Source: Echinicola arenosa (GTDB taxonomy: Bacteria; Bacteroidota; Bacteroidia; Cytophagales; Cyclobacteriaceae). From it: 64,000 nucleotides of DNA. Position numbers and translations under genes: made by a program. The notes under the pieces are model-generated. The model searched no databases, was not told the DNA's origin, and worked only from the letters and a program-made list of their open reading frames with translations. The stretch covers positions 1-64,000 of the forward strand of contig NZ_JACYTQ010000011.1 in the NCBI RefSeq assembly GCF_014841125.1. Reading direction: 5' to 3'. Positions 1-64,000 of the stretch are shown here, piece by piece (positions within the stretch are counted from its first letter, which is position 1; every line of letters starts with the position of its first letter).

Positions 1-81
1 TTCCCATCCCGAACAGAGAAGTTAAGCCCTGTCGCGCCGATGGTACTGGGGTTACACCCGGGAGAGTAGGTCGCCGCCCTC
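1..81 (+). rRNA. rrf: 5S ribosomal RNA, 3' part
   Basis: The window opens inside a 5S rRNA. The conserved loop around CCGAACAGAGAAGTTAAGCC (10-29) and the closing GGGAGAGTAGGTCGCCGCC (about 60-79) are visible. The 5' third lies outside the window, so this is the promoter-distal end of an rRNA operon read on the plus strand. The exact 3' end is uncertain by a few bases. Confidence 0.93.
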
Positions 82-90
82 ACCTATATG

Positions 91-122
91 CCCCCTGTCC
101 TACAAGGACACGGGGCTTTTTT
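91..122 (+). terminator. Terminator of the rRNA operon
   Basis: A GC-rich hairpin (CCCCTGTCC, loop TACAA, GGACACGGGG with one bulged G) is followed by a run of T's. It lies just after the 5S rRNA and is a standard intrinsic terminator. Confidence 0.85.
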
Positions 123-482
123 TTGTGCCATAAAACATAAGAAGACCTTAAAACAGGTACTGATGCTGTATTTTAATAGCGGGTTGCTTAAACACAAAAG
201 CCAAGAACTTTACTAAATGCCAAAGAAAAATAATTGAAATGGTAGTAAAATTATAATCGTGTAAAGATTATGGTATTGTTTCAATAAAATCAATAAAGTA
301 TTAATTGTTATAAATGATATTTTGTAGACCTCCAATTTTTTATTCTTTTGTAAAAAAATCACTATCTTTGGTAATTAGATTAAAACTTTGCAATATTATT
401 CTGCATGGATTAATGATTTACAAAGTTTACAATAATGGAGGAGTAACTAAGTTTGGTTTTTTCAATTTCTTAAGACTTTTAT
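123..482. other. AT-rich spacer between the rRNA operon and the glycan locus
   Basis: This gap has no convincing gene. An 82-codon open frame at 314-562 overlaps the start of the next gene and has no recognisable protein features. A TAnnTTTG-like element occurs at 363-370 but has no partner box at the right distance. The promoter for the downstream gene probably lies here. Confidence 0.5.
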
Positions 483-1637
483 ATGTTGTTAATTATATTT
501 TCTGTTTTGACAGCCTTTTTCATTGGGGTGATCATCACTCCCATGTTGATATTTTTTATTAAGAAAGGTAACCTACTAGATAAACCTGGAGGAAGAAAAA
601 TTCATAAGTATTCAGTGCCATCCATGGGAGGAATAGCTATTTTTTTAGCCCTATTAGGAGGTGTTCTCATATGGCTTAATTTTCAGCAATTGGTGGAAAT
701 AAGGTTTTTTATGATGGGACTGGGGATCATGTTTATACTAGGGCTAAGGGATGATTTAGTGGAGTTAACAGCTTACCAAAAGTTAATCGGTCAACTTATA
801 GCCATCATAACAGTTGTTGTTTTGGGAGATGTAAGAATTCATAGTTTTTATGGTTTTTTGGGCATTGATGAACTTCCGATTTGGTTCAGCTATTCTTTGA
901 CTATATTTTCAATCATTGGGCTTACCAACGCTTTTAATTTAATTGATGGGCTAGATGGTCTGGCAAGTACATTGAGCTTGATTACGTTTGTATTCTTGGG
1001 CTCATGGTTTATTTACTCTGATTATACAACATATGGATTTATAGCCTTCACATTTGTTGGGGCAATTCTTTCTTTTATGGTTTACAATTGGCATCCTGCC
1101 AAAATATTTATGGGCGATACCGGCTCGCTGACATTAGGATTTACCCTTTCTGTTTTGTGTATTAAGTTTATAGAAGCTAACGGTACTGTTCCTGAAGGGA
1201 TGTTTAAATTTGACGCACCATTAACAACTAGCATAGTCTTAATGATTGTGCCGTTTTACGATACACTAAGGGTTTTTATAAGGAGAGCAAGCAAAGGAAA
1301 ATCTCCTATGGCAGCAGATAAAAGCCATGTACATCATTTTTTATTAAGAATGGGGTTCAGGCATGATCAAGTTGCCTTGATTTTAGGTAGTGTGAAAATC
1401 CTATTTATATTGATAGCAATAGCAAGCTATAAAATGCCAGACATAGTTATGATCCCACTAGTGGGGAGTGCCGTGATTTGTGCTGGTCTGATCCTAGATA
1501 AAATCACCTTAAAAAGGGTAAAAGATATTGTTAGGGATTCACCAAAAGTTTTGTCGCAAAGGTCTTACCATGGAGTAAGGGGGAAAGTTAAAATTGATAA
1601 AAGTGTTCTAAAAAGTGAAAAAGTTAATTTAAACTAA
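483..1637 (+). CDS. WecA/TagO-like undecaprenyl-phosphate sugar-1-phosphate transferase
   Basis: Integral membrane enzyme (384 aa) of the MraY/WecA glycosyltransferase 4 family. It would transfer a HexNAc-1-phosphate from a UDP-sugar to undecaprenyl phosphate at the inner membrane, starting a surface glycan. About ten hydrophobic segments are visible. Family motifs are present: RDD at 89-91, the NAFNLIDGLDGLA loop at 149-161, MGDTGSL at 210-216, and the HVHH motif at 302-305, typical of WecA-type rather than MraY enzymes. The C-terminal 40 residues are basic and probably cytoplasmic. It is the first gene of a four-gene glycan locus. The sugar specificity (GlcNAc is usual) cannot be read from sequence. 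Confidence 0.9.
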   Translation: MLLIIFSVLTAFFIGVIITPMLIFFIKKGNLLDKPGGRKIHKYSVPSMGGIAIFLALLGGVLIWLNFQQLVEIRFFMMGLGIMFILGLRDDLVELTAYQKLIGQLIAIITVVVLGDVRIHSFYGFLGIDELPIWFSYSLTIFSIIGLTNAFNLIDGLDGLASTLSLITFVFLGSWFIYSDYTTYGFIAFTFVGAILSFMVYNWHPAKIFMGDTGSLTLGFTLSVLCIKFIEANGTVPEGMFKFDAPLTTSIVLMIVPFYDTLRVFIRRASKGKSPMAADKSHVHHFLLRMGFRHDQVALILGSVKILFILIAIASYKMPDIVMIPLVGSAVICAGLILDKITLKRVKDIVRDSPKVLSQRSYHGVRGKVKIDKSVLKSEKVNLN

Positions 1638-1803
1638 TCATAGTGTAAAAGCTTTTTTTATAGATTCTCTTTCTTTTTTATATATACAATGTGTGTTTTA
1701 AGTGTTTATTGATCTTTTAATCACTCTTCTTGTCAATTGAAGGATTGTATTTTTAAGTAATAATTCCTTTTCTTTGATGTTCCTTAAATGAAGTGAAGAA
1801 TTT

Positions 1804-2931
1804 ATGGAGTGGATAAAGTTATCAGAACCCCAATTTGAAGATGTTATATGTAGTGAAGTCAATGAGGCAATTCTGAAAAAGGAAGTAGGTTATGTGGGTG
1901 GGTATATTGATGCTTTTACTAATCAACTACGTGATTACTTGAACTTTCCACATATTGGCTTGTTTAGCTCAGGTACAGCTTCTATTCATCTAGCTTTAAA
2001 ATTACTTGACGTAAAATCTGGAGATGAGGTAATATGTCAATCGTTAACCTTTGTTGCTTCGGTTAATCCTGTAACTTACTTAGGGGCAAAACCAATATTT
2101 ATAGGCAGTGAAGTATCAGGTTGGAACATGTCTCCGAATTATTTGGCTGCAGCTTTGGAAGATAGAAAGAAAAAAGGACGTCAAGCTAAAGCAATAATTG
2201 TAGTGCACCTCTATGGCATGCCGGCCAATATGGAAGAAATTATGCGGCTTTCTAACGAATACGGTGTTCCTGTGATAGAGGATGCCGCGGAAGCACTAGG
2301 GTCAAAAACTTCCAAAGGCTTTTGCGGGACATTAGCCGATTTAGGAGTTTTATCATTTAACGCCAACAAGATCATTACGACAGGTGGGGGAGGAGCATTA
2401 TTAGCCAAGTCGGAAGAATTAATCACTAAGGCCAGATTCTTAGGGCTTCAAGCCAAAGACCCTGCGCCACATTATGAGCATAGCGAACTAGGCTTTAATT
2501 ATGCCTTTAGTAATTTAAACGCTGTTTTGGGCTTTACTCAATTTAAGAAGATAGATTATAAAATAAGGAAAAGGAGAGCTGCTTACGAACATTACAAAAG
2601 GAACATTGAAGCTAACGGGCATATTACTTTTCAAGAAGGTCATAGTGAAGATTTTAGTAATAGATGGCTGACGGCTGTGATTGTTCCCGATACCAGTATT
2701 TCCGTTAAACTACAACATTACCTAAGAGAAAATTTTGTAGAGACTAGGCCTGTTTGGAAGCCTATACATTTACAGCCCTTATATAAGGACTGTGATTATT
2801 TTGGAGATAGGCTTGAAGAGAATTTATTTTATAAAGGTATTTGCTTACCCTCAGGAAGCGGTTTAAGAGAAGAACAATTGTTCAAGGTCACCGATTTACT
2901 TAATGAGTTTATGTCCCCCCTTTTTAGTTAA
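1804..2931 (+). CDS. DegT/DnrJ/EryC1/StrS-family sugar aminotransferase (PglE-like)
   Basis: PLP-dependent aminotransferase (375 aa) that converts a 4-keto nucleotide sugar to a 4-amino sugar. The PLP phosphate-binding SSGTAS is at 55-60, the EDAAEALGS segment at 159-167, and the Schiff-base lysine is K189 in SFNANKIITTGGGG. Length is normal for the family. The next gene starts two bases after the stop codon, so the two are translationally linked. Together with the PglC-like and PglF-like genes this predicts a diamino-sugar of the bacillosamine type. The exact substrate is inference; other DegT enzymes act on dTDP- or GDP-sugars. Confidence 0.88.
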   Translation: MEWIKLSEPQFEDVICSEVNEAILKKEVGYVGGYIDAFTNQLRDYLNFPHIGLFSSGTASIHLALKLLDVKSGDEVICQSLTFVASVNPVTYLGAKPIFIGSEVSGWNMSPNYLAAALEDRKKKGRQAKAIIVVHLYGMPANMEEIMRLSNEYGVPVIEDAAEALGSKTSKGFCGTLADLGVLSFNANKIITTGGGGALLAKSEELITKARFLGLQAKDPAPHYEHSELGFNYAFSNLNAVLGFTQFKKIDYKIRKRRAAYEHYKRNIEANGHITFQEGHSEDFSNRWLTAVIVPDTSISVKLQHYLRENFVETRPVWKPIHLQPLYKDCDYFGDRLEENLFYKGICLPSGSGLREEQLFKVTDLLNEFMSPLFS

Positions 2932-2932
2932 G

Positions 2933-3535
2933 ATGTATAACTTGATAATTAAGCCTGTTTTTGATCGATTTTTTGGTGTATTTGGTTTAGTACTCTTTTC
3001 GCCTTTAATAGCTCTGCTTATAATAGTTTTATTTATTGAATTAAGAGAAAACCCTTTTTTTCTACAAAAAAGGGTCGGTAAAAATAATAGGGTTTTTAAT
3101 ATTATTAAATTTAAGACAATGAGACCTATAAAGGACCGGTATGGGAAGTTATTGTCTGATAAGGACCGTTTGACTCCAATAGGAAGATTTTTAAGAAAGA
3201 CATCAATTGATGAATTACCACAGTTTTTTAATCTTATAATGGGCAATATGAGTTTGATTGGACCACGGCCTTTGCTGGTTAATTATTTACCTTTGTACGA
3301 CGAGGATCAAGCCAAGAGGCATTTGGTAAGGCCAGGTATAACTGGTTTAGCTCAGGTAAATGGAAGAAATTCGATTTCATGGGAGGAGAAATTTTCATAT
3401 GATATTGAATATGTTAACAGTAAAAGTTTAAGTCTCGATGCCAAGATTTTAATAAAATCATTTTTTCAAATTTTTAAATCACAAGAAATTTATACTCAAG
3501 GGGAGGAAGTTAAACCATTTTTAGGTAATGAATAG
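2933..3535 (+). CDS. PglC-like bacterial sugar transferase (monotopic phosphoglycosyltransferase)
   Basis: Membrane-associated initiating enzyme (200 aa from this start) that moves a sugar-1-phosphate onto undecaprenyl phosphate. One N-terminal hydrophobic segment (about 14-35) is followed by the compact catalytic domain. QKRVGK (45-50), KFKTMRP (59-65), the catalytic Asp-Glu pair at 93-94 in SIDELPQ, and a GPRPL motif are present. I chose ATG 2933, which follows the preceding stop codon by one base and starts like other family members; an upstream in-frame ATG at 2903 would overlap that gene and add ten residues. The size fits the small PglC class, not the long WbaP class. Confidence 0.88.
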   Translation: MYNLIIKPVFDRFFGVFGLVLFSPLIALLIIVLFIELRENPFFLQKRVGKNNRVFNIIKFKTMRPIKDRYGKLLSDKDRLTPIGRFLRKTSIDELPQFFNLIMGNMSLIGPRPLLVNYLPLYDEDQAKRHLVRPGITGLAQVNGRNSISWEEKFSYDIEYVNSKSLSLDAKILIKSFFQIFKSQEIYTQGEEVKPFLGNE

Positions 3536-3799
3536 CTTTTGAAGAGAAATACGCCTGTGGTTTTTGTGATAATTGTAGTATTTTTGTTTTTATTTTAGGA
3601 GTGTTTGTTTATAGATATCAACATAATATTTTATTATTTGATTAGTTTTAAATGAAACAAATGTAAATGTATGTTGTATTTAAATACATGAAATACATTA
3701 TGTTGAGTGCTTGTTGACCGTTGCGTAGGTTGAGAGTATTAGTTTGTTTGAAATGATCAAAATCTTTTGCAGTTTAACTATTGATTTTGATTTGAAATA
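3536..3799. promoter_or_regulatory. AT-rich gap with a 14-base palindrome upstream of the dehydratase gene
   Basis: No gene is seen in this 264-base gap. It contains a perfect palindrome TGTATTTAAATACA at 3675-3688, and AAATACAT occurs twice at 3682-3689 and 3691-3698. The location, about 110 bases before the dehydratase start, suits an operator or promoter region. Function is inference. Confidence 0.35.
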
Positions 3800-5701
3800 A
3801 TGACATTTTTAAGCAAACATAGTAATATGATAAAGTTAATCGCCCGAATATTGGACGCTGCGGTTCTTTTTCAATCAATCATTTTAGCATTTTTTATTAG
3901 ACTCAATTTTGAGTGGGATTTGATGGAAGATTACTCTATCATTGAAAGCAGCTTTTTGTTTGCATTCATTGGTATGGTTGTGGGGATACTTTGTAAGAGA
4001 TGTGATTGGATGGGAAGTAAGGCAGGGTTTAGTAACATTGTCGCGGTCATAAAGATTGTGTCAGTGTCTTTTTTAGTAACCTACTTTGCAGGGGAGCTGG
4101 TAGAATTATGGTCTGGAATGGATTATTTTCTGCCCTTATCGGTACTTATTATTGCCGCATTGGTTTCCTTCTTTGTAATGACGTTCTATAGGTTACTTTT
4201 CAAAGAGGTATACTCATACTATATTTCTGGGAAATATCCTCATAGGAAAATTGTGATTTTCGGAGGAGGTGAAGCGGGAAGACTTTCTAGGATTGCATTA
4301 ACCTCTGAAACCGGTTCTAAGCAAAAAATTTATGCTTTTTTGGATGATGATCCTAGTAAAGAGGGAGAGAAGATAGGTGGCTTACCAGTCTATTGTGGAT
4401 TGGATAAACTAACTCAGCTTCAGGAAGAATTGGGAATTACAGATTTGTTGATTTCAGTAATGTTTATTTCGCCCAAAAGAAAAAGAGAAATTATCGAGGA
4501 GTGCTTAAAGCTTAATATCAAGGTCAGTATTGTCCCTTCTATTGATGAGTGGGTAAAAGGCGATTTTAGTGCTGGGAAAATAAGGAAAATCAAAATAGAG
4601 GATTTGTTGTGCAGGCAAGAGATTTCTTTAGATAACCCTAAAGTCTTTCAGCAAATTAGTGGAAAGGTAGTTTTAGTTACAGGAGCAGCAGGTTCTATAG
4701 GGAGTGAATTATGTAGACAGATCATCACGAATAAACCTGATCTGCTCATAATGGCAGATAAAGCCGAATCGGCTTTGTATAATGTTGAACAGGAATTTAA
4801 GTCTGCAAATTGGAAGTCCCCTATTAAGCCTATTTTAGTGGATATTCGGGATGTAAAGAAGATGGAACAAATCTTTAAAGAATATAAGCCGGATATTGTT
4901 TATCATGCAGCTGCTTACAAGCACGTTCCTATGATGGAAACTTATCCAGAAGAAGCTGTGACTAGTAATGTCTTGGCTACCAAAAATTTAGCAGATTTGT
5001 CTGTGTTTCATAATGTTGAACAGTTTGTGTTTGTAAGTACAGATAAGGCAGTTAACCCTACAAATGTCATGGGGGCTTCTAAGAGAATTGCAGAGTTGTA
5101 CATTCAGGCATTAAGCGAATATTTGGATGCTGAACAGGGACAGACAACTAAGTTTGCAATAACTCGGTTTGGAAATGTACTTGGTTCCAATGGCTCAGTT
5201 ATACCGTTGTTTAGGAAGCAGATAGAACAAGGAGGGCCTGTATTTGTTACTGACCCGAACATTTCTCGTTACTTTATGACCATTAGCGAAGCATGCCAGC
5301 TAATATTGGAAGCAGGTACAATGTCTAAAGGAAGGGAAATATTTATTTTTGATATGGGAGAGCCTGTCAAAATATTGGATTTGGCCAAGAAAATGATCAT
5401 GCTTAGTGATAAAAAAGTAGAGAAGGATATAAAAATTGTCTTCACAGGGTTAAGAGACGGTGAAAAACTGTATGAGGAGTTGGTATGTAATACGGAAGAA
5501 TTGCAGGTTACGCATCATCCAAAGATAAAAGTGATCAAAATGTCTCCTGTTGGGTTTAATCGAATCAATTATCAGGTTGAATTTTTCGAAAGATTATTGA
5601 TTATTAACTCTGAAACAGATATTGTTCGACACATCAAATCGATTGTCCCTGAGTATATTAGCAATACTTCTAGGTTTACTATGCTGGATCGTCTTAATTG
5701 A
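3800..5701 (+). CDS. PglF/CapD-like membrane-bound UDP-sugar 4,6-dehydratase
   Basis: Large nucleotide-sugar dehydratase (633 aa). Four N-terminal transmembrane segments (about 13-133) precede a CoA-binding-like Rossmann domain (IFGGGEAGR, 153-161) and a catalytic SDR domain starting with TGAAGSIGS at 294-302. STDKAVNPTNVMGASKR at 413-429 places Met424 and Lys428 where classical SDRs have Tyr-x-x-x-Lys, as in PglF and FlaA1-type enzymes. The expected reaction is UDP-GlcNAc to UDP-4-keto-6-deoxy-GlcNAc, the substrate for the aminotransferase upstream. The gene is separated from its partners by 264 bases and may have its own promoter. An internal ATG at 3827 is an alternative start. Confidence 0.9.
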   Translation: MTFLSKHSNMIKLIARILDAAVLFQSIILAFFIRLNFEWDLMEDYSIIESSFLFAFIGMVVGILCKRCDWMGSKAGFSNIVAVIKIVSVSFLVTYFAGELVELWSGMDYFLPLSVLIIAALVSFFVMTFYRLLFKEVYSYYISGKYPHRKIVIFGGGEAGRLSRIALTSETGSKQKIYAFLDDDPSKEGEKIGGLPVYCGLDKLTQLQEELGITDLLISVMFISPKRKREIIEECLKLNIKVSIVPSIDEWVKGDFSAGKIRKIKIEDLLCRQEISLDNPKVFQQISGKVVLVTGAAGSIGSELCRQIITNKPDLLIMADKAESALYNVEQEFKSANWKSPIKPILVDIRDVKKMEQIFKEYKPDIVYHAAAYKHVPMMETYPEEAVTSNVLATKNLADLSVFHNVEQFVFVSTDKAVNPTNVMGASKRIAELYIQALSEYLDAEQGQTTKFAITRFGNVLGSNGSVIPLFRKQIEQGGPVFVTDPNISRYFMTISEACQLILEAGTMSKGREIFIFDMGEPVKILDLAKKMIMLSDKKVEKDIKIVFTGLRDGEKLYEELVCNTEELQVTHHPKIKVIKMSPVGFNRINYQVEFFERLLIINSETDIVRHIKSIVPEYISNTSRFTMLDRLN

Positions 5702-5812
5702 TTCATTTTAATTGGGAATTGATTTGGTTGTAAATCAGATTCTTAATAAAATGAAGCTTGGATTTTGCTTTTTTAACAAGTCTAAATTCTAAGAATTTTA
5801 TATCTTGCGGTG

Positions 5813-6958
5813 ATGGAAAATTTCGTAGTCTCAGCAAGAAAATATAGACCTTCCAATTTTAAAAGTGTAGTTGGGCAGCAGCACATCACTACTACCCTTA
5901 AGAATGCTATAAAAAACAACCATTTGGCGCAAGCATTTTTGTTTTGTGGGCCAAGAGGGGTGGGCAAGACTACCTGCGCCAGAATTTTGGCAAAAACTAT
6001 AAATTGCGAGAACCTTTCTTCAGACTTCGAAGCTTGTAATGAATGTGAGTCTTGCAAGGCCTTCAATACCAATAGCTCCTTTAATGTACATGAACTAGAT
6101 GCGGCTTCTAATAACTCTGTGGATGATATTAGAAATTTGGTGGACCAAGTAAGGTACGCACCGCAAAAAGGATCCTACAAAATCTATATAATTGATGAGG
6201 TTCATATGCTTTCTACACAAGCATTTAATGCTTTCTTGAAAACACTGGAAGAACCACCAAAGTATGCTATTTTTATTCTAGCTACCACAGAGAAGCACAA
6301 GATTATCCCTACCATATTGTCCCGTTGTCAAATATTTGACTTTAATAGAATTCAGATAAAAGATATATCGGAACATTTACAATATATCGCTTCTCAAGAA
6401 AATATTGGTTATGAGGATGAAGCACTCAGATTAATTGCCGCTAAGGCTGATGGTGCGCTTAGGGATGCCCTTTCTATTTTTGATTTGATTGTTACTTATT
6501 CAGCGGGTAATAAGCTGACCTACTCAGAAACTATCAATAACCTTCATATTCTGGATTATGATTATTATTTCAAGGTAACAGAGTCATTATTGGAGGAAAG
6601 TATATCTAATGTATTGTTGATTTTTGACGAAATCCTCAAGAAGGGTTTTGATGGACACAATTTTATCATTGGATTGAGTGAGCACTTTAGAAATTTGATG
6701 GTATGTAAGGATGCAGCAACTGTTGAGCTATTGCAAGTTTCAGAAAGTGCTCAAGAGAGATATGTAGAGCAAGCCGCAAAGTCTAACCTGTCTTTTTTGT
6801 TGTCAGCATTGAATATCTGTAATCAATGTGATATCCATTACAAGGGAAGTAAAAATCAAAGATTGCACGTTGAATTGGCCTTGATGAAGCTTGCCAAACT
6901 CCCTCAGGCCATTTCATTGGCTGCATTGGCTCAAGAAGAGACAAAAAAAAAAGACTAG
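5813..6958 (+). CDS. dnaX: DNA polymerase III gamma/tau, gamma-length frame
   Basis: Clamp-loader ATPase of the replicative polymerase. The AAA+ core is complete: YRPSNFKSVVGQ near 11-22, Walker A GPRGVGKT at 46-53, four zinc cysteines C65, C75, C78 and C81, Walker B IIDEVH at 126-131, and the sensor SRC at 170-172. ATG 5813 is preferred to the GTG one codon earlier. The frame stops at 6956-6958 just after ten A's (6943-6952), giving 381 residues, about the length of a gamma subunit. The -1 frame continues without a stop into a typical tau C-terminus. Slippage would therefore give both gamma and a 577-residue tau. Confidence 0.9.
   Translation: MENFVVSARKYRPSNFKSVVGQQHITTTLKNAIKNNHLAQAFLFCGPRGVGKTTCARILAKTINCENLSSDFEACNECESCKAFNTNSSFNVHELDAASNNSVDDIRNLVDQVRYAPQKGSYKIYIIDEVHMLSTQAFNAFLKTLEEPPKYAIFILATTEKHKIIPTILSRCQIFDFNRIQIKDISEHLQYIASQENIGYEDEALRLIAAKADGALRDALSIFDLIVTYSAGNKLTYSETINNLHILDYDYYFKVTESLLEESISNVLLIFDEILKKGFDGHNFIIGLSEHFRNLMVCKDAATVELLQVSESAQERYVEQAAKSNLSFLLSALNICNQCDIHYKGSKNQRLHVELALMKLAKLPQAISLAALAQEETKKKD
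6943..6953 (+). other. A10 slip site in dnaX
   Basis: Ten consecutive A's followed by G lie four codons before the gamma stop. In the zero frame they read as AAA codons, so A-AAA-AAA followed by G can slip back one base. I see no strong downstream hairpin or upstream Shine-Dalgarno stimulator, which favours transcriptional slippage (as in Thermus dnaX) over a stimulated ribosomal frameshift. A homopolymer sequencing error would look the same. Confidence 0.65.
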
Positions 6959-7545
6959 CTAAGAAGAAACTTTCTGATTCCAATAGTACCGGGCCAAACC
7001 AATCTGGATCAGGATCTGTACAGACTGTCAAGAAGGAATTAAAGAAAACTATGCCTATTCCCTCGAATATTTCCGAGGTGAAAAGAAAGGTTAAAGATCA
7101 ACTTAAAGAGCAAGAAAATTCCGTTGCAACCAAACCTGAAAAGGAAGATGTGCTGTCTGGTCAAGAGCTTAGGAGCACGCCATTTGATCAAGGTAAGTTT
7201 GGCGCTGTATTGGAAGATATTATAGCGTCGTTCAAGTCTCAGAAGAAACACTTGGAATGTACCGTTCTCAAACAGCCTTATCAAGTTAATGGAAGTAAAA
7301 TTAACTTTTTTCTAAACGGAGAGCTTCAAGAACACTTGTTTGTGAAGCTTAAGCCTGAGTTAATGGGGATAGTTAAGAAGAAACTCCAAAACGATTTAGT
7401 AGAGCTAGACTTTGAGGTAAAGGAAGATGCAGTAAGTGAGGAGAAAAAGTTATACACCTCAACAGATAAGTTAGCTTATTTGACCAAGAAATCACCAGCT
7501 CTGAAAGAGCTTCAAAAAAGGTTTGGCTTAGAAACAGACTTTTAA
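6952..7545 (+). CDS. dnaX: DNA polymerase III tau-specific C-terminal region (-1 frame of dnaX)
   Basis: This is the continuation of dnaX in the -1 frame. It is open from the A-run (first codon AGA at 6952) to TAA at 7543-7545, 197 codons. A Lys/Ser/Gly-rich linker of about 40 residues leads to a folded region, and the protein ends with SPALKELQKRFGLETDF, the usual end of Bacteroidota DnaX. An internal ATG at 7051 could make it look like a separate 164-residue gene, but the continuous homology-like ending and open junction argue against that. The last four bases overlap the convergent DUF3078 gene. Confidence 0.8.
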   Translation, partial: RLAKKKLSDSNSTGPNQSGSGSVQTVKKELKKTMPIPSNISEVKRKVKDQLKEQENSVATKPEKEDVLSGQELRSTPFDQGKFGAVLEDIIASFKSQKKHLECTVLKQPYQVNGSKINFFLNGELQEHLFVKLKPELMGIVKKKLQNDLVELDFEVKEDAVSEEKKLYTSTDKLAYLTKKSPALKELQKRFGLETDF

Positions 7546-8534
7546 AAGTCTATGCCTAGACCAAAATTAATTAAATTCTGGAGCTGAATGGCCCTCGATT
7601 TGGCCCCGTCTTCCATTTCTATATAAACGTTTTCGTCATAGATCAATACCGTTTCAATTCTGGTACTAATATACTTATTGACCTTCATACTGATGGTGGA
7701 GTTAAAGTTAACGACCATATTACCAAACTTACCATAATTGGAGAATAGGTTGAGGTCAGCTTTCCATGTAATGTTTTCCATCACTTTGGTGTTGATAGAG
7801 GTACCTAAGGAAGCTCCTGCTTCAGGTCTTACCGGGTCTCCCGGAATCACACCAAAAGCCCCTGCTTGGCTCAAGGAATCATTCAGGACAATAGTGAAAC
7901 GACCAGTAAAAGGCGATAGAATGGCAGAGAACTTAAAGTCTTTTTTTTCCTTTTGATAGTTAAGACCTGTTGATGATTGTACATAACCAGGGCTTAATAA
8001 ATCAGAAATGAGATTTCTTGAATCTAAGTCTGATCCGGAGGGCTTAAAGTATTTGTAGCCTTCCAATAGTTGGGTTCTTGCTTCAAGTTGCGTGGACATA
8101 TAAAAACCCTTTGAGAGCTCTCGTCCATATTTGCTGACAAACTTAAAGTTGTCATTTGTTTTTCTTGTTCTATAAGATCTATCGGCCTGTCTGTTGAAAC
8201 CAAAATTGATGGTCAAAGAGGTTTCCCAGATTTTTTTGTTCTTTTTATAATTGGCAAAAAGGCTAACGCCGGTATTCAAAGCAAAGGAACTAGCTCCACC
8301 TGCAGCCCAATTGGACAAACTGACTTGCTGTACACTTAGGTTGTAATTTCCGCCGGACTTCCAGTAGGTTTCTTTGACTTCCTCTTTTACTATTAGGCTG
8401 TCTCCTAGCATGATCAATGTGTCTCCATTGATGAGTACGGTATCCGGTACGATTTGTGGATTACCATCTTGGGCTGAAGCAAAATGGAAGGTGGTTAAAA
8501 AGAATATCAATAAAAATGCAAAGTATTTGACCAT
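7542..8534 (-). CDS. DUF3078 domain-containing exported protein
   Basis: Predicted secreted or outer-membrane protein (330 aa) with a signal peptide (about 1-21, cleavage after FASA). The signature SNWAAGG at 74-80, followed by alternating hydrophobic and polar strands to a C-terminal GLGIDF, is typical of DUF3078, a Bacteroidota family with beta-barrel-like repeats. Function is unknown. It lies 53 bases downstream of the MltD-like gene and may be cotranscribed with it, though a -7-like element sits in the gap. Its stop overlaps the convergent dnaX end by four bases. Confidence 0.85.
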   Translation of the reverse strand: MVKYFAFLLIFFLTTFHFASAQDGNPQIVPDTVLINGDTLIMLGDSLIVKEEVKETYWKSGGNYNLSVQQVSLSNWAAGGASSFALNTGVSLFANYKKNKKIWETSLTINFGFNRQADRSYRTRKTNDNFKFVSKYGRELSKGFYMSTQLEARTQLLEGYKYFKPSGSDLDSRNLISDLLSPGYVQSSTGLNYQKEKKDFKFSAILSPFTGRFTIVLNDSLSQAGAFGVIPGDPVRPEAGASLGTSINTKVMENITWKADLNLFSNYGKFGNMVVNFNSTISMKVNKYISTRIETVLIYDENVYIEMEDGAKSRAIQLQNLINFGLGIDF

Positions 8535-8559
8535 TTAGGACTGAAAATTTATTGAGTTA

Positions 8560-8567
8560 CAAATATA
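8560..8567 (-). promoter_or_regulatory. Possible -7 element upstream of the DUF3078 gene
   Basis: The minus strand reads TATATTTG, matching the Bacteroidota -7 consensus TAnnTTTG, about 26 bases before the start codon. No clear -33 TTTG is found at the right distance, so this is tentative. Confidence 0.35.
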
Positions 8568-8587
8568 CATTTCTTAAAAGATTGTAA

Positions 8588-10162
8588 TTAGTTCTTTTTG
8601 ATGATTAGCTTTTGGCCAACCTGTATGATAGATTGGTTAGCAATGTTGTTCCAGTTTTGTATATCAGCAACACTTACGCCATATTTTCTAGCGATTCCAT
8701 ATAAGGTTTCCCCTTTTGCTACAGTATGAGTCTGAGAGATGGACTTGGAGGTGGTAGGCTCAGGGTGTACCTTGTTTTGGTTGGAGGTAGGTTGTTGAAT
8801 ATAATTAGCCTGCTGAGCAGCTGGAGGAGGGGCTACCTTCTGATATTGAATTGGTTCGTTTCTTCTTCTGTAATCCCTGAGTTTTAAAATCATCCCTTCC
8901 CTCAAATCTTCATCTTTGTAAATTCTGTTTTTTGCCTTTAATGAATGTAACCTAATTCCGTACGCCTGCGAAATTTCCCAAAGTGTTTCTCCTTTTCGAA
9001 CTACATGGGTTTCAACTGCTGCCTTGCCTTTTTTTCTCTTGATATAATAGTAATTCCCTTGAACAACCTGGGTTGATTTGGAAAGGTCGTTTACCCGTTT
9101 GAATTTACCCTCTTTTACACCGATTCTTTCTGCAAAATCCGCTGGGTTGGAATTTACTGGAGCGATAATACCTTTAATCCCATTTATTTTAATTTGTCCC
9201 GCTTCATAAGGTTTGGTTTGGATTCCTGTTATTTTAGGAAACCCAGCTGCGTTTTTGGCTGTAGTGCCTACTGCTTTTGTTGGCTCAGTTGAAGAAGAGG
9301 CGTTTTGACTGGATATTAGGACAGGTTTGAGGGGCGCAGACCCCGCAGTAATATATGTGAGGGCATAGGTCTTTCCCTCAGGGATTTTTTTTCCAGATAC
9401 CCATTTATTATACTCTTTTAAATGATCTTCTGATACCCCTAGGTTTCTGGCAAGCTCTCCTAATGAAGTGGGACCTTGTACAGCGATTTCCTCTAGGTGT
9501 TGGTTGCTGGTGAATTTTCCAATTTGGTTTTCAAAGGCAATTTTATGTGCCAAGTATTTTTTAAAGTACCAATGGGTATTTTTGGTGATCTTCATTGACT
9601 TGTTGCCATTATACTGGCTTCCGAAGTAATTCTTTGCGCCACCAAGTCCCATTTGGTAAGAAACCAAAGCACAGACCCAATTGTCGAAATAGTTATTGTG
9701 TTTCTTTAAGTACAAAGCTGCTCCACGAGTTGAAGCGACAATGTTTTTTCTTTCGTCTATTTGGTTGTCTACCTGTAGGAAAACTTCTTGAGCAGTGCCT
9801 TTTTTAAATTGCCAAAAGCCTACTGCATTTGAAGTAGAGATAGCATCCGGGATTAATCCACTTTCCTGAATTACCAAGTATTTGACATCGTCAGGTACAC
9901 CTTGCTCTCTCAAAACTCTTTCGATGATAGGCATGTAAAGGTTAACTCTTTCTAATTTAACCTTAAAATAGCTTGGGTTTCTGCAAAGTGCATCCACATC
10001 CAGTTGGATATCTCTTTGGGCTTGATCATTAAGATGCAAAGTCATATTTGCAAACTTAATGCTATTGGGTACCCTAGGGGCCTGAGCATAAAGTAACGGA
10101 GAAAGTGTTACGAATAGGATAAAAAGAAAACAGGATAGTAATTTAAACTTAGAAGAAAACAT
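8588..10162 (-). CDS. MltD-like lytic murein transglycosylase with LysM domains
   Basis: Cell-wall enzyme (524 aa) that cleaves peptidoglycan glycan chains to 1,6-anhydro products. A signal peptide (1-26) precedes an SLT domain with catalytic Glu100 in VIQESGL and the NAVGFWQF motif at 112-119. After a low-complexity linker come two clear LysM repeats (about 383-428 and 479-523, each with KGETL) and a weaker LysM-like segment before them. The order (SLT, then LysM) and length match MltD-type enzymes. The genes upstream on the same strand are unrelated in function. Confidence 0.9.
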   Translation of the reverse strand: MFSSKFKLLSCFLFILFVTLSPLLYAQAPRVPNSIKFANMTLHLNDQAQRDIQLDVDALCRNPSYFKVKLERVNLYMPIIERVLREQGVPDDVKYLVIQESGLIPDAISTSNAVGFWQFKKGTAQEVFLQVDNQIDERKNIVASTRGAALYLKKHNNYFDNWVCALVSYQMGLGGAKNYFGSQYNGNKSMKITKNTHWYFKKYLAHKIAFENQIGKFTSNQHLEEIAVQGPTSLGELARNLGVSEDHLKEYNKWVSGKKIPEGKTYALTYITAGSAPLKPVLISSQNASSSTEPTKAVGTTAKNAAGFPKITGIQTKPYEAGQIKINGIKGIIAPVNSNPADFAERIGVKEGKFKRVNDLSKSTQVVQGNYYYIKRKKGKAAVETHVVRKGETLWEISQAYGIRLHSLKAKNRIYKDEDLREGMILKLRDYRRRNEPIQYQKVAPPPAAQQANYIQQPTSNQNKVHPEPTTSKSISQTHTVAKGETLYGIARKYGVSVADIQNWNNIANQSIIQVGQKLIIKKN

Positions 10163-10256
10163 GTGGCAAGATCACTAAAGAGATAAGCAATTACAGATTA
10201 AAACGTTCCGAAATCCAGAATAATATATGAAATTATGCTTTTAAGAAAATAACTAT

Positions 10257-10901
10257 TTATAGTTTTCGAGCCATTAAGATCCCATCCCTAATTGGAAACA
10301 GTACATTTTCAACTCTTGGATCAGCATTGACCATGTCATTAAAATCCATTATTGCTTTGGTGTCCTTGTCTATTTTTTCTGATGAATCTTTCAGTACTTT
10401 TCCTGACCAAAGCACATTATCTGCCATGATCAGTCCCCCTGAATTTACCTTGTCAATGACCAAATCATAGTAGTTGGAATAATTTTTCTTATCCGCATCT
10501 ATAAATACCATATCAAACTTCTCATCTAGACTGGGTATAATATCCATAGCATTTCCAAGCTTGTACTCTATTTGTGAGGAGAGGCCTGATTTTTCAAAGA
10601 AGCTTCTGACCATTTCTTCCAATTCATCATTAATGTCCAATGTGATCAGCTTGGCGTTTGTTTCCAGTCCCCTTGCCATACAAATGGCAGAATAGCCAGT
10701 ATAGGTTCCTATTTCCAATACCACTTTGGGTTTTTGCATTTTCGTAAAAAGCTCTAGTGTCTTTCCTTGGAGGTGACCAGATAGCATTCTCGGCATAAGG
10801 ACTTTGGCATGTGTTTCCCTGCTGATAAGCTGCAAAAGTTCATCTTCAGCAGTGGTATGTGTTTCACAGTAGCTGAGGAGTTGTTCACTGATAAATTCCA
10901 T
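10257..10901 (-). CDS. Class I SAM-dependent O-methyltransferase
   Basis: Cytoplasmic methyltransferase (214 aa) of the caffeoyl-CoA/catechol O-methyltransferase family (Methyltransf_3). SAM-binding motif I EIGTYTGYS is at 63-71, the metal-binding FIDADKKNY at 133-141, and DNVLW at 161-165. These features predict a divalent-metal-dependent O-methyltransferase. The physiological acceptor is unknown. The M16 peptidase gene ends two bases upstream, so the two are very likely one transcript. Confidence 0.88.
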   Translation of the reverse strand: MEFISEQLLSYCETHTTAEDELLQLISRETHAKVLMPRMLSGHLQGKTLELFTKMQKPKVVLEIGTYTGYSAICMARGLETNAKLITLDINDELEEMVRSFFEKSGLSSQIEYKLGNAMDIIPSLDEKFDMVFIDADKKNYSNYYDLVIDKVNSGGLIMADNVLWSGKVLKDSSEKIDKDTKAIMDFNDMVNADPRVENVLFPIRDGILMARKL

Positions 10902-10903
10902 GT

Positions 10904-12133
10904 CTAATTGGGTAAATAGGTTAGATAACTTAGTTCGTCTTCTCTGAAAACTTCCTGAGCAATATCCTGAAGTTCTTCAGATGTGGTATTGCGGATGATA
11001 CTGAATATATGATCCAAAGAATCAATCTTGCCTTTGTCCAAAAGGTTTTTTCCAAAGACTAGCATGAGAGCAGCATAGTTTTCTTCAGCCATGGCCATTT
11101 GACCAATGGTTTGTTCTTTGGCCATATGTAGTTGTAGTGTGCCTAGTTTTTTCTCTCTCAGTTTTTTCAACTCTTTCATGACCAAGGTTCGCGCCTTTGG
11201 AGCAGTTTTTTCTTCCGTTCCATAAAATATCCCAATGAAACCAGTATCTCTATAAACTTGATACGCTGATTCTACACTGTAAACGTAGCCATATTTTTCC
11301 CTAAGTGCCAAATTCAACCTGGAGTTCATGCTAGGTCCCCCAAGGATGTTGTTGAGTAGATATAGTTTGTATCTCTTTGGGTGATAAAGTGAGTAGGCTG
11401 GCTTTCCTAAAGCACAATGGGATTGGGTAATATCTTTATGAATGGTTTTTTGTAAAGGTGTATAATGACCAAAATCACTTCTAATGTATAAGCTTTTCTT
11501 GGTGGGGATTTCATTCAGTTTCGGTTCCAGTTGCTTGAGGACTTTGTTAAATGAGATATTTCCCACTACAGAAAATACAATTTTTGAAGTATCCATTCTG
11601 GTGGAGATGAAATCAAAGAAGTCTGTTTGGACAAATGAATTGACCGTGTCTTCTGTACCAAGGATATTTCGGCCAAGTGAGTGGTTTTGAAAGACTACTT
11701 CATCAAACTCATCTTGAATGGCATCATCCGGTGAATCACGGTACATGGCCATTTCTTCAAGGATTACCTGGCGCTCTTTCTCTATCTGCTTTTCTGGAAA
11801 GGTGCTGTGAAAAGTAATGTCATACAAAAGTTCAGCAGCTTTATTAAAGTGTTCCTTAAGAATGGTGGAATAAAAGCATATTTTTTCTTTGGTAGTATAG
11901 GCGTTTAACTCACCTCCTACTGATTCTAGCCTGTTGAGAATGTGAAAAGCTTTTCTCTTTTTTGTACCTTTAAAAGCCATGTGCTCCCAAAAATGCGCAA
12001 GTCCAGCTTGTTCAAACGTTTCATCCCTGCTTCCAATATCGAGAATAAATCCGCAATGTACCAACCTAGTATGAGTAACCTCGTGATGGACTATTCGAAT
12101 TCCATTCTGTAACTCTTTGATATTATATGACAT
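10904..12133 (-). CDS. M16-family zinc metallopeptidase
   Basis: Pitrilysin/processing-peptidase family protein (409 aa). The inverted zinc motif HFWEH is at 47-51 (ligands H47 and H51, catalytic E50) and the third ligand region ILEEMAMYRD follows near 124-133. Length fits a single-chain half-enzyme (two M16 domains) that dimerises, like the mitochondrial processing peptidase beta subunit. No signal peptide is seen, so it is probably cytoplasmic. It heads a minus-strand group with the O-methyltransferase and is divergent from the glycosyltransferase gene. Confidence 0.9.
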   Translation of the reverse strand: MSYNIKELQNGIRIVHHEVTHTRLVHCGFILDIGSRDETFEQAGLAHFWEHMAFKGTKKRKAFHILNRLESVGGELNAYTTKEKICFYSTILKEHFNKAAELLYDITFHSTFPEKQIEKERQVILEEMAMYRDSPDDAIQDEFDEVVFQNHSLGRNILGTEDTVNSFVQTDFFDFISTRMDTSKIVFSVVGNISFNKVLKQLEPKLNEIPTKKSLYIRSDFGHYTPLQKTIHKDITQSHCALGKPAYSLYHPKRYKLYLLNNILGGPSMNSRLNLALREKYGYVYSVESAYQVYRDTGFIGIFYGTEEKTAPKARTLVMKELKKLREKKLGTLQLHMAKEQTIGQMAMAEENYAALMLVFGKNLLDKGKIDSLDHIFSIIRNTTSEELQDIAQEVFREDELSYLTYLPN

Positions 12134-12162
12134 GTATTAAATCTCTTTCAACTTTGAAATTA

Positions 12163-12170
12163 CAAAAATA
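12163..12170 (-). promoter_or_regulatory. Possible -7 element for the M16 peptidase gene
   Basis: TATTTTTG on the minus strand lies about 30 bases before the start and matches TAnnTTTG. No TTTG box at 18-20 bases further upstream is evident. Confidence 0.3.
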
Positions 12171-12268
12171 ATGTACTTTATCGGGATATTTTTTTTGAGG
12201 CTTTTAATATGTTAATTTTATCTTGTTGAAATAAGGACTTGTTTCGACAAACGACTTCAAAATAAACC

Positions 12269-13102
12269 ATGATGGTGAATAGCACAGAACTGAAGGCTTC
12301 ATTGATTGTTTCAGTTTACAAAAACACAGATTTTCTAAAAGCAGTATTGGATTCTTTGGCTTATCAAACAGAGAATAATTTTGAAATTATTATTTCCGAA
12401 GACGGTGACTCGGAGGAGATGAAAAAATTTGTTGATAATTACCAATTTAAGCATCAATTCCAGCACCTTAGTAGAGAAGATAAAGGTTGGCAGAAGAACA
12501 GCGCTTTGAACGAGGCGATACGTTCTGCCAAAGCAGATTGGTTGGTTTTCATTGACGGGGATTGTGTGCTCCATCCTCGCTTTATGGAATTTCACCTTGA
12601 GCTTGCTGACCCTAAATCAATTCTTGCCGGCAAAAGAATAAAGTTGGATCAAGAGACATCCCAACTTTTGTTGTCCGGAGAAATACCTGTAGAGGAGATG
12701 AATAGGTTTTTGAAGAAGAATTTTAATAATGTGAAGAAGAGAGGGGCGCAGTTTGTTGAGGAAGGCTTTTTCATAGACCCTAAGGGTATTTTAGGTTTTT
12801 TGGTGAGGAAAAGATCAATGCGCCAATTGAAAGGTTGCAATATGTCTTTCCACAAAAAGGCAATTTACGATATAAATGGGTTTGATGAGGACTACATTCG
12901 GCCAGCGGTAGGGGAGGACATTGATCTTCTCTGGAGATTTGAGGGGGTGGGTTGCCGTATCAAATCTGTCCGTAACCTAGCTGTTCAATACCACCTTCAT
13001 CATAAAGAGAGTTGGACAGATCAAGAGGAAAATATGCGATTGATGGAGAGCAATATCGCCCAAAAGAAATATGTATGTGAAAATGGCCTAAACAAATTCT
13101 AG
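12269..13102 (+). CDS. Family 2 glycosyltransferase
   Basis: GT-A-fold glycosyltransferase (277 aa). An N-terminal nucleotide-binding strand SLIVSVYKNT (11-20) is followed by SEDGDS (43-48), the metal-binding DxD-type FIDGDC at 94-99, and the acceptor-side motifs KGCNMSF (187-193) and GEDIDLLWR (214-222). There is no membrane segment, so it is soluble or peripheral. It resembles the group that adds sugars to lipooligosaccharide or O-antigen, but donor and acceptor are unknown. It ends one base before aminopeptidase P. ATG codons at 12269 and 12272 are both possible. Confidence 0.85.
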   Translation: MMVNSTELKASLIVSVYKNTDFLKAVLDSLAYQTENNFEIIISEDGDSEEMKKFVDNYQFKHQFQHLSREDKGWQKNSALNEAIRSAKADWLVFIDGDCVLHPRFMEFHLELADPKSILAGKRIKLDQETSQLLLSGEIPVEEMNRFLKKNFNNVKKRGAQFVEEGFFIDPKGILGFLVRKRSMRQLKGCNMSFHKKAIYDINGFDEDYIRPAVGEDIDLLWRFEGVGCRIKSVRNLAVQYHLHHKESWTDQEENMRLMESNIAQKKYVCENGLNKF

Positions 13103-13103
13103 T

Positions 13104-14393
13104 ATGAGATATAATCCCTTGGATCAAAGAGTCTATATAAAAAATAGATCAAAGCTGAAGCAAAAATTGAATCCTAGGTCGCTGGTGATTATTCATTCAA
13201 ATGATGTGATGCCTACCAATGCCGATGGAACCATGAAATTCAGGCAAAACAATGATCTGTTTTATTTGAGCGGAATAGATCAGGAGGAAACTATTTTAGT
13301 GATGTGTCCAGATTTTCCAAATGAATCGATGAGGGAGATACTTTTAGTAAGGGAGACCAATGAACATATTGCTATTTGGGAAGGTAATAAGCTTACAAAA
13401 AAACGAGCTGAAGAGCTTTCTGGTATCAAGAACGTCCAATGGACATCAAATTATGAAGCAACTTTGGCCACGCTCACGGCTTATGCAGAGCATATTTACC
13501 TTTCTACCAACGAGCACAGAGGTGCTTCACATGAAATTGTGACAAAGAATGCCCGTGAAATTGAAAAGATTAAAAAATATTATCCTTTACACGAGTTTTG
13601 TAGATTGGCGCCCATCGTGGAGACTTTGAGATCTGTCAAAGAAGAAGAGGAAGTAGAGCAGATTCAGAGGGCGTGTGATATTACAGAAAAGGGATTTCGG
13701 AGAGTTTTGACCTTCATTGGGCCAGGGGTCATGGAGTATGAAATAGAAGCTGAATACATGCATGAGTTCTTAAGACAAGGAAGTAGAGGCTTCGCCTATG
13801 AACCAATTATTGGTTCAGGCTATAATAGTTGTGTGTTACACTATTTGGAAAATGATCAAGTATGCCAATCTGGAGATTTGATCCTAATGGATGTTGGGGC
13901 AGAATATGGTAACTATAATGCGGATATGACCAGGACTGTTCCGGTGAGTGGGAAGTTTAATGAGCGGCAAAAATCAGTTTATAATGCTGTATTAAGGGTG
14001 AAAAGAGAGGCTGTAAATATGCTCCGGCCTAGTGTGGCTATTCAGGAATATCAAAAGGAGGTTGGTAAGGTGATGGAGTCAGAATTGGTAGGATTGGGTT
14101 TGCTAGATAGAACAGATGTCAAAAATCAGGATCCAGCTAATCCTTTATACAGAAAGTATTTTATGCATGGTACTTCCCATCATTTGGGTTTGGATGTTCA
14201 CGATGTGGGTTCGGTTTACGAGCCTATTCAAAAAGGTATGGTGTTTACTGTGGAACCAGGGATTTATATCCGTGAAGAAGGTATTGGAATAAGATTGGAA
14301 AACAACTATGTGATAGGAGAGAATAGGAACTTGGATTTGATGGCCAATATTCCTATTGAAGTGGAAGAGATTGAAGAAATAATGAACTTCTAA
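13104..14393 (+). CDS. pepP: Xaa-Pro aminopeptidase (aminopeptidase P, M24B)
   Basis: Dinuclear-metal peptidase (429 aa) that removes N-terminal residues preceding proline. The creatinase-like N-terminal domain (1-170) precedes the pita-bread domain. All five metal ligands can be assigned: D263 and D274 in LMDVGAEYGNYNADMTRT, H359 in HGTSHHLGLDVHD, E384 in VEPGIYI and E399 in IRLENN. Length matches E. coli PepP. The gene follows the glycosyltransferase by one base and ends at a bidirectional terminator. Confidence 0.93.
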   Translation: MRYNPLDQRVYIKNRSKLKQKLNPRSLVIIHSNDVMPTNADGTMKFRQNNDLFYLSGIDQEETILVMCPDFPNESMREILLVRETNEHIAIWEGNKLTKKRAEELSGIKNVQWTSNYEATLATLTAYAEHIYLSTNEHRGASHEIVTKNAREIEKIKKYYPLHEFCRLAPIVETLRSVKEEEEVEQIQRACDITEKGFRRVLTFIGPGVMEYEIEAEYMHEFLRQGSRGFAYEPIIGSGYNSCVLHYLENDQVCQSGDLILMDVGAEYGNYNADMTRTVPVSGKFNERQKSVYNAVLRVKREAVNMLRPSVAIQEYQKEVGKVMESELVGLGLLDRTDVKNQDPANPLYRKYFMHGTSHHLGLDVHDVGSVYEPIQKGMVFTVEPGIYIREEGIGIRLENNYVIGENRNLDLMANIPIEVEEIEEIMNF

Positions 14394-14410
14394 AGGATTT
14401 AAGAAAATAA

Positions 14411-14445
14411 AAAAGACCACAGGCCCAAAGCTTGTGGTCTTTTTT
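14411..14445. terminator. Bidirectional terminator between pepP and tsf
   Basis: AAAAGACCACAGGC, loop CCAAA, GCTTGTGGTC followed by TTTTTT. A-tract and T-tract on both sides let it end transcription from either direction between convergent genes. Confidence 0.85.
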
Positions 14446-14463
14446 ATGACTTTTCGGAAAGGA

Positions 14464-15294
14464 TTATCCGATAGATATTCTTTTGAAGTCTACTACTGTC
14501 AGACCTTTAGAAACACTGTCTAGGTATTGAGATACACTTTTGCTGCTATCTTTTACGAAAGCTTGGCTCAACAAAGTGTTTTCTTTGTAGAATTTATTCA
14601 ATTTACCCATAGCGATCTTTTCGATCATTGCTTCAGGCTTTCCTTCTGCTAGAGCTTGCTCTTTACCGACGGCAATTTCTCTTTCTACTGTAGAAGCATC
14701 CACGCCGTCTTTATCAACAGCAACAGGGCTCATCGCAGCGATTTGCATCGCAACGTCTTTACCAGCTTCTTCCACATCAGCTCCACCAACGTTTTTAAGG
14801 GCAACTAATACGCCCAATTTACCATTAGAGTGGATGTAAGGAACAACAGCCTCACCATTCACTACCACGAAGTTGCTGATTTCAATTTTCTCACCAATTT
14901 TACCAGTCATTTCGATGATCTTCTCACCTACAGTGATGCTTTCAAATGGTAAGCCAATAATTTCTTCTTTACTAGTAGCACCTTTTTCTACTGCTAAGTC
15001 AAGAATAGCATTTGCGAAAGCTACGAATTCTTCATTTTTAGCAACGAAGTCAGTTTCACAAGTAAGGGTCAAAAGCACACCTTGAGATTTGTCGGCACTT
15101 ACGTTAGTAACTACCACACCCTCTTTAGTTTCACGATCAGCACGGGAAGCAGATACTTTTTGTCCTTTTTTCCTTAAGATATCAACCGCTTTTTCAAAAT
15201 CTCCTTCAGCTTCAGTAAGGGCTTTTTTACAGTCCATCATACCGGCGCCGGTCATTTGTCTTAGTTTGTTTACCTCTTGTGCAGTAATAGCCAT
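14464..15294 (-). CDS. tsf: Translation elongation factor Ts
   Basis: Guanine nucleotide exchange factor for EF-Tu (276 aa). The N-terminal UBA-like region (VNKLRQMTGAGMMDCKKAL, 8-26) and the EF-Tu contact motif TDFVAKNE (81-88) are unmistakable. One dimerisation-core unit is reduced as in other Bacteroidota. It follows rpsB by 153 bases, a gap holding a terminator-like hairpin, so tsf may have its own promoter or be attenuated. Confidence 0.97.
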   Translation of the reverse strand: MAITAQEVNKLRQMTGAGMMDCKKALTEAEGDFEKAVDILRKKGQKVSASRADRETKEGVVVTNVSADKSQGVLLTLTCETDFVAKNEEFVAFANAILDLAVEKGATSKEEIIGLPFESITVGEKIIEMTGKIGEKIEISNFVVVNGEAVVPYIHSNGKLGVLVALKNVGGADVEEAGKDVAMQIAAMSPVAVDKDGVDASTVEREIAVGKEQALAEGKPEAMIEKIAMGKLNKFYKENTLLSQAFVKDSSKSVSQYLDSVSKGLTVVDFKRISIG

Positions 15295-15356
15295 TGTTTG
15301 ATATTTTTAATAGTGATGATGACTTTTATTAAAACGTTTCGTTTTCAAGATTTTAG

Positions 15357-15385
15357 CAAACCTGAAACGAATAGGTAATAACAAA
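15357..15385 (-). promoter_or_regulatory. Possible tsf promoter
   Basis: On the minus strand TTTG (15382-15385), 17 bases and CAGGTTTG (15357-15364) approximate the Bacteroidota promoter with one mismatch. The TTTG overlaps the T-tract of the preceding terminator-like hairpin. Tentative. Confidence 0.3.
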
Positions 15386-15425
15386 AAAATTGAACATAGG
15401 TAGTTTACCGTATGTTCAATTTTCT
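15382..15425 (-). terminator. Terminator or attenuator between rpsB and tsf
   Basis: The minus strand reads ATTGAACATA, a bulged C, GGTA, loop AAC, TACC, TATGTTCAAT, then seven T's. This is a strong intrinsic hairpin inside a ribosomal protein operon, after rpsB and before tsf. Confidence 0.75.
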
Positions 15426-15447
15426 GTTATTATTAAATCATAGTGGA

Positions 15448-16209
15448 TTACTCTTTGGTTTCCGCGTCAGCAGCTTTTTTTGCTTCTTCTTCTTCAGAGA
15501 GTTTAGCCTCTTCCTTGTCTTTCTTTCTTTCTGAAAGACCTTCCTCGATAGCAGCGCCAACAGCTTTTACCAATAATGAAATGGATTTAAACGCATCGTC
15601 ATTGGCAGGGATAGGGAAGTCAACTTCACCTGGGTTTGAGTTTGTATCTACCAATGCGAATACAGGAATACCAAGCTTTTTAGCTTCGGCAATCGCGATG
15701 TGTTCTCTTTTGATATCAACTACAAAAAGCGCAGCAGGAAGACGGGTAAGGTCAGCAATACCTCCCAATACGTTTTCCAATTTTTGACGCTGTCTTGTAA
15801 TCATTAAGCGCTCTCTTTTTGCTAGGCTTGTGTAAGACTCTTCTTTCATCAATTTGTCGATGGAAGACATCTTCTTCAATGACTTTCTAATAGTGGCAAA
15901 GTTAGTCATCATACCACCTAACCATCTTTCAGTTACGAAAGGCATTTTCAATCTTGCCGCTTCTTCAGCTACCAAGTCTTTAGCTTGCTTCTTAGTAGCA
16001 ACGAACATGATTTTTTTGCCAGAGCGAACGATTTGCTTGATTGCGTTGGATGCTTCTTCAAGGCAAACGAGCGTTTTGTTTAGATCAATAATGTGTATAC
16101 CGTTCTTCTCCATGAAGATGTACGGTGCCATTCTAGGATCCCACTTTCTTGTTAAGTGTCCAAAGTGAACACCAGCATCCAGTAAGTCTTTATATTCGAT
16201 TTTAGCCAT
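15448..16209 (-). CDS. rpsB: 30S ribosomal protein S2
   Basis: S2 protein of the small subunit (253 aa). It has [19 protein letters not shown] near the N-terminus, [12 protein letters not shown] and [10 protein letters not shown]. The last 35 residues are an acidic, Lys/Glu/Ala-rich tail, a common extension in Bacteroidota. It is cotranscribed after rpsI in the order rplM-rpsI-rpsB, with a terminator-like hairpin downstream. Confidence 0.97.
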
Positions 16210-16251
16210 TTAAATATATATGTTTTAAATAATATCTGAGTATGGTCCAGA

Positions 16252-16638
16252 TTAACGTTTAGAGAACTGGAATCTTCTTCTAGCTTTTCTACGTCCTGGT
16301 TTCTTACGTTCAACCATTCTTGGGTCACGAGTAAGGAATCCTTCTTTTTTCAAGGCAGGTCTGTGCTCTTCGTTGATTTCACAAAGTGCTCTTGAAATAG
16401 CCATTCTAGCTGCTTCTGCCTGACCTTTGATTCCTCCACCGTCTACATTGATTTTGATATCGTAAGCTTCTGCTTCGTTTACCAAAGTAAGAGGCTGCTT
16501 AACTACAATCTGGTGCAGGTCAAACGGGAAATAAGATTCAATGCTTCTGTTATTTACAGTGATTTCACCTTTGCCCGGCTTCATATAGATCCTTGCAACA
16601 GATGTTTTTCTTCTACCGATTGTATTGATAACTTCCAT
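16252..16638 (-). CDS. rpsI: 30S ribosomal protein S9
   Basis: S9 of the small subunit (128 aa). It begins INTIGRRKTSVARIYMKPG and ends in the basic tail KKPGRRKARRRFQFSKR that reaches the P-site tRNA. It starts 12 bases after rplM, the universal L13-S9 pairing. Confidence 0.98.
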   Translation of the reverse strand: MEVINTIGRRKTSVARIYMKPGKGEITVNNRSIESYFPFDLHQIVVKQPLTLVNEAEAYDIKINVDGGGIKGQAEAARMAISRALCEINEEHRPALKKEGFLTRDPRMVERKKPGRRKARRRFQFSKR

Positions 16639-16650
16639 GGAATGATCAAA

Positions 16651-17094
16651 TTATAATTTAATTTCTTTTGGTTGTTGTGCTTCATGAGGATGCTCAGCAC
16701 CTTCGTACACATAAAGATTGGTATACAACTTATTCCCTAGTCTGTTTTTAGGCAACATACCTTTTACTGCTTTTTCGATAAGAATTGCAGAAGACTTCTC
16801 CTTTAATAATTTAGGAGTAGAGATTCTTTGACCACCTGGGAAACCTGTGTGACGAACATATACTTTCTCATCCCACTTCTTACCGGTTAACCTGATTTTG
16901 TCTGCATTGATGACAATTACATTGTCTCCGCAGTCTGCATGAGGAGTAAAGCTAGGCTTGTTTTTTCCTCTTAGAATTTTCGCTACCTCACTTGCAAATC
17001 TACCTAGTACTTGAGCTTGGGCGTCCACTATTACCCAGTTCTTTTGTACTGTAGCACTGTTTGCTGATACGGTCTTATAGCTTAAAGTATCCAC
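16651..17094 (-). CDS. rplM: 50S ribosomal protein L13
   Basis: L13 of the large subunit (147 aa). The motifs WVIVDAQAQVLGRFASEVA, GDNVIVINADKIRLTGKK and KGMLPKNRLG are diagnostic. It is the first gene of the rplM-rpsI-rpsB operon and is preceded by a well matched promoter at 17151-17182. Confidence 0.98.
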   Translation of the reverse strand: MDTLSYKTVSANSATVQKNWVIVDAQAQVLGRFASEVAKILRGKNKPSFTPHADCGDNVIVINADKIRLTGKKWDEKVYVRHTGFPGGQRISTPKLLKEKSSAILIEKAVKGMLPKNRLGNKLYTNLYVYEGAEHPHEAQQPKEIKL

Positions 17095-17150
17095 TGTGTA
17101 AATGTTTAATTATTAGCTTGTTAAATACATTTCACCCTCAAAAAGGGACA

Positions 17151-17182
17151 CAAAGATATGAGGATTTCCAAACATATGCAAA
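17151..17182 (-). promoter_or_regulatory. Promoter of the rplM operon
   Basis: On the minus strand TTTG (17179-17182), 20 bases, then TATCTTTG (17151-17158) match both boxes of the Bacteroidota housekeeping promoter. The predicted leader is about 50 bases and begins near a small hairpin CCCT-TTTTG-AGGG (17135-17147), which might have a regulatory role. Confidence 0.65.
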
Positions 17183-17203
17183 ATATCCGAAGGTTTACTG
17201 CCT

Positions 17204-17251
17204 AATTTTCACGAGGATAGCGAAATTTTAATTCGTCTCCCGGTGAAAATT
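17204..17251. repeat. Interrupted inverted repeat between the RluA-type gene and rplM
   Basis: AATTTTCAC at 17204-17212 and GTGAAAATT at 17243-17251 are perfect inverted copies. Inside lies a second short stem CGAA/TTCG (17221-17235). It is upstream of the rplM promoter and downstream of the RluA-type gene; no T-tract follows, so it is not an ordinary terminator. Confidence 0.5.
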
Positions 17252-17300
17252 TTCAGTATTGAAGAATGGATTGATAAGATGGCTAAGGCTTTTTTGGGCC

Positions 17301-18011
17301 TTAAGCATTCTTTTCCAGTTGCTTAATCAATACTGCGTAGTCTTTGGGGTAGGGGGCTGATACATTGATCATGTTTCCATCCAATCCCTCAAATGCTATC
17401 GAATAGGCGTGCAGTGAAACCCGCTGCATAATTGGAAGCTCTTCTGTGCCTTTTTTAAGGTTAAATCGTCTTTTGAGATCTGATAGGTATAAGTTCTTGC
17501 CTCCGTACATTTCATCACCACAGATCGGGGAATTCAAAAAGGATAAATGTATCCTGATTTGGTGAAGCCTTCCTGTCACTGGTTTACACTCAATCAAAGA
17601 ATGAGCATAATAGGTTCTTAATGTGTTGAAGTAAGTGGTAGCGGGCTTTCCCTTGATGCTGATTTTTGCAATTCCATTATTGGTTGCTACCAGATTTCGG
17701 TCCACAAGTTGGTTTTCATATTCATGAATCCCATCCACTACGGCATGGTAGACTTTTTCTACCTTTCTGTTTTCAAATTGGATGGCAATATTTCTATATG
17801 CCTCCGGGTTTTTCGCTATTACCAAACATCCTGAAGTTTCTTTGTCCAGTCTGTGACACACCTGGGCATCTGGAGTGTGACTCTTGGCCAAATGAAGGAT
17901 GTTTTGTCTTTCATGCCTATCGTCTAAGGTCGATAAGTATGGCGGTTTATTAATGACTATATAGTCTTCGTTTTGAAACAGAATAAGGTTTTCAAAATCT
18001 ACTTTTTTCAT
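17301..18011 (-). CDS. RluA-family RNA pseudouridine synthase
   Basis: Isomerises specific uridines to pseudouridine in rRNA or tRNA (236 aa). The catalytic motif HRLDKETSG (53-61) contains Asp56; the C-terminal GRLHQIRIHL motif is present. There is no S4 RNA-binding domain at the N-terminus, so the protein is the catalytic domain alone, as in RluA/TruC-type enzymes. The target site cannot be told. Confidence 0.9.
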   Translation of the reverse strand: MKKVDFENLILFQNEDYIVINKPPYLSTLDDRHERQNILHLAKSHTPDAQVCHRLDKETSGCLVIAKNPEAYRNIAIQFENRKVEKVYHAVVDGIHEYENQLVDRNLVATNNGIAKISIKGKPATTYFNTLRTYYAHSLIECKPVTGRLHQIRIHLSFLNSPICGDEMYGGKNLYLSDLKRRFNLKKGTEELPIMQRVSLHAYSIAFEGLDGNMINVSAPYPKDYAVLIKQLEKNA

Positions 18012-18043
18012 ATAGCCGTGCTTACACCTTTCAAATCAATGTG

Positions 18044-18051
18044 CAAAAGTA
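18044..18051 (-). promoter_or_regulatory. Possible -7 element for the pseudouridine synthase gene
   Basis: TACTTTTG on the minus strand, followed by CA, lies about 32 bases before the start and matches TAnnTTTG. The -33 region (CTTT at about 20 bases) is a poor match. Confidence 0.4.
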
Positions 18052-18118
18052 GGTAAAAATAATAGATTTCTAAAGTACAATCAGAATAAAATATTGTATT
18101 AGGGCTTTTATTGTTTCT

Positions 18119-19168
18119 TCAATCTTTCTTTACCTTGTGAAGTGGAAGTGAAAAACTAAATAGTGAACCTTTTCCAACGGTAGAAGAAACAGATATTTTG
18201 CTCTTATGGCCTTCTAGGATATGTTTAACAATGGCTAAGCCAAGTCCTGTGCCTCCCATTTCCCTCGATCGACTTTTGTCCACTCTATAGAAACGCTCAA
18301 AAATTCTTTTAATGTCCTCTGCTGGGATTCCAAGGCCGTTGTCTTTGATGTCTACAGTCAAAGCGTTTTTGGAAGAGTTTAATGAAATATGGGCTTCACC
18401 ACCCTCATGGTTGTATTTGATGGCATTGGAAATAAGGTTCTGGCAGACTCTGTAGATTTTGTCCTTATCTGCATTGGTCATGAATTTTTTGTCAGAATTG
18501 TATGTGAACCTGATGTTGATATGTCTTTTTTCCGCCTTGTGCTCCAATTCTTCAATTACTTCCTCAATTAGCTCTACCATATTAAATACTTCAAAGTGGA
18601 ATTTAACCACTCCGCTCTCCATTTGGTTGAGGGTAAGTAAATCTTGGACTAGTTTATCCAGGGCATTGAGACTTTTGGCAGCTCTTTTTAGGAATTTATC
18701 TCTAACTTTTACATCTTCCACGGCACCATCAAGCAAGGTGTGTACATAGCCTTGAGCAGCAAAAATAGGTGTTTTCAATTCATGGGAGATGTCAGCAATG
18801 AATTCCCTTCTAAACGCTGCATTTCGCTGTAAGGTCTCGATTTCTTTGTTTTTTGCGATAGCATAGGAGTTGATCGTACTGTTTATTTTTCTAAGAGGAG
18901 AAATGGAGCTCTTTTTTGGTTTTTCAGCTACTCCACTAAGGTCTTTCTTTTGGATCTTTTCTAATACTGAATAAATATTGCTGATTTCCTTAAAAATTAG
19001 AAACTCTAGGGTGATGTTAATAAGGATATAGGAAATGGCAAGCGTAAGACCCCAGGCCACAGTAAGTAGCATTGGGGTCGCATCATCTAATAAGGAGAGG
19101 AATGCGACAGTAAGGGCAGATATAGCAAAAGCCAATACTAGGGAGATTCCCCTGGAAGTTGTAAGCAT
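18119..19168 (-). CDS. PhoR-like sensor histidine kinase
   Basis: Membrane sensor kinase (349 aa). Two N-terminal transmembrane segments (about 7-27 and 35-59) have almost no periplasmic loop, so it probably senses within the membrane or through partners. The HisKA phosphoacceptor is H129 in FIADISHELKTPI; the N box NLISNAIKYN, and the G boxes DNGLGIP and GGTGLGLAIVKHI follow. It starts three bases after the response regulator gene and is its cognate kinase. PhoR-like is by similarity; the signal is unknown. Confidence 0.9.
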   Translation of the reverse strand: MLTTSRGISLVLAFAISALTVAFLSLLDDATPMLLTVAWGLTLAISYILINITLEFLIFKEISNIYSVLEKIQKKDLSGVAEKPKKSSISPLRKINSTINSYAIAKNKEIETLQRNAAFRREFIADISHELKTPIFAAQGYVHTLLDGAVEDVKVRDKFLKRAAKSLNALDKLVQDLLTLNQMESGVVKFHFEVFNMVELIEEVIEELEHKAEKRHINIRFTYNSDKKFMTNADKDKIYRVCQNLISNAIKYNHEGGEAHISLNSSKNALTVDIKDNGLGIPAEDIKRIFERFYRVDKSRSREMGGTGLGLAIVKHILEGHKSKISVSSTVGKGSLFSFSLPLHKVKKD

Positions 19169-19171
19169 ACT

Positions 19172-19861
19172 TTAGTTATTGTCAAACTTATATCCTACGC
19201 CTTTTACAGTAGTAATATAGTTTTCTCCTATTTTTTCTCGCACTTTTCTGATGTGAACATCTACTGTTCTGGCCAAAACAAATACATCTGCTCCCCAGAT
19301 ATTCTGAAGCAATTCATCCCGGCTGAATACCATGTTAGGGTTTTTTGCCAAGAAATACAATAGCTCAAACTCTTTCTTTGGAAGGGTGATGGTCTTGCCT
19401 CCTTTATCTATAGTAAAACTACTTCTATCGATAGTAAGGTCTTTGATTTTGATTTGGGAGACTTCTTGCTCTTTTTTGGACTCTCTTCTAAATAAGGCGG
19501 AGATTCTACTTACCAAAGCTCGTGGTTTGATAGGTTTGGTGATATAGTCGTCAGCCCCCACATCAAAAGCTGCCACCTCTGAATATTCTTCCGATCTTGC
19601 GGTAAGGAATATTACAAACGTGTTTTTGAGCTCTTCCAAGTCCCGGATTTGCCGGCAGGTTTCTACACCGTCTTGATTAGGCATCATGATGTCCAATAGG
19701 ATGACATCAGGCTTAAACTTAGTGGCAGTTTGTACAGCTTTGATACCATCACTAGCAGAAGCTACTTCATAACCCTCTTTTTCAAGATTATAGGTTAAGA
19801 TTTCAATAATATCTGGTTCGTCATCTACTACCAGAACTTTAATTTTTGGTTTGTCACTCAT
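19172..19861 (-). CDS. PhoB/OmpR-family response regulator
   Basis: Transcription factor (229 aa). The receiver domain has acidic residues D13 and D14, phospho-acceptor D57 in VILLDIMMPNQDG, Thr in FLTARSEE and Lys in DYITKPIKP. The C-terminal winged helix ends VRTVDVHIRKVREKIG-type sequence and VKGVGYKF. Located directly before the histidine kinase in one operon. Confidence 0.93.
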   Translation of the reverse strand: MSDKPKIKVLVVDDEPDIIEILTYNLEKEGYEVASASDGIKAVQTATKFKPDVILLDIMMPNQDGVETCRQIRDLEELKNTFVIFLTARSEEYSEVAAFDVGADDYITKPIKPRALVSRISALFRRESKKEQEVSQIKIKDLTIDRSSFTIDKGGKTITLPKKEFELLYFLAKNPNMVFSRDELLQNIWGADVFVLARTVDVHIRKVREKIGENYITTVKGVGYKFDNN

Positions 19862-20013
19862 TTGACTTTGCCAGTTTGTTGATTGCTTAAAAACACCGCT
19901 AATTTAGAAAAACTATGAAAAGAAATAGCTTCATGATTTAAAAAAGCAGGTATCTTCCATATAAAATTTTGCTAATCGATATATTTGTTAAATTAATGTT
20001 AACAATAGATTAA

Positions 20014-20838
20014 TTATTTGTTTCGTAAATTTTTGGCTTCTGTGATTTCCATGTTAAGTGCTCCCACGACCAGGTCTGCTTCTATTTTTACCGGAATTCG
20101 GTTTCTATCATCCGTAATCCACATTTTGATTGGATTTTCTCCACTGAAAAGTTTGTTGCTTGGCATAATTGGAGAGACTACAAAAGTTTCAAAATTCCCC
20201 AGCTTTGTGGAAATTTTATCTTTTCCTTCAAATATTAACTTTAAGTTATATGTTTTTTCGTCAAAGAAGCCTTTTATGGAAATGACGTCTCCTTTGTTCA
20301 GTTTCTCCAAATCCAAGTGACGCATGTAATAAAAACCACTGACTATATCTTGGATTTCTGGAGAGATATCATGTTCAGTGGTTTTTGTTAATTTTCGATT
20401 TTCCTTATCATAAAGTTTGACCGTAGCGGTTTTTTCTTCATGGTTAAAATCGATGATTTCGTGTTTTCTATAGCCTCCTTCCTCAATGTGTCTGTAAGAA
20501 CGATATGGGATGTTTTGGGCAGTATCCATCAAAGTGCCCCAGTTGTCTTTTACTTTAAAAATGCTGAAGATGCTTAGTGTTTTTCCATAGACATCTATTT
20601 TATAAGCAGGCCGATCATTGATTTGATGGATTTCATTGTCAATGACCATTTTGGCTTCTGCTGCATTAAAAAAAAGGTACTTTACTTTAAAAGTAAGTTC
20701 TTCCCCTTTTTTGTAGGGTTTACTTTCCGTTTGGGCCATTAGCTGCGCTGAACAGGCAAAAGAGAGAAGGTTGAAAATGAAAAATAATCTTATTGGAAAG
20801 GACATATAATGGATGTTACTTTGAGAATCCGTGTTCAA
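20014..20838 (-). CDS. DUF3108 domain-containing exported protein
   Basis: Predicted exported protein (274 aa). An N-terminal hydrophobic signal segment (about 13-35) ends near SAQLMAQ. The body shows the DUF3108 pattern: YKKGEELTFKVKYLFFNAAEA, then YKIDVYGKT, a GFYYMR stretch and a closing MWITDDRNRIPVKIEA. The family is widespread in Gram-negatives and has no assigned activity; a beta-rich lipocalin-like fold is suspected. It is divergent from recA. Confidence 0.85.
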   Translation of the reverse strand: MNTDSQSNIHYMSFPIRLFFIFNLLSFACSAQLMAQTESKPYKKGEELTFKVKYLFFNAAEAKMVIDNEIHQINDRPAYKIDVYGKTLSIFSIFKVKDNWGTLMDTAQNIPYRSYRHIEEGGYRKHEIIDFNHEEKTATVKLYDKENRKLTKTTEHDISPEIQDIVSGFYYMRHLDLEKLNKGDVISIKGFFDEKTYNLKLIFEGKDKISTKLGNFETFVVSPIMPSNKLFSGENPIKMWITDDRNRIPVKIEADLVVGALNMEITEAKNLRNK

Positions 20839-20922
20839 AAGTTATACCAAACTGACAGTGACCTATTAATACAAATTCCTAAATTAATAAAACGACATTA
20901 TAAAACAATGGTTGTAGCTAAA

Positions 20923-20954
20923 GTTGATATTCAGGATGCGAATGTTTACTTTCA
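20923..20954 (+). promoter_or_regulatory. Possible recA promoter
   Basis: GTTG (20923-20926), 20 bases and TACTTTCA (20947-20954) approximate the Bacteroidota promoter, ending 37 bases before the recA start. Each box has mismatches. No LexA-type SOS box was recognised. Confidence 0.35.
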
Positions 20955-20991
20955 CATAATATTTACTTACCAAGTTTCTACCTATTGATTT

Positions 20992-22017
20992 ATGAGCGAA
21001 AATACTGAAAAATTAAAAGCACTTCAGCTAACCATTGATAAGTTGGAAAAGACTTATGGAAAAGGGACTGTTATGAAGCTGAGTGACAATACCGTTATAG
21101 ATATTCCTTCAATTTCGACAGGTTCTTTGGGCCTTGACCTGGCTTTGGGAGTAGGTGGTATTCCAAAAGGAAGGATCATTGAGGTTTATGGTCCTGAGTC
21201 TTCTGGTAAGACTACCTTGGCCATGCACTGCATTGCTGAAGCTCAGAAAAAAGGCGGCTTGGCTGCTATCATCGATGCCGAACACGCTTTTGATAAGATT
21301 TATGCAGAAAAGCTGGGCATTGATACAGAAAACTTATTGATTTCCCAGCCTGATAATGGTGAGCAAGCTTTGGAGATAGCCGAACATTTGATTCGTTCTG
21401 GAGCGATAGATATTATTGTTATCGACTCTGTTGCGGCATTGGTGCCAAAAGGGGAGTTGGAAGGAGAAATGGGAGATAGTAAAATGGGACTTCAGGCAAG
21501 GTTGATGTCTCAGGCCCTCAGAAAGCTGACAGGTGCGATCAACAAAACGGGATGCGCATGTATCTTTATTAACCAGTTAAGGGATAAGATTGGAGTAATG
21601 TTCGGAAGCCCTGAAACGACTACTGGTGGTAATGCCCTGAAATTTTATGCATCAGTGAGGTTGGATATCAGAAGAATTGGTCAAATCAAAGAAAGTGCTG
21701 ATAATATCCTAGGTAACCGTACCAAGGTGAAGGTGGTAAAGAACAAAGTAGCACCTCCTTTTAAAGTGGTTGAATTTGACATTATGTACGGTCAAGGGAT
21801 TTCCAAAGTTGGAGAAATCATTGATTTGGGCGTTGAGTTTGATATTATCAAAAAGGCAGGGTCTTGGTTCTCTTACGAAGGCAATAAATTAGGACAAGGT
21901 AGAGATGCCGTTAAAAACTTGTTGTTGGATAATCCAGAATTGATGGAAGAACTCGAGAACAAGATCAAAGCCAAATCTGGTCTGAACGGTGTGGTAGAGG
22001 AAGTAGCTAAAGACTAA
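20992..22017 (+). CDS. recA: Recombinase RecA
   Basis: DNA strand-exchange ATPase (341 aa), central to homologous recombination. Walker [10 protein letters not shown] is at 67-75; the Walker B segment [12 protein letters not shown], the L1/L2 loops ([15 protein letters not shown] and [21 protein letters not shown]) and the polymer motif are all present. Length is typical. It is a single-gene transcript ending at a terminator. Confidence 0.98.
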
Positions 22018-22039
22018 TCAAAGTTTAAATGAAAAACTA

Positions 22040-22072
22040 AAAGGGAAGGCATACAATGACTTCCCTTTTTTG
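22040..22072. terminator. Bidirectional terminator between recA and the MacB-like permease gene
   Basis: AAGGGAAG (22041-22048), loop, CTTCCCTT (22060-22067) followed by T's, with A's on the left side. It separates two convergent genes. Confidence 0.8.
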
Positions 22073-22075
22073 TGC

Positions 22076-23326
22076 TTAATTACTTCTTATAGCTTCAACC
22101 GGATCCATTCTGGCAGCCATCCCCGCAGGGATCGAGCCGGAAAGCATTCCTATTGTAGAGCTTAGGACAAGCCCTAAAATGATGTTTTTGGCCGATAAAA
22201 ACACTTCCAATGCCCCAAGAGGTATAAATGTTATGGCGAAAACCAGTAGCAAACCGGCTAATCCACCAAAAAGACTTAGGAAGGTAGACTCAAAGAGAAA
22301 TTGTAGTAAAATGAAATAATTTTTTGCTCCAAGGGATTTTTGGATTCCAATGATATTGGTTCGTTCCCTTACTGATACAAACATGATATTGGCGATACCG
22401 AATCCTCCTACCAGAATGGAAAATCCGCCAATGACAGCCCCAGCAATACTGATCACATCGAAAATCGCTCCAATGGCATTTTGAATAAACTCCGATTTGT
22501 TTAAGGCAAAGTTGTCTTCTTCTATAGGTTTTAGGCCACGTTTTGCCCTTAATAATCCCGTCATTTCATTTTCTAAGGCGACCAGGTTTTTATCATCATC
22601 ATAGCCTTTGGCAGCAATGGTAGGTTCTACTCCCCATCTGCCCATGTAATACATCTTGCCAAATGTGCCAAATGGAATGAGACAAGCGTCATCTTTGGAA
22701 GGCATATCAAACAGTCCTTCTCCCTCTTCTTCTAGAAGGCCAATGACAATAAACTTTTGCCCTTTGATTTTTATTTCTTTGCCAATAATGTTGTCATCCC
22801 CTTGGAAGAGTGTTTGAGCGATCTTTGCGCCTATAACGGTGACATTTCTTGCTGCGGAAATTTCCAATTCAGTAAAAAATCTACCTTCAACTACAGGTAT
22901 ATCATACACTTCTTTATGATTGAAAACCACTCCCTGAAGATTGGCTCCCCCAAATGAACTGCTGCCTCTTTTAATGGTGGTATTGGCTGAAGCGGAAATG
23001 GTAATGGCTTCTGCATTTTTCATGCGCTCCTTCAAAAACAAAAATTCGTTATAATTTCCAGGAGGTCTTCTGAAATATTTCCACCAAGGATATTCTCCTC
23101 CTCCTGCAGCAAAAGGAAACCGGTCAACTCGGACTACATTAGTTCCCAGGAAAGAAAAGCTTGATTTAATATTTTTCTCCAAAGAGTCCACTAATGTGAA
23201 AACCGCAATGATGGCGAATATACCTATGGTCACGCCAAGCAGGGACAGGATGGTACGTGTCAGATTAGATTTTAGGGCCTGAAGGGCAAACCTAAAACTC
23301 TCCCAAATAAGTCTGAAAATAATCAC
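22076..23326 (-). CDS. MacB/FtsX-type ABC transporter permease
   Basis: Permease subunit of a type VII (MacB-like) ABC transporter (416 aa). One transmembrane helix near 20-45 (ISLLGVTIGIFAIIAVFTLV-type), a periplasmic MacB_PCD domain (50-280) and three C-terminal helices with the FtsX signature VRERTNIIGIQKSLGAKNYF are visible. These proteins use ATP energy to move periplasmic substrates outward rather than importing. No ATPase gene is adjacent, so the partner must be encoded elsewhere. Substrate unknown. Confidence 0.88.
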   Translation of the reverse strand: MIIFRLIWESFRFALQALKSNLTRTILSLLGVTIGIFAIIAVFTLVDSLEKNIKSSFSFLGTNVVRVDRFPFAAGGGEYPWWKYFRRPPGNYNEFLFLKERMKNAEAITISASANTTIKRGSSSFGGANLQGVVFNHKEVYDIPVVEGRFFTELEISAARNVTVIGAKIAQTLFQGDDNIIGKEIKIKGQKFIVIGLLEEEGEGLFDMPSKDDACLIPFGTFGKMYYMGRWGVEPTIAAKGYDDDKNLVALENEMTGLLRAKRGLKPIEEDNFALNKSEFIQNAIGAIFDVISIAGAVIGGFSILVGGFGIANIMFVSVRERTNIIGIQKSLGAKNYFILLQFLFESTFLSLFGGLAGLLLVFAITFIPLGALEVFLSAKNIILGLVLSSTIGMLSGSIPAGMAARMDPVEAIRSN

Positions 23327-23385
23327 CAGATAAATTTTGTTTAAAAACTATTGACAATATAGGTAGTTTTAGCTATAATTCTTAT

Positions 23386-23393
23386 TAACTTTG
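23386..23393 (+). promoter_or_regulatory. Possible -7 element for queA
   Basis: TAACTTTG followed by CA matches the Bacteroidota -7 consensus and lies about 60 bases before the start codon. The -33 box is not clear. Confidence 0.4.
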
Positions 23394-23452
23394 CAGTTTT
23401 TACGACCATATCGTAAATCAAAATATTCAATCATATTTCTATAAAATTATAT

Positions 23453-24502
23453 ATGAAATTATCAGATTTCAAATTCGAAGTTCCTAAAAAACTCATTTCT
23501 TTATATCCTTCTGAAAACCGTGATGAATCTCGGTTGATGGTAGTCCACAAAGACACTGGTGAAATAGAGCACAGGATTTTCAAGGACATTATTGAATATT
23601 TTGATGAAGGAGATGTTTTTGTGACGAATAACACCAAAGTTTTTCCCGCTAGGTTATATGGTAACAAGGAGAAAACCGGAGCCAAAATCGAAGTTTTCTT
23701 ATTAAGAGAGCTTAATCAAGAACTAAGGCTTTGGGATGTTTTGGTAGATCCAGCGAGAAAAATCAGAGTAGGCAATAAGCTTTATTTTGGAGATAGTGAT
23801 TTGGTGGCTGAAGTAATTGATAATACTACTTCCCGAGGTAGAACCATAAGGTTTTTGTTTGATGGAACTGATGAGGAATTCTACAAAACCATTGATGCAC
23901 TTGGTGAGACTCCGATATTGAAAGAATACATTGAGCGAAAAGTGGAAGAAGAGGATAGAGCGCGCTATCAGACGATATATGCAGAGCATGTTGGTGCTGT
24001 GGCTGCCCCTACTGCAGGTTTGCACTTTACTCCTCATTTATTAAAAAGACTTGAAATCAAAGGAGTGGAGGTAAGTCCTATTACGCTTCATATTGGCTTA
24101 GGAACTTTCCGTCAGGTGGATGTAGAAGATTTGACGAAGCACAAAATGGATTCTGAGAATTATGATATTCCTGAACCTACCGTTGAATTGGTTAATAAAG
24201 CTTTGGACAATAAGAAAAGGGTTGTTTCTGTAGGTACCACCTCATTGAAAACGGTTGAATCTTCAGTAACTGCTAATAATAGATTGAAGGCTTCCAGCGG
24301 ATGGACGGATAAGTTCATCATCCCGCCATATGACTTTAAGATCGCCAATGCTTTGATCACTAATTTCCATATGCCCGAGTCAACTTTGTTGATGACCACC
24401 GCAGCATTTGGAGGTTACGATTTGATTATGAAGGCTTATCAGGAAGCGGTTAAAGAAAAGTACAAGTTCTTCTCTTACGGGGATGCAATGTTAATCATAT
24501 AA
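23453..24502 (+). CDS. queA: S-adenosylmethionine:tRNA ribosyltransferase-isomerase
   Basis: Penultimate enzyme of queuosine synthesis (349 aa): it transfers and isomerises the ribosyl part of SAM onto 7-aminomethyl-7-deazaguanine in tRNA anticodons. Family landmarks are the N-terminal [53 protein letters not shown] and [11 protein letters not shown]. Length is normal. It is a single-gene unit with its own terminator; other queuosine genes are not in the window. Confidence 0.96.
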
Positions 24503-24503
24503 T

Positions 24504-24532
24504 AAAAAAGGCTCTACTAAGAGCCTTTTTTA
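24504..24532 (+). terminator. Terminator after queA
   Basis: AAAAAAGGCTC, loop TACTAA, GAGCC followed by TTTTTT, starting just after the queA stop codon. Confidence 0.85.
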
Positions 24533-24590
24533 TTGAAATATTTTTACCTAAGGATAATATTACCAATATATAATCTTCTTTTATAATACC

Positions 24591-24598
24591 TACTTTTG
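24591..24598 (+). promoter_or_regulatory. Possible -7 element for ispD
   Basis: TACTTTTG followed by CA matches TAnnTTTG and lies 23 bases before the start codon, giving a very short leader. The -33 region is AT-rich without TTTG. Confidence 0.4.
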
Positions 24599-24621
24599 CA
24601 GCGTCAAGCTAAACGAGTTTT

Positions 24622-25302
24622 ATGAACAGAGCAGCGATAATTGTAGCAGGGGGAAGGGGCACCAGAATGGGGACGCCAATACCGAAGCAGTATTTGGAAA
24701 TAGGTGATAAGCCTGTTTTAATGCATACTTTGGAAATATTTCACAAGTTTGATCAATCTCTTGACTTAATTCTGGTTATCCCTGAAAATGATTTTTCATT
24801 TTGGGAAGAGCTTAAAGATAAGTTTGGTTTTCAAGTGCCTCATCAAGTGGTGGCAGGAGGTAAATCCAGGTTCCAGTCGGTGAAGAATGGATTAGGGGCG
24901 ATTGATTGGGACGAAGGCTTGGTGGCTATTCATGATGGGGTGAGGCCCTTTGTGAGTAAAGAGGTTATTGGGAAAAGTTTTGAAGAAGCAGAACGGACCG
25001 GAAGTGGTATTGCTGTAGTGCCACTAAAAGACTCCATCAGAAAGCTGACCGATGAGAACAGGTCTTTTTACCAGGAGCGGCAATATTTTAGGTTGGTCCA
25101 AACACCCCAGACTTTTGATTTAGGTAAAATTAGACAAGCTTTTAATGTAACTGAACTTCATCATTTTACAGATGATGCAACAGTCTATGAGCATCAGGGC
25201 TGGCAAGTAAGCCTGATAGCAGGCAATGCGGAGAACATTAAAATTACCACACCTGAGGATATGGATTATGCTGAGTTTCTGCTACAAAAAAGCAAGACCT
25301 GA
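24622..25302 (+). CDS. ispD: 2-C-methyl-D-erythritol 4-phosphate cytidylyltransferase
   Basis: Third step of the MEP isoprenoid pathway (226 aa): MEP plus CTP gives CDP-ME. The nucleotide-binding loop IIVAGGRGTRMGTPIPKQY near 6-24, the basic switch VAIHDGVRPFVS, and the C-terminal QTPQTFD and TDDATVYE motifs are visible. Length is typical, and it is a stand-alone IspD rather than an IspDF fusion. Confidence 0.95.
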   Translation: MNRAAIIVAGGRGTRMGTPIPKQYLEIGDKPVLMHTLEIFHKFDQSLDLILVIPENDFSFWEELKDKFGFQVPHQVVAGGKSRFQSVKNGLGAIDWDEGLVAIHDGVRPFVSKEVIGKSFEEAERTGSGIAVVPLKDSIRKLTDENRSFYQERQYFRLVQTPQTFDLGKIRQAFNVTELHHFTDDATVYEHQGWQVSLIAGNAENIKITTPEDMDYAEFLLQKSKT

Positions 25303-25434
25303 TTTTTACCGATTAAATTTGTCAGTTTACCGATTTTTTGAGTAGGATGACCTAATTGGTTTCTGAAAATTTCATAAGTTGAAGTAGTTTTGGTTTATGG
25401 TTGTTGTGTTGACAATCTGCTAAACTATAATGCT

Positions 25435-26250
25435 ATGAAAAGAAAATACGGAAATGGAGATGGAGGTAGGGTAACTACCGGTTTGATTGTGCTGGCAATA
25501 GGCTTGTTCTTGCTGCTTCGTAAGATGAATATTTTTATTCCGGACTGGATATTCTCCTGGCCAATGATTTTTGTGGCCATTGGTGTTATTTCTTTGGCCA
25601 AGCATAATTTCCAAAGTGGTTTTGGAGCTTTCATGCTGATTTTTGGAGGATTTTTCCTTATTAAAAATGAGTTGAATATTCCGTTTGGTATTGAGCCTTA
25701 CCTGATACCGATTGGCTTAATTATTCTAGGGATCTTCCTGTTGGTTACCAAAAAGCAGAATAAGTTTCAGGATTTTAGTAATTGGAGTGGGTTTTCAGGA
25801 GGAACTTCCTCAGGGACTTATGAAGAAGGGAAGAGTACAGGGAAAGGTGAAACATTTATGTCAGATACAAGTTTTGGGCATGCGGACTCTGCAGAATTCC
25901 AAACAGAACAAAAGGATATGGTTAATTCACAGGCCTTGTTTTGTGGTATCCAAAAGAGGGTGATGTCTAAAAACTTTAAAGGGGGCAAAGTATCCGCTTT
26001 TTTTGGAGGTACAGAAATCGACCTTACCCAAGCTGACTTGGCTGAGAATGCTGTTTTGAATGTCGAAGTGGCTTTTGGTGGAGTTAAATTATTGATGCCA
26101 CCTCATTGGGAATTAAAAATGGGAGTGACAAATATTTTTGCCGGAGTCGAAGACAAACGAATGTACCCTAAGTCTGGTGAAGAAACAGGGAAGGTCTTGG
26201 TCATCAATGGAACAGTGCTGTTTGGTGGTCTTGAAGTAAAATCCTTTTAA
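25435..26250 (+). CDS. LiaF-like membrane protein
   Basis: Membrane protein (271 aa from this start) with four N-terminal hydrophobic segments (about 13-29, 35-55, 62-76, 88-104) and a soluble C-terminal part that resembles the LiaF C-terminal domain: an FFGGTEIDLTQADL-type strand repeat with SAFFGG, AFGGVKLLMP and VLFGGLEV. I start at ATG 25435, where the sequence MKRKYGNGDGG begins a typical protein; an upstream in-frame ATG at 25390 would add an unlikely Cys-rich leader. It is 12 bases before a LytS-like kinase and probably modulates it, as LiaF does for LiaS. The actual signal is unknown. Confidence 0.8.
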   Translation: MKRKYGNGDGGRVTTGLIVLAIGLFLLLRKMNIFIPDWIFSWPMIFVAIGVISLAKHNFQSGFGAFMLIFGGFFLIKNELNIPFGIEPYLIPIGLIILGIFLLVTKKQNKFQDFSNWSGFSGGTSSGTYEEGKSTGKGETFMSDTSFGHADSAEFQTEQKDMVNSQALFCGIQKRVMSKNFKGGKVSAFFGGTEIDLTQADLAENAVLNVEVAFGGVKLLMPPHWELKMGVTNIFAGVEDKRMYPKSGEETGKVLVINGTVLFGGLEVKSF

Positions 26251-26262
26251 GTAAAGCAAAGT

Positions 26263-27321
26263 ATGATAACTAGGCTATTGAAAACCTCAGATCAGGGATG
26301 GCTCAAAATTTTGATTTTTGTATTCCTGGTGATTGTCGGTATAGCCTATTTGATAACATATTATGGCTGGGATTTAAAGACCAGTTTTTTAGATAGTATT
26401 GTTTTTACTGGTTTGGCATTTGGAGGGGTGATGCTCCTTGAAAATATCTTTAGGTTTTACCAGCCTCAAAAAAGTAATACTTGGCTGTTGATTGGGCTTC
26501 CATTGTTACTTGATGTTTTTGTGGTCTTTGCGGCGAGCATGTTGCTTAAATACTTTATCAAAATTGATTTGGCCTATCTTGATTTTCTAAATGATTCCTT
26601 AGTTATCAGGGCTGTGATCGTTTTGATTGTATTGGGAATGTATACTGCAATTTTGGTTGTAGGAGGACAGCTTGAAGATCAATTGGAAGTTAGAAAACGA
26701 TCCGAGGCAATGGAGCGGCTGTCCAAAGAAGCAGAACTGTACCACTTGCGTCAGCAATTGCAGCCACACTTTCTGTTTAATAGCTTGAATTCAGTGAATG
26801 CCTTGGTCAAGAGAGAGCCAGAACAAGCTCGGGAAATGATTTTGCAGCTTTCTGAGTTTCTGCGAGGAACCATTCGGAAAAATGATATGGAATGGGTCAC
26901 GGTAGAAGAAGAAACCAATTACCTTAAGCTATTTTTGAAAATTGAGAAGGTTAGGTTTGGTCATCGGCTGGAAGTAGAGTTTGAAGTGGAGGAGGAGGCT
27001 TGCCCATTGATGGTCCCACCGCTTTTGATTCAGCCTTTGTTAGAAAATGCCGTGAAACACGGTGTATACGGGCAGTTGGACGGAGTCATGATCCAAGTAC
27101 ATGTGGCTAAAGTGAAAGGATATTTAGAAGTAGAGATTTCCAATCCATACGATCCCAATGCAGTGAATGAAAAAGGAGAAGGCTTTGGTCTGGAGTCCGT
27201 TAAAAGGAGAGTTTACCTTTTGTTTGGAAGAAATGATTTACTTAGTGTAAGTAAATATGATGATTTATTTAGAGTTAGTTTAAGAATTCCAGTTACCTAT
27301 GATCAAAACCATAATAATTGA
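26263..27321 (+). CDS. LytS-type sensor histidine kinase
   Basis: Membrane kinase (352 aa) of the His_kinase (PF06580) group. Four transmembrane segments (about 14-34, 45-62, 73-97, 115-136) and a short coiled coil lead to the phosphoacceptor H169 in LRQQLQPHFLFNSLNS. The ATPase part has PPLLIQPLLENAVKHGV and GEGFGLESVKRR. There is no large extracellular sensor domain, so input probably comes from the membrane or the LiaF-like partner. Its last 23 bases overlap the response regulator gene. Confidence 0.9.
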   Translation: MITRLLKTSDQGWLKILIFVFLVIVGIAYLITYYGWDLKTSFLDSIVFTGLAFGGVMLLENIFRFYQPQKSNTWLLIGLPLLLDVFVVFAASMLLKYFIKIDLAYLDFLNDSLVIRAVIVLIVLGMYTAILVVGGQLEDQLEVRKRSEAMERLSKEAELYHLRQQLQPHFLFNSLNSVNALVKREPEQAREMILQLSEFLRGTIRKNDMEWVTVEEETNYLKLFLKIEKVRFGHRLEVEFEVEEEACPLMVPPLLIQPLLENAVKHGVYGQLDGVMIQVHVAKVKGYLEVEISNPYDPNAVNEKGEGFGLESVKRRVYLLFGRNDLLSVSKYDDLFRVSLRIPVTYDQNHNN

Positions 27322-28033
27322 TGATGAACCATTAGCAGGGCAGCTTGTTGAAGAGTATTTAGAAGATTATCCTAACTTTGAGGTTGTTAAAGTTTGTTTA
27401 GATGGTTTTCAAGGATTAAAGGCTATTCAAGAATTTGGTCCTGACTTGATTTTTCTGGATGTTCAAATGCCAAAGATTAGCGGTTTTGAAATGTTGGAAC
27501 TCTTAGATAAGCCTCCAGGTGTCATTTTTACTACGGCGTTTGATGCTTATGCTATGAAAGCATTTGATGCTCATGCCATAGATTACCTCTTGAAACCCTA
27601 CTCCAAAGATCGTTTTGCCCAAGCTATAGGCAAGTTTCTTCAGCATGGAGCAGGTTCAGAAATTGATAATTTGTTGTCCAGCCATCATCCGATGGGAGAA
27701 GAATTTGCCAGTCGAATAGTGTTGAAAGAAAAGGGAGAGATTAAGGTTGTTCCTGTTCAGGAAGTCAAATATTTTGAAGCCAATGATGACTATGTTAATA
27801 TCTATTTGTCAAACCAAAAGTTTTTGAAAAACAAGACATTAAAGTTTTTTGAGTCAGTTTTGGATCCGAAATTATTTGTCCGAGTACATCGGTCTTACCT
27901 TGTAAAGGTTTCTGAAATATCAAGAATCGAACCCTATGAAAAAGATGGACACATTGTCCGGTTGAGAGGGGATGAGGTGATTCCTGTGAGTAGATCAGGT
28001 ATGAATAAGCTAAAGTCAGTACTGGGAGTTTAA
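27299..28033 (+). CDS. LytTR-family response regulator
   Basis: Transcription factor (244 aa). The receiver domain has D8, D9, phospho-acceptor D54 in DLIFLDVQMPKISGF and a Lys in LLKPYSK. The C-terminal LytTR DNA-binding domain contains VKYFEANDDYVNIYL and FVRVHRSYLVKV. It overlaps the kinase gene by 23 bases, a clear cognate pair, and ends at a bidirectional terminator. Confidence 0.93.
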   Translation: MIKTIIIDDEPLAGQLVEEYLEDYPNFEVVKVCLDGFQGLKAIQEFGPDLIFLDVQMPKISGFEMLELLDKPPGVIFTTAFDAYAMKAFDAHAIDYLLKPYSKDRFAQAIGKFLQHGAGSEIDNLLSSHHPMGEEFASRIVLKEKGEIKVVPVQEVKYFEANDDYVNIYLSNQKFLKNKTLKFFESVLDPKLFVRVHRSYLVKVSEISRIEPYEKDGHIVRLRGDEVIPVSRSGMNKLKSVLGV

Positions 28034-28036
28034 AGC

Positions 28037-28067
28037 AAAAAGAGCCCTTGATAAAGGGCTCTTTTTA
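28037..28067. terminator. Bidirectional terminator after the LytTR gene
   Basis: AAAAAGAGCCC, loop TTGATAAA, GGGCTCTTTTT. It sits between convergent genes and overlaps the end of the DUF2795 gene. Confidence 0.87.
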
Positions 28068-28286
28068 ATATTCATCTTCATTGAAGAAGAAGTCATCTTT
28101 TGTTGGATAATCTGGCCAAATCTCTTCGATGTTTTCATAAGGTTCTCCATCATCTTCCAATTCTTGGAGATTTTCAACCACCTCAAGAGGTGTACCTGTA
28201 CGAATAGCGTAATCGATCAATTCGTCTTTAGTAGCTGGCCACGGCGCATCTTCTAAGTAAGATGCTAGTTCTAAAGTCCAATACAT
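28065..28286 (-). CDS. Small DUF2795 domain protein
   Basis: Small acidic protein (73 aa), cytoplasmic by sequence. The segment WTLELASYLEDAPWPATKDELIDYA matches the DUF2795 family, small proteins conserved across bacteria whose role is unassigned. The C-terminus is strongly acidic. It has its own likely promoter element at 28327. Confidence 0.85.
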   Translation of the reverse strand: MYWTLELASYLEDAPWPATKDELIDYAIRTGTPLEVVENLQELEDDGEPYENIEEIWPDYPTKDDFFFNEDEY

Positions 28287-28326
28287 AGTGTCAACATTTT
28301 AAGTTTTTCCGTTGTGCACGGGAAAG

Positions 28327-28334
28327 CAAAAATA
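28327..28334 (-). promoter_or_regulatory. Possible -7 element for the DUF2795 gene
   Basis: TATTTTTG followed by C on the minus strand lies about 40 bases before the start. TTTT occurs 18 bases further upstream, one mismatch from the -33 TTTG. Confidence 0.42.
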
Positions 28335-28366
28335 TAAAATCTTTTAAGTTTTAAAACTCTAACCAA

Positions 28367-29626
28367 TTATTTGTTTGAAAGTTCCTTCAAAATATGATTT
28401 TTTACTTCAAGCTTCCTTTTATAAGCACCTATTTTTCTATATAAAATTGTTTCGAAATCGCTCTCATGAGAACGGAATTTCTCTGAGTTTTCTTTAACTG
28501 TACTGAGTTCCTTTTCATCTCTTACGATCAGGTCTTTCATGATATTGATTTTCACCTGATTTTGTTCATGCTCTTCCATGTCGTGGAAGTTGTCAAACTT
28601 GGACCTTGCCAGTTTGTGCAAGAAAGATTTCTCAAATACAATATCAGTAAAGAAGACGAACAAGCGAGAGTATTGTTGTGCTTCTCTAGGTTTTTTGGGA
28701 GGTAATGTTTTCCATTCCGCCTGCAGACGTTTGGCTTTTGAGAGCTTCTCAGGCGTTGTTGCACCTAGAGAGAGTGTTCTCATATTGTCAGCCAATTGCT
28801 CCAGTTTTTTTACAATTTCATAAGGGCGGAGCATTGGAGGCCTTGATTTATTTTGTTGGACGGTCCTTTTATATCGGCTGAATATCCTGTTGTTCAATTT
28901 CGAAAATTCATCCCAAAGTGGCTGTCTTCTTTCTGCAGGCACTTTTCCAGACTCTTTCCATTGTTTTTGGATTTTCTTACTGATCTCAAAGGCCTGTCGG
29001 GCATCTTGCATATTAAAAGCGTCACGGGCCTGTTGGACCAGATGCTCGTAAACTTTTATGTTTTCATCCGCTTGCAGGGCTAGGCCTTCAAAATAGTTTT
29101 TCCTGTTTTCAAAAAAAGTATCTGTAGCAGACTGAAAAGCTCCTTCGATTTCATCTTTCAATTCAGGTGGAACTGGACCGGTCTTTATCCACCTTAATTT
29201 TAAATCCTTGAACTTTTCGGAAGTCTCTTTCCAATCAGTGTCGTTCTTGAGTTCTTCCGCTTCCAGGATAAGTCCTTTTTTAATTTCCAGGTTTCTTGCC
29301 CTGTTTGTTTGGATAATGTCATTGAGGTATTCCTCAAGTTTGTCCAGTTCCTCTATTAGAGGTACAAAGTCACCGAGTGCGTCATATTGCATCAATGCAT
29401 CTCTCAAGTGAATAAGCTTCATTAAAAAAGAACCTTTGTTTTGGTTGTCTTCTATGTCTTGCTTGAGGTCAGTTACTTTCTTCTTGGCCTGTTCAAATCG
29501 TTCTTCAAAATATTTGATGGTGGAAGCTTCGCTCTCTTTTACTTCTCCGATCACTCTATCTTCCTGATTTAAAAAACCTTTTAAATAAACTTTGTCTTCT
29601 TTAATGTATCCATATGGATGCTCCAT
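28367..29626 (-). CDS. DUF349 domain-containing coiled-coil protein
   Basis: Highly charged helical protein (419 aa). At least three DUF349-like repeats can be seen, each with a W-K core (TDWKETSEKFKDLKLRWIKTG, IQKQWKESGKVP, LQAEWKTLPPKK). No signal or membrane segment; probably cytoplasmic. The family is common in Bacteroidota and is often described only as DUF349. It is divergent from ettA, and its length is shorter than the 600-residue relatives I know of in this phylum. Confidence 0.82.
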   Translation of the reverse strand: MEHPYGYIKEDKVYLKGFLNQEDRVIGEVKESEASTIKYFEERFEQAKKKVTDLKQDIEDNQNKGSFLMKLIHLRDALMQYDALGDFVPLIEELDKLEEYLNDIIQTNRARNLEIKKGLILEAEELKNDTDWKETSEKFKDLKLRWIKTGPVPPELKDEIEGAFQSATDTFFENRKNYFEGLALQADENIKVYEHLVQQARDAFNMQDARQAFEISKKIQKQWKESGKVPAERRQPLWDEFSKLNNRIFSRYKRTVQQNKSRPPMLRPYEIVKKLEQLADNMRTLSLGATTPEKLSKAKRLQAEWKTLPPKKPREAQQYSRLFVFFTDIVFEKSFLHKLARSKFDNFHDMEEHEQNQVKINIMKDLIVRDEKELSTVKENSEKFRSHESDFETILYRKIGAYKRKLEVKNHILKELSNK

Positions 29627-29769
29627 CTCGATTCAATAGGTTGGTGGTAAGTCGGCTAATTCTTGTTTTCTGCAAATTAATTAATTAAGATGCATTTATC
29701 CTAAGAAAGGCGATTATTTGCCATATTTGTTCTTTCTATAAATATAACCATTAGGTAAATACAAAAAAT

Positions 29770-31449
29770 ATGAGTGACGAGAAAATTATATTTTCAATGG
29801 CTGGGGTGTCTAAAATTTACCCACCACAGAAGAAAGTATTGAAAGATATTTATTTGTCTTTTTTTTATGGAGCCAAAATAGGGGTGCTAGGGCTTAATGG
29901 TTCCGGGAAAAGCTCGTTGTTGAAGATCATTGCTGGTATGGACACGGAGTATCAAGGTGAAGTGGTTTGGTCGCCTGGATACTCTGTTGGGATGCTGGAG
30001 CAAGAGCCGCAGTTGGATCCAGAGAAGACAGTAAAAGAAGTCGTAGAGGAGGCTGTTGCCGAAACAGTTCAATTGCTGAAGGATTTCGAAGAGATAAATG
30101 AGAAATTTATGGATCCTGCTGTAATGGAGGATCCTGATGCGATGAATGACTTGATTGAAAGGCAAGGAGAGGTACAGGAAAAGCTGGATGCAGCCAATGC
30201 TTGGGAACTTGATGTGGTTCTGGATAAAGCAATGGATGCCCTTAGGCTGCCACCAAGTGAAGCTATTGTGGGTAATTTGTCAGGTGGCGAAAAACGAAGG
30301 GTGGCACTTTGTAGATTATTGTTGCAGGAGCCTGATGTGCTTTTACTGGATGAACCTACCAACCACTTGGATGCTGAATCTGTTTTGTGGCTTGAACAGC
30401 ATTTGAAGCAATATAAAGGAACGGTAATAGCAGTAACCCACGATAGGTATTTTCTGGACAATGTAGCAGGATGGATATTGGAGCTGGATCGAGGTGAAGG
30501 GATTCCTTGGAAAGGAAACTATAGCAGCTGGTTGGACCAGAAACAAAAACGACTTGCCCAAGAAGAGAAAACAGAATCCAAAAGACAAAAAACTCTTGAA
30601 AGAGAGCTGGAGTGGATAAAGATGACACCAAAAGCCAAGCAGGCTAAAGGCAAGGCGCGTTTGAATGCTTATGACAAATTGGTGGGGGAAGAAGCGAGAG
30701 AGAGGGAAGCCAAGCTTGAGCTTTATATTCCACCAGGGCCAAGGTTGGGAGCGAAAGTGATTGAAGTTAATGGTGTTTCCAAGTCTTTTGGAGATAAATT
30801 ATTGTTTGAAGACTTAAGTTTTGCACTTCCTCAGGGGGGCATAGTTGGGATTATTGGTCCAAATGGTGCGGGTAAATCAACTTTATTTAAGCTGATCACT
30901 GGTAATGAGACGCCTGACTCCGGAAGTTTTGAAGTGGGTGAAACTGTTCAGTTGGCCTATGTCGACCAAGAGCATGATATGCTTGATGCCCAAAAGTCAG
31001 TCTACCAGACTATTTCTGAAGGCAATGAGAACATTAAGCTGGGAAATCGCGAAATGAACGCACGGGCTTATGTGAGCAAGTTTAACTTTTCTGGCTCCGA
31101 TCAGGAAAAGAAAGTTGGTGTACTTTCTGGAGGGGAACGAAACAGGGTTCACTTGGCGCTTACTTTGAAAGAAAATGGTAATTTGCTGCTGTTGGATGAA
31201 CCAACCAATGACTTGGATGTAAATACACTGAGGTCTTTAGAAGAAGCTTTAGAGAACTTTGGCGGCTGTGCAGTGGTGATCTCCCACGATAGGTGGTTTT
31301 TGGATAGGATATGTACCCATATTTTGGCTTTTGAAGGGGATTCACAAGTGTATTGGTTTGAAGGGAACTTCTCTGATTATGAGGAGAACAAGAAGAAGCG
31401 ATTGGGAGATGTAACTCCTAAAAGGATTAAATATAAAAAACTGAAGTAG
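29770..31449 (+). CDS. ettA: Energy-dependent translational throttle protein (ABC-F)
   Basis: Soluble ABC-F ATPase (559 aa) that binds the ribosomal E-site and gates initiation by ADP/ATP ratio. Two nucleotide-binding domains: Walker A GLNGSGKS at 41-48 with signature LSGGEKRRV, and GPNGAGKS near 363-370 with LSGGERNRV near 452. The arm and linker typical of EttA (EEIHEKF-like and [15 protein letters not shown]) are present, and the size matches E. coli EttA (555). Not a membrane transporter. Confidence 0.95.
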
Positions 31450-31510
31450 GTCATTTGACTAAAAGTTGGTGACTGGTCTGAAATACCAAATTTTATTGGT
31501 TCCAAAATAA

Positions 31511-31539
31511 GGTAGGGGGATTTATTTTCCCTACCTTTG
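31511..31539 (+). promoter_or_regulatory. Hairpin and -7-like element before the aminotransferase gene
   Basis: GGTAGGG (31511-31517) pairs with CCCTACC (31529-31535). The same stretch contains TACCTTTG at 31532-31539, a match to TAnnTTTG placed 34 bases before the start codon. It may be a weak terminator for ettA, a promoter, or both. Confidence 0.4.
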
Positions 31540-31573
31540 GCGGGAATTTTAGAATTGCATTATTGGTATTGAT

Positions 31574-32884
31574 ATGATCAGACAGATTTTGCTTGCTCCA
31601 GGTGCTGATGAATTGAATTATGAGATCAGGGGCATAGTCAAGAAGGCAAAAGTGATCGAGCGTTTGGGCCATAAGATCACTTGGGAAAATATTGGAGACC
31701 CTATCCAAAAGAGCAATACTATTCCCGCGTGGATGAAGGAAATTGTAATGGGATTGGTCAGTGAAGACAAAACCTACGGATATGCTGACTCTAAGGGAAT
31801 GTTGCAAACAAGAGAGTTTTTGGCAGGATTGAACAACCAAAGAAATGGTGTCCAGATTACTGCAGAGGATATTTTGTTTTTTAATGGTTTGGGGGATGCT
31901 ATTGCCAAACTTTATCAGTTTTTGATTCCAACGGCCCGAATTATCGGTCCTTCACCTGCTTATTCTACCCATAGCTCTGCAGAGGCAGCGCATGCCAATT
32001 CCTTTCCGATAACCTATAAGCTGGACCCGGATAACAATTGGTATCCCGACATGGATGACTTATACAATAAAGTCAAATACAACCCTAACATTGTAGGTTT
32101 ATTGATTATCAATCCGGATAATCCAACGGGCATGGTCTATCCAAAAGAGGTGTTGGAGAAATTTGTCGCCATAGCCAGGGAGTTTAATTTACTTTTGATA
32201 GCTGATGAAATTTATCAAAACATTACTTACAATGGCTATGACGCGATTTCTTTGTCAGAAGTCATAGGTGATCTTCCTGGGATATCATTGAAGGGGATTT
32301 CCAAAGAATTTCCTTGGCCGGGCTCTAGGTGTGGTTGGATGGAGTTTTATAATAAAGATGCTTCAGAGGAATTCAATAAACTTTGTACTACCTTGGAGAA
32401 TGCGAAGATGATTGAGGTTTGTTCTACGATGCTTCCTCAGCTAGCTATTCCTAAGGTGATGAGTCATCCTGAATACGCACCTTATAGAAGGGAAGCTAAT
32501 GATCGGATTGGTAAAAGGAGCAAGATCATGGAGGAAGTGCTGTCTGGAGTTCCGGGAATTAAGTTCAATAAAACAAAGGGAGCCTTTTACAATACCATTG
32601 TCTTTGATGAAAGCATGTTAAATGAGAGACAATTTCTTCCTGTAGAGGACTTACAAGTGAAAGGGTATTTGGATCAGTGGTTAAGGGAAGATGACATGCC
32701 CCATGATAAGCGTTTTGTCTATAATCTTTTGGCTGCAGAAGGGATATGTGTGGTGCCTGTCAGTTCTTTTTGCTCCAATTTAAGAGGTTTTAGGGTGACG
32801 TTATTGGAGGAGAATGAAGAAGTGTTTAGGGATACTTTTACCAGGATCGCTAATAGCATAAAGTGTTATCTTAAGTCGGCCTAA
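31574..32884 (+). CDS. Class I/II PLP-dependent aminotransferase
   Basis: Fold-type I aminotransferase (436 aa). NPDNPTGMVYP contains the substrate-carboxylate Asn, ADEIYQ the cofactor Asp, and LKGISKEFPWPGSRCGW the Schiff-base lysine followed by the phosphate-binding region. The set of motifs resembles alanine/aspartate aminotransferase relatives; the exact amino acid cannot be assigned. Monocistronic, with a terminator directly after it. Confidence 0.87.
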   Translation: MIRQILLAPGADELNYEIRGIVKKAKVIERLGHKITWENIGDPIQKSNTIPAWMKEIVMGLVSEDKTYGYADSKGMLQTREFLAGLNNQRNGVQITAEDILFFNGLGDAIAKLYQFLIPTARIIGPSPAYSTHSSAEAAHANSFPITYKLDPDNNWYPDMDDLYNKVKYNPNIVGLLIINPDNPTGMVYPKEVLEKFVAIAREFNLLLIADEIYQNITYNGYDAISLSEVIGDLPGISLKGISKEFPWPGSRCGWMEFYNKDASEEFNKLCTTLENAKMIEVCSTMLPQLAIPKVMSHPEYAPYRREANDRIGKRSKIMEEVLSGVPGIKFNKTKGAFYNTIVFDESMLNERQFLPVEDLQVKGYLDQWLREDDMPHDKRFVYNLLAAEGICVVPVSSFCSNLRGFRVTLLEENEEVFRDTFTRIANSIKCYLKSA

Positions 32885-32916
32885 GCCAATCAAAAGAATA
32901 TGTAAGAAAAGATATG

Positions 32917-32944
32917 GCCGCCTCTTCAAAAGGCGGCTTTTTTA
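32917..32944. terminator. Bidirectional terminator after the aminotransferase gene
   Basis: GCCGCCT (32917-32923), loop CTTCAAA, AGGCGGC (32931-32937) and TTTTTT. It reaches the end of the convergent downstream gene; on the minus side the T-tract is weaker. Confidence 0.8.
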
Positions 32945-33895
32945 GTATTCGTGGGTTCTAGTTTTTAGTTTTGTATCGATTTTGGTGGTGTCCACTGAAG
33001 GATCAGGTTTGATTTTTTGTTTAGTGAACAGGGTGAGGCCAGGCTGTCCTGCATCCACCCAGCAGGTGAACCAAAAGTCGGCTACCATTTTGATCGATTT
33101 TTTCATTTGGCGCTCCACTTGTCCTGAAAGCATCAGGTTATACTCGGTGGTGAAAGCTTTCGAATAAACTTTGGTATTGATGTTTCCTCGTTCTTCAAAG
33201 CTATACTTTTTATCTTTCCGAAATTTTTGGCTTAGTTCTTTTTCAAACTGCAAAACGCTGTCAACGGCTTGGTGCGATTGAATGATTGCTTCCCAAGCGG
33301 CAAGCTGGGTATTGGGAATGTATTCTGCCTGACCAACAAATAGATCAAAATCTTCAGCTATCAATTCAGGAATTCGGCTTTCCCAGAATCCATGGATGCC
33401 GTCTTGTCCTGTAAGTTGTCCATTATAATTTTCAGTAGTGTGGAGAGGGACATTAATGTCACCAAGGTAATGGCCAAGGTCCGCTGAAAGACGAAGTATG
33501 GAAGTTACATTTTTTTCTTGGAAAGCTTTAGTTAACTGTGCCTTTACGAAATAAATATTCCATGGAGCAATTCCATATTTTCTTAAGCTATCCTCTCCAA
33601 ATTTAGCTATAGCATCATCCCAATACCTAGGGAGTTTATACACAGCACTGTCTCCAAAGACGTCAGCATCTAGGTAGTGTTTTTCAGCTTCGCCTTTTAC
33701 TGCATATCTTCTTTTGTCTGGATTTACCGCGTTCTCGGTAATGAAAGCGATGTTTTCTTTGTAAAAACCTAGCATTTCTAAGGGGAGTGAAAACACAGCG
33801 GTTTGATTGATCTTTTTGTGGGCATAAAATCCCCAAAAGGCGAAACTCTGACAATCGATAATGAGGAATAAAATAAAAAGTGTTAAACGTTTCAT
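32942..33895 (-). CDS. Zinc-dependent phospholipase C-like / S1-P1 nuclease-fold protein
   Basis: Exported protein (317 aa) with a signal peptide (1-19). Several histidines and aspartates typical of the zinc-dependent phospholipase C / P1 nuclease fold are visible: WGFYAHKKINQTA near 21-33, KHYLDADV, ADLGHYLGDINVPLHTTENY, and GIHGFWESRIPEL. These would bind the three-zinc cluster. Its substrate (phospholipid or nucleic acid) cannot be decided; no neighbours help. Confidence 0.8.
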   Translation of the reverse strand: MKRLTLFILFLIIDCQSFAFWGFYAHKKINQTAVFSLPLEMLGFYKENIAFITENAVNPDKRRYAVKGEAEKHYLDADVFGDSAVYKLPRYWDDAIAKFGEDSLRKYGIAPWNIYFVKAQLTKAFQEKNVTSILRLSADLGHYLGDINVPLHTTENYNGQLTGQDGIHGFWESRIPELIAEDFDLFVGQAEYIPNTQLAAWEAIIQSHQAVDSVLQFEKELSQKFRKDKKYSFEERGNINTKVYSKAFTTEYNLMLSGQVERQMKKSIKMVADFWFTCWVDAGQPGLTLFTKQKIKPDPSVDTTKIDTKLKTRTHEY

Positions 33896-34023
33896 GTTGA
33901 AAATTATTACAGGTTATGTAAAAATAGAAAGTGGAATTGCTTACATTTGTAGTTGGTTATGGTTTAGATCGTTTGAAATTTAGCATAAATCAAAAACTTT
34001 CTAGCCTTTAGTTTATTAATCCT

Positions 34024-34054
34024 TTTGTGATTAAAAATAAAACAATTAACTTTG
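34024..34054 (+). promoter_or_regulatory. Promoter of rpsT
   Basis: TTTG (34024-34027), 19 bases, TAACTTTG (34047-34054) followed by CA: a full match to both boxes of the Bacteroidota promoter, 54 bases before the rpsT start. Confidence 0.7.
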
Positions 34055-34108
34055 CACTCCTATTAACGGGAAGTGGAGAAATAAAGAAATTTAAGTTAAA
34101 AATAAGAT

Positions 34109-34363
34109 ATGGCAAATCACAAATCAGCTCTAAAAAGAATTCGTGCAAACGAAGCCAAGCGTTTGAGAAACAAATATCAGGCTAAGACGACAAGAACTTT
34201 TATCAAGAAGTTGAAACATACTACTGATAAGGTTGAGGCGCAAGAGCTATTTAAGAAAGTTTCTTCTATGATTGATAAGCTTGCTAAAAAGAACATCATT
34301 CATAAAAATAACGCTGCCAACAAGAAATCAAGCTTAGCGAAGTTCGTTAATGCTCTAGGATAA
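34109..34363 (+). CDS. rpsT: 30S ribosomal protein S20
   Basis: Small basic helical protein of the 30S subunit (84 aa). It opens MANHKSALKRIRANEAKR, and KKNIIHKNNAANKKSSLAKF closes it, as in other S20 proteins. Monocistronic, with promoter and terminator both recognisable. Confidence 0.97.
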   Translation: MANHKSALKRIRANEAKRLRNKYQAKTTRTFIKKLKHTTDKVEAQELFKKVSSMIDKLAKKNIIHKNNAANKKSSLAKFVNALG

Positions 34364-34383
34364 GCAATCCTAATAAGCTTTGA

Positions 34384-34415
34384 AAGCCCTGCTGTGATCA
34401 GTAGGGCTTTTTTTA
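34384..34415 (+). terminator. Terminator after rpsT
   Basis: AGCCCT, then a G, CTG, loop TGAT, CAG, T, AGGGCT followed by seven T's. Confidence 0.83.
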
Positions 34416-34483
34416 TTGCTTGAATTTTAATATTTTAAGTTTCTATTTTAATCAGTTTAGAGTTTTTTAGCTATTTTTTTACA

Positions 34484-35179
34484 ATGGAAAGCTATCAATC
34501 AATAAAAATTTCTGCTTTGGCAGAGGAAGACCGTCCGAGAGAAAAGTTATTGTTAAAGGGTAAGGCCTCTTTGACAGATGCTGAGTTAATTGCCATTTTA
34601 ATTGGATCAGGAACGAAGTCAATGAGTGCTGTAGATTTGTCAAGGCATATTCTTTCAAGCGCCGGGAACAATTTGGCAGATCTTGCCAGGCTTAGTGTAA
34701 TGGACCTTCAGAAATTTAAAGGTATAGGAGAGGCCAAGGCAATTTCGATTGTAAGTGCCTTGGAACTGGGGAGGCGGAGGAAGGCCATGGATGCCCCGAA
34801 AAGGCCAAAAATAACCGGCTCGCAAGATGTCTATGATTTGATGCGGGCAGAACTATTGGATGAACAAGTTGAGTGTTTTTATGTGATATTGCTGAATAGG
34901 GCTAATTTTGTGATCCGAAAAGAAATTGTCAGCAAGGGAGGAAAAAGCGGTACGGTGGCAGACCCCAAAGTGATTTTTAAACTTGGCTTAGAGCATGGAG
35001 CCTCTGCAATGATCCTGGTACATAATCACCCGTCAGGAAACCGAAAACCATCACGGGCAGACGAAATATTGACCAAGAGAATGGTCGATTTAGGCAGGGA
35101 TCTAGAACTACCTGTGATTGATCATTTGATTTTCACTGATGTTAGCTATTTTAGCTTTGCCGATGAAGCAATGATTTGA
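34484..35179 (+). CDS. radC: RadC-family JAB/MPN-domain protein
   Basis: Protein of 231 aa with an N-terminal helix-hairpin-helix region (LQKFKGIGEAKAISIVSALE, 76-95) and a C-terminal metal-binding JAMM motif: H180, H182 and D193 in VHNHPSGNRKPSRAD. The family was named for DNA repair but its role there is doubtful, and a metallo-isopeptidase-like activity is possible but unproven. The gene is the chromosomal copy and shows no mobile element next to it. The start (MESYQSIKISALAEEDRPRE) is conventional. Confidence 0.93.
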   Translation: MESYQSIKISALAEEDRPREKLLLKGKASLTDAELIAILIGSGTKSMSAVDLSRHILSSAGNNLADLARLSVMDLQKFKGIGEAKAISIVSALELGRRRKAMDAPKRPKITGSQDVYDLMRAELLDEQVECFYVILLNRANFVIRKEIVSKGGKSGTVADPKVIFKLGLEHGASAMILVHNHPSGNRKPSRADEILTKRMVDLGRDLELPVIDHLIFTDVSYFSFADEAMI

Positions 35180-35186
35180 AAATAGA

Positions 35187-35804
35187 ATGAAACAGAAACA
35201 ATTATTATTAGCAGGAGTTGGGTTGGTCGTTTTGGTAACCTTTATTTATATGTTTACAGGAGGGGAAAGTACAGCAGGTTATCAAGAGAGTGTGCTGAGT
35301 GAACGGGAAAAGCAATTTAAGTTCTTGAAATTTAATGACGAATCACCTCTTACTGCTGTGCAGAAAAGGTCCTTTGATTCTTTGAATTGTTTTCCGATTG
35401 ATGAGAAATTTCGTGTTCGAGCACGAATAGTGCCGCTTCAAAACAAGGAGTTGTTGGAAATTCCCATGACGGATGGTTCAAAAGAAAGGTATTTGAAGCA
35501 CAGTTATGCTGATTTTGAAATTGCTGGCACCTCTCAGCGCTTGTTGCTTCTGCAGCCAGTTAATGAGGTAGATAAGAAAAATTTCTTTCTGCCTTTTGCA
35601 GATGAAACCAGCGGTGGACTAACCTATGGTGGAGGAAGGTACCTGAATTTGAGGCAGGATGGGCTGAATTCCATTACCATTGATTTTAATTTAGCCTATA
35701 ATCCATATTGTGCTTATAACGCTGATTATGCATGTCCTATTCCACCCAAAGAAAATATTTTAAGTATCGCAATAGAGGCTGGTGAGAAAAATTACGAGGA
35801 ATAA
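35187..35804 (+). CDS. DUF1684 domain-containing protein
   Basis: Membrane-anchored or exported protein (205 aa). One N-terminal hydrophobic segment (about 6-24) is followed by the DUF1684 domain: YLNLRQDGLNSITIDFNLAYNPYC-type region (about 152-176), the Cys pair in YNADYACPIPPKEN and an EAGEKNY end. The family is often secreted and is of unknown activity. It starts seven bases after radC and is probably cotranscribed. Confidence 0.85.
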   Translation: MKQKQLLLAGVGLVVLVTFIYMFTGGESTAGYQESVLSEREKQFKFLKFNDESPLTAVQKRSFDSLNCFPIDEKFRVRARIVPLQNKELLEIPMTDGSKERYLKHSYADFEIAGTSQRLLLLQPVNEVDKKNFFLPFADETSGGLTYGGGRYLNLRQDGLNSITIDFNLAYNPYCAYNADYACPIPPKENILSIAIEAGEKNYEE

Positions 35805-35806
35805 GC

Positions 35807-35836
35807 TTTCTGCCATTGGCATTTATCTTAAATTTG
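35807..35836 (+). promoter_or_regulatory. Possible pheT promoter
   Basis: TTTC (35807-35810), 18 bases, TAAATTTG (35829-35836), ending 31 bases before the pheT start. The -7 box fits the consensus, the -33 has one mismatch. Confidence 0.45.
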
Positions 35837-35867
35837 CTCCTTAATTCGATAAAATCAGTTTGAATAC

Positions 35868-38279
35868 ATGAAAGTTGCTATAAATAGATTAAAAGATTTT
35901 ATACCCTTTGATGAAGATACCGATAAAATAGCTGAGTTGCTTACCCAGTCTGGTCTTGAAGTAGAAGGAGTTGAGCGGTTTGAGTCTATTCCAGGTGGGC
36001 TTCGTGGTGTGGTGATTGGAGAAGTCATGACGTGCGTTCCTCATCCCAATGCTGACCGACTTAAAGTCACTACGGTGGATGTCGGTGAAGAGATAGTGCC
36101 TATTGTTTGTGGAGCTCCTAATGTAGATAAAGGCCAAAAAGTAGTCGTTGCTACTGTAGGAGCAGAATTGACTCCGGAAGGGGGAGAGCCGTTTACGATT
36201 AAGAAAGCTAAAATTAGAGGAGAGGTTTCTCAAGGGATGATCTGTGCCGAAGATGAGTTAGGGTTAGGTCAGAGCCATGATGGAATCATGGTTTTGGATA
36301 CAGATTTACCTAACGGTACACCTGCAAGTGAATATTTCGATCTAGAAGTTGGAGATGTCCTTGAAATCGGATTGACACCAAACAGGGCTGACGCTGCGTC
36401 ACACTTAGGAGTAGCCAGAGACTTGAAGGCTTTATTGAAAAAAGATGTCATTATGCCTGACGTAAGTGCGTTTAAGGTAGATAATACGTCACGGTCTGTA
36501 GAGGTGGAAGTGGAGAGTTTTAAAGATTGCCCTCGGTATGCAGGTCTAACTATTTCCAATATTAAGGTTGGGTCTTCTCCTTCTTGGTTACAGAATTACT
36601 TGAAAGCTTTGGGCTTGGAACCAATCAATAATGTGGTGGATATCACCAACTTTATTTTACATGATTTGGGTCAGCCTTTACATGCCTTTGATTTGGACCA
36701 AGTTGCTAATGATAAGATCATAGTGAAGAAGTTGCCTAAGGATACTCCTTTTGTTACCCTTGACGAGAAGGAAAGGAAGTTGACAGGTGAAGAATTGATG
36801 ATTTGTGATGAAAACCATGGCTTATGCATTGCGGGGATTTTTGGAGGTAAAGGTTCTGGGGTAAGTGATCAGACTACCTCTATCTTTCTTGAGAGTGCTT
36901 ATTTCTCCCCGGATGTGATCAGGAAAGGAAGCCAAGTTCATGGTATTAAAACAGATGCTTCTTTCCGATTTGAGAGAGGTACTGATCCCAATATGCCTTT
37001 ATTTGCCTTGAAGAGGGCCGCTATTTTAATCAAAGAAATTGCTGGTGGTGAGGTGACCTCTGAGGTAGTGGACTTGTATCCTGTCCCAGTTTCAGACTTC
37101 GAGATTGATGTGAAATATGCTCATATTGATCGATTGATTGGGAAGCATATTCCTAAGGAAATGGTGAAGGAGATTTTAGAAAACTTAGAGATCAAAGTTG
37201 CTAATGAGTCGGAAGAAGGGTTCAAAGCGATAGTGAAGCCATACAGGGTGGATGTGACCAGGGAGGCTGATATTATTGAAGAAGTACTCAGGATCTATGG
37301 CTTTGAAAATGTACTGCTATCCGAAACTTATGAAGCAGGTTTCTTGGCAGAACATCCTGCAAAAGACTCCAATAAGTTGCAATACAGGACTTCCGAACTA
37401 CTTTCAGGAATGGGATTCCATGAGATTATGACTAACTCCCTGACCAAGCCATCTTATGCCGAGAAATCAGGATTCCTGAATGTCGAAGAGAATGTGGAGA
37501 TTTACAACAAGCTAAGTGAAGACCTAGGGGTGATGAGGCAGACCTTGTTGTTCACAGGTTTGGAAGTATTGGCTCACAACATCAATAGGAGGCAAAAAGA
37601 CCTGAAACTCTTTGAATTTGGGACAGCTTATTTCAGGGAGGAAGAAGGTTACAGAGAAGAAAAACACTTGTCTTTGTTTTTGACTGGAGATAAGGCGGCA
37701 GAAAGCTGGTTGGAACCCTCCAAGCCTGTTGGTTTTTCTGATCTTTACACTATTGTGGAGCGTCTTTTGGACAAGTTGAACATTGGTTTGCCCAACGTAG
37801 AGATCATTCATGAAGCACCTTTTGAGTATGCCTTAAAGCTGACCCTAGGGGAAAAAGAAATTGGGAAAGTGGGTGTTCTATCATCAAAAATCACCAAATT
37901 GGTAGAGGTGAAGCAAGAAGTGTTTTTTGCGGAATTGCGTTGGGATTACTTGCTAAAGAAAGCCAGTGGTCTAAAGCAATATCAAGAGATTTCGAAATTC
38001 CCAGAGGTGAGAAGAGACTTGTCTTTGGTGATCGATAAAGAGGTTTCTTTTGATACGGTTAAAAAAGTAGCAGAAAAGGCAGGAGGCAAGCTTTTGAACC
38101 ATATTGGTGTGTTTGATGTGTATCAGGGAGATAAAATTGATGCAGGTAAAAAAGCTTATGCGCTAAGTTTTTATCTTCAGGACAATAACAAGACGTTAAC
38201 CGACAAAATCATTGATCAGTCCATGAGCAGGCTGATGAAGTCTTTTGAAAAGGAGATAGGGGCTTTGATTAGAAAGTGA
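35868..38279 (+). CDS. pheT: Phenylalanine-tRNA ligase beta subunit
   Basis: Non-catalytic and editing subunit of the (alpha-beta)2 enzyme (803 aa). In order: N-terminal segment, a tRNA-binding (EMAP-like) domain (about 40-150, HPNADRLKVTTVDVG), B3/B4 editing domain (about 215-385), B5 domain (about 410-480), the synthetase-like core, and a C-terminal anticodon-binding FDX-ACB domain (about 708-802, SKFPEVRRDLSLVID). Length is normal. The alpha subunit gene pheS is not in the window, so the pair is split. It overlaps no neighbour; the next gene begins four bases later. Confidence 0.96.
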   Translation: MKVAINRLKDFIPFDEDTDKIAELLTQSGLEVEGVERFESIPGGLRGVVIGEVMTCVPHPNADRLKVTTVDVGEEIVPIVCGAPNVDKGQKVVVATVGAELTPEGGEPFTIKKAKIRGEVSQGMICAEDELGLGQSHDGIMVLDTDLPNGTPASEYFDLEVGDVLEIGLTPNRADAASHLGVARDLKALLKKDVIMPDVSAFKVDNTSRSVEVEVESFKDCPRYAGLTISNIKVGSSPSWLQNYLKALGLEPINNVVDITNFILHDLGQPLHAFDLDQVANDKIIVKKLPKDTPFVTLDEKERKLTGEELMICDENHGLCIAGIFGGKGSGVSDQTTSIFLESAYFSPDVIRKGSQVHGIKTDASFRFERGTDPNMPLFALKRAAILIKEIAGGEVTSEVVDLYPVPVSDFEIDVKYAHIDRLIGKHIPKEMVKEILENLEIKVANESEEGFKAIVKPYRVDVTREADIIEEVLRIYGFENVLLSETYEAGFLAEHPAKDSNKLQYRTSELLSGMGFHEIMTNSLTKPSYAEKSGFLNVEENVEIYNKLSEDLGVMRQTLLFTGLEVLAHNINRRQKDLKLFEFGTAYFREEEGYREEKHLSLFLTGDKAAESWLEPSKPVGFSDLYTIVERLLDKLNIGLPNVEIIHEAPFEYALKLTLGEKEIGKVGVLSSKITKLVEVKQEVFFAELRWDYLLKKASGLKQYQEISKFPEVRRDLSLVIDKEVSFDTVKKVAEKAGGKLLNHIGVFDVYQGDKIDAGKKAYALSFYLQDNNKTLTDKIIDQSMSRLMKSFEKEIGALIRK

Positions 38280-38283
38280 TAAA

Positions 38284-38568
38284 ATGATCCACGAGGAACT
38301 CCAAAATTTGCAACAACTGGCCAACAGGGTCACCAAAAAGATCGAACAGCTAGAGCTGGAAAACCAGTCTCTGAGAGATCAATTGGGTGGCATGAGACTG
38401 GAAATTCAAGAAAAAGAGGTCTCTCTGGAGCATTTTAAAAATCAAATTAAAATTAGTAAAATTGTAAACAACATACCGGTAGAAAATTTAGAGTCTGCTG
38501 AATTGCGCAATAGAATAAATAATTATATAAAGGAAATTGATAAAATAATTACTTACCTGTCTGAATAA
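38284..38568 (+). CDS. Small coiled-coil protein, possibly ZapB-like
   Basis: Short protein (94 aa) that is almost all one long coiled coil (residues about 1-70) with Leu/Gln/Glu heptads; no motif of an enzyme. It starts four bases after pheT and ends one base before zapA, so the three form one operon. Position and structure fit a ZapB-type partner of ZapA in Z-ring assembly, which is inference. Confidence 0.7.
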   Translation: MIHEELQNLQQLANRVTKKIEQLELENQSLRDQLGGMRLEIQEKEVSLEHFKNQIKISKIVNNIPVENLESAELRNRINNYIKEIDKIITYLSE

Positions 38569-38569
38569 T

Positions 38570-38854
38570 ATGGATACGCTTTCAATAAAAATTAAAATTG
38601 GAGATAGGGAATACCCTATGAAAGTGAAAGCGGAGGATGAAGCGAAAATCAGACGGGCGGGGAAATTAATCAATGACAAACTTAAAAGATATAGAGAAGA
38701 ATTTGGTTTGGATGACAGGCAAGACCTGTTGGCAATGGTAGCATTTGACTGTATGGTGGAGGCCATGGAGGCGAACGAGGTGAGCTCTGAAGATAGCGAA
38801 CAGATTTCAGCTACCCTTTCTACGATTAACAACCAATTAAAATCCATATTGTAA
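38570..38854 (+). CDS. zapA: Cell division protein ZapA
   Basis: FtsZ-ring stabilising protein (94 aa). The N-terminal SIKIKIGDREYPMKVKAEDE resembles ZapA, with RRAGKLINDKLKRY following and a helical C-terminus. It is one base after the coiled-coil gene. Confidence 0.85.
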   Translation: MDTLSIKIKIGDREYPMKVKAEDEAKIRRAGKLINDKLKRYREEFGLDDRQDLLAMVAFDCMVEAMEANEVSSEDSEQISATLSTINNQLKSIL

Positions 38855-38921
38855 CTATTGTTTGCAAAGCGGGGGCAATATCTTTCCGTCCGGTAGGTCT
38901 TTTTATTAACCTAAAATACCG

Positions 38922-40487
38922 ATGGGAATAACATTATACATTATCATTGCAGGCGTAGTAGGCCTTGCACTTGGGGCATTGATGGTTGGTTTCTTCATGA
39001 AGAAAGACAACCTCAAAATAGAGCAGGAAGCTCAGGAAAAAGCAAAGAGCCTCTTGAGAGAGGCAGAACTTACTGCTGAATCAGTTAAAAAGGATAAGAT
39101 TCTTGAGGCCAAGGAAAAATACCTGAAACTAAAGGCCGACTTTGAAGAGGAGGTTAATAAGAAGAAAAATATCCTCATCACCAATGAAGGTAAACTAAAG
39201 CAAAGAGAGCAGATTCTTTCTAAAGAGATGGAACAGATCAAGCGAAAGGAAGCTGAGCTTGATAGCAAAAAGGAAAATCTCAATGCACAATTACATTCAG
39301 TTCAAGTTAAAAAAGAAGAGCTTGACCGGGTAACCAACCAGCGTATCTCAGACTTGGAAAAGGTAGCCCTCTTAACAAAAGAAGAAGCCAGAGACCAGTT
39401 GGTAGTAATGCTGAAGGATGAAGCGCATACCAAGGCTTCTTCCCATATCAAGGACATTTTGGACCAAGCAAAACTTAGCGCTACCAAACAAGCGAAAAAG
39501 ATTGTTCTGGATACCATTCAAAGAACTGCCACTGAACATGCTATTGAAAATTGTGTTTCTATTTTCAATATAGAAAGCGATGATATCAAAGGAAAGATCA
39601 TTGGAAGGGAAGGTCGTAACATCCGTGCTTTGGAGTCTGCCACTGGTGTTGAGATTGTTGTGGATGATACGCCTGAGGCTATCATTATCTCTGGTTTTGA
39701 TCCAGTTAGAAGGGAGATTGCAAGACTTTCGTTGCATAGGTTGGTTCAAGATGGGAGAATTCACCCTGCCAGGATTGAGGAGGTAGTGGCCAAGACAGAG
39801 AAGAATATTGAAGAAGAAATTGTGGAGATTGGTGAAAGAACCTGTATTGATCTTGGGGTTCATGGCTTGCACCCCGAATTGATCAGAATGGTTGGTAGAA
39901 TGCGTTTCCGGTCTTCTTATGGTCAGAACCTACTACAGCACTCCAGAGAAGTAGCCAAACTTTGTGCTACCATGGCTGCAGAGATGGGTTTGAATGCCAA
40001 GTTGGCTAAAAGAGCAGGCCTGCTGCATGATATTGGCAAGGTCTATCCCGAGGAGGCTGAACTGCCACACGCTATCTTGGGTATGGAATTGGCCAAGAAG
40101 TACAAGGAGAATCCAGAGGTTTGTAATGCCATTGGAGCCCACCATGATGAGATTGAAATGACTTCAATGATCTCACCTATTGTTCAAGCATCAGATGCTA
40201 TTTCTGGTTCAAGACCAGGAGCCAGGAGAGAGATAATGGATAGTTATATCAAGAGGTTGAAAGACTTGGAAGATTTAGCATTGAGCTTTGACGGGGTAAA
40301 TAAGTGCTTTGCAATGCAGGCTGGACGTGAGTTGAGGGTATTGGTGGATGCTGAAAATGTAGATGATACTACAGCTGGAAAGCTTTCTTTTGACATCTCT
40401 CAGAAGATTGAAAAAGAAATGCAATACCCAGGGCAAATCAAAGTTACTGTGATCAGAGAAATGAGAGCTGTTAACTACGCTAAGTAA
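38922..40487 (+). CDS. rny: Ribonuclease Y
   Basis: Membrane-anchored endoribonuclease of mRNA decay (521 aa). An N-terminal transmembrane helix (4-26) precedes a long coiled coil (about 30-205), a KH domain ([18 protein letters not shown]) and an HD domain with LLHDIGKV (HD at about 369-370) and AHHDE. Length and order are those of RNase Y. The gene ends at a long-stem terminator. Confidence 0.97.
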
Positions 40488-40508
40488 CAGCTTATCGCAT
40501 AAAAAATA

Positions 40509-40567
40509 ACCACAGTTGGTTTTAAATTAAGCGTCAAACTTGATTTAAGGCGACTGTGGTTTTTTTG
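40509..40567 (+). terminator. Terminator after rny
   Basis: ACCACAGT (40509-40516) pairs with ACTGTGGT (40553-40560), separated by a 36-base arm that can itself pair in part, and followed by seven T's. Confidence 0.75.
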
Positions 40568-40691
40568 TTTTTACAATAAGGAAATTGAATAAAATTGAAA
40601 TCCTGTTTTGTTTTAAGACTTTTTTTTGGTTTCTAATTATTTGTTTTAGGGATTTTTAACTTTTTTAAACTAGTCTTTCAAAAGGTAGTGT

Positions 40692-40723
40692 TTTCATAAG
40701 AATTGCTTTAAATACTACTTTTG
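40692..40723 (+). promoter_or_regulatory. Possible promoter of the PEGA-like gene
   Basis: TTTC (40692-40695), 20 bases, TACTTTTG (40716-40723). It would give a leader of about 120 bases. Confidence 0.33.
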
Positions 40724-40850
40724 GTGTATTGTTTGGTACTGTTTGTTTACGTAGTATTACAGTATATTTCTGGACTATTTGATCTAAAAGTGTTTTTTGT
40801 TTAGGTAGTCCTAAGTTTTTGGAAAATTAACAACAACAATTTTATTTCTT

Positions 40851-41516
40851 ATGAAAAAATTATTTACCCTAATTTCATTGCTTGTATTGACTACAGCGTT
40901 AGTAAATGCCTTTGATCACAAAATGAAAATCAGTACTTCTGAGCAAGATGCCAATATTTTTGTAGATGGCCAATTAGCAGGGACAGGAAGCGTAGAATTG
41001 AAAATTGAAAAAGGAACATGTGTTAATGTTCGCGTTGAAAAGGTTGGTTTTGTAATCGAAGAACGTACTTTCTGTGACCAAAAAAATCAACCAAAACCTG
41101 GTAAAAATGAATACATTAGAATGTCTGTAGATGAAGCATTCACCGCTTCTTCAAGCTCTGATATTGCAAATGTAGACATCAGCTTAAAGCCATCCAAAGA
41201 TGAGCTTGAATCATGGCAGCTTATTTCGAGGATCATTACCTCTTATTTTGATGTGATCGAGACAACAGATAGAGAGACCGGTTACCTTAGAACTGCATGG
41301 GTAGCACAGAACTTTAATGGTTCAATAGTAAGGTCTAGGTGTATTGTGAAGTTGGGAAATACAAGTCCATTGGAATATAAGGTTAAGCTGATTAGCGAGT
41401 ACTCTAATGCCAATGGAGCAACTGTAAAAACTGATGAAGCTTTTAAAGAATGGGAGAGAATCCTAAGAAAATATGAGGGGCTGATCCCAGAGATGCAATC
41501 TAGGGTTGGAAGGTAA
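40851..41516 (+). CDS. Exported protein with an N-terminal PEGA-like domain
   Basis: Exported protein (221 aa) with a signal peptide (1-20, ending VNA). Residues about 24-80 resemble a PEGA-type beta domain (ISTSEQDANIFVDGQLAG, then KIEKGTCVNVRVEKVGF). The second half carries a helical stretch and a YFDVIETTDRETGYLRTAW segment of unknown role. No enzyme motif is seen. It is a single gene with its own terminator. Confidence 0.75.
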   Translation: MKKLFTLISLLVLTTALVNAFDHKMKISTSEQDANIFVDGQLAGTGSVELKIEKGTCVNVRVEKVGFVIEERTFCDQKNQPKPGKNEYIRMSVDEAFTASSSSDIANVDISLKPSKDELESWQLISRIITSYFDVIETTDRETGYLRTAWVAQNFNGSIVRSRCIVKLGNTSPLEYKVKLISEYSNANGATVKTDEAFKEWERILRKYEGLIPEMQSRVGR

Positions 41517-41531
41517 TTATTATTTGTTCAT

Positions 41532-41571
41532 AAAAAAGGCTGCCAAAATTTGATTTTGGCAGCCTTTTTTC
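41532..41571. terminator. Bidirectional terminator between the PEGA-like and OmpA genes
   Basis: AAAAAAGGCTGCCAAA, loop ATTTGAT, TTTGGCAGCC and TTTTTT. Symmetric A- and T-tracts and the convergent neighbours make it bidirectional. Confidence 0.9.
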
Positions 41572-41588
41572 TTTTGTTGATAATGAGT

Positions 41589-42260
41589 TTATATGTTTTG
41601 CAATTCGCCATTTTCGGCTTTTTCAACAAGCTCTTCATTGGCTGTTATGGCAACTTCAACTCTGCGATTTTCCGCTCTTCCAGCATCTGAATCATTTGAC
41701 GCAACGGGCATTGATTCTCCATGCCCTACCGTAGTCAATCTAGCTCCATCGATACCTTGCATTTTTAAATAGTTGGCCACAGAGTTAGCTCTTTTAACAG
41801 ATAATTCTTGGTTATAATCTTCGCTGCCTTTGCTGTCAGTATGACCATCGATCATGATATTGGTATCAGGGTAATCATTCAAGATTTTGGCTAATTTCAT
41901 CACGTTTTCCTGTGCTTCAGGAGTTAACTGATAAGAGTCAAAGCCATATAAAATTCCTGAGTCAAATGTTAGTTGGATGCCTTCTCCTACACGTTCAACT
42001 TTGGCATCCTCAAGCTCTTCCATTTCTTTGGCTTGTTTGTCCATATATTTACCTATGGCTGCCCCAGCCGCACCCCCAACAGCTGCTCCTATTACGGCAC
42101 CTGCAGCAGTATTGCCTTTTTTAGATCCGATTAAACCACCGATGGCTCCACCGGCACCTCCGCCAATAGCGGCTCCTTTACCTGTATTGCTCCAGTCGGC
42201 ACAGCCAAATAAGATGGCTGTACTCAATACTATCCCGAGTACTGATTTTAAAGTTTTCAT
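41589..42260 (-). CDS. Glycine-zipper OmpA-family lipoprotein
   Basis: Outer-membrane lipoprotein (223 aa) with a lipobox (LFGC, Cys20). A glycine-zipper segment (about 27-70, with GGGAGGAIGGLIGSKKG) is followed by an OmpA-like peptidoglycan-binding domain: IMIDGHTDSKGSEDYNQELS (136-155), SVKRANSVANYL, and GHGESMPVASNDSDAGRAENRRVE. It anchors envelope to cell wall by the family role. It is ten bases downstream of an unknown gene on the same strand. Confidence 0.9.
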   Translation of the reverse strand: MKTLKSVLGIVLSTAILFGCADWSNTGKGAAIGGGAGGAIGGLIGSKKGNTAAGAVIGAAVGGAAGAAIGKYMDKQAKEMEELEDAKVERVGEGIQLTFDSGILYGFDSYQLTPEAQENVMKLAKILNDYPDTNIMIDGHTDSKGSEDYNQELSVKRANSVANYLKMQGIDGARLTTVGHGESMPVASNDSDAGRAENRRVEVAITANEELVEKAENGELQNI

Positions 42261-42270
42261 TTGTAAAAGT

Positions 42271-43038
42271 TTATAGTTGATTTAAGTTTTCAAACCCTTC
42301 ATGAATTTTTGATATTGCATCAAATGACTCATCAAGGTTAACTACACCTTTGCCAAATTTGTGCCAAAGTCCATCCCCGCAGTCTATGTACTGACCACGT
42401 TTTTTAGGTGTAGAGTCCGAAGCAACCTCATAGTCATAATCAGGAAGGTATATGAAAGCCAGTAGTTTACGGCTTTCTTCCCAGTCTAATTCAGTTATCT
42501 GGTCATTGATTTCAACTATTACTTTTCTTACCGAAAATTTTACAGTTAATACATAGTTTGTGACAGTTTCTTTATCTATGGATCGGTATCTGATGGTCAG
42601 GGGCGCTTCTTTTTGATTGACTTCATAGATTGCTTGGATAAATTCCTGTGCCAGCATGTGCCATTCATCTTGGTTAGTAGGGATACTGCGGGAGATTTTT
42701 CCGTGAAGATCTTTAGCAAAGATTCTTATTCCACCGTCTTCATCTAAGTCTCGCTTGTTTGACCACTTGGTGTTTGCGTAAAGCGTTTTGAATGGCTGCT
42801 CCCATACTTTAGGGACTTCCCCTAAAAAGTCATAGTCATCCTCTAGCGTAAAGCCTTCCGAAATGATTTCTTCCTCGGATAGTTCTTCTCTGTCGGTGTA
42901 ATGAACAGTAAATTGCGTATTGATAAAGTCCCTTTCAAAACTAATCTTAAGCTTAAAAATATGACTAAATGGAGGTGGAATGACACCAGATTCGAAATCT
43001 ATTTCAATTCTTTTAATATCGTCGGATTTAAGGAGCAT
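42271..43038 (-). CDS. Protein of unknown function
   Basis: Soluble protein (255 aa), no signal peptide or membrane segment. I do not recognise the family. It is beta-rich, with acidic clusters and conserved-looking pieces such as GLWHKFGKGVVNLDESF near the C-terminus. Ten bases separate it from the OmpA lipoprotein, so they may share a transcript. It is divergent from the 2OG-Fe(II) oxygenase gene. Confidence 0.65.
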   Translation of the reverse strand: MLLKSDDIKRIEIDFESGVIPPPFSHIFKLKISFERDFINTQFTVHYTDREELSEEEIISEGFTLEDDYDFLGEVPKVWEQPFKTLYANTKWSNKRDLDEDGGIRIFAKDLHGKISRSIPTNQDEWHMLAQEFIQAIYEVNQKEAPLTIRYRSIDKETVTNYVLTVKFSVRKVIVEINDQITELDWEESRKLLAFIYLPDYDYEVASDSTPKKRGQYIDCGDGLWHKFGKGVVNLDESFDAISKIHEGFENLNQL

Positions 43039-43096
43039 TTTATATGTTTCTTAGTGAAGATTTTAATTGAGTGGTTATCTACTCAATATTTCCGTA

Positions 43097-43136
43097 CAAA
43101 ATTATGGTTTTCTAGAAAATTATTGACGTATTTTTG
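43097..43136. promoter_or_regulatory. Divergent promoter region with palindrome
   Basis: TAATTTTG on the minus strand (43097-43104) and TATTTTTG on the plus strand (43129-43136) are -7-like boxes pointing away from each other. Between them TTTTCTAGAAAA (43108-43119) is a perfect 12-base palindrome. This suits a regulator binding between two divergent promoters; binding is not shown. Confidence 0.45.
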
Positions 43137-43153
43137 CCGCTAAAATATCCAGC

Positions 43154-43765
43154 ATGGAAAACGAGTTTGAGTTAATAGCAAACCAACTGTATGAGAAAGG
43201 ATGGTGCATTACTGACCACTTTATTTCAGACGACTTTAGAAAGGAATTATTGCAAGAGCAACAAGATATCCTTTCTCACGGGCAGTTTCGATTGGCTGGT
43301 GTCGGTAAGGGCGATAACTTTAAGGTCAAGACAGAGATTCGTAGTGATAAGGTGTTTTGGATGGATCATACCTCTCTGACACTATTGCAGACAAAATATT
43401 GGGAGCTAATGTCTGCGTTAAGCAGGGCAGTTAACCAGCGTTGTTTTTTAGGATTAAGGTCTTTTGAAGCGCACTTTGCGATGTATCCTCCTGGATCTTT
43501 TTATTTAAGGCACCTTGATCAATTTCAGAATGTGAAGTATAGGGTAGTTACCGTAATACTTTATTTGAATGATGAATGGACAGAGAAAGATGGAGGCGCT
43601 TTGAGGATGTACCTGCCAATGGAAGAGGGAGAAGAAAAACTGGATGTTTATCCCAAAGGAGGAAGGCTAGTGGTCTTTTTGAGTGGGGAAATTCCCCATG
43701 AAGTTTTGACCACTAATAAAGAGAGAATAAGTATTACTGGCTGGTTCAGGGACATTGAATATTGA
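43154..43765 (+). CDS. 2-oxoglutarate/Fe(II)-dependent oxygenase (prolyl-hydroxylase-like)
   Basis: Cytoplasmic oxygenase (203 aa). The HxD...H iron triad can be assigned as H120, D122 and H182 with R191 in ERISITGWF binding 2-oxoglutarate. PPGSFYLRHLDQFQN and PHEVLTTNKERISI are typical of the P4Hc/SM-20 group, which includes proline hydroxylases. The target protein or small molecule is unknown. A bidirectional terminator follows. Confidence 0.87.
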   Translation: MENEFELIANQLYEKGWCITDHFISDDFRKELLQEQQDILSHGQFRLAGVGKGDNFKVKTEIRSDKVFWMDHTSLTLLQTKYWELMSALSRAVNQRCFLGLRSFEAHFAMYPPGSFYLRHLDQFQNVKYRVVTVILYLNDEWTEKDGGALRMYLPMEEGEEKLDVYPKGGRLVVFLSGEIPHEVLTTNKERISITGWFRDIEY

Positions 43766-43779
43766 AATGATGCCAAACA

Positions 43780-43813
43780 AAATCGCCATCCAATTTCAAT
43801 TGGATGGCGATTT
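43780..43813. terminator. Bidirectional terminator between the oxygenase and sucD genes
   Basis: AAATCGCCATCCAATT and AATTGGATGGCGATTT form a perfect stem of up to 16 pairs around a tiny loop (43796-43797, so the top pairs would open). T-tract is short. Confidence 0.72.
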
Positions 43814-43833
43814 GAATTTGTTTTAAGCAAGGC

Positions 43834-44715
43834 TTAAGCTTTTACATTAAGTGCTTTGGCCATCACGTCTCCGATTTCAGCTGGAGATTCTGCTACGTGA
43901 ATACCATTTTCTCTCATGATTCTCATCTTAGCTTCAGCTGTATCATCAGCTCCACCTATGATGGCTCCAGCGTGTCCCATTCTTCGGCCTGGAGGTGCAG
44001 TTTGGCCTGCTATAAAGCCAACTACAGGTTTTTTATTACCGTCTTCTTTGATCCATCTAGCGGCCTCAGCTTCATAGTTGCCACCAATTTCACCAATCAT
44101 TACGATTGCGTCAGTTTCAGGGTCTTCCATCAACAATTGTACGGCTTCTTTAGTAGATGTACCGATGATTGGGTCACCACCAATCCCGATGGCAGTAGAA
44201 ACACCTAAGCCAGACTTGGCAATTTGGTCGGCTGCCTCATAAGTTAATGTACCGGATTTTGACACGATACCAACTCTTCCGTGCTTAAAGACAAAACCAG
44301 GCATGATTCCTACCTTAGCTTCTCCAGGGGTGATAACACCTGGACAGTTAGGGCCAATTAGGGTAGCTCCTCTTTCTTTGATATAAGGTTTGGCTACCAT
44401 CATATCTTTAACTGGAATGCCTTCAGTGATGGCGATGATAACTTTAATGCCTGCATCAGCAGCTTCCATGATGGCGTCAGCAGCAAAAGCTGGTGGTACA
44501 AATATAATGGATGTATCTGCCTCAGTTGCTTTTACAGCCTCTTCTACTGAATTGAATACTGGCTTTCCCAAATGAGTACTGCCCCCTTTACCAGGAGTAA
44601 CACCTCCTACTAAGTTAGTACCATACTCAATCATTTGCTGTGCGTGGAAAGAACCTTCAGATCCAGTAAAACCCTGGACGATTACTTTAGAATCTTTATT
44701 TACTAAAACACTCAT
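43834..44715 (-). CDS. sucD: Succinyl-CoA ligase (ADP-forming) alpha subunit
   Basis: TCA-cycle enzyme subunit (293 aa). N-terminal CoA-binding [15 protein letters not shown] (14-28), [20 protein letters not shown] (121-140) and the phosphohistidine H248 in [13 protein letters not shown] are present. I chose ATG 44715, where the protein begins [15 protein letters not shown]; an in-frame upstream ATG at 44742 adds nine residues that overlap the promoter. sucC is not in the window. Promoter boxes are at 44740-44769. Confidence 0.96.
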
Positions 44716-44739
44716 GATGCGATTTTTAAAGTTCGGATA

Positions 44740-44769
44740 CAAAAATAAAAGATTAAGGCCTAGTACAAA
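44740..44769 (-). promoter_or_regulatory. Promoter of sucD
   Basis: On the minus strand TTTG (44766-44769), 18 bases, TATTTTTG (44740-44747): both boxes match, and the predicted start leaves a short leader. Confidence 0.6.
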
Positions 44770-44837
44770 AAGAAAAGAGAAACAATGTCAAATTTAATTT
44801 ACTCGAACAAATTCTTTTTCTAATTTAGGTTTGCACT

Positions 44838-47800
44838 ATGGCTAAGACTAGATTCCTTTTTATTTTATCATTCCTCATTGCGCGGATGGTGTTTTCACAG
44901 TCCTTCCAGATGAACAAGCAAATCAAAGGATTGGAATTGCCTTCCGAGAATGCCTATTCAATTGCCCAAGATAAAAAGGGAAGAGTTTGGTTTGCTACTG
45001 AAAGGGGAATTTATTATTCCGACGGGATCAATACTTATGGGATTCCGGGCAATGTGAAGTCTAGTATTGGTAGGGGAGTAGATTTTCTGATAGATGAAGA
45101 AGGGATAGTATGGGTTTTCAATACCATTGGAGTGCCGAATGTTTTTTATTTCTCTGATGAGAAGTGGAGCAGGTTTGAGTTACCTTATACATTGGAAGGG
45201 GAATTGAAGGAGGGGAAAACAAGGATTTCAATTATTGGCAGAGGTGACGAAAAAAGTATTATCATTAGTAGAGGAGAAGTGATTGCTATTTCCAAAGTGG
45301 AGTCTTTCGAATGGGACTATCATGATTTTCCATTACATAAGTGGGGTAGCCTGGAGAGTGTGGCTTGCTTTGACGAAAAAGGAGATGACTTTTATCTTCT
45401 ATTTTCAAATCATTCGGCAAAGCATACAGGGAGAGAATTGATTCCTTTAATGATAGGTGAAGGGGTCTTACCGTATGTCCCATGGTCTATACATTTTAAT
45501 GAACAAGATAGCTCATTTTATTTTTTAGGAAATGATTTTTTGGCAGTCGGGAAGACTGCTGAAACTCCTGAAAGGATTATTTCGACCGGCTTTTCTGAAG
45601 TGACTTATGATGGTGTCAAGCGTTATGGACTGCAAGTTAAAAATGGTCAAGTTTATTATTTTTTTGGTTCACAATTGTTCAAGTACAATTCCAATAATGG
45701 TGAAATACTTGAAATTACCACTTTTGATAAGCTAAAGGCTTTTTTTATCAATTCGGCCTTTGTTGATAGGGAGAATATTATTTGGATCGCAACAGTAAGA
45801 GGAACAGTCAATTTGCCTACTTTAAGGTTTCAAAATTACGACCAATTGGATGGCTTATTGGAGCATGAGGTATCAGCTATCGAAAGACTTGGTTACAGGC
45901 ATTATTTATATGGCTTTAATAATGGAATCCAACTTCGTAAAAACGGAAAAGTACTGTTAGAATCAACAGCAGTTGGGCAGCCGGGTGAGCCAAAAAATAG
46001 AGTGACAAGCTTTCATAGGGATAAGAATGGGGTTATTTGGATAGCTTCATCAAGGAGAGGCGTTGGACGTTTTGATCCGTCAAAGGGAAGTTTGGAGTTT
46101 TATGCTGCACCTGACAGTTCGTTTGTAATGAATTTGGCTCCTAAGGGAAATAGCTTGTTTATAGTGGCAGGTAAGAAGGTCTTTTTGTCTGATATTGACA
46201 AGAAAGGCAAAAGCCTTTTTGAATATGATATAACTGATTCACTTTTTAATCAAGTTTTGGGCTCAGAAGTCATGCAGTTAAGAAAAATTGACTTCATGGA
46301 AGATGGTAAGATGGTTTTGATGCTTGGAGAGTCCAATAGTCAGAAGATGGATGTTCTAGAAAATGACTCTGTTCTAGCCTTTGTTGGTTATGACTGGGAG
46401 GGCAAGGAAGGCAGGAGGATATTTGGAACAAATGAAGGCCTAAAAGTTTACGAGGGTGATAGTTTGAAGTTTTTAGAAATAAATGGACAACATATTGATA
46501 GGCCCGTTTATGCGATTTTAAAAGATCAAAATTCTAATATATGGGCAGGAACGGATGATGGTGTTGCTATAGTAGGGAATGGGACTATGAGATTTTTCGA
46601 TGAACATACCGGACTTATCGGTAGCGAGGTCAATAGAGGAGCCTTAGTGGAAGGGGATAACGGTAAAATTATGATTGGTACACAGAATGGCCTTTCGGTA
46701 TTCATTCCTGAAGAGGATGAGTCGTCATTTGCCAAGCCTTTGGTTTCAATCAATTCCATGAATATCCTTGGTGTGGGAGACAGCACCATGACTTTGGATA
46801 GAATTCCATATGAGCATAATAATGTTGAGTATGAATTTAATGCAACAAGCTTTTTAGAACTTACCAATTTCACAGTTAGCTATATGTTGGAAGGGTTCCA
46901 TTCGGATTGGCAGCATATTCAAAATCCAAGGGTTAATAAGCTGCAATTCAACAACCTTCCTCCCGGAGATTATCGATTGCTCATCAAGGCAAGTTTGGGA
47001 GGCCAGTTTGAATCTGATGTAGTTCGATCAGGCCACTTTTCAATTATCAAACCTACTTACATGCAGTTTTGGTTCATTAGCTTAATCATGTTTGTGTTTT
47101 TGATGATTGGCTTTGGGCTAAATATTTTATTCAACCAGTTCAAGGAAAGAGGTATTCTCCAAAAAAGCATTGATGAAAAAGACCAGGTTATCAAGACCGC
47201 AGAGGACCAATTCAGGAATGTTTGGGAGAGTTCCAGAGATGGGTTTGCTTTGCTCAATTTAGACGGACATATTATGGCTGTAAATCCATCGCTGACTAAA
47301 TTGGCAGGTTTGGAAGGGGCTGTTGGTCACATTAAGGATATATTTAGAGACGAAAATTACTTTTATTCAAACAAAGACCGAATAGTGGCCTTACTGGAAA
47401 AAAGTGGGGGGAAAGGAGGTTCCTTTGAAGCGTTAATGCCTTTTTATTCCGGTGACAAGAACATAGATCTTTATGTTACTCGAGTGAATCCCAAGGATGA
47501 AGTTGAAGAAATTGTATTATTGGTCTTTAGAGACGTGACAGATAAGAAAATTTATGAGGCAGGACTTAAAGAAGCCAAGGAAAAGGCTGAGGAGGCCAAT
47601 CGGATCAAGACCAACTTTCTGTCCAATATGAGCCATGAGATTCGCACACCTTTGAATGGGATCTTGGGAAGTACTGAGAATATCATTTTGCAGAATACTG
47701 ATAACCACTTGCTGATAGCGCAACTGGAGATCATCAAAGAAAGTGGTGAAAGACTTCTCAATACCATCAATAGTATACTGGATATGTCCAAAATCGAAGC

Positions 47801-48275
47801 CAACAAGGTGGAGGTCTTCTATGAGCATACCAATGTAAATGATTTCCTTTCGAAAATTTTACTTCCACTTAAAACCTTGGCCATCAGGAAAAACTTGCTT
47901 TTGACAGCTAAGTTTGAAACAAAACCATTCTTTGCGAATGTAGATAAAAGGTATTTGGAGATGATTGTTAATAATATTGTAGGCAATGCGATAAAATATT
48001 CCGAAGAAGGGTTGATTAAATTATGTGTAAAAAAAGAAAGTGAAAATTTATTGTTGCGGGTAGAGGATACTGGTATTGGAATGAGCAAGGAGTTTATTAC
48101 TAATATTTATACGCCTTTTGAGCAGGAAAGTGGAGGTTATGATAGAAAATTTGAAGGGACAGGCCTTGGTCTATCTATAACGAAGAACTTAATTGAACTG
48201 TTAGGAGGTACAATTGAAATAACCAGTGAACAAAAAGTAGGAACAACAGTCGTAGTGACTTTGCCCGTCAATTAA
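44838..48275 (+). CDS. Propeller sensor histidine kinase with PAS domain, lacking receiver
   Basis: Large membrane sensor kinase (1145 aa). A signal peptide (1-20) is followed by a periplasmic two-component-regulator propeller (repeats such as YSIAQDKKGRVWFATERGI and VIWIASSRRGVGRF) and a Y_Y_Y domain (about 660-735). One transmembrane helix (about 743-765) leads to a PAS domain (about 795-900), then HisKA with H933 in FLSNMSHEIRTPLNG, and HATPase with NNIVGNAIKYS, DTGIGMS and GTGLGLSITKN. There is no receiver or AraC output, unlike the full hybrid one-component systems common in Bacteroidota. The gene next downstream encodes a receiver-kinase and may complete the pathway. Confidence 0.9.
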   Translation: MAKTRFLFILSFLIARMVFSQSFQMNKQIKGLELPSENAYSIAQDKKGRVWFATERGIYYSDGINTYGIPGNVKSSIGRGVDFLIDEEGIVWVFNTIGVPNVFYFSDEKWSRFELPYTLEGELKEGKTRISIIGRGDEKSIIISRGEVIAISKVESFEWDYHDFPLHKWGSLESVACFDEKGDDFYLLFSNHSAKHTGRELIPLMIGEGVLPYVPWSIHFNEQDSSFYFLGNDFLAVGKTAETPERIISTGFSEVTYDGVKRYGLQVKNGQVYYFFGSQLFKYNSNNGEILEITTFDKLKAFFINSAFVDRENIIWIATVRGTVNLPTLRFQNYDQLDGLLEHEVSAIERLGYRHYLYGFNNGIQLRKNGKVLLESTAVGQPGEPKNRVTSFHRDKNGVIWIASSRRGVGRFDPSKGSLEFYAAPDSSFVMNLAPKGNSLFIVAGKKVFLSDIDKKGKSLFEYDITDSLFNQVLGSEVMQLRKIDFMEDGKMVLMLGESNSQKMDVLENDSVLAFVGYDWEGKEGRRIFGTNEGLKVYEGDSLKFLEINGQHIDRPVYAILKDQNSNIWAGTDDGVAIVGNGTMRFFDEHTGLIGSEVNRGALVEGDNGKIMIGTQNGLSVFIPEEDESSFAKPLVSINSMNILGVGDSTMTLDRIPYEHNNVEYEFNATSFLELTNFTVSYMLEGFHSDWQHIQNPRVNKLQFNNLPPGDYRLLIKASLGGQFESDVVRSGHFSIIKPTYMQFWFISLIMFVFLMIGFGLNILFNQFKERGILQKSIDEKDQVIKTAEDQFRNVWESSRDGFALLNLDGHIMAVNPSLTKLAGLEGAVGHIKDIFRDENYFYSNKDRIVALLEKSGGKGGSFEALMPFYSGDKNIDLYVTRVNPKDEVEEIVLLVFRDVTDKKIYEAGLKEAKEKAEEANRIKTNFLSNMSHEIRTPLNGILGSTENIILQNTDNHLLIAQLEIIKESGERLLNTINSILDMSKIEANKVEVFYEHTNVNDFLSKILLPLKTLAIRKNLLLTAKFETKPFFANVDKRYLEMIVNNIVGNAIKYSEEGLIKLCVKKESENLLLRVEDTGIGMSKEFITNIYTPFEQESGGYDRKFEGTGLGLSITKNLIELLGGTIEITSEQKVGTTVVVTLPVN

Positions 48276-48342
48276 TTAATATTCTTAATATTGTGAAAAA
48301 TTGAACAACGAACCACCTTTTTAGACTAATAAACGAAAATTT

Positions 48343-49518
48343 ATGCTCGCATTGAAAATACTTATAGTGGAAGATGATAATGTGTCTGCCCTTCTGCTCA
48401 AAAAGGCACTGGAAAAGAACCACCATGAAATATTAGGAATAGCTGCGACAGGTGAGGAGGCGTTGGACTTGATGGATGAACAGCAAGTGGACCTTGTGAT
48501 GATGGATATTAATTTGGGAGGGCAACTTGACGGAATCAAGACCACTGAGATTATAAATGAAAAGTACGATATCCCTGTGGTCTACTTGACTGCCAGTTCG
48601 GATGAAGAGACATTGCAAAAGATAGCGGGTACCAATCCAAGTGCTTATGTCATCAAGCCTTTCAATATTCGTGAGTTAAACATGATGATTGAGCTTGCCA
48701 TATTCAAGGACAAAAAGGAGAAAGAGCTTCAAAAACTAAATAACGAACTTGAAGAAAAAGTAAGGAAAAGAACTGCCGATCTCAATGAAGCCAATAAAGA
48801 ATTGAAGAAGGCTTTGGAAAAAGAAAGAGAGATTGGTGAGCTGAAATCCAGGATTGTACAAAATGTATCACACGGTTTTAAAACTCCACTTACTTCTATC
48901 TTGAGCTCGGCTCAGCTTTTGCAGATTTATGCGGAGAAAGGTCATCCCATGAAGCAAAAACTGGTTAAGCACTCCAGGAAAATCGAGAACTCAGTCAGGA
49001 GTTTGAATAGCCTGCTGACTTCCGTTTTATTCTTCGGTAAAGCAGATGCCAATAAAATAGATTATAAGCCCTCCCGTTTTTTTTCAGCAGCATTCTTTAA
49101 TGAAGTGCTTGATGTGGTCAAAGCCAATAATGACAACAATGTGACCATTTCAACCCATTTTAACAATGTTCCTAAAACCATAAAGTCAGATACAGAATTA
49201 CTTTATCAGGTTTTTGAAAACCTTTTGTCCAATGCAGTTAAATACTCCAAAGAAAATGGACATGTGAATTTTTCGGTTGAAGTAGCTGATGAAATCATGA
49301 AGGCAACGATTGAGGATGATGGTATTGGTATTCCTGCCAAAGAACAATCTCAACTTTTCGATAGGTTTTTCAGGGCGAAGAATGTTGGGATCACAGAAGG
49401 TTCAGGGCTAGGATTGTCTATTGTGAAGAAATGTGTGGAGGTGTTGAAAGGAGAAATTCATGTAAGCAGTGAGGCAGGAAAGGGATCCGTATTTATTGTA
49501 AACATTCCAATAGGATAA
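48343..49518 (+). CDS. Response regulator-histidine kinase fusion with altered H-box
   Basis: Cytoplasmic protein (391 aa): receiver domain with D11, D12, phospho-acceptor D55, T83 and K105; a coiled coil about 120-170; and a C-terminal kinase. The H-box reads NVSHGFKTPL with H177, so the acidic residue that usually follows the phospho-histidine (HE or HD) is Gly178. That residue normally acts as general base in autophosphorylation, so kinase activity may be weakened. The ATPase boxes (NLLSNAVKYSKENG, DDGIGIPAKEQ, GSGLGLSIVKKC) look intact. It lies 67 bases after the propeller kinase and is probably its phosphotransfer partner. Confidence 0.85.
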   Translation: MLALKILIVEDDNVSALLLKKALEKNHHEILGIAATGEEALDLMDEQQVDLVMMDINLGGQLDGIKTTEIINEKYDIPVVYLTASSDEETLQKIAGTNPSAYVIKPFNIRELNMMIELAIFKDKKEKELQKLNNELEEKVRKRTADLNEANKELKKALEKEREIGELKSRIVQNVSHGFKTPLTSILSSAQLLQIYAEKGHPMKQKLVKHSRKIENSVRSLNSLLTSVLFFGKADANKIDYKPSRFFSAAFFNEVLDVVKANNDNNVTISTHFNNVPKTIKSDTELLYQVFENLLSNAVKYSKENGHVNFSVEVADEIMKATIEDDGIGIPAKEQSQLFDRFFRAKNVGITEGSGLGLSIVKKCVEVLKGEIHVSSEAGKGSVFIVNIPIG

Positions 49519-49526
49519 TTATACAA

Positions 49527-50162
49527 ATGATTTTAGCGAAGGATATTAGTTTCCAATATGATGCAAATCATCAATTTGATATTCCTGATATAAAACTTGA
49601 TGAAGGGGAGGAGTTATTGATCCTTGGGAAATCAGGTAGTGGAAAGACTACCGTGTTGAATATTTTGGGAGGACTTTTAAAACCACAATCAGGAACCGTA
49701 GAAATTGGCAACACATCTATATATGATTTAAAAGGAGCTGCTTTGGATAAATATAGGGGAGCTAATATTGGGGTGATTTTCCAAAAGCCACATATTCTAT
49801 CTCCACTTACGGTTGAAGAAAACCTCCAACTCGCACAGTACTTTTCAGAGAAGCGTGAAAAGCACTTAATCGAAAAAATGCTAAATGATTTGGGAATTGC
49901 CCACAAGAAGAATTCTAAAATAAGTTCGCTTAGTGAAGGGGAAGCTCAAAGGGTTTCTATAGCAAGGGCATTGGTCAATAATCCCAAAGTGATTTTAGCG
50001 GATGAGCCTACGGCAAGCTTGGATGATGAAAATGCAGCAATGGTGATCCATATGCTGAAAGAGCAAGCAAGCAGGATGAAGTCAGCGTTGATAGTGGTAA
50101 CCCATGATCAAAGAGTTAAAGAGCATATTTCCAATTATATATTGATGGGAGGTGTATCATGA
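49527..50162 (+). CDS. LolD/MacB-type ABC transporter ATP-binding protein
   Basis: ATPase subunit (211 aa). Walker A GKSGSGKTT near 34-42, a Q-loop GVIFQKPHIL, signature SLSEGEAQRVSIARALV and Walker B ILADEPTASLD are present. It belongs to the type VII exporter/lipoprotein-release group rather than classical importers. It overlaps the permease gene by four bases (ATGA), so the two are one unit. Confidence 0.92.
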   Translation: MILAKDISFQYDANHQFDIPDIKLDEGEELLILGKSGSGKTTVLNILGGLLKPQSGTVEIGNTSIYDLKGAALDKYRGANIGVIFQKPHILSPLTVEENLQLAQYFSEKREKHLIEKMLNDLGIAHKKNSKISSLSEGEAQRVSIARALVNNPKVILADEPTASLDDENAAMVIHMLKEQASRMKSALIVVTHDQRVKEHISNYILMGGVS

Positions 50163-51385
50163 ATATGCTGAAGCTGAGTTGGAAATATTTGATTTCGAAA
50201 CCGCTAAATACTGGGCTTAATATTTTGCTCTTGGCTTTGGGGCTGGCCATTATTGCTGTATTGCTGTTGGTGCAAGACCAATTTGAAAGTCAGATGGATA
50301 AGGATGCCAAAGGGATTGATCTGGTAGTGGGGGCAAAAGGAAGTCCATTGCAATTGATTTTATCCAGTGTCTATCATATTGATTTTCCAACCGGAAATAT
50401 TGACATGAAGGAAGCTAAAGCAGTTTCAAGGAACAGGTTGATCAAAAATGCCATCCCATTAAGTTTGGGAGATAACTATGAGGGGTACAGGATAGTTGGT
50501 ACCAACTATGATTATTTGGAGTTGTATGAGGTGGAGTTTGAAAAGGGAAAAGCCTGGCAGAAGCCGTTTGAGGTAGTTTTGGGTCAGGATGTAGCAAAAG
50601 CGCTACAGCTAGGTGTTGGAGATAAGTTTATGGGATCACATGGAATTGGAAGCAGTAGTCATGAGCATGATCATCATGCTTATGTGGTGACTGGTATTTT
50701 GGCAAAATCAGGTCGCGTGGTGGATAAGTTGGTTTTAACAAGTATAGAGTCTGTGTGGTTTACCCATTACGAAGAAGATGAGCATGATCACTCTGCTATG
50801 GATAGGCCTGTTGCGACAAAGGGGTTTCCAAATACTGAAGGGGATAGGGAAATAACGACTTTATTGATCCAATACCGAAGCCCAATGGCCGCTGTGCAGT
50901 TGCCTCGCTTTATCAATAGCAGAAGTTCTCTTCAAGCAGCTTCCCCAACTTTCGAAATTTCAAGACTTTTTGAACTTTTAGGGGTGGGGATTAAAATGAT
51001 TAAAGGTTTGGCTTTTGTGATTGTTTCTATAGCGGGCTTGAGTATTTTTATAGCGCTTTATAATTCGTTGAAAGAACGTAAGTATGATTTGGCTGTAATG
51101 AGGACAATTGGAGCCTCCAAGAAGCAGCTTTTTTTCCACATCGTATTGGAGGGGATTATATTGACAGGTCTTGGTGCTTTAGTTGGGATTTTGATGGGGC
51201 ACCTTTTTTTATCAATTTTGGTTATTGGTCAAGAACAAGGAGCATTGAGTAGTATAACACCTTGGGTGTTTTTAAAAGAAGAGGTATGGATCGTTTTATT
51301 TGCGGTGGTCGTTGGTGTAGTCGCTTCGATTATACCTGCCTCTGGAGCCTATAGAACAGATATCGCAAAGCAACTGACAAAATAA
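50159..51385 (+). CDS. FtsX/MacB-like ABC permease with histidine-rich periplasmic loop
   Basis: Permease (408 aa) with one N-terminal helix (about 20-38), a large extracytoplasmic region and three C-terminal helices (about 278-300, 320-350, 372-395). The extracytoplasmic region carries two His/Asp/Glu clusters: HGIGSSSHEHDHH (161-173) and HYEEDEHDHSAMD (203-215). Such clusters usually bind Zn, Cu or Ni, which is not normal in LolCE/MacB permeases. The gene is coupled to the ATPase by a four-base overlap and is followed 13 bases later by an exported Cys protein. A metal-handling role is inference. Confidence 0.88.
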   Translation: MNMLKLSWKYLISKPLNTGLNILLLALGLAIIAVLLLVQDQFESQMDKDAKGIDLVVGAKGSPLQLILSSVYHIDFPTGNIDMKEAKAVSRNRLIKNAIPLSLGDNYEGYRIVGTNYDYLELYEVEFEKGKAWQKPFEVVLGQDVAKALQLGVGDKFMGSHGIGSSSHEHDHHAYVVTGILAKSGRVVDKLVLTSIESVWFTHYEEDEHDHSAMDRPVATKGFPNTEGDREITTLLIQYRSPMAAVQLPRFINSRSSLQAASPTFEISRLFELLGVGIKMIKGLAFVIVSIAGLSIFIALYNSLKERKYDLAVMRTIGASKKQLFFHIVLEGIILTGLGALVGILMGHLFLSILVIGQEQGALSSITPWVFLKEEVWIVLFAVVVGVVASIIPASGAYRTDIAKQLTK

Positions 51386-51398
51386 TAGCGCTGATAAT

Positions 51399-51836
51399 AT
51401 GAGATTGAAATTAAGTTTACTGACACTGTTTATTATTGCTGTATGCGGCATTTCCCAAGCCCAGCAGAAAGAAAGTGTTTGGAAAGAGTTATCTGAAGTA
51501 AAATATGAAATCGGAGAGGATGAGTATGGAGAATTGTACTTACCGGTTTTTAGCGATAAGGTGAAGCAAATGGAAGGCAAAGAAGTTTTTGCAGATGGCT
51601 ATATCATTCCCTTTGAGGGAATGTTTAAGCCTGAGCATATCATCCTGTCATCTTTACCACTTGCAGAATGCTTCTTTTGCGGCTCTGGTGGCCCAGAAAC
51701 AGTCATGGAAGTTATGCTGACAGACCCCATAGAATATACTTCAAAAAGAGTAAGGGTGAAAGGAAAGCTTAAACTTAATGCCAAGGATCCTGAAAAGTTA
51801 ATGTACATCCTAACGGATGCTGAATTGGTATTGTGA
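51399..51836 (+). CDS. Exported DUF3299-like protein with CxxC motif
   Basis: Exported protein (145 aa) with a signal peptide (1-20, cleavage near SQA). The core reads GYIIPFEG near 67-74, then ECFFCGSGGPETVMEV at 90-105 with Cys91 and Cys94, like the DUF3299 group. A CxxC pair can bind a metal or form a disulfide. It is the third gene of the ABC cassette and overlaps nothing. Homologous exported DUF3299 proteins occur with zinc-regulated ABC cassettes in Vibrio (ZrgABCDE); the comparison is from memory. Confidence 0.72.
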   Translation: MRLKLSLLTLFIIAVCGISQAQQKESVWKELSEVKYEIGEDEYGELYLPVFSDKVKQMEGKEVFADGYIIPFEGMFKPEHIILSSLPLAECFFCGSGGPETVMEVMLTDPIEYTSKRVRVKGKLKLNAKDPEKLMYILTDAELVL

Positions 51837-51840
51837 TAAA

Positions 51841-51878
51841 CAAAATGGCCCTCCTAGATGAGGGCCATTTTGTTTTCA
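51841..51878. terminator. Bidirectional terminator at the 3' end of the aminotransferase gene
   Basis: CAAAATGGCCCTC, loop CTAGAT, GAGGGCCATTTTG (51841-51872) with flanking T's. The right arm overlaps the last codons of the minus-strand aminotransferase, whose stop codon is in the loop. Confidence 0.8.
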
Positions 51879-52678
51879 AGTGCTTTGAAGTCTTCCATTA
51901 ATTCCTTAGTATAAACTCCTACTTGCCCTTTACCGATAGGCTTGCCATCAATTCTTGTAATGGGAAGGATTCTTTTGGTAGTGCTGCTCATAAAAACTTC
52001 GTCAGCATTCACCAATTTCTCAAGAGATATGTCCGTGACAATGATTTGATCATTAAGAGCCAATATGTTTTTTCTGGTTATGCCCATGAGAATATTACTT
52101 TTTGGAGTGCTGATCAATCCATCTTTGACCATGAATATATTACTTCTTGAGCTTTCTGAGATTAGGCCGTTATGATGATAAAGTACATCTTCAGCATTTT
52201 TCTCTTTCCAATCAGCACTTAGAAATACTGGTAATGCATAATTTGTTGTTTTGATTTCGGGTATCGGTCGGATATATTCTACCGTTACAAGGTTTACCCC
52301 ATTGTTATATTTTTCTGAGGAAGGCATTAGCAGCTCTTCACAGAAGATATATAAACTGCCATTTGCTGGAGAAAAATGGTTGTCTGAAACCCCACCAGAT
52401 AGCACCATCCTTATTCCACCTTGTTCAAGATTATTTTTTTTAATCAATTGAAGAATAATTACTTCAAGTTCTTTGGCATCGTACCGAAGATTTAAGTGAG
52501 CTTTATTAGCAGATTTAATGAATCTGTCCAAATAAGCCTCTAAAAATAATGGGGTATAATTGACGGTCCTAAAAAAATCAAAAACTGCATAGCCCCTGAT
52601 CAGTCCTATATCCATAGGGTGAAGGCTGGCTTTTGGGCTTTCAGTAATTTGGTCAACAGAGAAGCAAAACGGTTTCAT
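51854..52678 (-). CDS. Class IV PLP-dependent aminotransferase
   Basis: Fold-type IV PLP enzyme (274 aa), related to branched-chain aminotransferase and 4-amino-4-deoxychorismate lyase. The Schiff-base lysine is in IPEIKTTNYALP, GLISESSRSNIF is the E-x-x-x-x-N-x-F segment, and GITRKNIL follows. Which of the two activities applies cannot be decided; PabA/B genes are not nearby. A terminator overlaps its 3' end. Confidence 0.85.
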   Translation of the reverse strand: MKPFCFSVDQITESPKASLHPMDIGLIRGYAVFDFFRTVNYTPLFLEAYLDRFIKSANKAHLNLRYDAKELEVIILQLIKKNNLEQGGIRMVLSGGVSDNHFSPANGSLYIFCEELLMPSSEKYNNGVNLVTVEYIRPIPEIKTTNYALPVFLSADWKEKNAEDVLYHHNGLISESSRSNIFMVKDGLISTPKSNILMGITRKNILALNDQIIVTDISLEKLVNADEVFMSSTTKRILPITRIDGKPIGKGQVGVYTKELMEDFKALENKMALI

Positions 52679-53099
52679 AGGTAGTAAATATTGATTTAGT
52701 TAAAGTGTATGATTTCTTTAAGGTATAAATATAACTATTGTATCGAAAGCGATCATTCGACTTAAGGTTTCTAAGAGTTGAGTTTTATAGTTTTTTAACT
52801 TCAATAATACACTTTTTGATAGGGACTGAAGTTACTCGTCATGAAATATATAATTATAGAGGATGGCATCAGGCTGTGGTATATCTCTTCTTGAAAAAAA
52901 TAAGTTGGTGGATTAATTTATTAGTTTTCCTAAGGCCTTATGTTTCAATATGGATATCTCACTTTGCAAGATTGCTTTAGTTGGCTTTTGAATGGGTGTG
53001 AATTGTGTTGATTGAAAATTAATATAATATTTTAAAGATATAATTTGTTTAATTATGTCTATTTATTCAAATTTAAACTTATTTAAAGATTTTAAAACT
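52679..53099. other. AT-rich gap, no convincing gene
   Basis: An open frame of about 80 codons (52738-52980, TTG start) is present but has no homology-like motif or ribosome site I can support. The region probably holds the promoters of the flanking divergent genes. Confidence 0.5.
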
Positions 53100-53522
53100 A
53101 TGTGGTTGAAAGCTAATAAGTTACTTTTGTTGTGTGTTGTTATCATGATGGCTTCTTGCGAATCTGACAAAAAGAGCCGCGAAAAAATGATTGAAGAGGT
53201 GATGATTATTCATGATGAAGTGATGCCTAAGATGGGGAAAATTAAGTCGGCACAAAAAAGACTATTACAGGAAGCTGAAATATTAGAAAGAGAAGACTCT
53301 GTTGCAAAAAGTTCCAAAGTAAAGGAGCTTAGAATGATAGCAGGGCAGTTAGGGGATGCATATGATGGTATGTTTGATTGGATGCACCAATATCCAAAGA
53401 GTTTTGATGATATGGCCGAAGACGAAGTGTTTAAGGTTCTAGAAGAACAAAAAGTCAAAATTACCAAAGTGAATAAAGACATAAAGGAAGCCTTAAAGCA
53501 ACTAGATGATTTAGAAGAATAG
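53100..53522 (+). CDS. Small acidic lipoprotein, unknown function
   Basis: Lipoprotein (140 aa from this start) with the lipobox MASC near 15-19. The mature part is a charged helical coil with few hydrophobic residues. I used ATG 53100, which gives a canonical MWLKANK signal; an upstream ATG at 53055 would put 15 extra residues before the signal. No family recognised. It is convergent with the cytochrome c gene. Confidence 0.62.
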   Translation: MWLKANKLLLLCVVIMMASCESDKKSREKMIEEVMIIHDEVMPKMGKIKSAQKRLLQEAEILEREDSVAKSSKVKELRMIAGQLGDAYDGMFDWMHQYPKSFDDMAEDEVFKVLEEQKVKITKVNKDIKEALKQLDDLEE

Positions 53523-53527
53523 GAGTA

Positions 53528-53980
53528 CTATTCTTCTAAATATTGTTTCACTTTTTTTGCATCGATGAGCCTCTCATCTCTTCCGAATACGCAATAGACA
53601 TAAGTGGCTATTTCAGCAATTTCAAGATTCGTCAGCTTTGGATTTCCGGGCATTGGCTGGTTATACTGCACTCCATTTACTGTGATTCCCCCTTTTAACC
53701 CATGCCTAATAATTTTAACGGTTCTATCTTCATCATGAAGTAGAAAGTCTGCAGCTACGAGTGGGGGAATTAATTTACCTAGGCCTGTGCCGTCTTTTTG
53801 ATGACAATTGGCACAATAATTCTCATACAGCAGTTGCCCTTCAATAGCGTATTGCCTGGTTTTTAGGTCTTCAATGTCATTCAATGAAAAATGCTCATTG
53901 CCATTTTTATTCGAATCATTGCAACTACTAAGAAGGCCTAAGAGTAGGGCAAAAAAGGTAAGTTTAAACGCCTTTGTCAT
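53528..53980 (-). CDS. Monoheme cytochrome c lipoprotein
   Basis: Periplasmic-facing electron carrier (150 aa). The lipobox is LLSSC (Cys20), the heme motif CANCH at 56-60, and the axial methionine probably M110 in NQPMPGNPKLTN. It overlaps the SCO gene by 17 bases, so the two are cotranscribed, in keeping with a role in the respiratory chain or cytochrome oxidase maturation. Confidence 0.87.
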   Translation of the reverse strand: MTKAFKLTFFALLLGLLSSCNDSNKNGNEHFSLNDIEDLKTRQYAIEGQLLYENYCANCHQKDGTGLGKLIPPLVAADFLLHDEDRTVKIIRHGLKGGITVNGVQYNQPMPGNPKLTNLEIAEIATYVYCVFGRDERLIDAKKVKQYLEE

Positions 53981-54638
53981 CCTTGTTTAACAATTTAGGG
54001 ATGTCCTTAATGAGTTCGTCGACCTGTTCCTTAACAGTTCCGTCATAAACACCTCTGATATGTCCTTTCCTGTCGATTAATATAAATGCACCACTATGAA
54101 GAAACCCTCCTGGTTCGTTTTTATCCTTCATGGCTGTGGCAAGATAGCTGGTTTGGCCAATTTCGAATATTTTTTCCTGGTCACCTGTAAGGAAATGCCA
54201 TGTAGAAGCATCCTCTATACCCAGTCTTTCCGAATAATCTTTTAAAACCTGTACTGTGTCGTAAGTTGGGTCAATGGAATGACTAAGTATCTGAAAATCG
54301 GGGTTGTCCTTAAACTTCTCATATACCCTAAGCATTTGGGTTTTCATGATCGGACAAATAGTAGGGCAAGTAGTGAAAAAGAAGTCCGCAACATATACTT
54401 TGCCATTTACATCCTCATTGGTGATCGTATGGCCATCTTGATCGGTGAAAGAAAAATCCGCTATTTGGTGATACACCGTATCAATCACCGTTTTTCCATC
54501 CACTTCTTTTTCCATTTCCACCATTTCACTGAAGCCCAAATAAGGAAGTTCCTCTTCTTCTTGGGGTTTTGAGGTGCAATTCCATACGGTAAGTACGGAA
54601 CAGAGCATGGCAAATACGATGAGGTTGTGTCTAAGCAT
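53964..54638 (-). CDS. SCO1/SenC/PrrC-type copper chaperone lipoprotein
   Basis: Membrane-anchored copper-binding thioredoxin-like protein (224 aa) that helps assemble the CuA site of cytochrome c oxidase. The CxxxC motif is CPTIC at 91-95 and the distal histidine H181 in FLHSGAF. The signal lipobox has Cys21. Upstream lies HemJ and downstream overlaps the cytochrome c gene. Confidence 0.92.
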   Translation of the reverse strand: MLRHNLIVFAMLCSVLTVWNCTSKPQEEEELPYLGFSEMVEMEKEVDGKTVIDTVYHQIADFSFTDQDGHTITNEDVNGKVYVADFFFTTCPTICPIMKTQMLRVYEKFKDNPDFQILSHSIDPTYDTVQVLKDYSERLGIEDASTWHFLTGDQEKIFEIGQTSYLATAMKDKNEPGGFLHSGAFILIDRKGHIRGVYDGTVKEQVDELIKDIPKLLNKDDKGV

Positions 54639-54670
54639 TTTTTTATTTTTATTACGCTTTGATAATTTTA

Positions 54671-55207
54671 TTAGTTCCTTGTTCGGCTTTTTTTATACAG
54701 TTTGATGGCAATCATAAGTAGGGCACTCAACACCACTAAGCCAACCACTCCCCATAACATATCCATGAGGTTTTTGAGTACTATTAGGAATACAATGGCA
54801 AATAGCAGAACTGTTGCAGCTTCATTCCAAATCCTTAGTTGAGTGGAGGTCCATTTGGTTTTGCCTACTTGGAGGTTTTTAAAAATTTTATGGCAGACAA
54901 AATGATAGAGGTATAGCAAAAAAACAAAAGCAAGCTTGGCATGCATAAAACCCATTTGTAAATATCCCCAACGATAGGAAAGAGTCCATATACCAAAGAT
55001 TAAGGTTAAGATGGCTGATGGCCAAGTGATTCCTAACCATAATCTCCTAGCCATCAAGTCCAGTTGAGGTTTTAGAATTTTCTGCTCTTCAGGAGATTTT
55101 TCCAGGGTTTCTGTTTGATAGATGAATAGTCGTACAATATAAAATAAGCCTGCAAACCAAGTGACAATGAAGATAATATGCAGTGCTTTGATGTATTCGA
55201 ACCCCAT
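54671..55207 (-). CDS. hemJ: Protoporphyrinogen IX oxidase HemJ / CopD family
   Basis: Membrane protein (178 aa), four to five helices, of the UPF0093/HemJ family: the oxygen-linked protoporphyrinogen oxidase of heme synthesis. The conserved H10 in IKALHIIF and H89/K91 in FMHAKLAFVF are present, with the ARRLWLGITWPSA segment. HemJ in bacteria without HemG/HemY; the heme-cytochrome context fits. CopD (copper resistance) is the alternative name for the family, less likely here. Confidence 0.85.
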   Translation of the reverse strand: MGFEYIKALHIIFIVTWFAGLFYIVRLFIYQTETLEKSPEEQKILKPQLDLMARRLWLGITWPSAILTLIFGIWTLSYRWGYLQMGFMHAKLAFVFLLYLYHFVCHKIFKNLQVGKTKWTSTQLRIWNEAATVLLFAIVFLIVLKNLMDMLWGVVGLVVLSALLMIAIKLYKKSRTRN

Positions 55208-55261
55208 ATTGAAATTTTTCCCCTAAATTAATGGTTTAGGTCTAAACAACCTTGGATTACT

Positions 55262-55672
55262 ATGAAAACAAAGCGACTGTTTTATTTTATTGGGATATTG
55301 GTTATGGCCATGGTCATTTGGATGGTAAGTGATACCATTTCACAGCCAGGCGTGAAAGATTTGAAAATGGACTTTATAGAAGTGGCATTTTACAGAAATG
55401 AGAATAATACAGGGCCAATTAAGCGAATTTATGCAGTAACAGTGGAAGATACCTTATGGACGGAAATGAGTAAATATGGAGAACTTATGCCGCACACAAA
55501 ATATGGAAATACTCAGGTTTTTTTCTTTTTGAGTAGTCAAGAGTCCCCTAAAAAGCTACGGTCAGAGCCTCCTTATTTTGATGTGCGCTTTGATAAATAT
55601 TGCGTAGGAAAGTTTGAAAAGAAGCCAATGGGGGAAGAAAGTTTCAGAAAGTATCCCTTTGAAAATAATTAG
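55262..55672 (+). CDS. Small exported or membrane-anchored protein, unknown
   Basis: Protein (136 aa) with an N-terminal hydrophobic segment (about 6-22). No family recognised; the rest reads as a small globular domain ending FEKKPMGEESFRKYPFENN. It lies 26 bases before meaB and could share its transcript. Confidence 0.6.
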   Translation: MKTKRLFYFIGILVMAMVIWMVSDTISQPGVKDLKMDFIEVAFYRNENNTGPIKRIYAVTVEDTLWTEMSKYGELMPHTKYGNTQVFFFLSSQESPKKLRSEPPYFDVRFDKYCVGKFEKKPMGEESFRKYPFENN

Positions 55673-55698
55673 CATACCAAATCACAGAAATATTTTTT

Positions 55699-56700
55699 AT
55701 GTCCCAAGCGTCGAAAAATAGATTAAAGGCCTCAGAATATGTTGATGGACTTCTATCCAGAGATCGCAGTATTTTGAGTAAAGCGATTACTTTGGTAGAA
55801 AGTAAGTTGGAGAAGGACCAGAAACTAGCTGATGAAGTTATCAATCGAACCATTTCGTATTCGGGTAAAAGTATTCGGATCGGAATAACTGGATCGCCTG
55901 GTGTTGGCAAGAGTACATTTATCGAGCATTTTGGTTTATTGTTGGTAGAGAAAGGCAAGCGAGTGGCAGTATTGACCATTGACCCTAGTAGTCTGGCATC
56001 GAAAGGAAGCATATTGGGGGATAAAACCAGAATGGAAAACTTGTCCAAGAAGGAAGAGGTGTTTATCAGGCCTTCCCCTAGTTCTCAAGTTTTGGGAGGA
56101 GTGGGAGCTAAGACTAGGGAAAGTATATTGTTATGTGAAGCAGCAGGATATGATGTGGTTTTGGTGGAAACCGTGGGAGTAGGGCAATCGGAAATTATGG
56201 TGACAGAAATGGTTGATTTTTTTTTACTGTTGGTTCTGCCTAATTCTGGCGATGAGCTTCAAGGGGTAAAGCGTGGGATAATGGAAATGGCAGATGCCAT
56301 CATAGTGACTAAAGCCGATAGAAATCACCTTTCAGAAGCCACTATATCAAAAAAGGAGCTTGAACATACTGTGAAATTAATGAAAAAGCCGAACAAGCCT
56401 TGGAGTACAGAAGTGATGCTTGTATCTGCCATTGAGCAAAAAGGCCTTTCGGATATATGGGGATTAATTCAACGTTATGAAAATCAGATGAAAGCTCAGG
56501 GTTTTTTCGATTTAAATAGAGAAGAGCAGCGGGTCAGTTGGTTTTATACGCATATTCAGCAGGCTTTGGAAGCTCAGTTTTATCAAGATAAAAGGGTGAA
56601 GAAGAGATTGGAAGAACAGGTGGAAGAAGTGAAAAAAGGTAATTCTTCTCCATTGGTTGTGGCAAGGAATTTGGTTGAGAGCTTTCTAAAAAAACAATGA
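55699..56700 (+). CDS. meaB: Methylmalonyl-CoA mutase-associated GTPase
   Basis: G-protein chaperone (333 aa) that protects methylmalonyl-CoA mutase and gates cobalamin loading. Walker A GSPGVGKST is at 65-73 and the switch VETVGVGQSE near 156-165. The C-terminal dimer helix is present. The mutase genes mutA and mutB lie about 2.7 kb downstream on the same strand, with dnaA and a DUF3298 gene between. It overlaps the DUF3298 gene by four bases. Confidence 0.95.
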   Translation: MSQASKNRLKASEYVDGLLSRDRSILSKAITLVESKLEKDQKLADEVINRTISYSGKSIRIGITGSPGVGKSTFIEHFGLLLVEKGKRVAVLTIDPSSLASKGSILGDKTRMENLSKKEEVFIRPSPSSQVLGGVGAKTRESILLCEAAGYDVVLVETVGVGQSEIMVTEMVDFFLLLVLPNSGDELQGVKRGIMEMADAIIVTKADRNHLSEATISKKELEHTVKLMKKPNKPWSTEVMLVSAIEQKGLSDIWGLIQRYENQMKAQGFFDLNREEQRVSWFYTHIQQALEAQFYQDKRVKKRLEEQVEEVKKGNSSPLVVARNLVESFLKKQ

Positions 56701-57527
56701 TAATCGCAGTGATGAATGTAGAGAAAATACCATTTTTATTGGGCTTTACTCTGTTATTTTTTGGAGTAATGGCTTGTAGCAGTGGTCAAGAAAAAAAGAT
56801 ACATGTTTTAGAGCAAGCATCCTTGAGATATGAAATCGATGATTTTTCTCAAAATGCTTGTGTTGGTGAAGATAGTGTTTGTGCTGAGGTAAATATGTTT
56901 TATCCTATTTTTGAAAATGGGGATGAAGGACTGACTTCTTGGATCAATCTTCATATAAAAGAACAATTGTTAATGTACCTTACTTGGGGAGAGGAGGAGA
57001 TTCAAGTTGATAGCCTTGAGGCAGGTGCTGAAAAATTTCTGGATGGTTTTGTGGACTTTGGCAGGGATTATCCAGAGTCTGTCCACTCGTGGTTTAATAA
57101 TACAGAGAGCGAAGTGAGCATGTTGGATGATGGGACGCTTTCTATTTTCTTTTCAAACAGCAGTTTCACAGGAGGGGCTCATCCCAATCATTCAGTAATG
57201 TTTCTCAATTTTGATTTGATCAACAAAAAGCTTTTGAAAGAGGAAGACCTCGTCTTGGATAAGCAGGAACTTTTGGAGTTGTCTGAGAAAAAGTTCAAAG
57301 AATACCATGATGTGGAAGTAGAAATTAACCTCAAAGATGATGGTAGGTTCTTTCTGGACGAGAATGAACAATTCTTTTTACCTGCTGCTATTGGCTATGA
57401 AGGAGAGGATTTTGTAATGATTTACAATAGTTATGAGATAGGTCCTTATGCTATGGGACAGACAGAACTTAGGTTTTCTCTGGAGGAACTGGAAGGAATC
57501 GTTAGGCCAATAAAAAAGGGGAATTGA
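56697..57527 (+). CDS. DUF3298/RsiV-like lipoprotein
   Basis: Lipoprotein (276 aa) with a lipobox GVMAC. The body has the DUF4163/DUF3298 pattern: GGAHPNHSVMFLNFDL, then YEGEDFVMIYNSYEIGPYAMG near the end, similar to the C-terminal domain of RsiV. Its ATG overlaps the meaB stop codon (ATGA); another ATG at 56712 is possible. The 3' end overlaps a bidirectional terminator. Confidence 0.8.
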   Translation: MIIAVMNVEKIPFLLGFTLLFFGVMACSSGQEKKIHVLEQASLRYEIDDFSQNACVGEDSVCAEVNMFYPIFENGDEGLTSWINLHIKEQLLMYLTWGEEEIQVDSLEAGAEKFLDGFVDFGRDYPESVHSWFNNTESEVSMLDDGTLSIFFSNSSFTGGAHPNHSVMFLNFDLINKKLLKEEDLVLDKQELLELSEKKFKEYHDVEVEINLKDDGRFFLDENEQFFLPAAIGYEGEDFVMIYNSYEIGPYAMGQTELRFSLEELEGIVRPIKKGN

Positions 57528-57540
57528 TTTCCCCTTTTAA
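57513..57540. terminator. Shared terminator at the 3' ends of the DUF3298 gene and dnaA
   Basis: AAAAGGGGAA, loop TTGA, TTTCCCCTTTT overlaps the final codons of the DUF3298 gene and abuts the dnaA stop codon. A- and T-tracts on both sides make it bidirectional. Confidence 0.8.
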
Positions 57541-58964
57541 TATGATCTCATTTTGAATTTTTTTCTTTGTTCGTTGATGGCATTTCTGAAAGCAGTATCC
57601 GTTTCCATTAGGTCGTTGACGGTTTGTACAGCATGAATTACGGTACTGTGGTCTCTGCCTCCAAAATGATAGCCAATCGACTTTAATGAATGGTTGGTAA
57701 ATTCTTTAGAAAAATACATGGCGACTTGTCTGGCTACCACAATTTCCTTCTTTCTTGTTTTGGCTTTTAGGTCATCCAGTTTGATGCCATAATAGTCAGA
57801 AACAGTTTTTTGAATAAAGTCAATGCCTACTTCTGTTTCGATGTCTTTGACGATGTTTTTCATGATCGTCTTTGCGAGGCCTAAGTCTATTTCCACCCTG
57901 TTGAGTGAAGCGTGTGCAATCAAAGAAATCAATACTCCTTCAAGCTCACGAATATTGGTGTCGACAGTATAAGCAAGATACTCGATTACATCATCGGGAA
58001 TATAAATCCCTTCAGATTGCATCTTTCTTTTGATGATGGCTACTCTGGTTTCAAAATCAGGCATATGAAGATCTGCTGTCAGTCCCCATTTGAAACGGGA
58101 AAGTAATCGTTCTTCAAGTCCCTTTAAGTCTTTTGGAGGGCAGTCAGAAGTCATGATGATCTGCTTCTTACTTTGGTGCAGGTGGTTGAAGATGTGGAAG
58201 AACATCTCTTGGGTACGATCCTTTCCTGCAAGGAACTGAATGTCATCAATAATCAATACGTCTACTTGCATGTAGAAATTTGTAAAGCTCTTCACATTGC
58301 CATCTTTGATGGAATCCATGAATTGGTTTACAAACTTTTCAGAAGAAACATAAAGCACAAACTTTTCTTCGGGGCCGTTCTTGATTTCATTACCAATGGC
58401 TTGGATCAAGTGAGTCTTGCCAAGTCCTACTCCGCCGTAGACCATCAAAGGGTTAAAAGAAGTAACTCCTGGTTTTGTAGCAACGGCATATCCAGCAGAT
58501 CTTGCCAAACGGTTACAGTCACCTTCTATGTAAGAATTGAAGGTGTAATTAGGGTTCAAGTTGGACTGAAGAAGGGCATCGCTGTCCAGTGACTTCATGT
58601 CAAAAGGACTTCGGCTTTCTTGTTCAGCCTTGTCTGCATTTTTCTTTTTATTGGGGCTGATATTGCCTTGCGGATAGCTTACGACATAGGGTTGGTTCTG
58701 GGAATTGCCCCTATCCACTACCACGGCATATTCTAACTTTCCGTTTGGACCCAAGGTGTTTTTTATGGCAAGTTTGAGCACTTGCACATAATTGTCTTCT
58801 AGCCATTCGTAAAAAAATTGACTGGGAACCTGAATGGTCAACGCAGAGCCGTCCAATCTCACCGGGTTAATAGGTTTAAACCAGGTGGAAAAGCTCTGTT
58901 CATTTACGTGCTCTTCAATGACACGCAGACACTCGTCCCATACTGCTTTTGCCTCTGAACTCAT
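57537..58964 (-). CDS. dnaA: Chromosomal replication initiator DnaA
   Basis: Replication initiator (475 aa). Domain I (1-85) begins EAKAVWDECLRVIEEHVNEQSF, domain II is a charged linker (about 86-135), domain III is the AAA+ ATPase with Walker A GGVGLGKT at 177-184 and IIDDIQFL Walker B, and domain IV ends in the DnaA-box binding motif GGRDHSTVIHA. Length is normal. The 445 bases upstream contain no clear cluster of TTATCCACA boxes, so this is not a convincing oriC. Confidence 0.98.
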   Translation of the reverse strand: MSSEAKAVWDECLRVIEEHVNEQSFSTWFKPINPVRLDGSALTIQVPSQFFYEWLEDNYVQVLKLAIKNTLGPNGKLEYAVVVDRGNSQNQPYVVSYPQGNISPNKKKNADKAEQESRSPFDMKSLDSDALLQSNLNPNYTFNSYIEGDCNRLARSAGYAVATKPGVTSFNPLMVYGGVGLGKTHLIQAIGNEIKNGPEEKFVLYVSSEKFVNQFMDSIKDGNVKSFTNFYMQVDVLIIDDIQFLAGKDRTQEMFFHIFNHLHQSKKQIIMTSDCPPKDLKGLEERLLSRFKWGLTADLHMPDFETRVAIIKRKMQSEGIYIPDDVIEYLAYTVDTNIRELEGVLISLIAHASLNRVEIDLGLAKTIMKNIVKDIETEVGIDFIQKTVSDYYGIKLDDLKAKTRKKEIVVARQVAMYFSKEFTNHSLKSIGYHFGGRDHSTVIHAVQTVNDLMETDTAFRNAINEQRKKFKMRSY

Positions 58965-59409
58965 TTAAAATAGGTTACAAGAAAGAATTAAAGATGTCCC
59001 GCTTCACCTTGGAAGGGCAACAAATTTGGGGAAAATATATCTAAATTAAAAATCAAAGTTTGCTTGACTTAGCTAGTGTTTTGTGTTAATGTCATTGCGG
59101 TTACTAGTGAGAATTATGTGATTTAAATTATTGTATTTTCAAATTGTTGAATGCGAAAATTTGAGGTTTTTAAAGCAATTAGTGTCATAAACACTAGTTT
59201 CAAGTGAGAAACGTATGGATTGGATTTTCGCAAATCCTTTTAAGTCTTTAAGATGGAAGATACAAAAATATTGTCGGATTAGGAATATATAATTGAAAGA
59301 ACTAGACTCACTAAAGTGAAGAGTAGAAAAATGGTATTTTAATTGCAAAATCTTATTTTTATAAAGTGCTCATAAGTAATGAAAAACTCTAAGACCTAGT
59401 AAACCCGAT
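58965..59409. promoter_or_regulatory. AT-rich divergent gap between dnaA and mutA
   Basis: No gene was supported here. It holds an inverted repeat TAGTGT, five bases, ACACTA at 59180-59196 and more copies of TAGTG or ACACTAG nearby (about 59073 and 59103). No DnaA-box cluster was found. An open frame on the minus strand (59139-59348) looks random. Confidence 0.4.
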
Positions 59410-60798
59410 ATGGCTGAACAATCTTTTTATGGCTTTCTTCCTCTGAATAAACAGGAATGGATCGCCAAAGCATTAAAGGATACCCGCCTCAATAATTTTG
59501 ATGATTTGGTGTCCCATAATTCAATAGAGGATATTTCTATCCCACCAGTATTGTTAAGTGAAGATGTTGAAAAATGGGATTGGTTAAGGGCTTATGATAT
59601 TGGTAAAAGAGAAGATAAGGACAAAAGAGGTTGGGATAATATTTCTTGGGTGGACTTGGACCAAGATGACCTACTTACATTCCAGTCCGTTTTGTCTTTT
59701 GGTATTGAGGGAGTTGTCATGGAGTGGTCTGGGGATGGAGATTTAGAGGAATTACTTTCTGATATCCATCCTGAAAATATCTCCATTTGGATTAAACCCA
59801 AGAAAGATCCAACAATGGTTTTAGAGTCCTTTTTGAAATGGTTCCATGTAAAGGGTTTGTCTCCGAGTGACTTAAAGGGAGGTTTTTTATGGGATTTTCT
59901 TCTGCTTTTTTTTGAAAAAGATGTTGACCAGTTCAAGTTAAAAGAAGAAACAGTAAAGGTATGTCAAATGACCAAAGAATTTCCTTTTTTTAGGGGGCTG
60001 TGTTTAGATTTTTCTATTTATCACAATGCAGGAGGAAACGCCATCCAAGAATTATCATTTGGCTTGTCCGCTTTAATAGAGTTGATGGATTTCATGACTG
60101 AAAAGGGGAATGCCCCTAGAGATATTTTTTCCAATCTCTTTTTGCTCACTGCAGTGGGGGGGGATTATTTTATGAATATTTCCAAATTGAAAGTGCTGAG
60201 GGTTATGGTTTCCCAGCTTGCAAAACTTTATGGATTAGATTGGAGTTCAGATGCTATTTATTTTTTTACCACATCAAGTGTTTGGACCAAGGATATTATG
60301 GAACCAAACAATAATAAGGTCAGAAACACAGCAGAAGGTTTGATGGCAATTCAAGGTGGATGTAATGCACTATTAATTCTTCCCCATGATTCTGGTAGTG
60401 CAAAGGTTTTTGAACGAAGAATATCATCCAATGTGTCCAATTTAATTAAATACGAAGGCCATTTTGATAAAGTGAACGACTTGACTGCTGGCTCCTATTT
60501 TTCACTGTTCCTTATGGGTACTGTTTATGATAAAGTAGAAGAAGCATTAAAGGAGATAGAAAGTAATGGAGGTTGGGTAAGCTTGGTAGCTAAGGGCACT
60601 ATTCAGTCCCAAGTCAAAAGGGTAAGGTTACTGAGAATATCAAGAATGATATCTGGTGAGGATATTGTGGTAGGCTTGAATAAATATATTCAAGAAGAAA
60701 TCTCTGAGTCAGAATTTGACTTTGAAGAGACGGCCCAACAGTTAAAAGCTGTTTCTAGGAGTTTGATTTTTTATAACAGTAGTAAGAAAGGAAAATGA
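59410..60798 (+). CDS. mutA: Methylmalonyl-CoA mutase small (beta) subunit, short form
   Basis: Non-catalytic partner of MutB (462 aa). The TIM-barrel region is recognisable, with [21 protein letters not shown]-like and [15 protein letters not shown] sequences; it lacks the C-terminal cobalamin-binding-like domain seen in longer subunits (600+ aa). It overlaps mutB by four bases (ATGA). A run of eight G's at 60156-60163 stays in frame (VGGDYF). Propionate and odd-chain carbon entry to succinyl-CoA is the pathway. Confidence 0.93.
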
Positions 60799-62918
60799 GG
60801 CCAAACCTGAACCAACTAAGTCAGCACAGAAGTTTAATTCATTCAGTCACATCCTCAAGACATTTGTGGGAAACATCAAGTAAGATAAGTGTGCCGACTA
60901 GTTTTGATACAGAAAAGATCAAGGAACTGGGGCATGTGAAGTATGGATCTGGGATCCCTCCTTTTTTAAGGGGGCCATATACTACCATGTACAAAACCAG
61001 ACCTTGGACAGTTCGTCAATACGCTGGTTTTTCTACTGCTGAAGCTTCCAATGAGTTTTATAAAAAAAACCTAGCAGCAGGCCAGAAAGGGCTGTCTGTT
61101 GCTTTTGATTTAGCTACCCATAGAGGTTATGATTCTGATCATCCAAGAGTGCAAGGAGATGTAGGCAAGGCGGGAGTGGCGATTGATTCAGTGTTGGACA
61201 TGAAGGTGCTTTTTGATCAAATTCCTTTGGATAAGATGTCTGTTTCCATGACTATGAATGGCGCGGTTATTCCTGTAATGGCGTTTTACATTGTGGCTGC
61301 TGAAGAACAGGGGGTAAGCCCTGATAAGTTGAAAGGCACTATTCAGAATGATATTTTGAAGGAATTTATGGTTCGAAATACATACATCTATCCTCCAGAG
61401 CCATCAATGAAAATCATTGCTGATATTTTTGAATACACTGCTAAGAATATGCCGCTTTTTAACTCGATTTCTATTTCTGGATACCATATGTTAGAGGCTG
61501 GAGCCACACCCGATTTGGAGTTGGCCTTCACCTTGTCTGATGGCTTGGAGTATGTCAGGACCGGCTTAAAGGCGGGCTTGGCAATAGATGATTTTGCTCC
61601 TCGGCTTTCCTTTTTCTGGGGTATTGGCATGAATCATTATATGGAAATAGCCAAGATGAGGGCGGGAAGATTGTTATGGGCAAAGTTGATGAGACCCTTT
61701 GATGCTAAAAATCCCAAATCCCTTATGCTGAGAGCACATTGTCAAACATCAGGATGGTCACTTACCGAACACGACGCTTTTAACAATGTAGCCAGAACAA
61801 CTGTGGAGGCCTTAGCTGCTGTTTTGGGACATACACAATCCTTGCATACGAATGCTTTTGATGAAGCCATAGCCTTACCGACTGATTTTTCTGCTCGAAT
61901 TGCCAGAAATACCCAATTGATATTGAGAGAGGAACTTGGGTTGACCAGCAATGTAGACCCACTTTGTGGAGCTGATTATTTGGAATATTTGACAGATCGG
62001 TTGGTTGAAAAGGCTTGGGGACTTATCCAAGAAGTGGAAGGGTTGGGAGGTATGACAAAGGCTCTTGCTTCAGGCTTGCCCAAAAGAAAAATAGAAGAGG
62101 CTGCAGCTAGAAAGCAGGCAAGGATAGATAGTGGTCAGGAGATCATTGTTGGGGTCAATAAATTTGTTTCGGAGAAAGATCATGACTTTGATGTCCTTGA
62201 GATAGATAATGAGGAAGTGCGTAAAAAACAAATAGAAAGAATTACTCAAATAAAATTGCTTCGGGATGAGGAAAAAGTTCTGTTAAGCTTGGGTGAGATT
62301 ACAAAAGCAGCAAAAAGTGGGGCTGGAAATTTACTCGAATTGGCTGTGGATGCTGCTAGAAAAAGAGCTACATTAGGAGAGATCTCAATGGCTATGGAAA
62401 AGGTATTTGGAAGACATAAAGCAAGTGGAAGCATTGTCTCGGGAGTTTACATTAAAGAATTCCGAGATAGTGAAGCGGTCAAGAAAGCTATTCTATTATC
62501 AGACAAGTTTGAGCAATTCGACGGAAGGAGACCAAGAATCTTGATTGCTAAAATGGGGCAAGATGGCCACGATAGGGGGGCAAAGGTGATTGCTACAGGA
62601 TTTGCGGATATGGGCTTTGATGTGGATATTGGACCTCTTTTTCAAACACCAGAAGAGGTGGCAAGGCAAGCCGCCGATAATGATGTGCATATTGTTGGTG
62701 CATCTTCTTTAGCAGGAGGGCATAAAACATTGATCCCACAATTGATTAAAGCATTAATTGATCTAGGTAGAGGGGATATTAAAGTAGTGGCGGGAGGAGT
62801 AATCCCTCCGCATGATTACGAGTTCCTAAAAAGTAAAGGAGTTTTGGCTCTCTTTGGTCCGGGAACCGAATTGCCCAAAGCAGCCATTGAGATTCTTCAA
62901 ACATTAATGAAGGATTGA
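60795..62918 (+). CDS. mutB: Methylmalonyl-CoA mutase large (alpha) subunit
   Basis: Cobalamin-dependent mutase (707 aa) interconverting methylmalonyl-CoA and succinyl-CoA. The substrate barrel includes [19 protein letters not shown] near 63-83. The C-terminal B12 domain carries the DxHxxG motif at D589 to G594 in [12 protein letters not shown], plus SLAGGH for the corrin contacts. Length is normal. Overlaps mutA by four bases. Confidence 0.97.
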
Positions 62919-62932
62919 TTTTTTAAGGCTTT

Positions 62933-64000
62933 ATGAAGGAATTAATATTATTATTCGATGAGAAATTAACCAAGGAAGTTGAGGAAAAGGTTTTGCCACT
63001 TTTAAAGGGGCATTTAAAAGCAAAGGTTCCTTTTAGTAATGAGCTCAACCTAACCCTATTAAAGGATGATTTAGTGGTCACTTATTTAAGTGATAAAAAA
63101 TTGAAATTGTTGGTTCAAATCGCTATTAGTCAAGGGTGGAGCATGGCTTTTTTGCCCCATCCAGAAATGGTCCATGGGCGACAAGGGTTTGGTATAGGAG
63201 CAAATCTGGAAAAGTCAGTCAAGCATATTCTGGAAAACGAATCATCAAAGCAGATTGATGTGTTATTGGTGAATGGTGATCATGTGATCAATACCGTTAT
63301 CATAGGTGAGTCTATGGGAGTGATGTATGGAACCGCTGAGTTGTCTTGGCTAAAGCAATTGATGGAGAAAGTGAAGAATCTTTTTGGAATGTTCAAGAGG
63401 GTTTTTTTGCATCCATATACCATTGTAATTCCGCAAGAAGAGAATGAAAGTGAAGAAAAGGAAGGTAAGAAAAATGAGATAAATACAGCAGCATTAGGAA
63501 TGGTCATAGTACAACATGGTCGAAGTTCATTGTTGAGCAGGAGGATTTTGGAGGATAGTTTTGTGGATGATGGCATGATGCACAACTTGGTTTTGGCTCC
63601 ACAAAGTGTAATGTCTCTCATAGGCTTTGGTTTGAAAAGCTTTTTCGGATCAAGAAAGAACCCCAAACTTCCTCCGTTTGTAGCGCATATTAGAACCCGT
63701 AAAATGAAGATTTCTAGTCAAGAGACTATGGAGTACACTGTGGATGGTGTTTCTCAAAATGCTAAAGAAATTGAATTAGAGGTAAAGAATAAAGCTTTGC
63801 GGATTATTCCAGGGAGATATTTAGATACCGAAGCGGAAGCAAATAATAAAGAAGTTTTTAAAACACAGCTTTTGCCTAGAGGAGAGGCAAAGGAAGAATT
63901 GTTAAGAGGGCCACTTCCATATATCTACCATGCTACTACGGATGAGTTTAAAGATCTGTTTACCCAGCTTAGGGAAAATTCAGTTCCCAAATCTAGTTAT
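62933..64000 (+). CDS. Diacylglycerol-kinase-like protein, 3' end beyond the window
   Basis: Open reading frame starting at ATG 62933 (14 bases after mutB) and still open at the window edge, 356 codons so far. The region FLPHPEMVHGRQGFGIGANL, then IDVLLVNGDHVINTVIIGES, lines up with the lipid-kinase stretch of the form LPLGTGNDFAR, IDVGRVNGRYFLNVAGIG. The end VDGVSQNAKEIELEVKNKAL resembles the beta-sandwich end of that fold. The catalytic GGDGT loop is not seen, so it is likely inactive as a kinase. The last visible residues (FKDLFTQLRENSVPKSSY) would suit the start of a DUF389 membrane domain, which is a guess. Confidence 0.62.
   Translation, partial: MKELILLFDEKLTKEVEEKVLPLLKGHLKAKVPFSNELNLTLLKDDLVVTYLSDKKLKLLVQIAISQGWSMAFLPHPEMVHGRQGFGIGANLEKSVKHILENESSKQIDVLLVNGDHVINTVIIGESMGVMYGTAELSWLKQLMEKVKNLFGMFKRVFLHPYTIVIPQEENESEEKEGKKNEINTAALGMVIVQHGRSSLLSRRILEDSFVDDGMMHNLVLAPQSVMSLIGFGLKSFFGSRKNPKLPPFVAHIRTRKMKISSQETMEYTVDGVSQNAKEIELEVKNKALRIIPGRYLDTEAEANNKEVFKTQLLPRGEAKEELLRGPLPYIYHATTDEFKDLFTQLRENSVPKSSY

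Follow-up and report, generated by a model that had tools for sequence, protein, structure and literature searches.

A conserved run of ten adenines divides dnaX of Echinicola arenosa between a gamma and a tau frame and is probably a site of programmed transcriptional slippage

Introduction

How can a bacterium make the tau subunit of DNA polymerase III when the reading frame of its dnaX gene stops at the end of gamma? The question is raised by the dnaX locus in the window analysed here (the whole stretch of 64,000 nucleotides from Echinicola arenosa), where the gamma frame closes just after a run of ten A's and the −1 frame stays open. In E. coli, the tail of tau binds the polymerase and the helicase, and tau is needed for replication; the same is expected, by homology, of the tau considered here. 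The original prediction, made from the letters of the window, was that programmed slippage at the run yields both gamma and tau, transcriptional slippage being the favoured mechanism.

Results

Anatomy of the slippage site

The zero frame of dnaX, as read from the sequence, starts with ATG at 5813 and ends after 381 amino acids with TAG at 6956-6958. The ten A's lie at 6943-6952 of the plus strand, where the zero frame reads ACA AAA AAA AAA GAC TAG. From 6952 onwards the −1 frame (AGA CTA GCT AAG ...) meets no stop until TAA at 7543-7545, and the conceptual tau reached through it counts 380 + 197 = 577 residues. The run, the end of gamma and the sizes of both products are as originally predicted, except that TAG is the second codon past the run (GAC TAG) and not four codons away. 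The +1 frame is closed by TAA at 6960-6962: two of the three frames are thus shut within 10 nt of the run. The features of the locus are the following.

5813-6958, plus strand: zero-frame ORF, DnaX gamma (381 aa and TAG), with AAA+ ATPase, lid and domain III; from profile matches.
6943-6952, plus strand: run of ten A's, putative slippage site; from the sequence, 11 of 11 genus genomes and 256 of 354 Bacteroidota loci.
6956-6958, plus strand: TAG ending gamma in the templated frame; from the sequence and the genus comparison.
6960-6962, plus strand: TAA shutting the +1 frame; from the sequence, the genus comparison and the excess of third-frame stops in the survey.
6952-7545, plus strand: −1 frame tail, the tau-specific C-terminus (197 aa and TAA); from NF011531, tails of single-ORF tau genes and the codon-position pattern.
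7189-7536, plus strand: folded domain predicted within the tau tail, residues 80-195; from AlphaFold2.

A template with 11 or 8 A's would join gamma to tau, while one with 9 A's would run into the +1 stop instead. Of the two resequencing outcomes that had been named as refuting the prediction, an eleven-A run therefore retains that force and a nine-A run loses it. A convergent minus-strand ORF (7542-8534) shares its last 4 nt (7542-7545) with the end of the tau frame, at the stop.

The −1 frame encodes a tau C-terminus

Gamma and the −1 tail match a single full-length tau model, NF011531 (DNA polymerase III gamma/tau), in a colinear manner. The gamma part covers profile positions 1-365 of 614 (E 6.8e-223), and in the profile search its ORF further matches TIGR02397, PF13177, PF22608 and PF12169. 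The tail covers positions 433-613 (E 7.5e-15) and, within a small set of C-termini from uninterrupted tau ORFs of relatives, reaches a best E of 2.6e-19; the −1 frame is thus open to a tau C-terminus, as had been proposed. A Pfam search of the tail gave no significant match. Substitutions in the tail bear the mark of a coding sequence: the third codon position of the tau frame leads in 13 of the 13 relatives compared, with 62, 38 and 124 differences at positions 1, 2 and 3 against L016. These comparisons indicate that the tail evolves as a protein in the tau frame, that it is homologous to the tau C-terminus and that the predicted 577-residue tau would be a two-frame product of dnaX.

AlphaFold2 models the C-terminal domain of the tail (residues 80-195) with confidence: of the 12 ten-residue blocks that begin at residue 81, 8 have a pLDDT above 90. 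In the PDB, nothing matches the predicted fold at an E of 0.001 or lower; the top five, none of them significant, are led by SirA (E 0.13) and include DciA DUF721 and a DnaA N-terminal domain. Earlier work has drawn comparisons between tau domain V, DnaA domain I and DciA.

The split is conserved in the genus and the family

A sequencing error or a fresh frameshift mutation could in principle mimic this arrangement, homopolymers being prone to error; the true run would then be A11 and dnaX a single ORF. The relatives speak otherwise. All 11 genus genomes, 6 of which are single-contig assemblies, carry A10 and the identical split, and their tau frame continues for 578-596 nt without a stop; the same A10 and split recur in 29 of 29 distinct loci assigned to Cyclobacteriaceae by record title. 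An artefact at the run is ruled out by these relatives, and we regard an error or a fresh mutation as next to impossible. The comparison of run lengths in related genomes, suggested with the original prediction, thus reveals no uninterrupted frame in the genus. In the window's own family group (f1, 49 distinct loci), the split comes with A10 in 39 genes and with A9, A11 or A12 in 3, and the remaining 7, which have A10 or A11, are unsplit.

Another coding A10 of the same genome serves as a comparison case. It lies in a DsbD-like gene and occurs in only 2 of 11 congeneric orthologues, those of the window's genome and of its closest relative, the other 9 lacking the run. This run (L400, 1501-1510, minus strand; G000 C12:874966-874975) falls in a linker after the N-terminal domain, and the other frames stop 3 and 26 nt later. 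The longest A/T run of the genome is a run of 16 A's (L002, 1501-1516; G000 C1:525753-525768), over which no ORF of 80 aa or more was found.

Run length across Bacteroidota

We oriented 368 dnaX loci by tblastn and retained 354 distinct ones after dropping 14 duplicates. Within a fixed 330-nt segment, the longest series of A's was scored as the run; in short-run loci it may not be the homologous site. By this measure, ten A's are found in 256 loci, A9 in 31, A11 in 19, A12 in 2, A8 in 1 and shorter runs in 45. Clustering at 80% identity gave 171 clusters, of which 142 have at least A9 and 111 of those A10. Elsewhere in 142 of the dnaX genes of the survey (249,707 nt), runs of at least 9 A's occur only 8 times in total.

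Of the 309 loci with at least A8, the templated product is gamma in 159 and tau in 150, the two kinds being intermixed; since the class and phylum samples were hand-picked with a preference for split genes, this ratio is not a prevalence. For the same reason, the association between run and split is inflated: 159 of 309 genes with a run are split vs 2 of 45 without one, the other 43 being uninterrupted. An even order sample of 137 genomes, reduced to 131 by omitting 6 with weak or partial matches, contains 65 frames shorter than 480 aa, which we took as split.

Composition alone was rejected as the cause of the runs. If three lysines are required at the site, lysine-codon use predicts three AAA in a row in 54.4 of the 142 cluster representatives; codon bias thus contributes in AT-rich genomes. 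It hardly explains the GC-rich cases. A10 is the commonest length in each GC class of the clusters with at least A9 (52 of 63 below 40% GC, 45 of 61 at 40-50% and 14 of 18 above 50%), and L349, at 67% GC, keeps A10 although none of the gene's lysine codons ahead of the run is AAA. Above 50% GC, 12 more clusters are without any run of 7 or more.

The templated frame flips and the wrong frames are closed

All three run phases are found in the survey: tau lies in frame 0 in 150 of the 309 run loci, in the −1 frame in 152 and in the +1 frame in 7, and a tau-like ending is present in all 7 of the latter. A single-gene FastTree tree requires at least 36 switches of templated frame among the 256 A10 rows and at least 45 among rows with at least A9. 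Shuffling the labels of the A10 rows 100 times gave 76-94 changes, vs the 36 seen, which indicates that the templated frame is labile yet inherited. L362 and L374, whose N-domains are 93.5% identical, both carry A10 and are templated in opposite frames.

We then looked at stops past the run. In 287 of 309 genes, each of the two non-tau frames meets a stop within 30 nt, vs about 23% at control positions. Measured against phase-matched positions of the same genes, this double closure concerns 95.6% vs 24.4% of split genes and 90.6% vs 21.7% of unsplit genes; among the 80%-identity representatives, it is found in 59 of 63 split genes (expected 15.7) and 68 of 79 unsplit ones (expected 18.2). The third frame alone stops within 30 nt in 144 of the 151 split genes with a −1 tau frame, where 83.6 are expected. 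A −1 ribosomal shift is indifferent to the third frame, so this excess favours a step at transcription.

The A10 of Bacteroidota dnaX may be a frame-randomising device. Selection for a given slip rate would keep its length at ten, the choice of gamma or tau as the templated frame would wander almost unconstrained, and both wrong frames would stay closed; on this broader proposal our judgement is evenly poised. If true, dnaX would have no fixed frame at phylum scale, and the slipped product could be tau. Relatives with the same A10 and opposite templated frames make selection on slippage efficiency, rather than on frame, directly testable.

Stimulatory signals around the run

Downstream of the window's run we found no hairpin, the RNA being less stable than 77.5% of 40 controls from the same gene (z +0.88), in line with the original reading that a clear stimulatory hairpin is absent. 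The split type on average shows none either (mean z +0.07). In unsplit genes the mean z is −0.31. Among the representatives, about 13% of the split and 10% of the unsplit ones rank with the most stable 5% of their controls, slightly above chance. None of the five SD-like motifs tried matches upstream of the run in the window. Across the survey, such motifs are in excess (11 of 63 split genes, expected 2.6; 9 of 78 unsplit, expected 3.7), which possibly betrays some ribosomal share or reflects Glu-Glu codons before the run. The window's A10 contains the slippery heptamer A_AAA_AAA, as had been pointed out.

Eleven aligned Pontibacter loci (L084, L086, L089, L091, L093-L097, L099 and L110) are built differently. 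They have A7, with a −1 stop directly after the run, invariant GGCACC and GGTGCC downstream and an upstream SD-like motif in 5 of the 11. As the stem is invariant, covariation is uninformative on its pairing. By its sequence, this dnaX looks like an E. coli-type ribosomal frameshift module, and a switch of mechanism within the order, at Pontibacter, is possible.

Discussion

Proposed mechanism and its alternatives

Comparative sequence analysis leaves the original reading the best supported one: programmed transcriptional slippage at A10 probably yields both gamma and tau. RNA polymerase would slip while copying the run and produce mRNAs of varied run length. Unslipped mRNAs with 10 A's, and those with 10 + 3n, would give gamma, ending at TAG 6956; those with 11 A's (or 8, or 14) would bring the −1 frame into register and give tau, which would be made only through slippage. 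An mRNA with 9 or 12 A's would lead to TAA 6960 and again to a gamma-sized product; a transcript one A short has this outcome because TAA 6960-6962 closes the +1 frame. From sequence we infer the transcriptional nature of the slip, its efficiency and the production of both proteins. Transcriptional slippage is favoured because the run is conserved three bases beyond what the heptamer needs (10 vs 7), because the templated frame flips while A10 stays, because both non-tau frames are shut just after the run, because 7 of the 159 split genes have tau in the +1 frame and because the window's site has no hairpin signal.

Several observations count against it. The run includes the ribosome-slippery A_AAA_AAA, and 152 of the 159 split genes have tau in the −1 frame, which fits a ribosomal −1 slip and also a polymerase slip biased towards insertion. 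The SD-like excess, the slightly higher than chance share of stable downstream RNAs and the negative mean z of unsplit genes also weigh against it, and lysine codon bias explains part of the runs in AT-rich genomes. Moreover, slippage by E. coli RNA polymerase is reported to be stronger at runs of T than at runs of A, and at an A-run it was undetectable in one of the tests (PMC6260861).

Programmed −1 frameshifting of the ribosome on A_AAA_AAA could make tau in a mirror image of E. coli dnaX. Besides the heptamer, the −1 preference and the SD-like excess, such a mechanism can draw on the Pontibacter module, on a Chlorobium candidate for tau by frameshifting with E. coli-like stimulators (Atkins et al. 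2016, PMC5009743) and on the SD-dependent +1 frameshift site present in 72% of Bacteroidia prfB genes (PMC8710568). However, 7 A's suffice for a −1 site and 10 are retained, third-frame stops are enriched though irrelevant to a −1 shift, the frame flips and includes +1-frame cases, and hairpin signals fail both in the window and, on average, in the split type. Ribosomal slippage as the sole source of tau therefore appears improbable to us. We give somewhat more credit, while still thinking it unlikely, to polymerase and ribosome both slipping, additively, on the same run: A10 suits the needs of both, the SD-like excess leaves room for the ribosome, and the mechanism of dnaX differs between Thermus and E. 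coli (PMC1088944), but the ribosomal part has no separate support in this genome. Re-initiation after the gamma stop, giving two separate proteins, could use the tail-frame ATG at 7051. Start-codon positions make it unlikely, as 2 of the 159 split genes have their first tau-frame ATG at 60 nt or less from the run, and 33 have any ATG, GTG or TTG there; since coding constraint also spans the whole tail, we hold it to be very improbable.

Relation to known dnaX systems

The novelty implied by the original prediction does not stand. Two-ORF dnaX genes with ten A's were reported in 2013 by Antonov et al., who described 17 two-ORF dnaX genes, nine of them with 10 A's, and proposed transcriptional realignment (PMC3711429). 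The Echinicola gene shows no difference in kind: its first ORF is gamma and tau needs recoding at A10, the gamma stop follows the site directly with tau in another frame, a run of about ten A's is conserved, and the tail is homologous to tau and under coding constraint. Variation of frame direction among orthologues, the sign of transcriptional slippage in that work (PMC3711429), is likewise seen here (150, 152 and 7 of 309).

In Thermus thermophilus, dnaX undergoes transcriptional slippage at A9; it shares with Echinicola a long A-run and stops near the run in the non-tau frames, and differs in that its templated frame is tau, not gamma, and its run A9, not A10 (PMC1088944). The E. coli gene combines A_AAA_AAG with an SD-like element and a stem-loop (PMC5009743). 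Both it and the Echinicola gene encode two products in two frames around an A-rich slip site, whereas in E. coli the ribosome slips −1 into a stop and yields gamma; in Echinicola, tau would be the product of the shift, and the window showed no stimulators. According to Atkins et al. 2016, a single nucleotide change can reverse the roles at about 50% efficiency (PMC5009743). For Blochmannia, too, it has been proposed that full-length tau is reached only by transcriptional slippage at a poly-A tract, although the frameshift of that gene comes after the gamma/tau slip site, inside the tau-only part (PMC3017870). A near-fixed A10 across the phylum, with repeated flips and double closure, was not found in the main text of the open-access literature searched; the constancy of A10 together with frame flipping is what the present analysis adds.

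If Cyclobacteriaceae can make tau only by slippage at A10, replication in this family hinges on a deliberate mistake by RNA polymerase. In genomes of this kind, automated gene callers can be expected to break up dnaX or cut it short. A frame end of another kind is seen in two metagenome-assembled genomes, from Cytophagales and Arcicella (L103 and L109), whose dnaX frame ends near residue 382 with no A-run, possibly through a repeat insertion or an assembly fault; in L109, another frame is open with a long tail.
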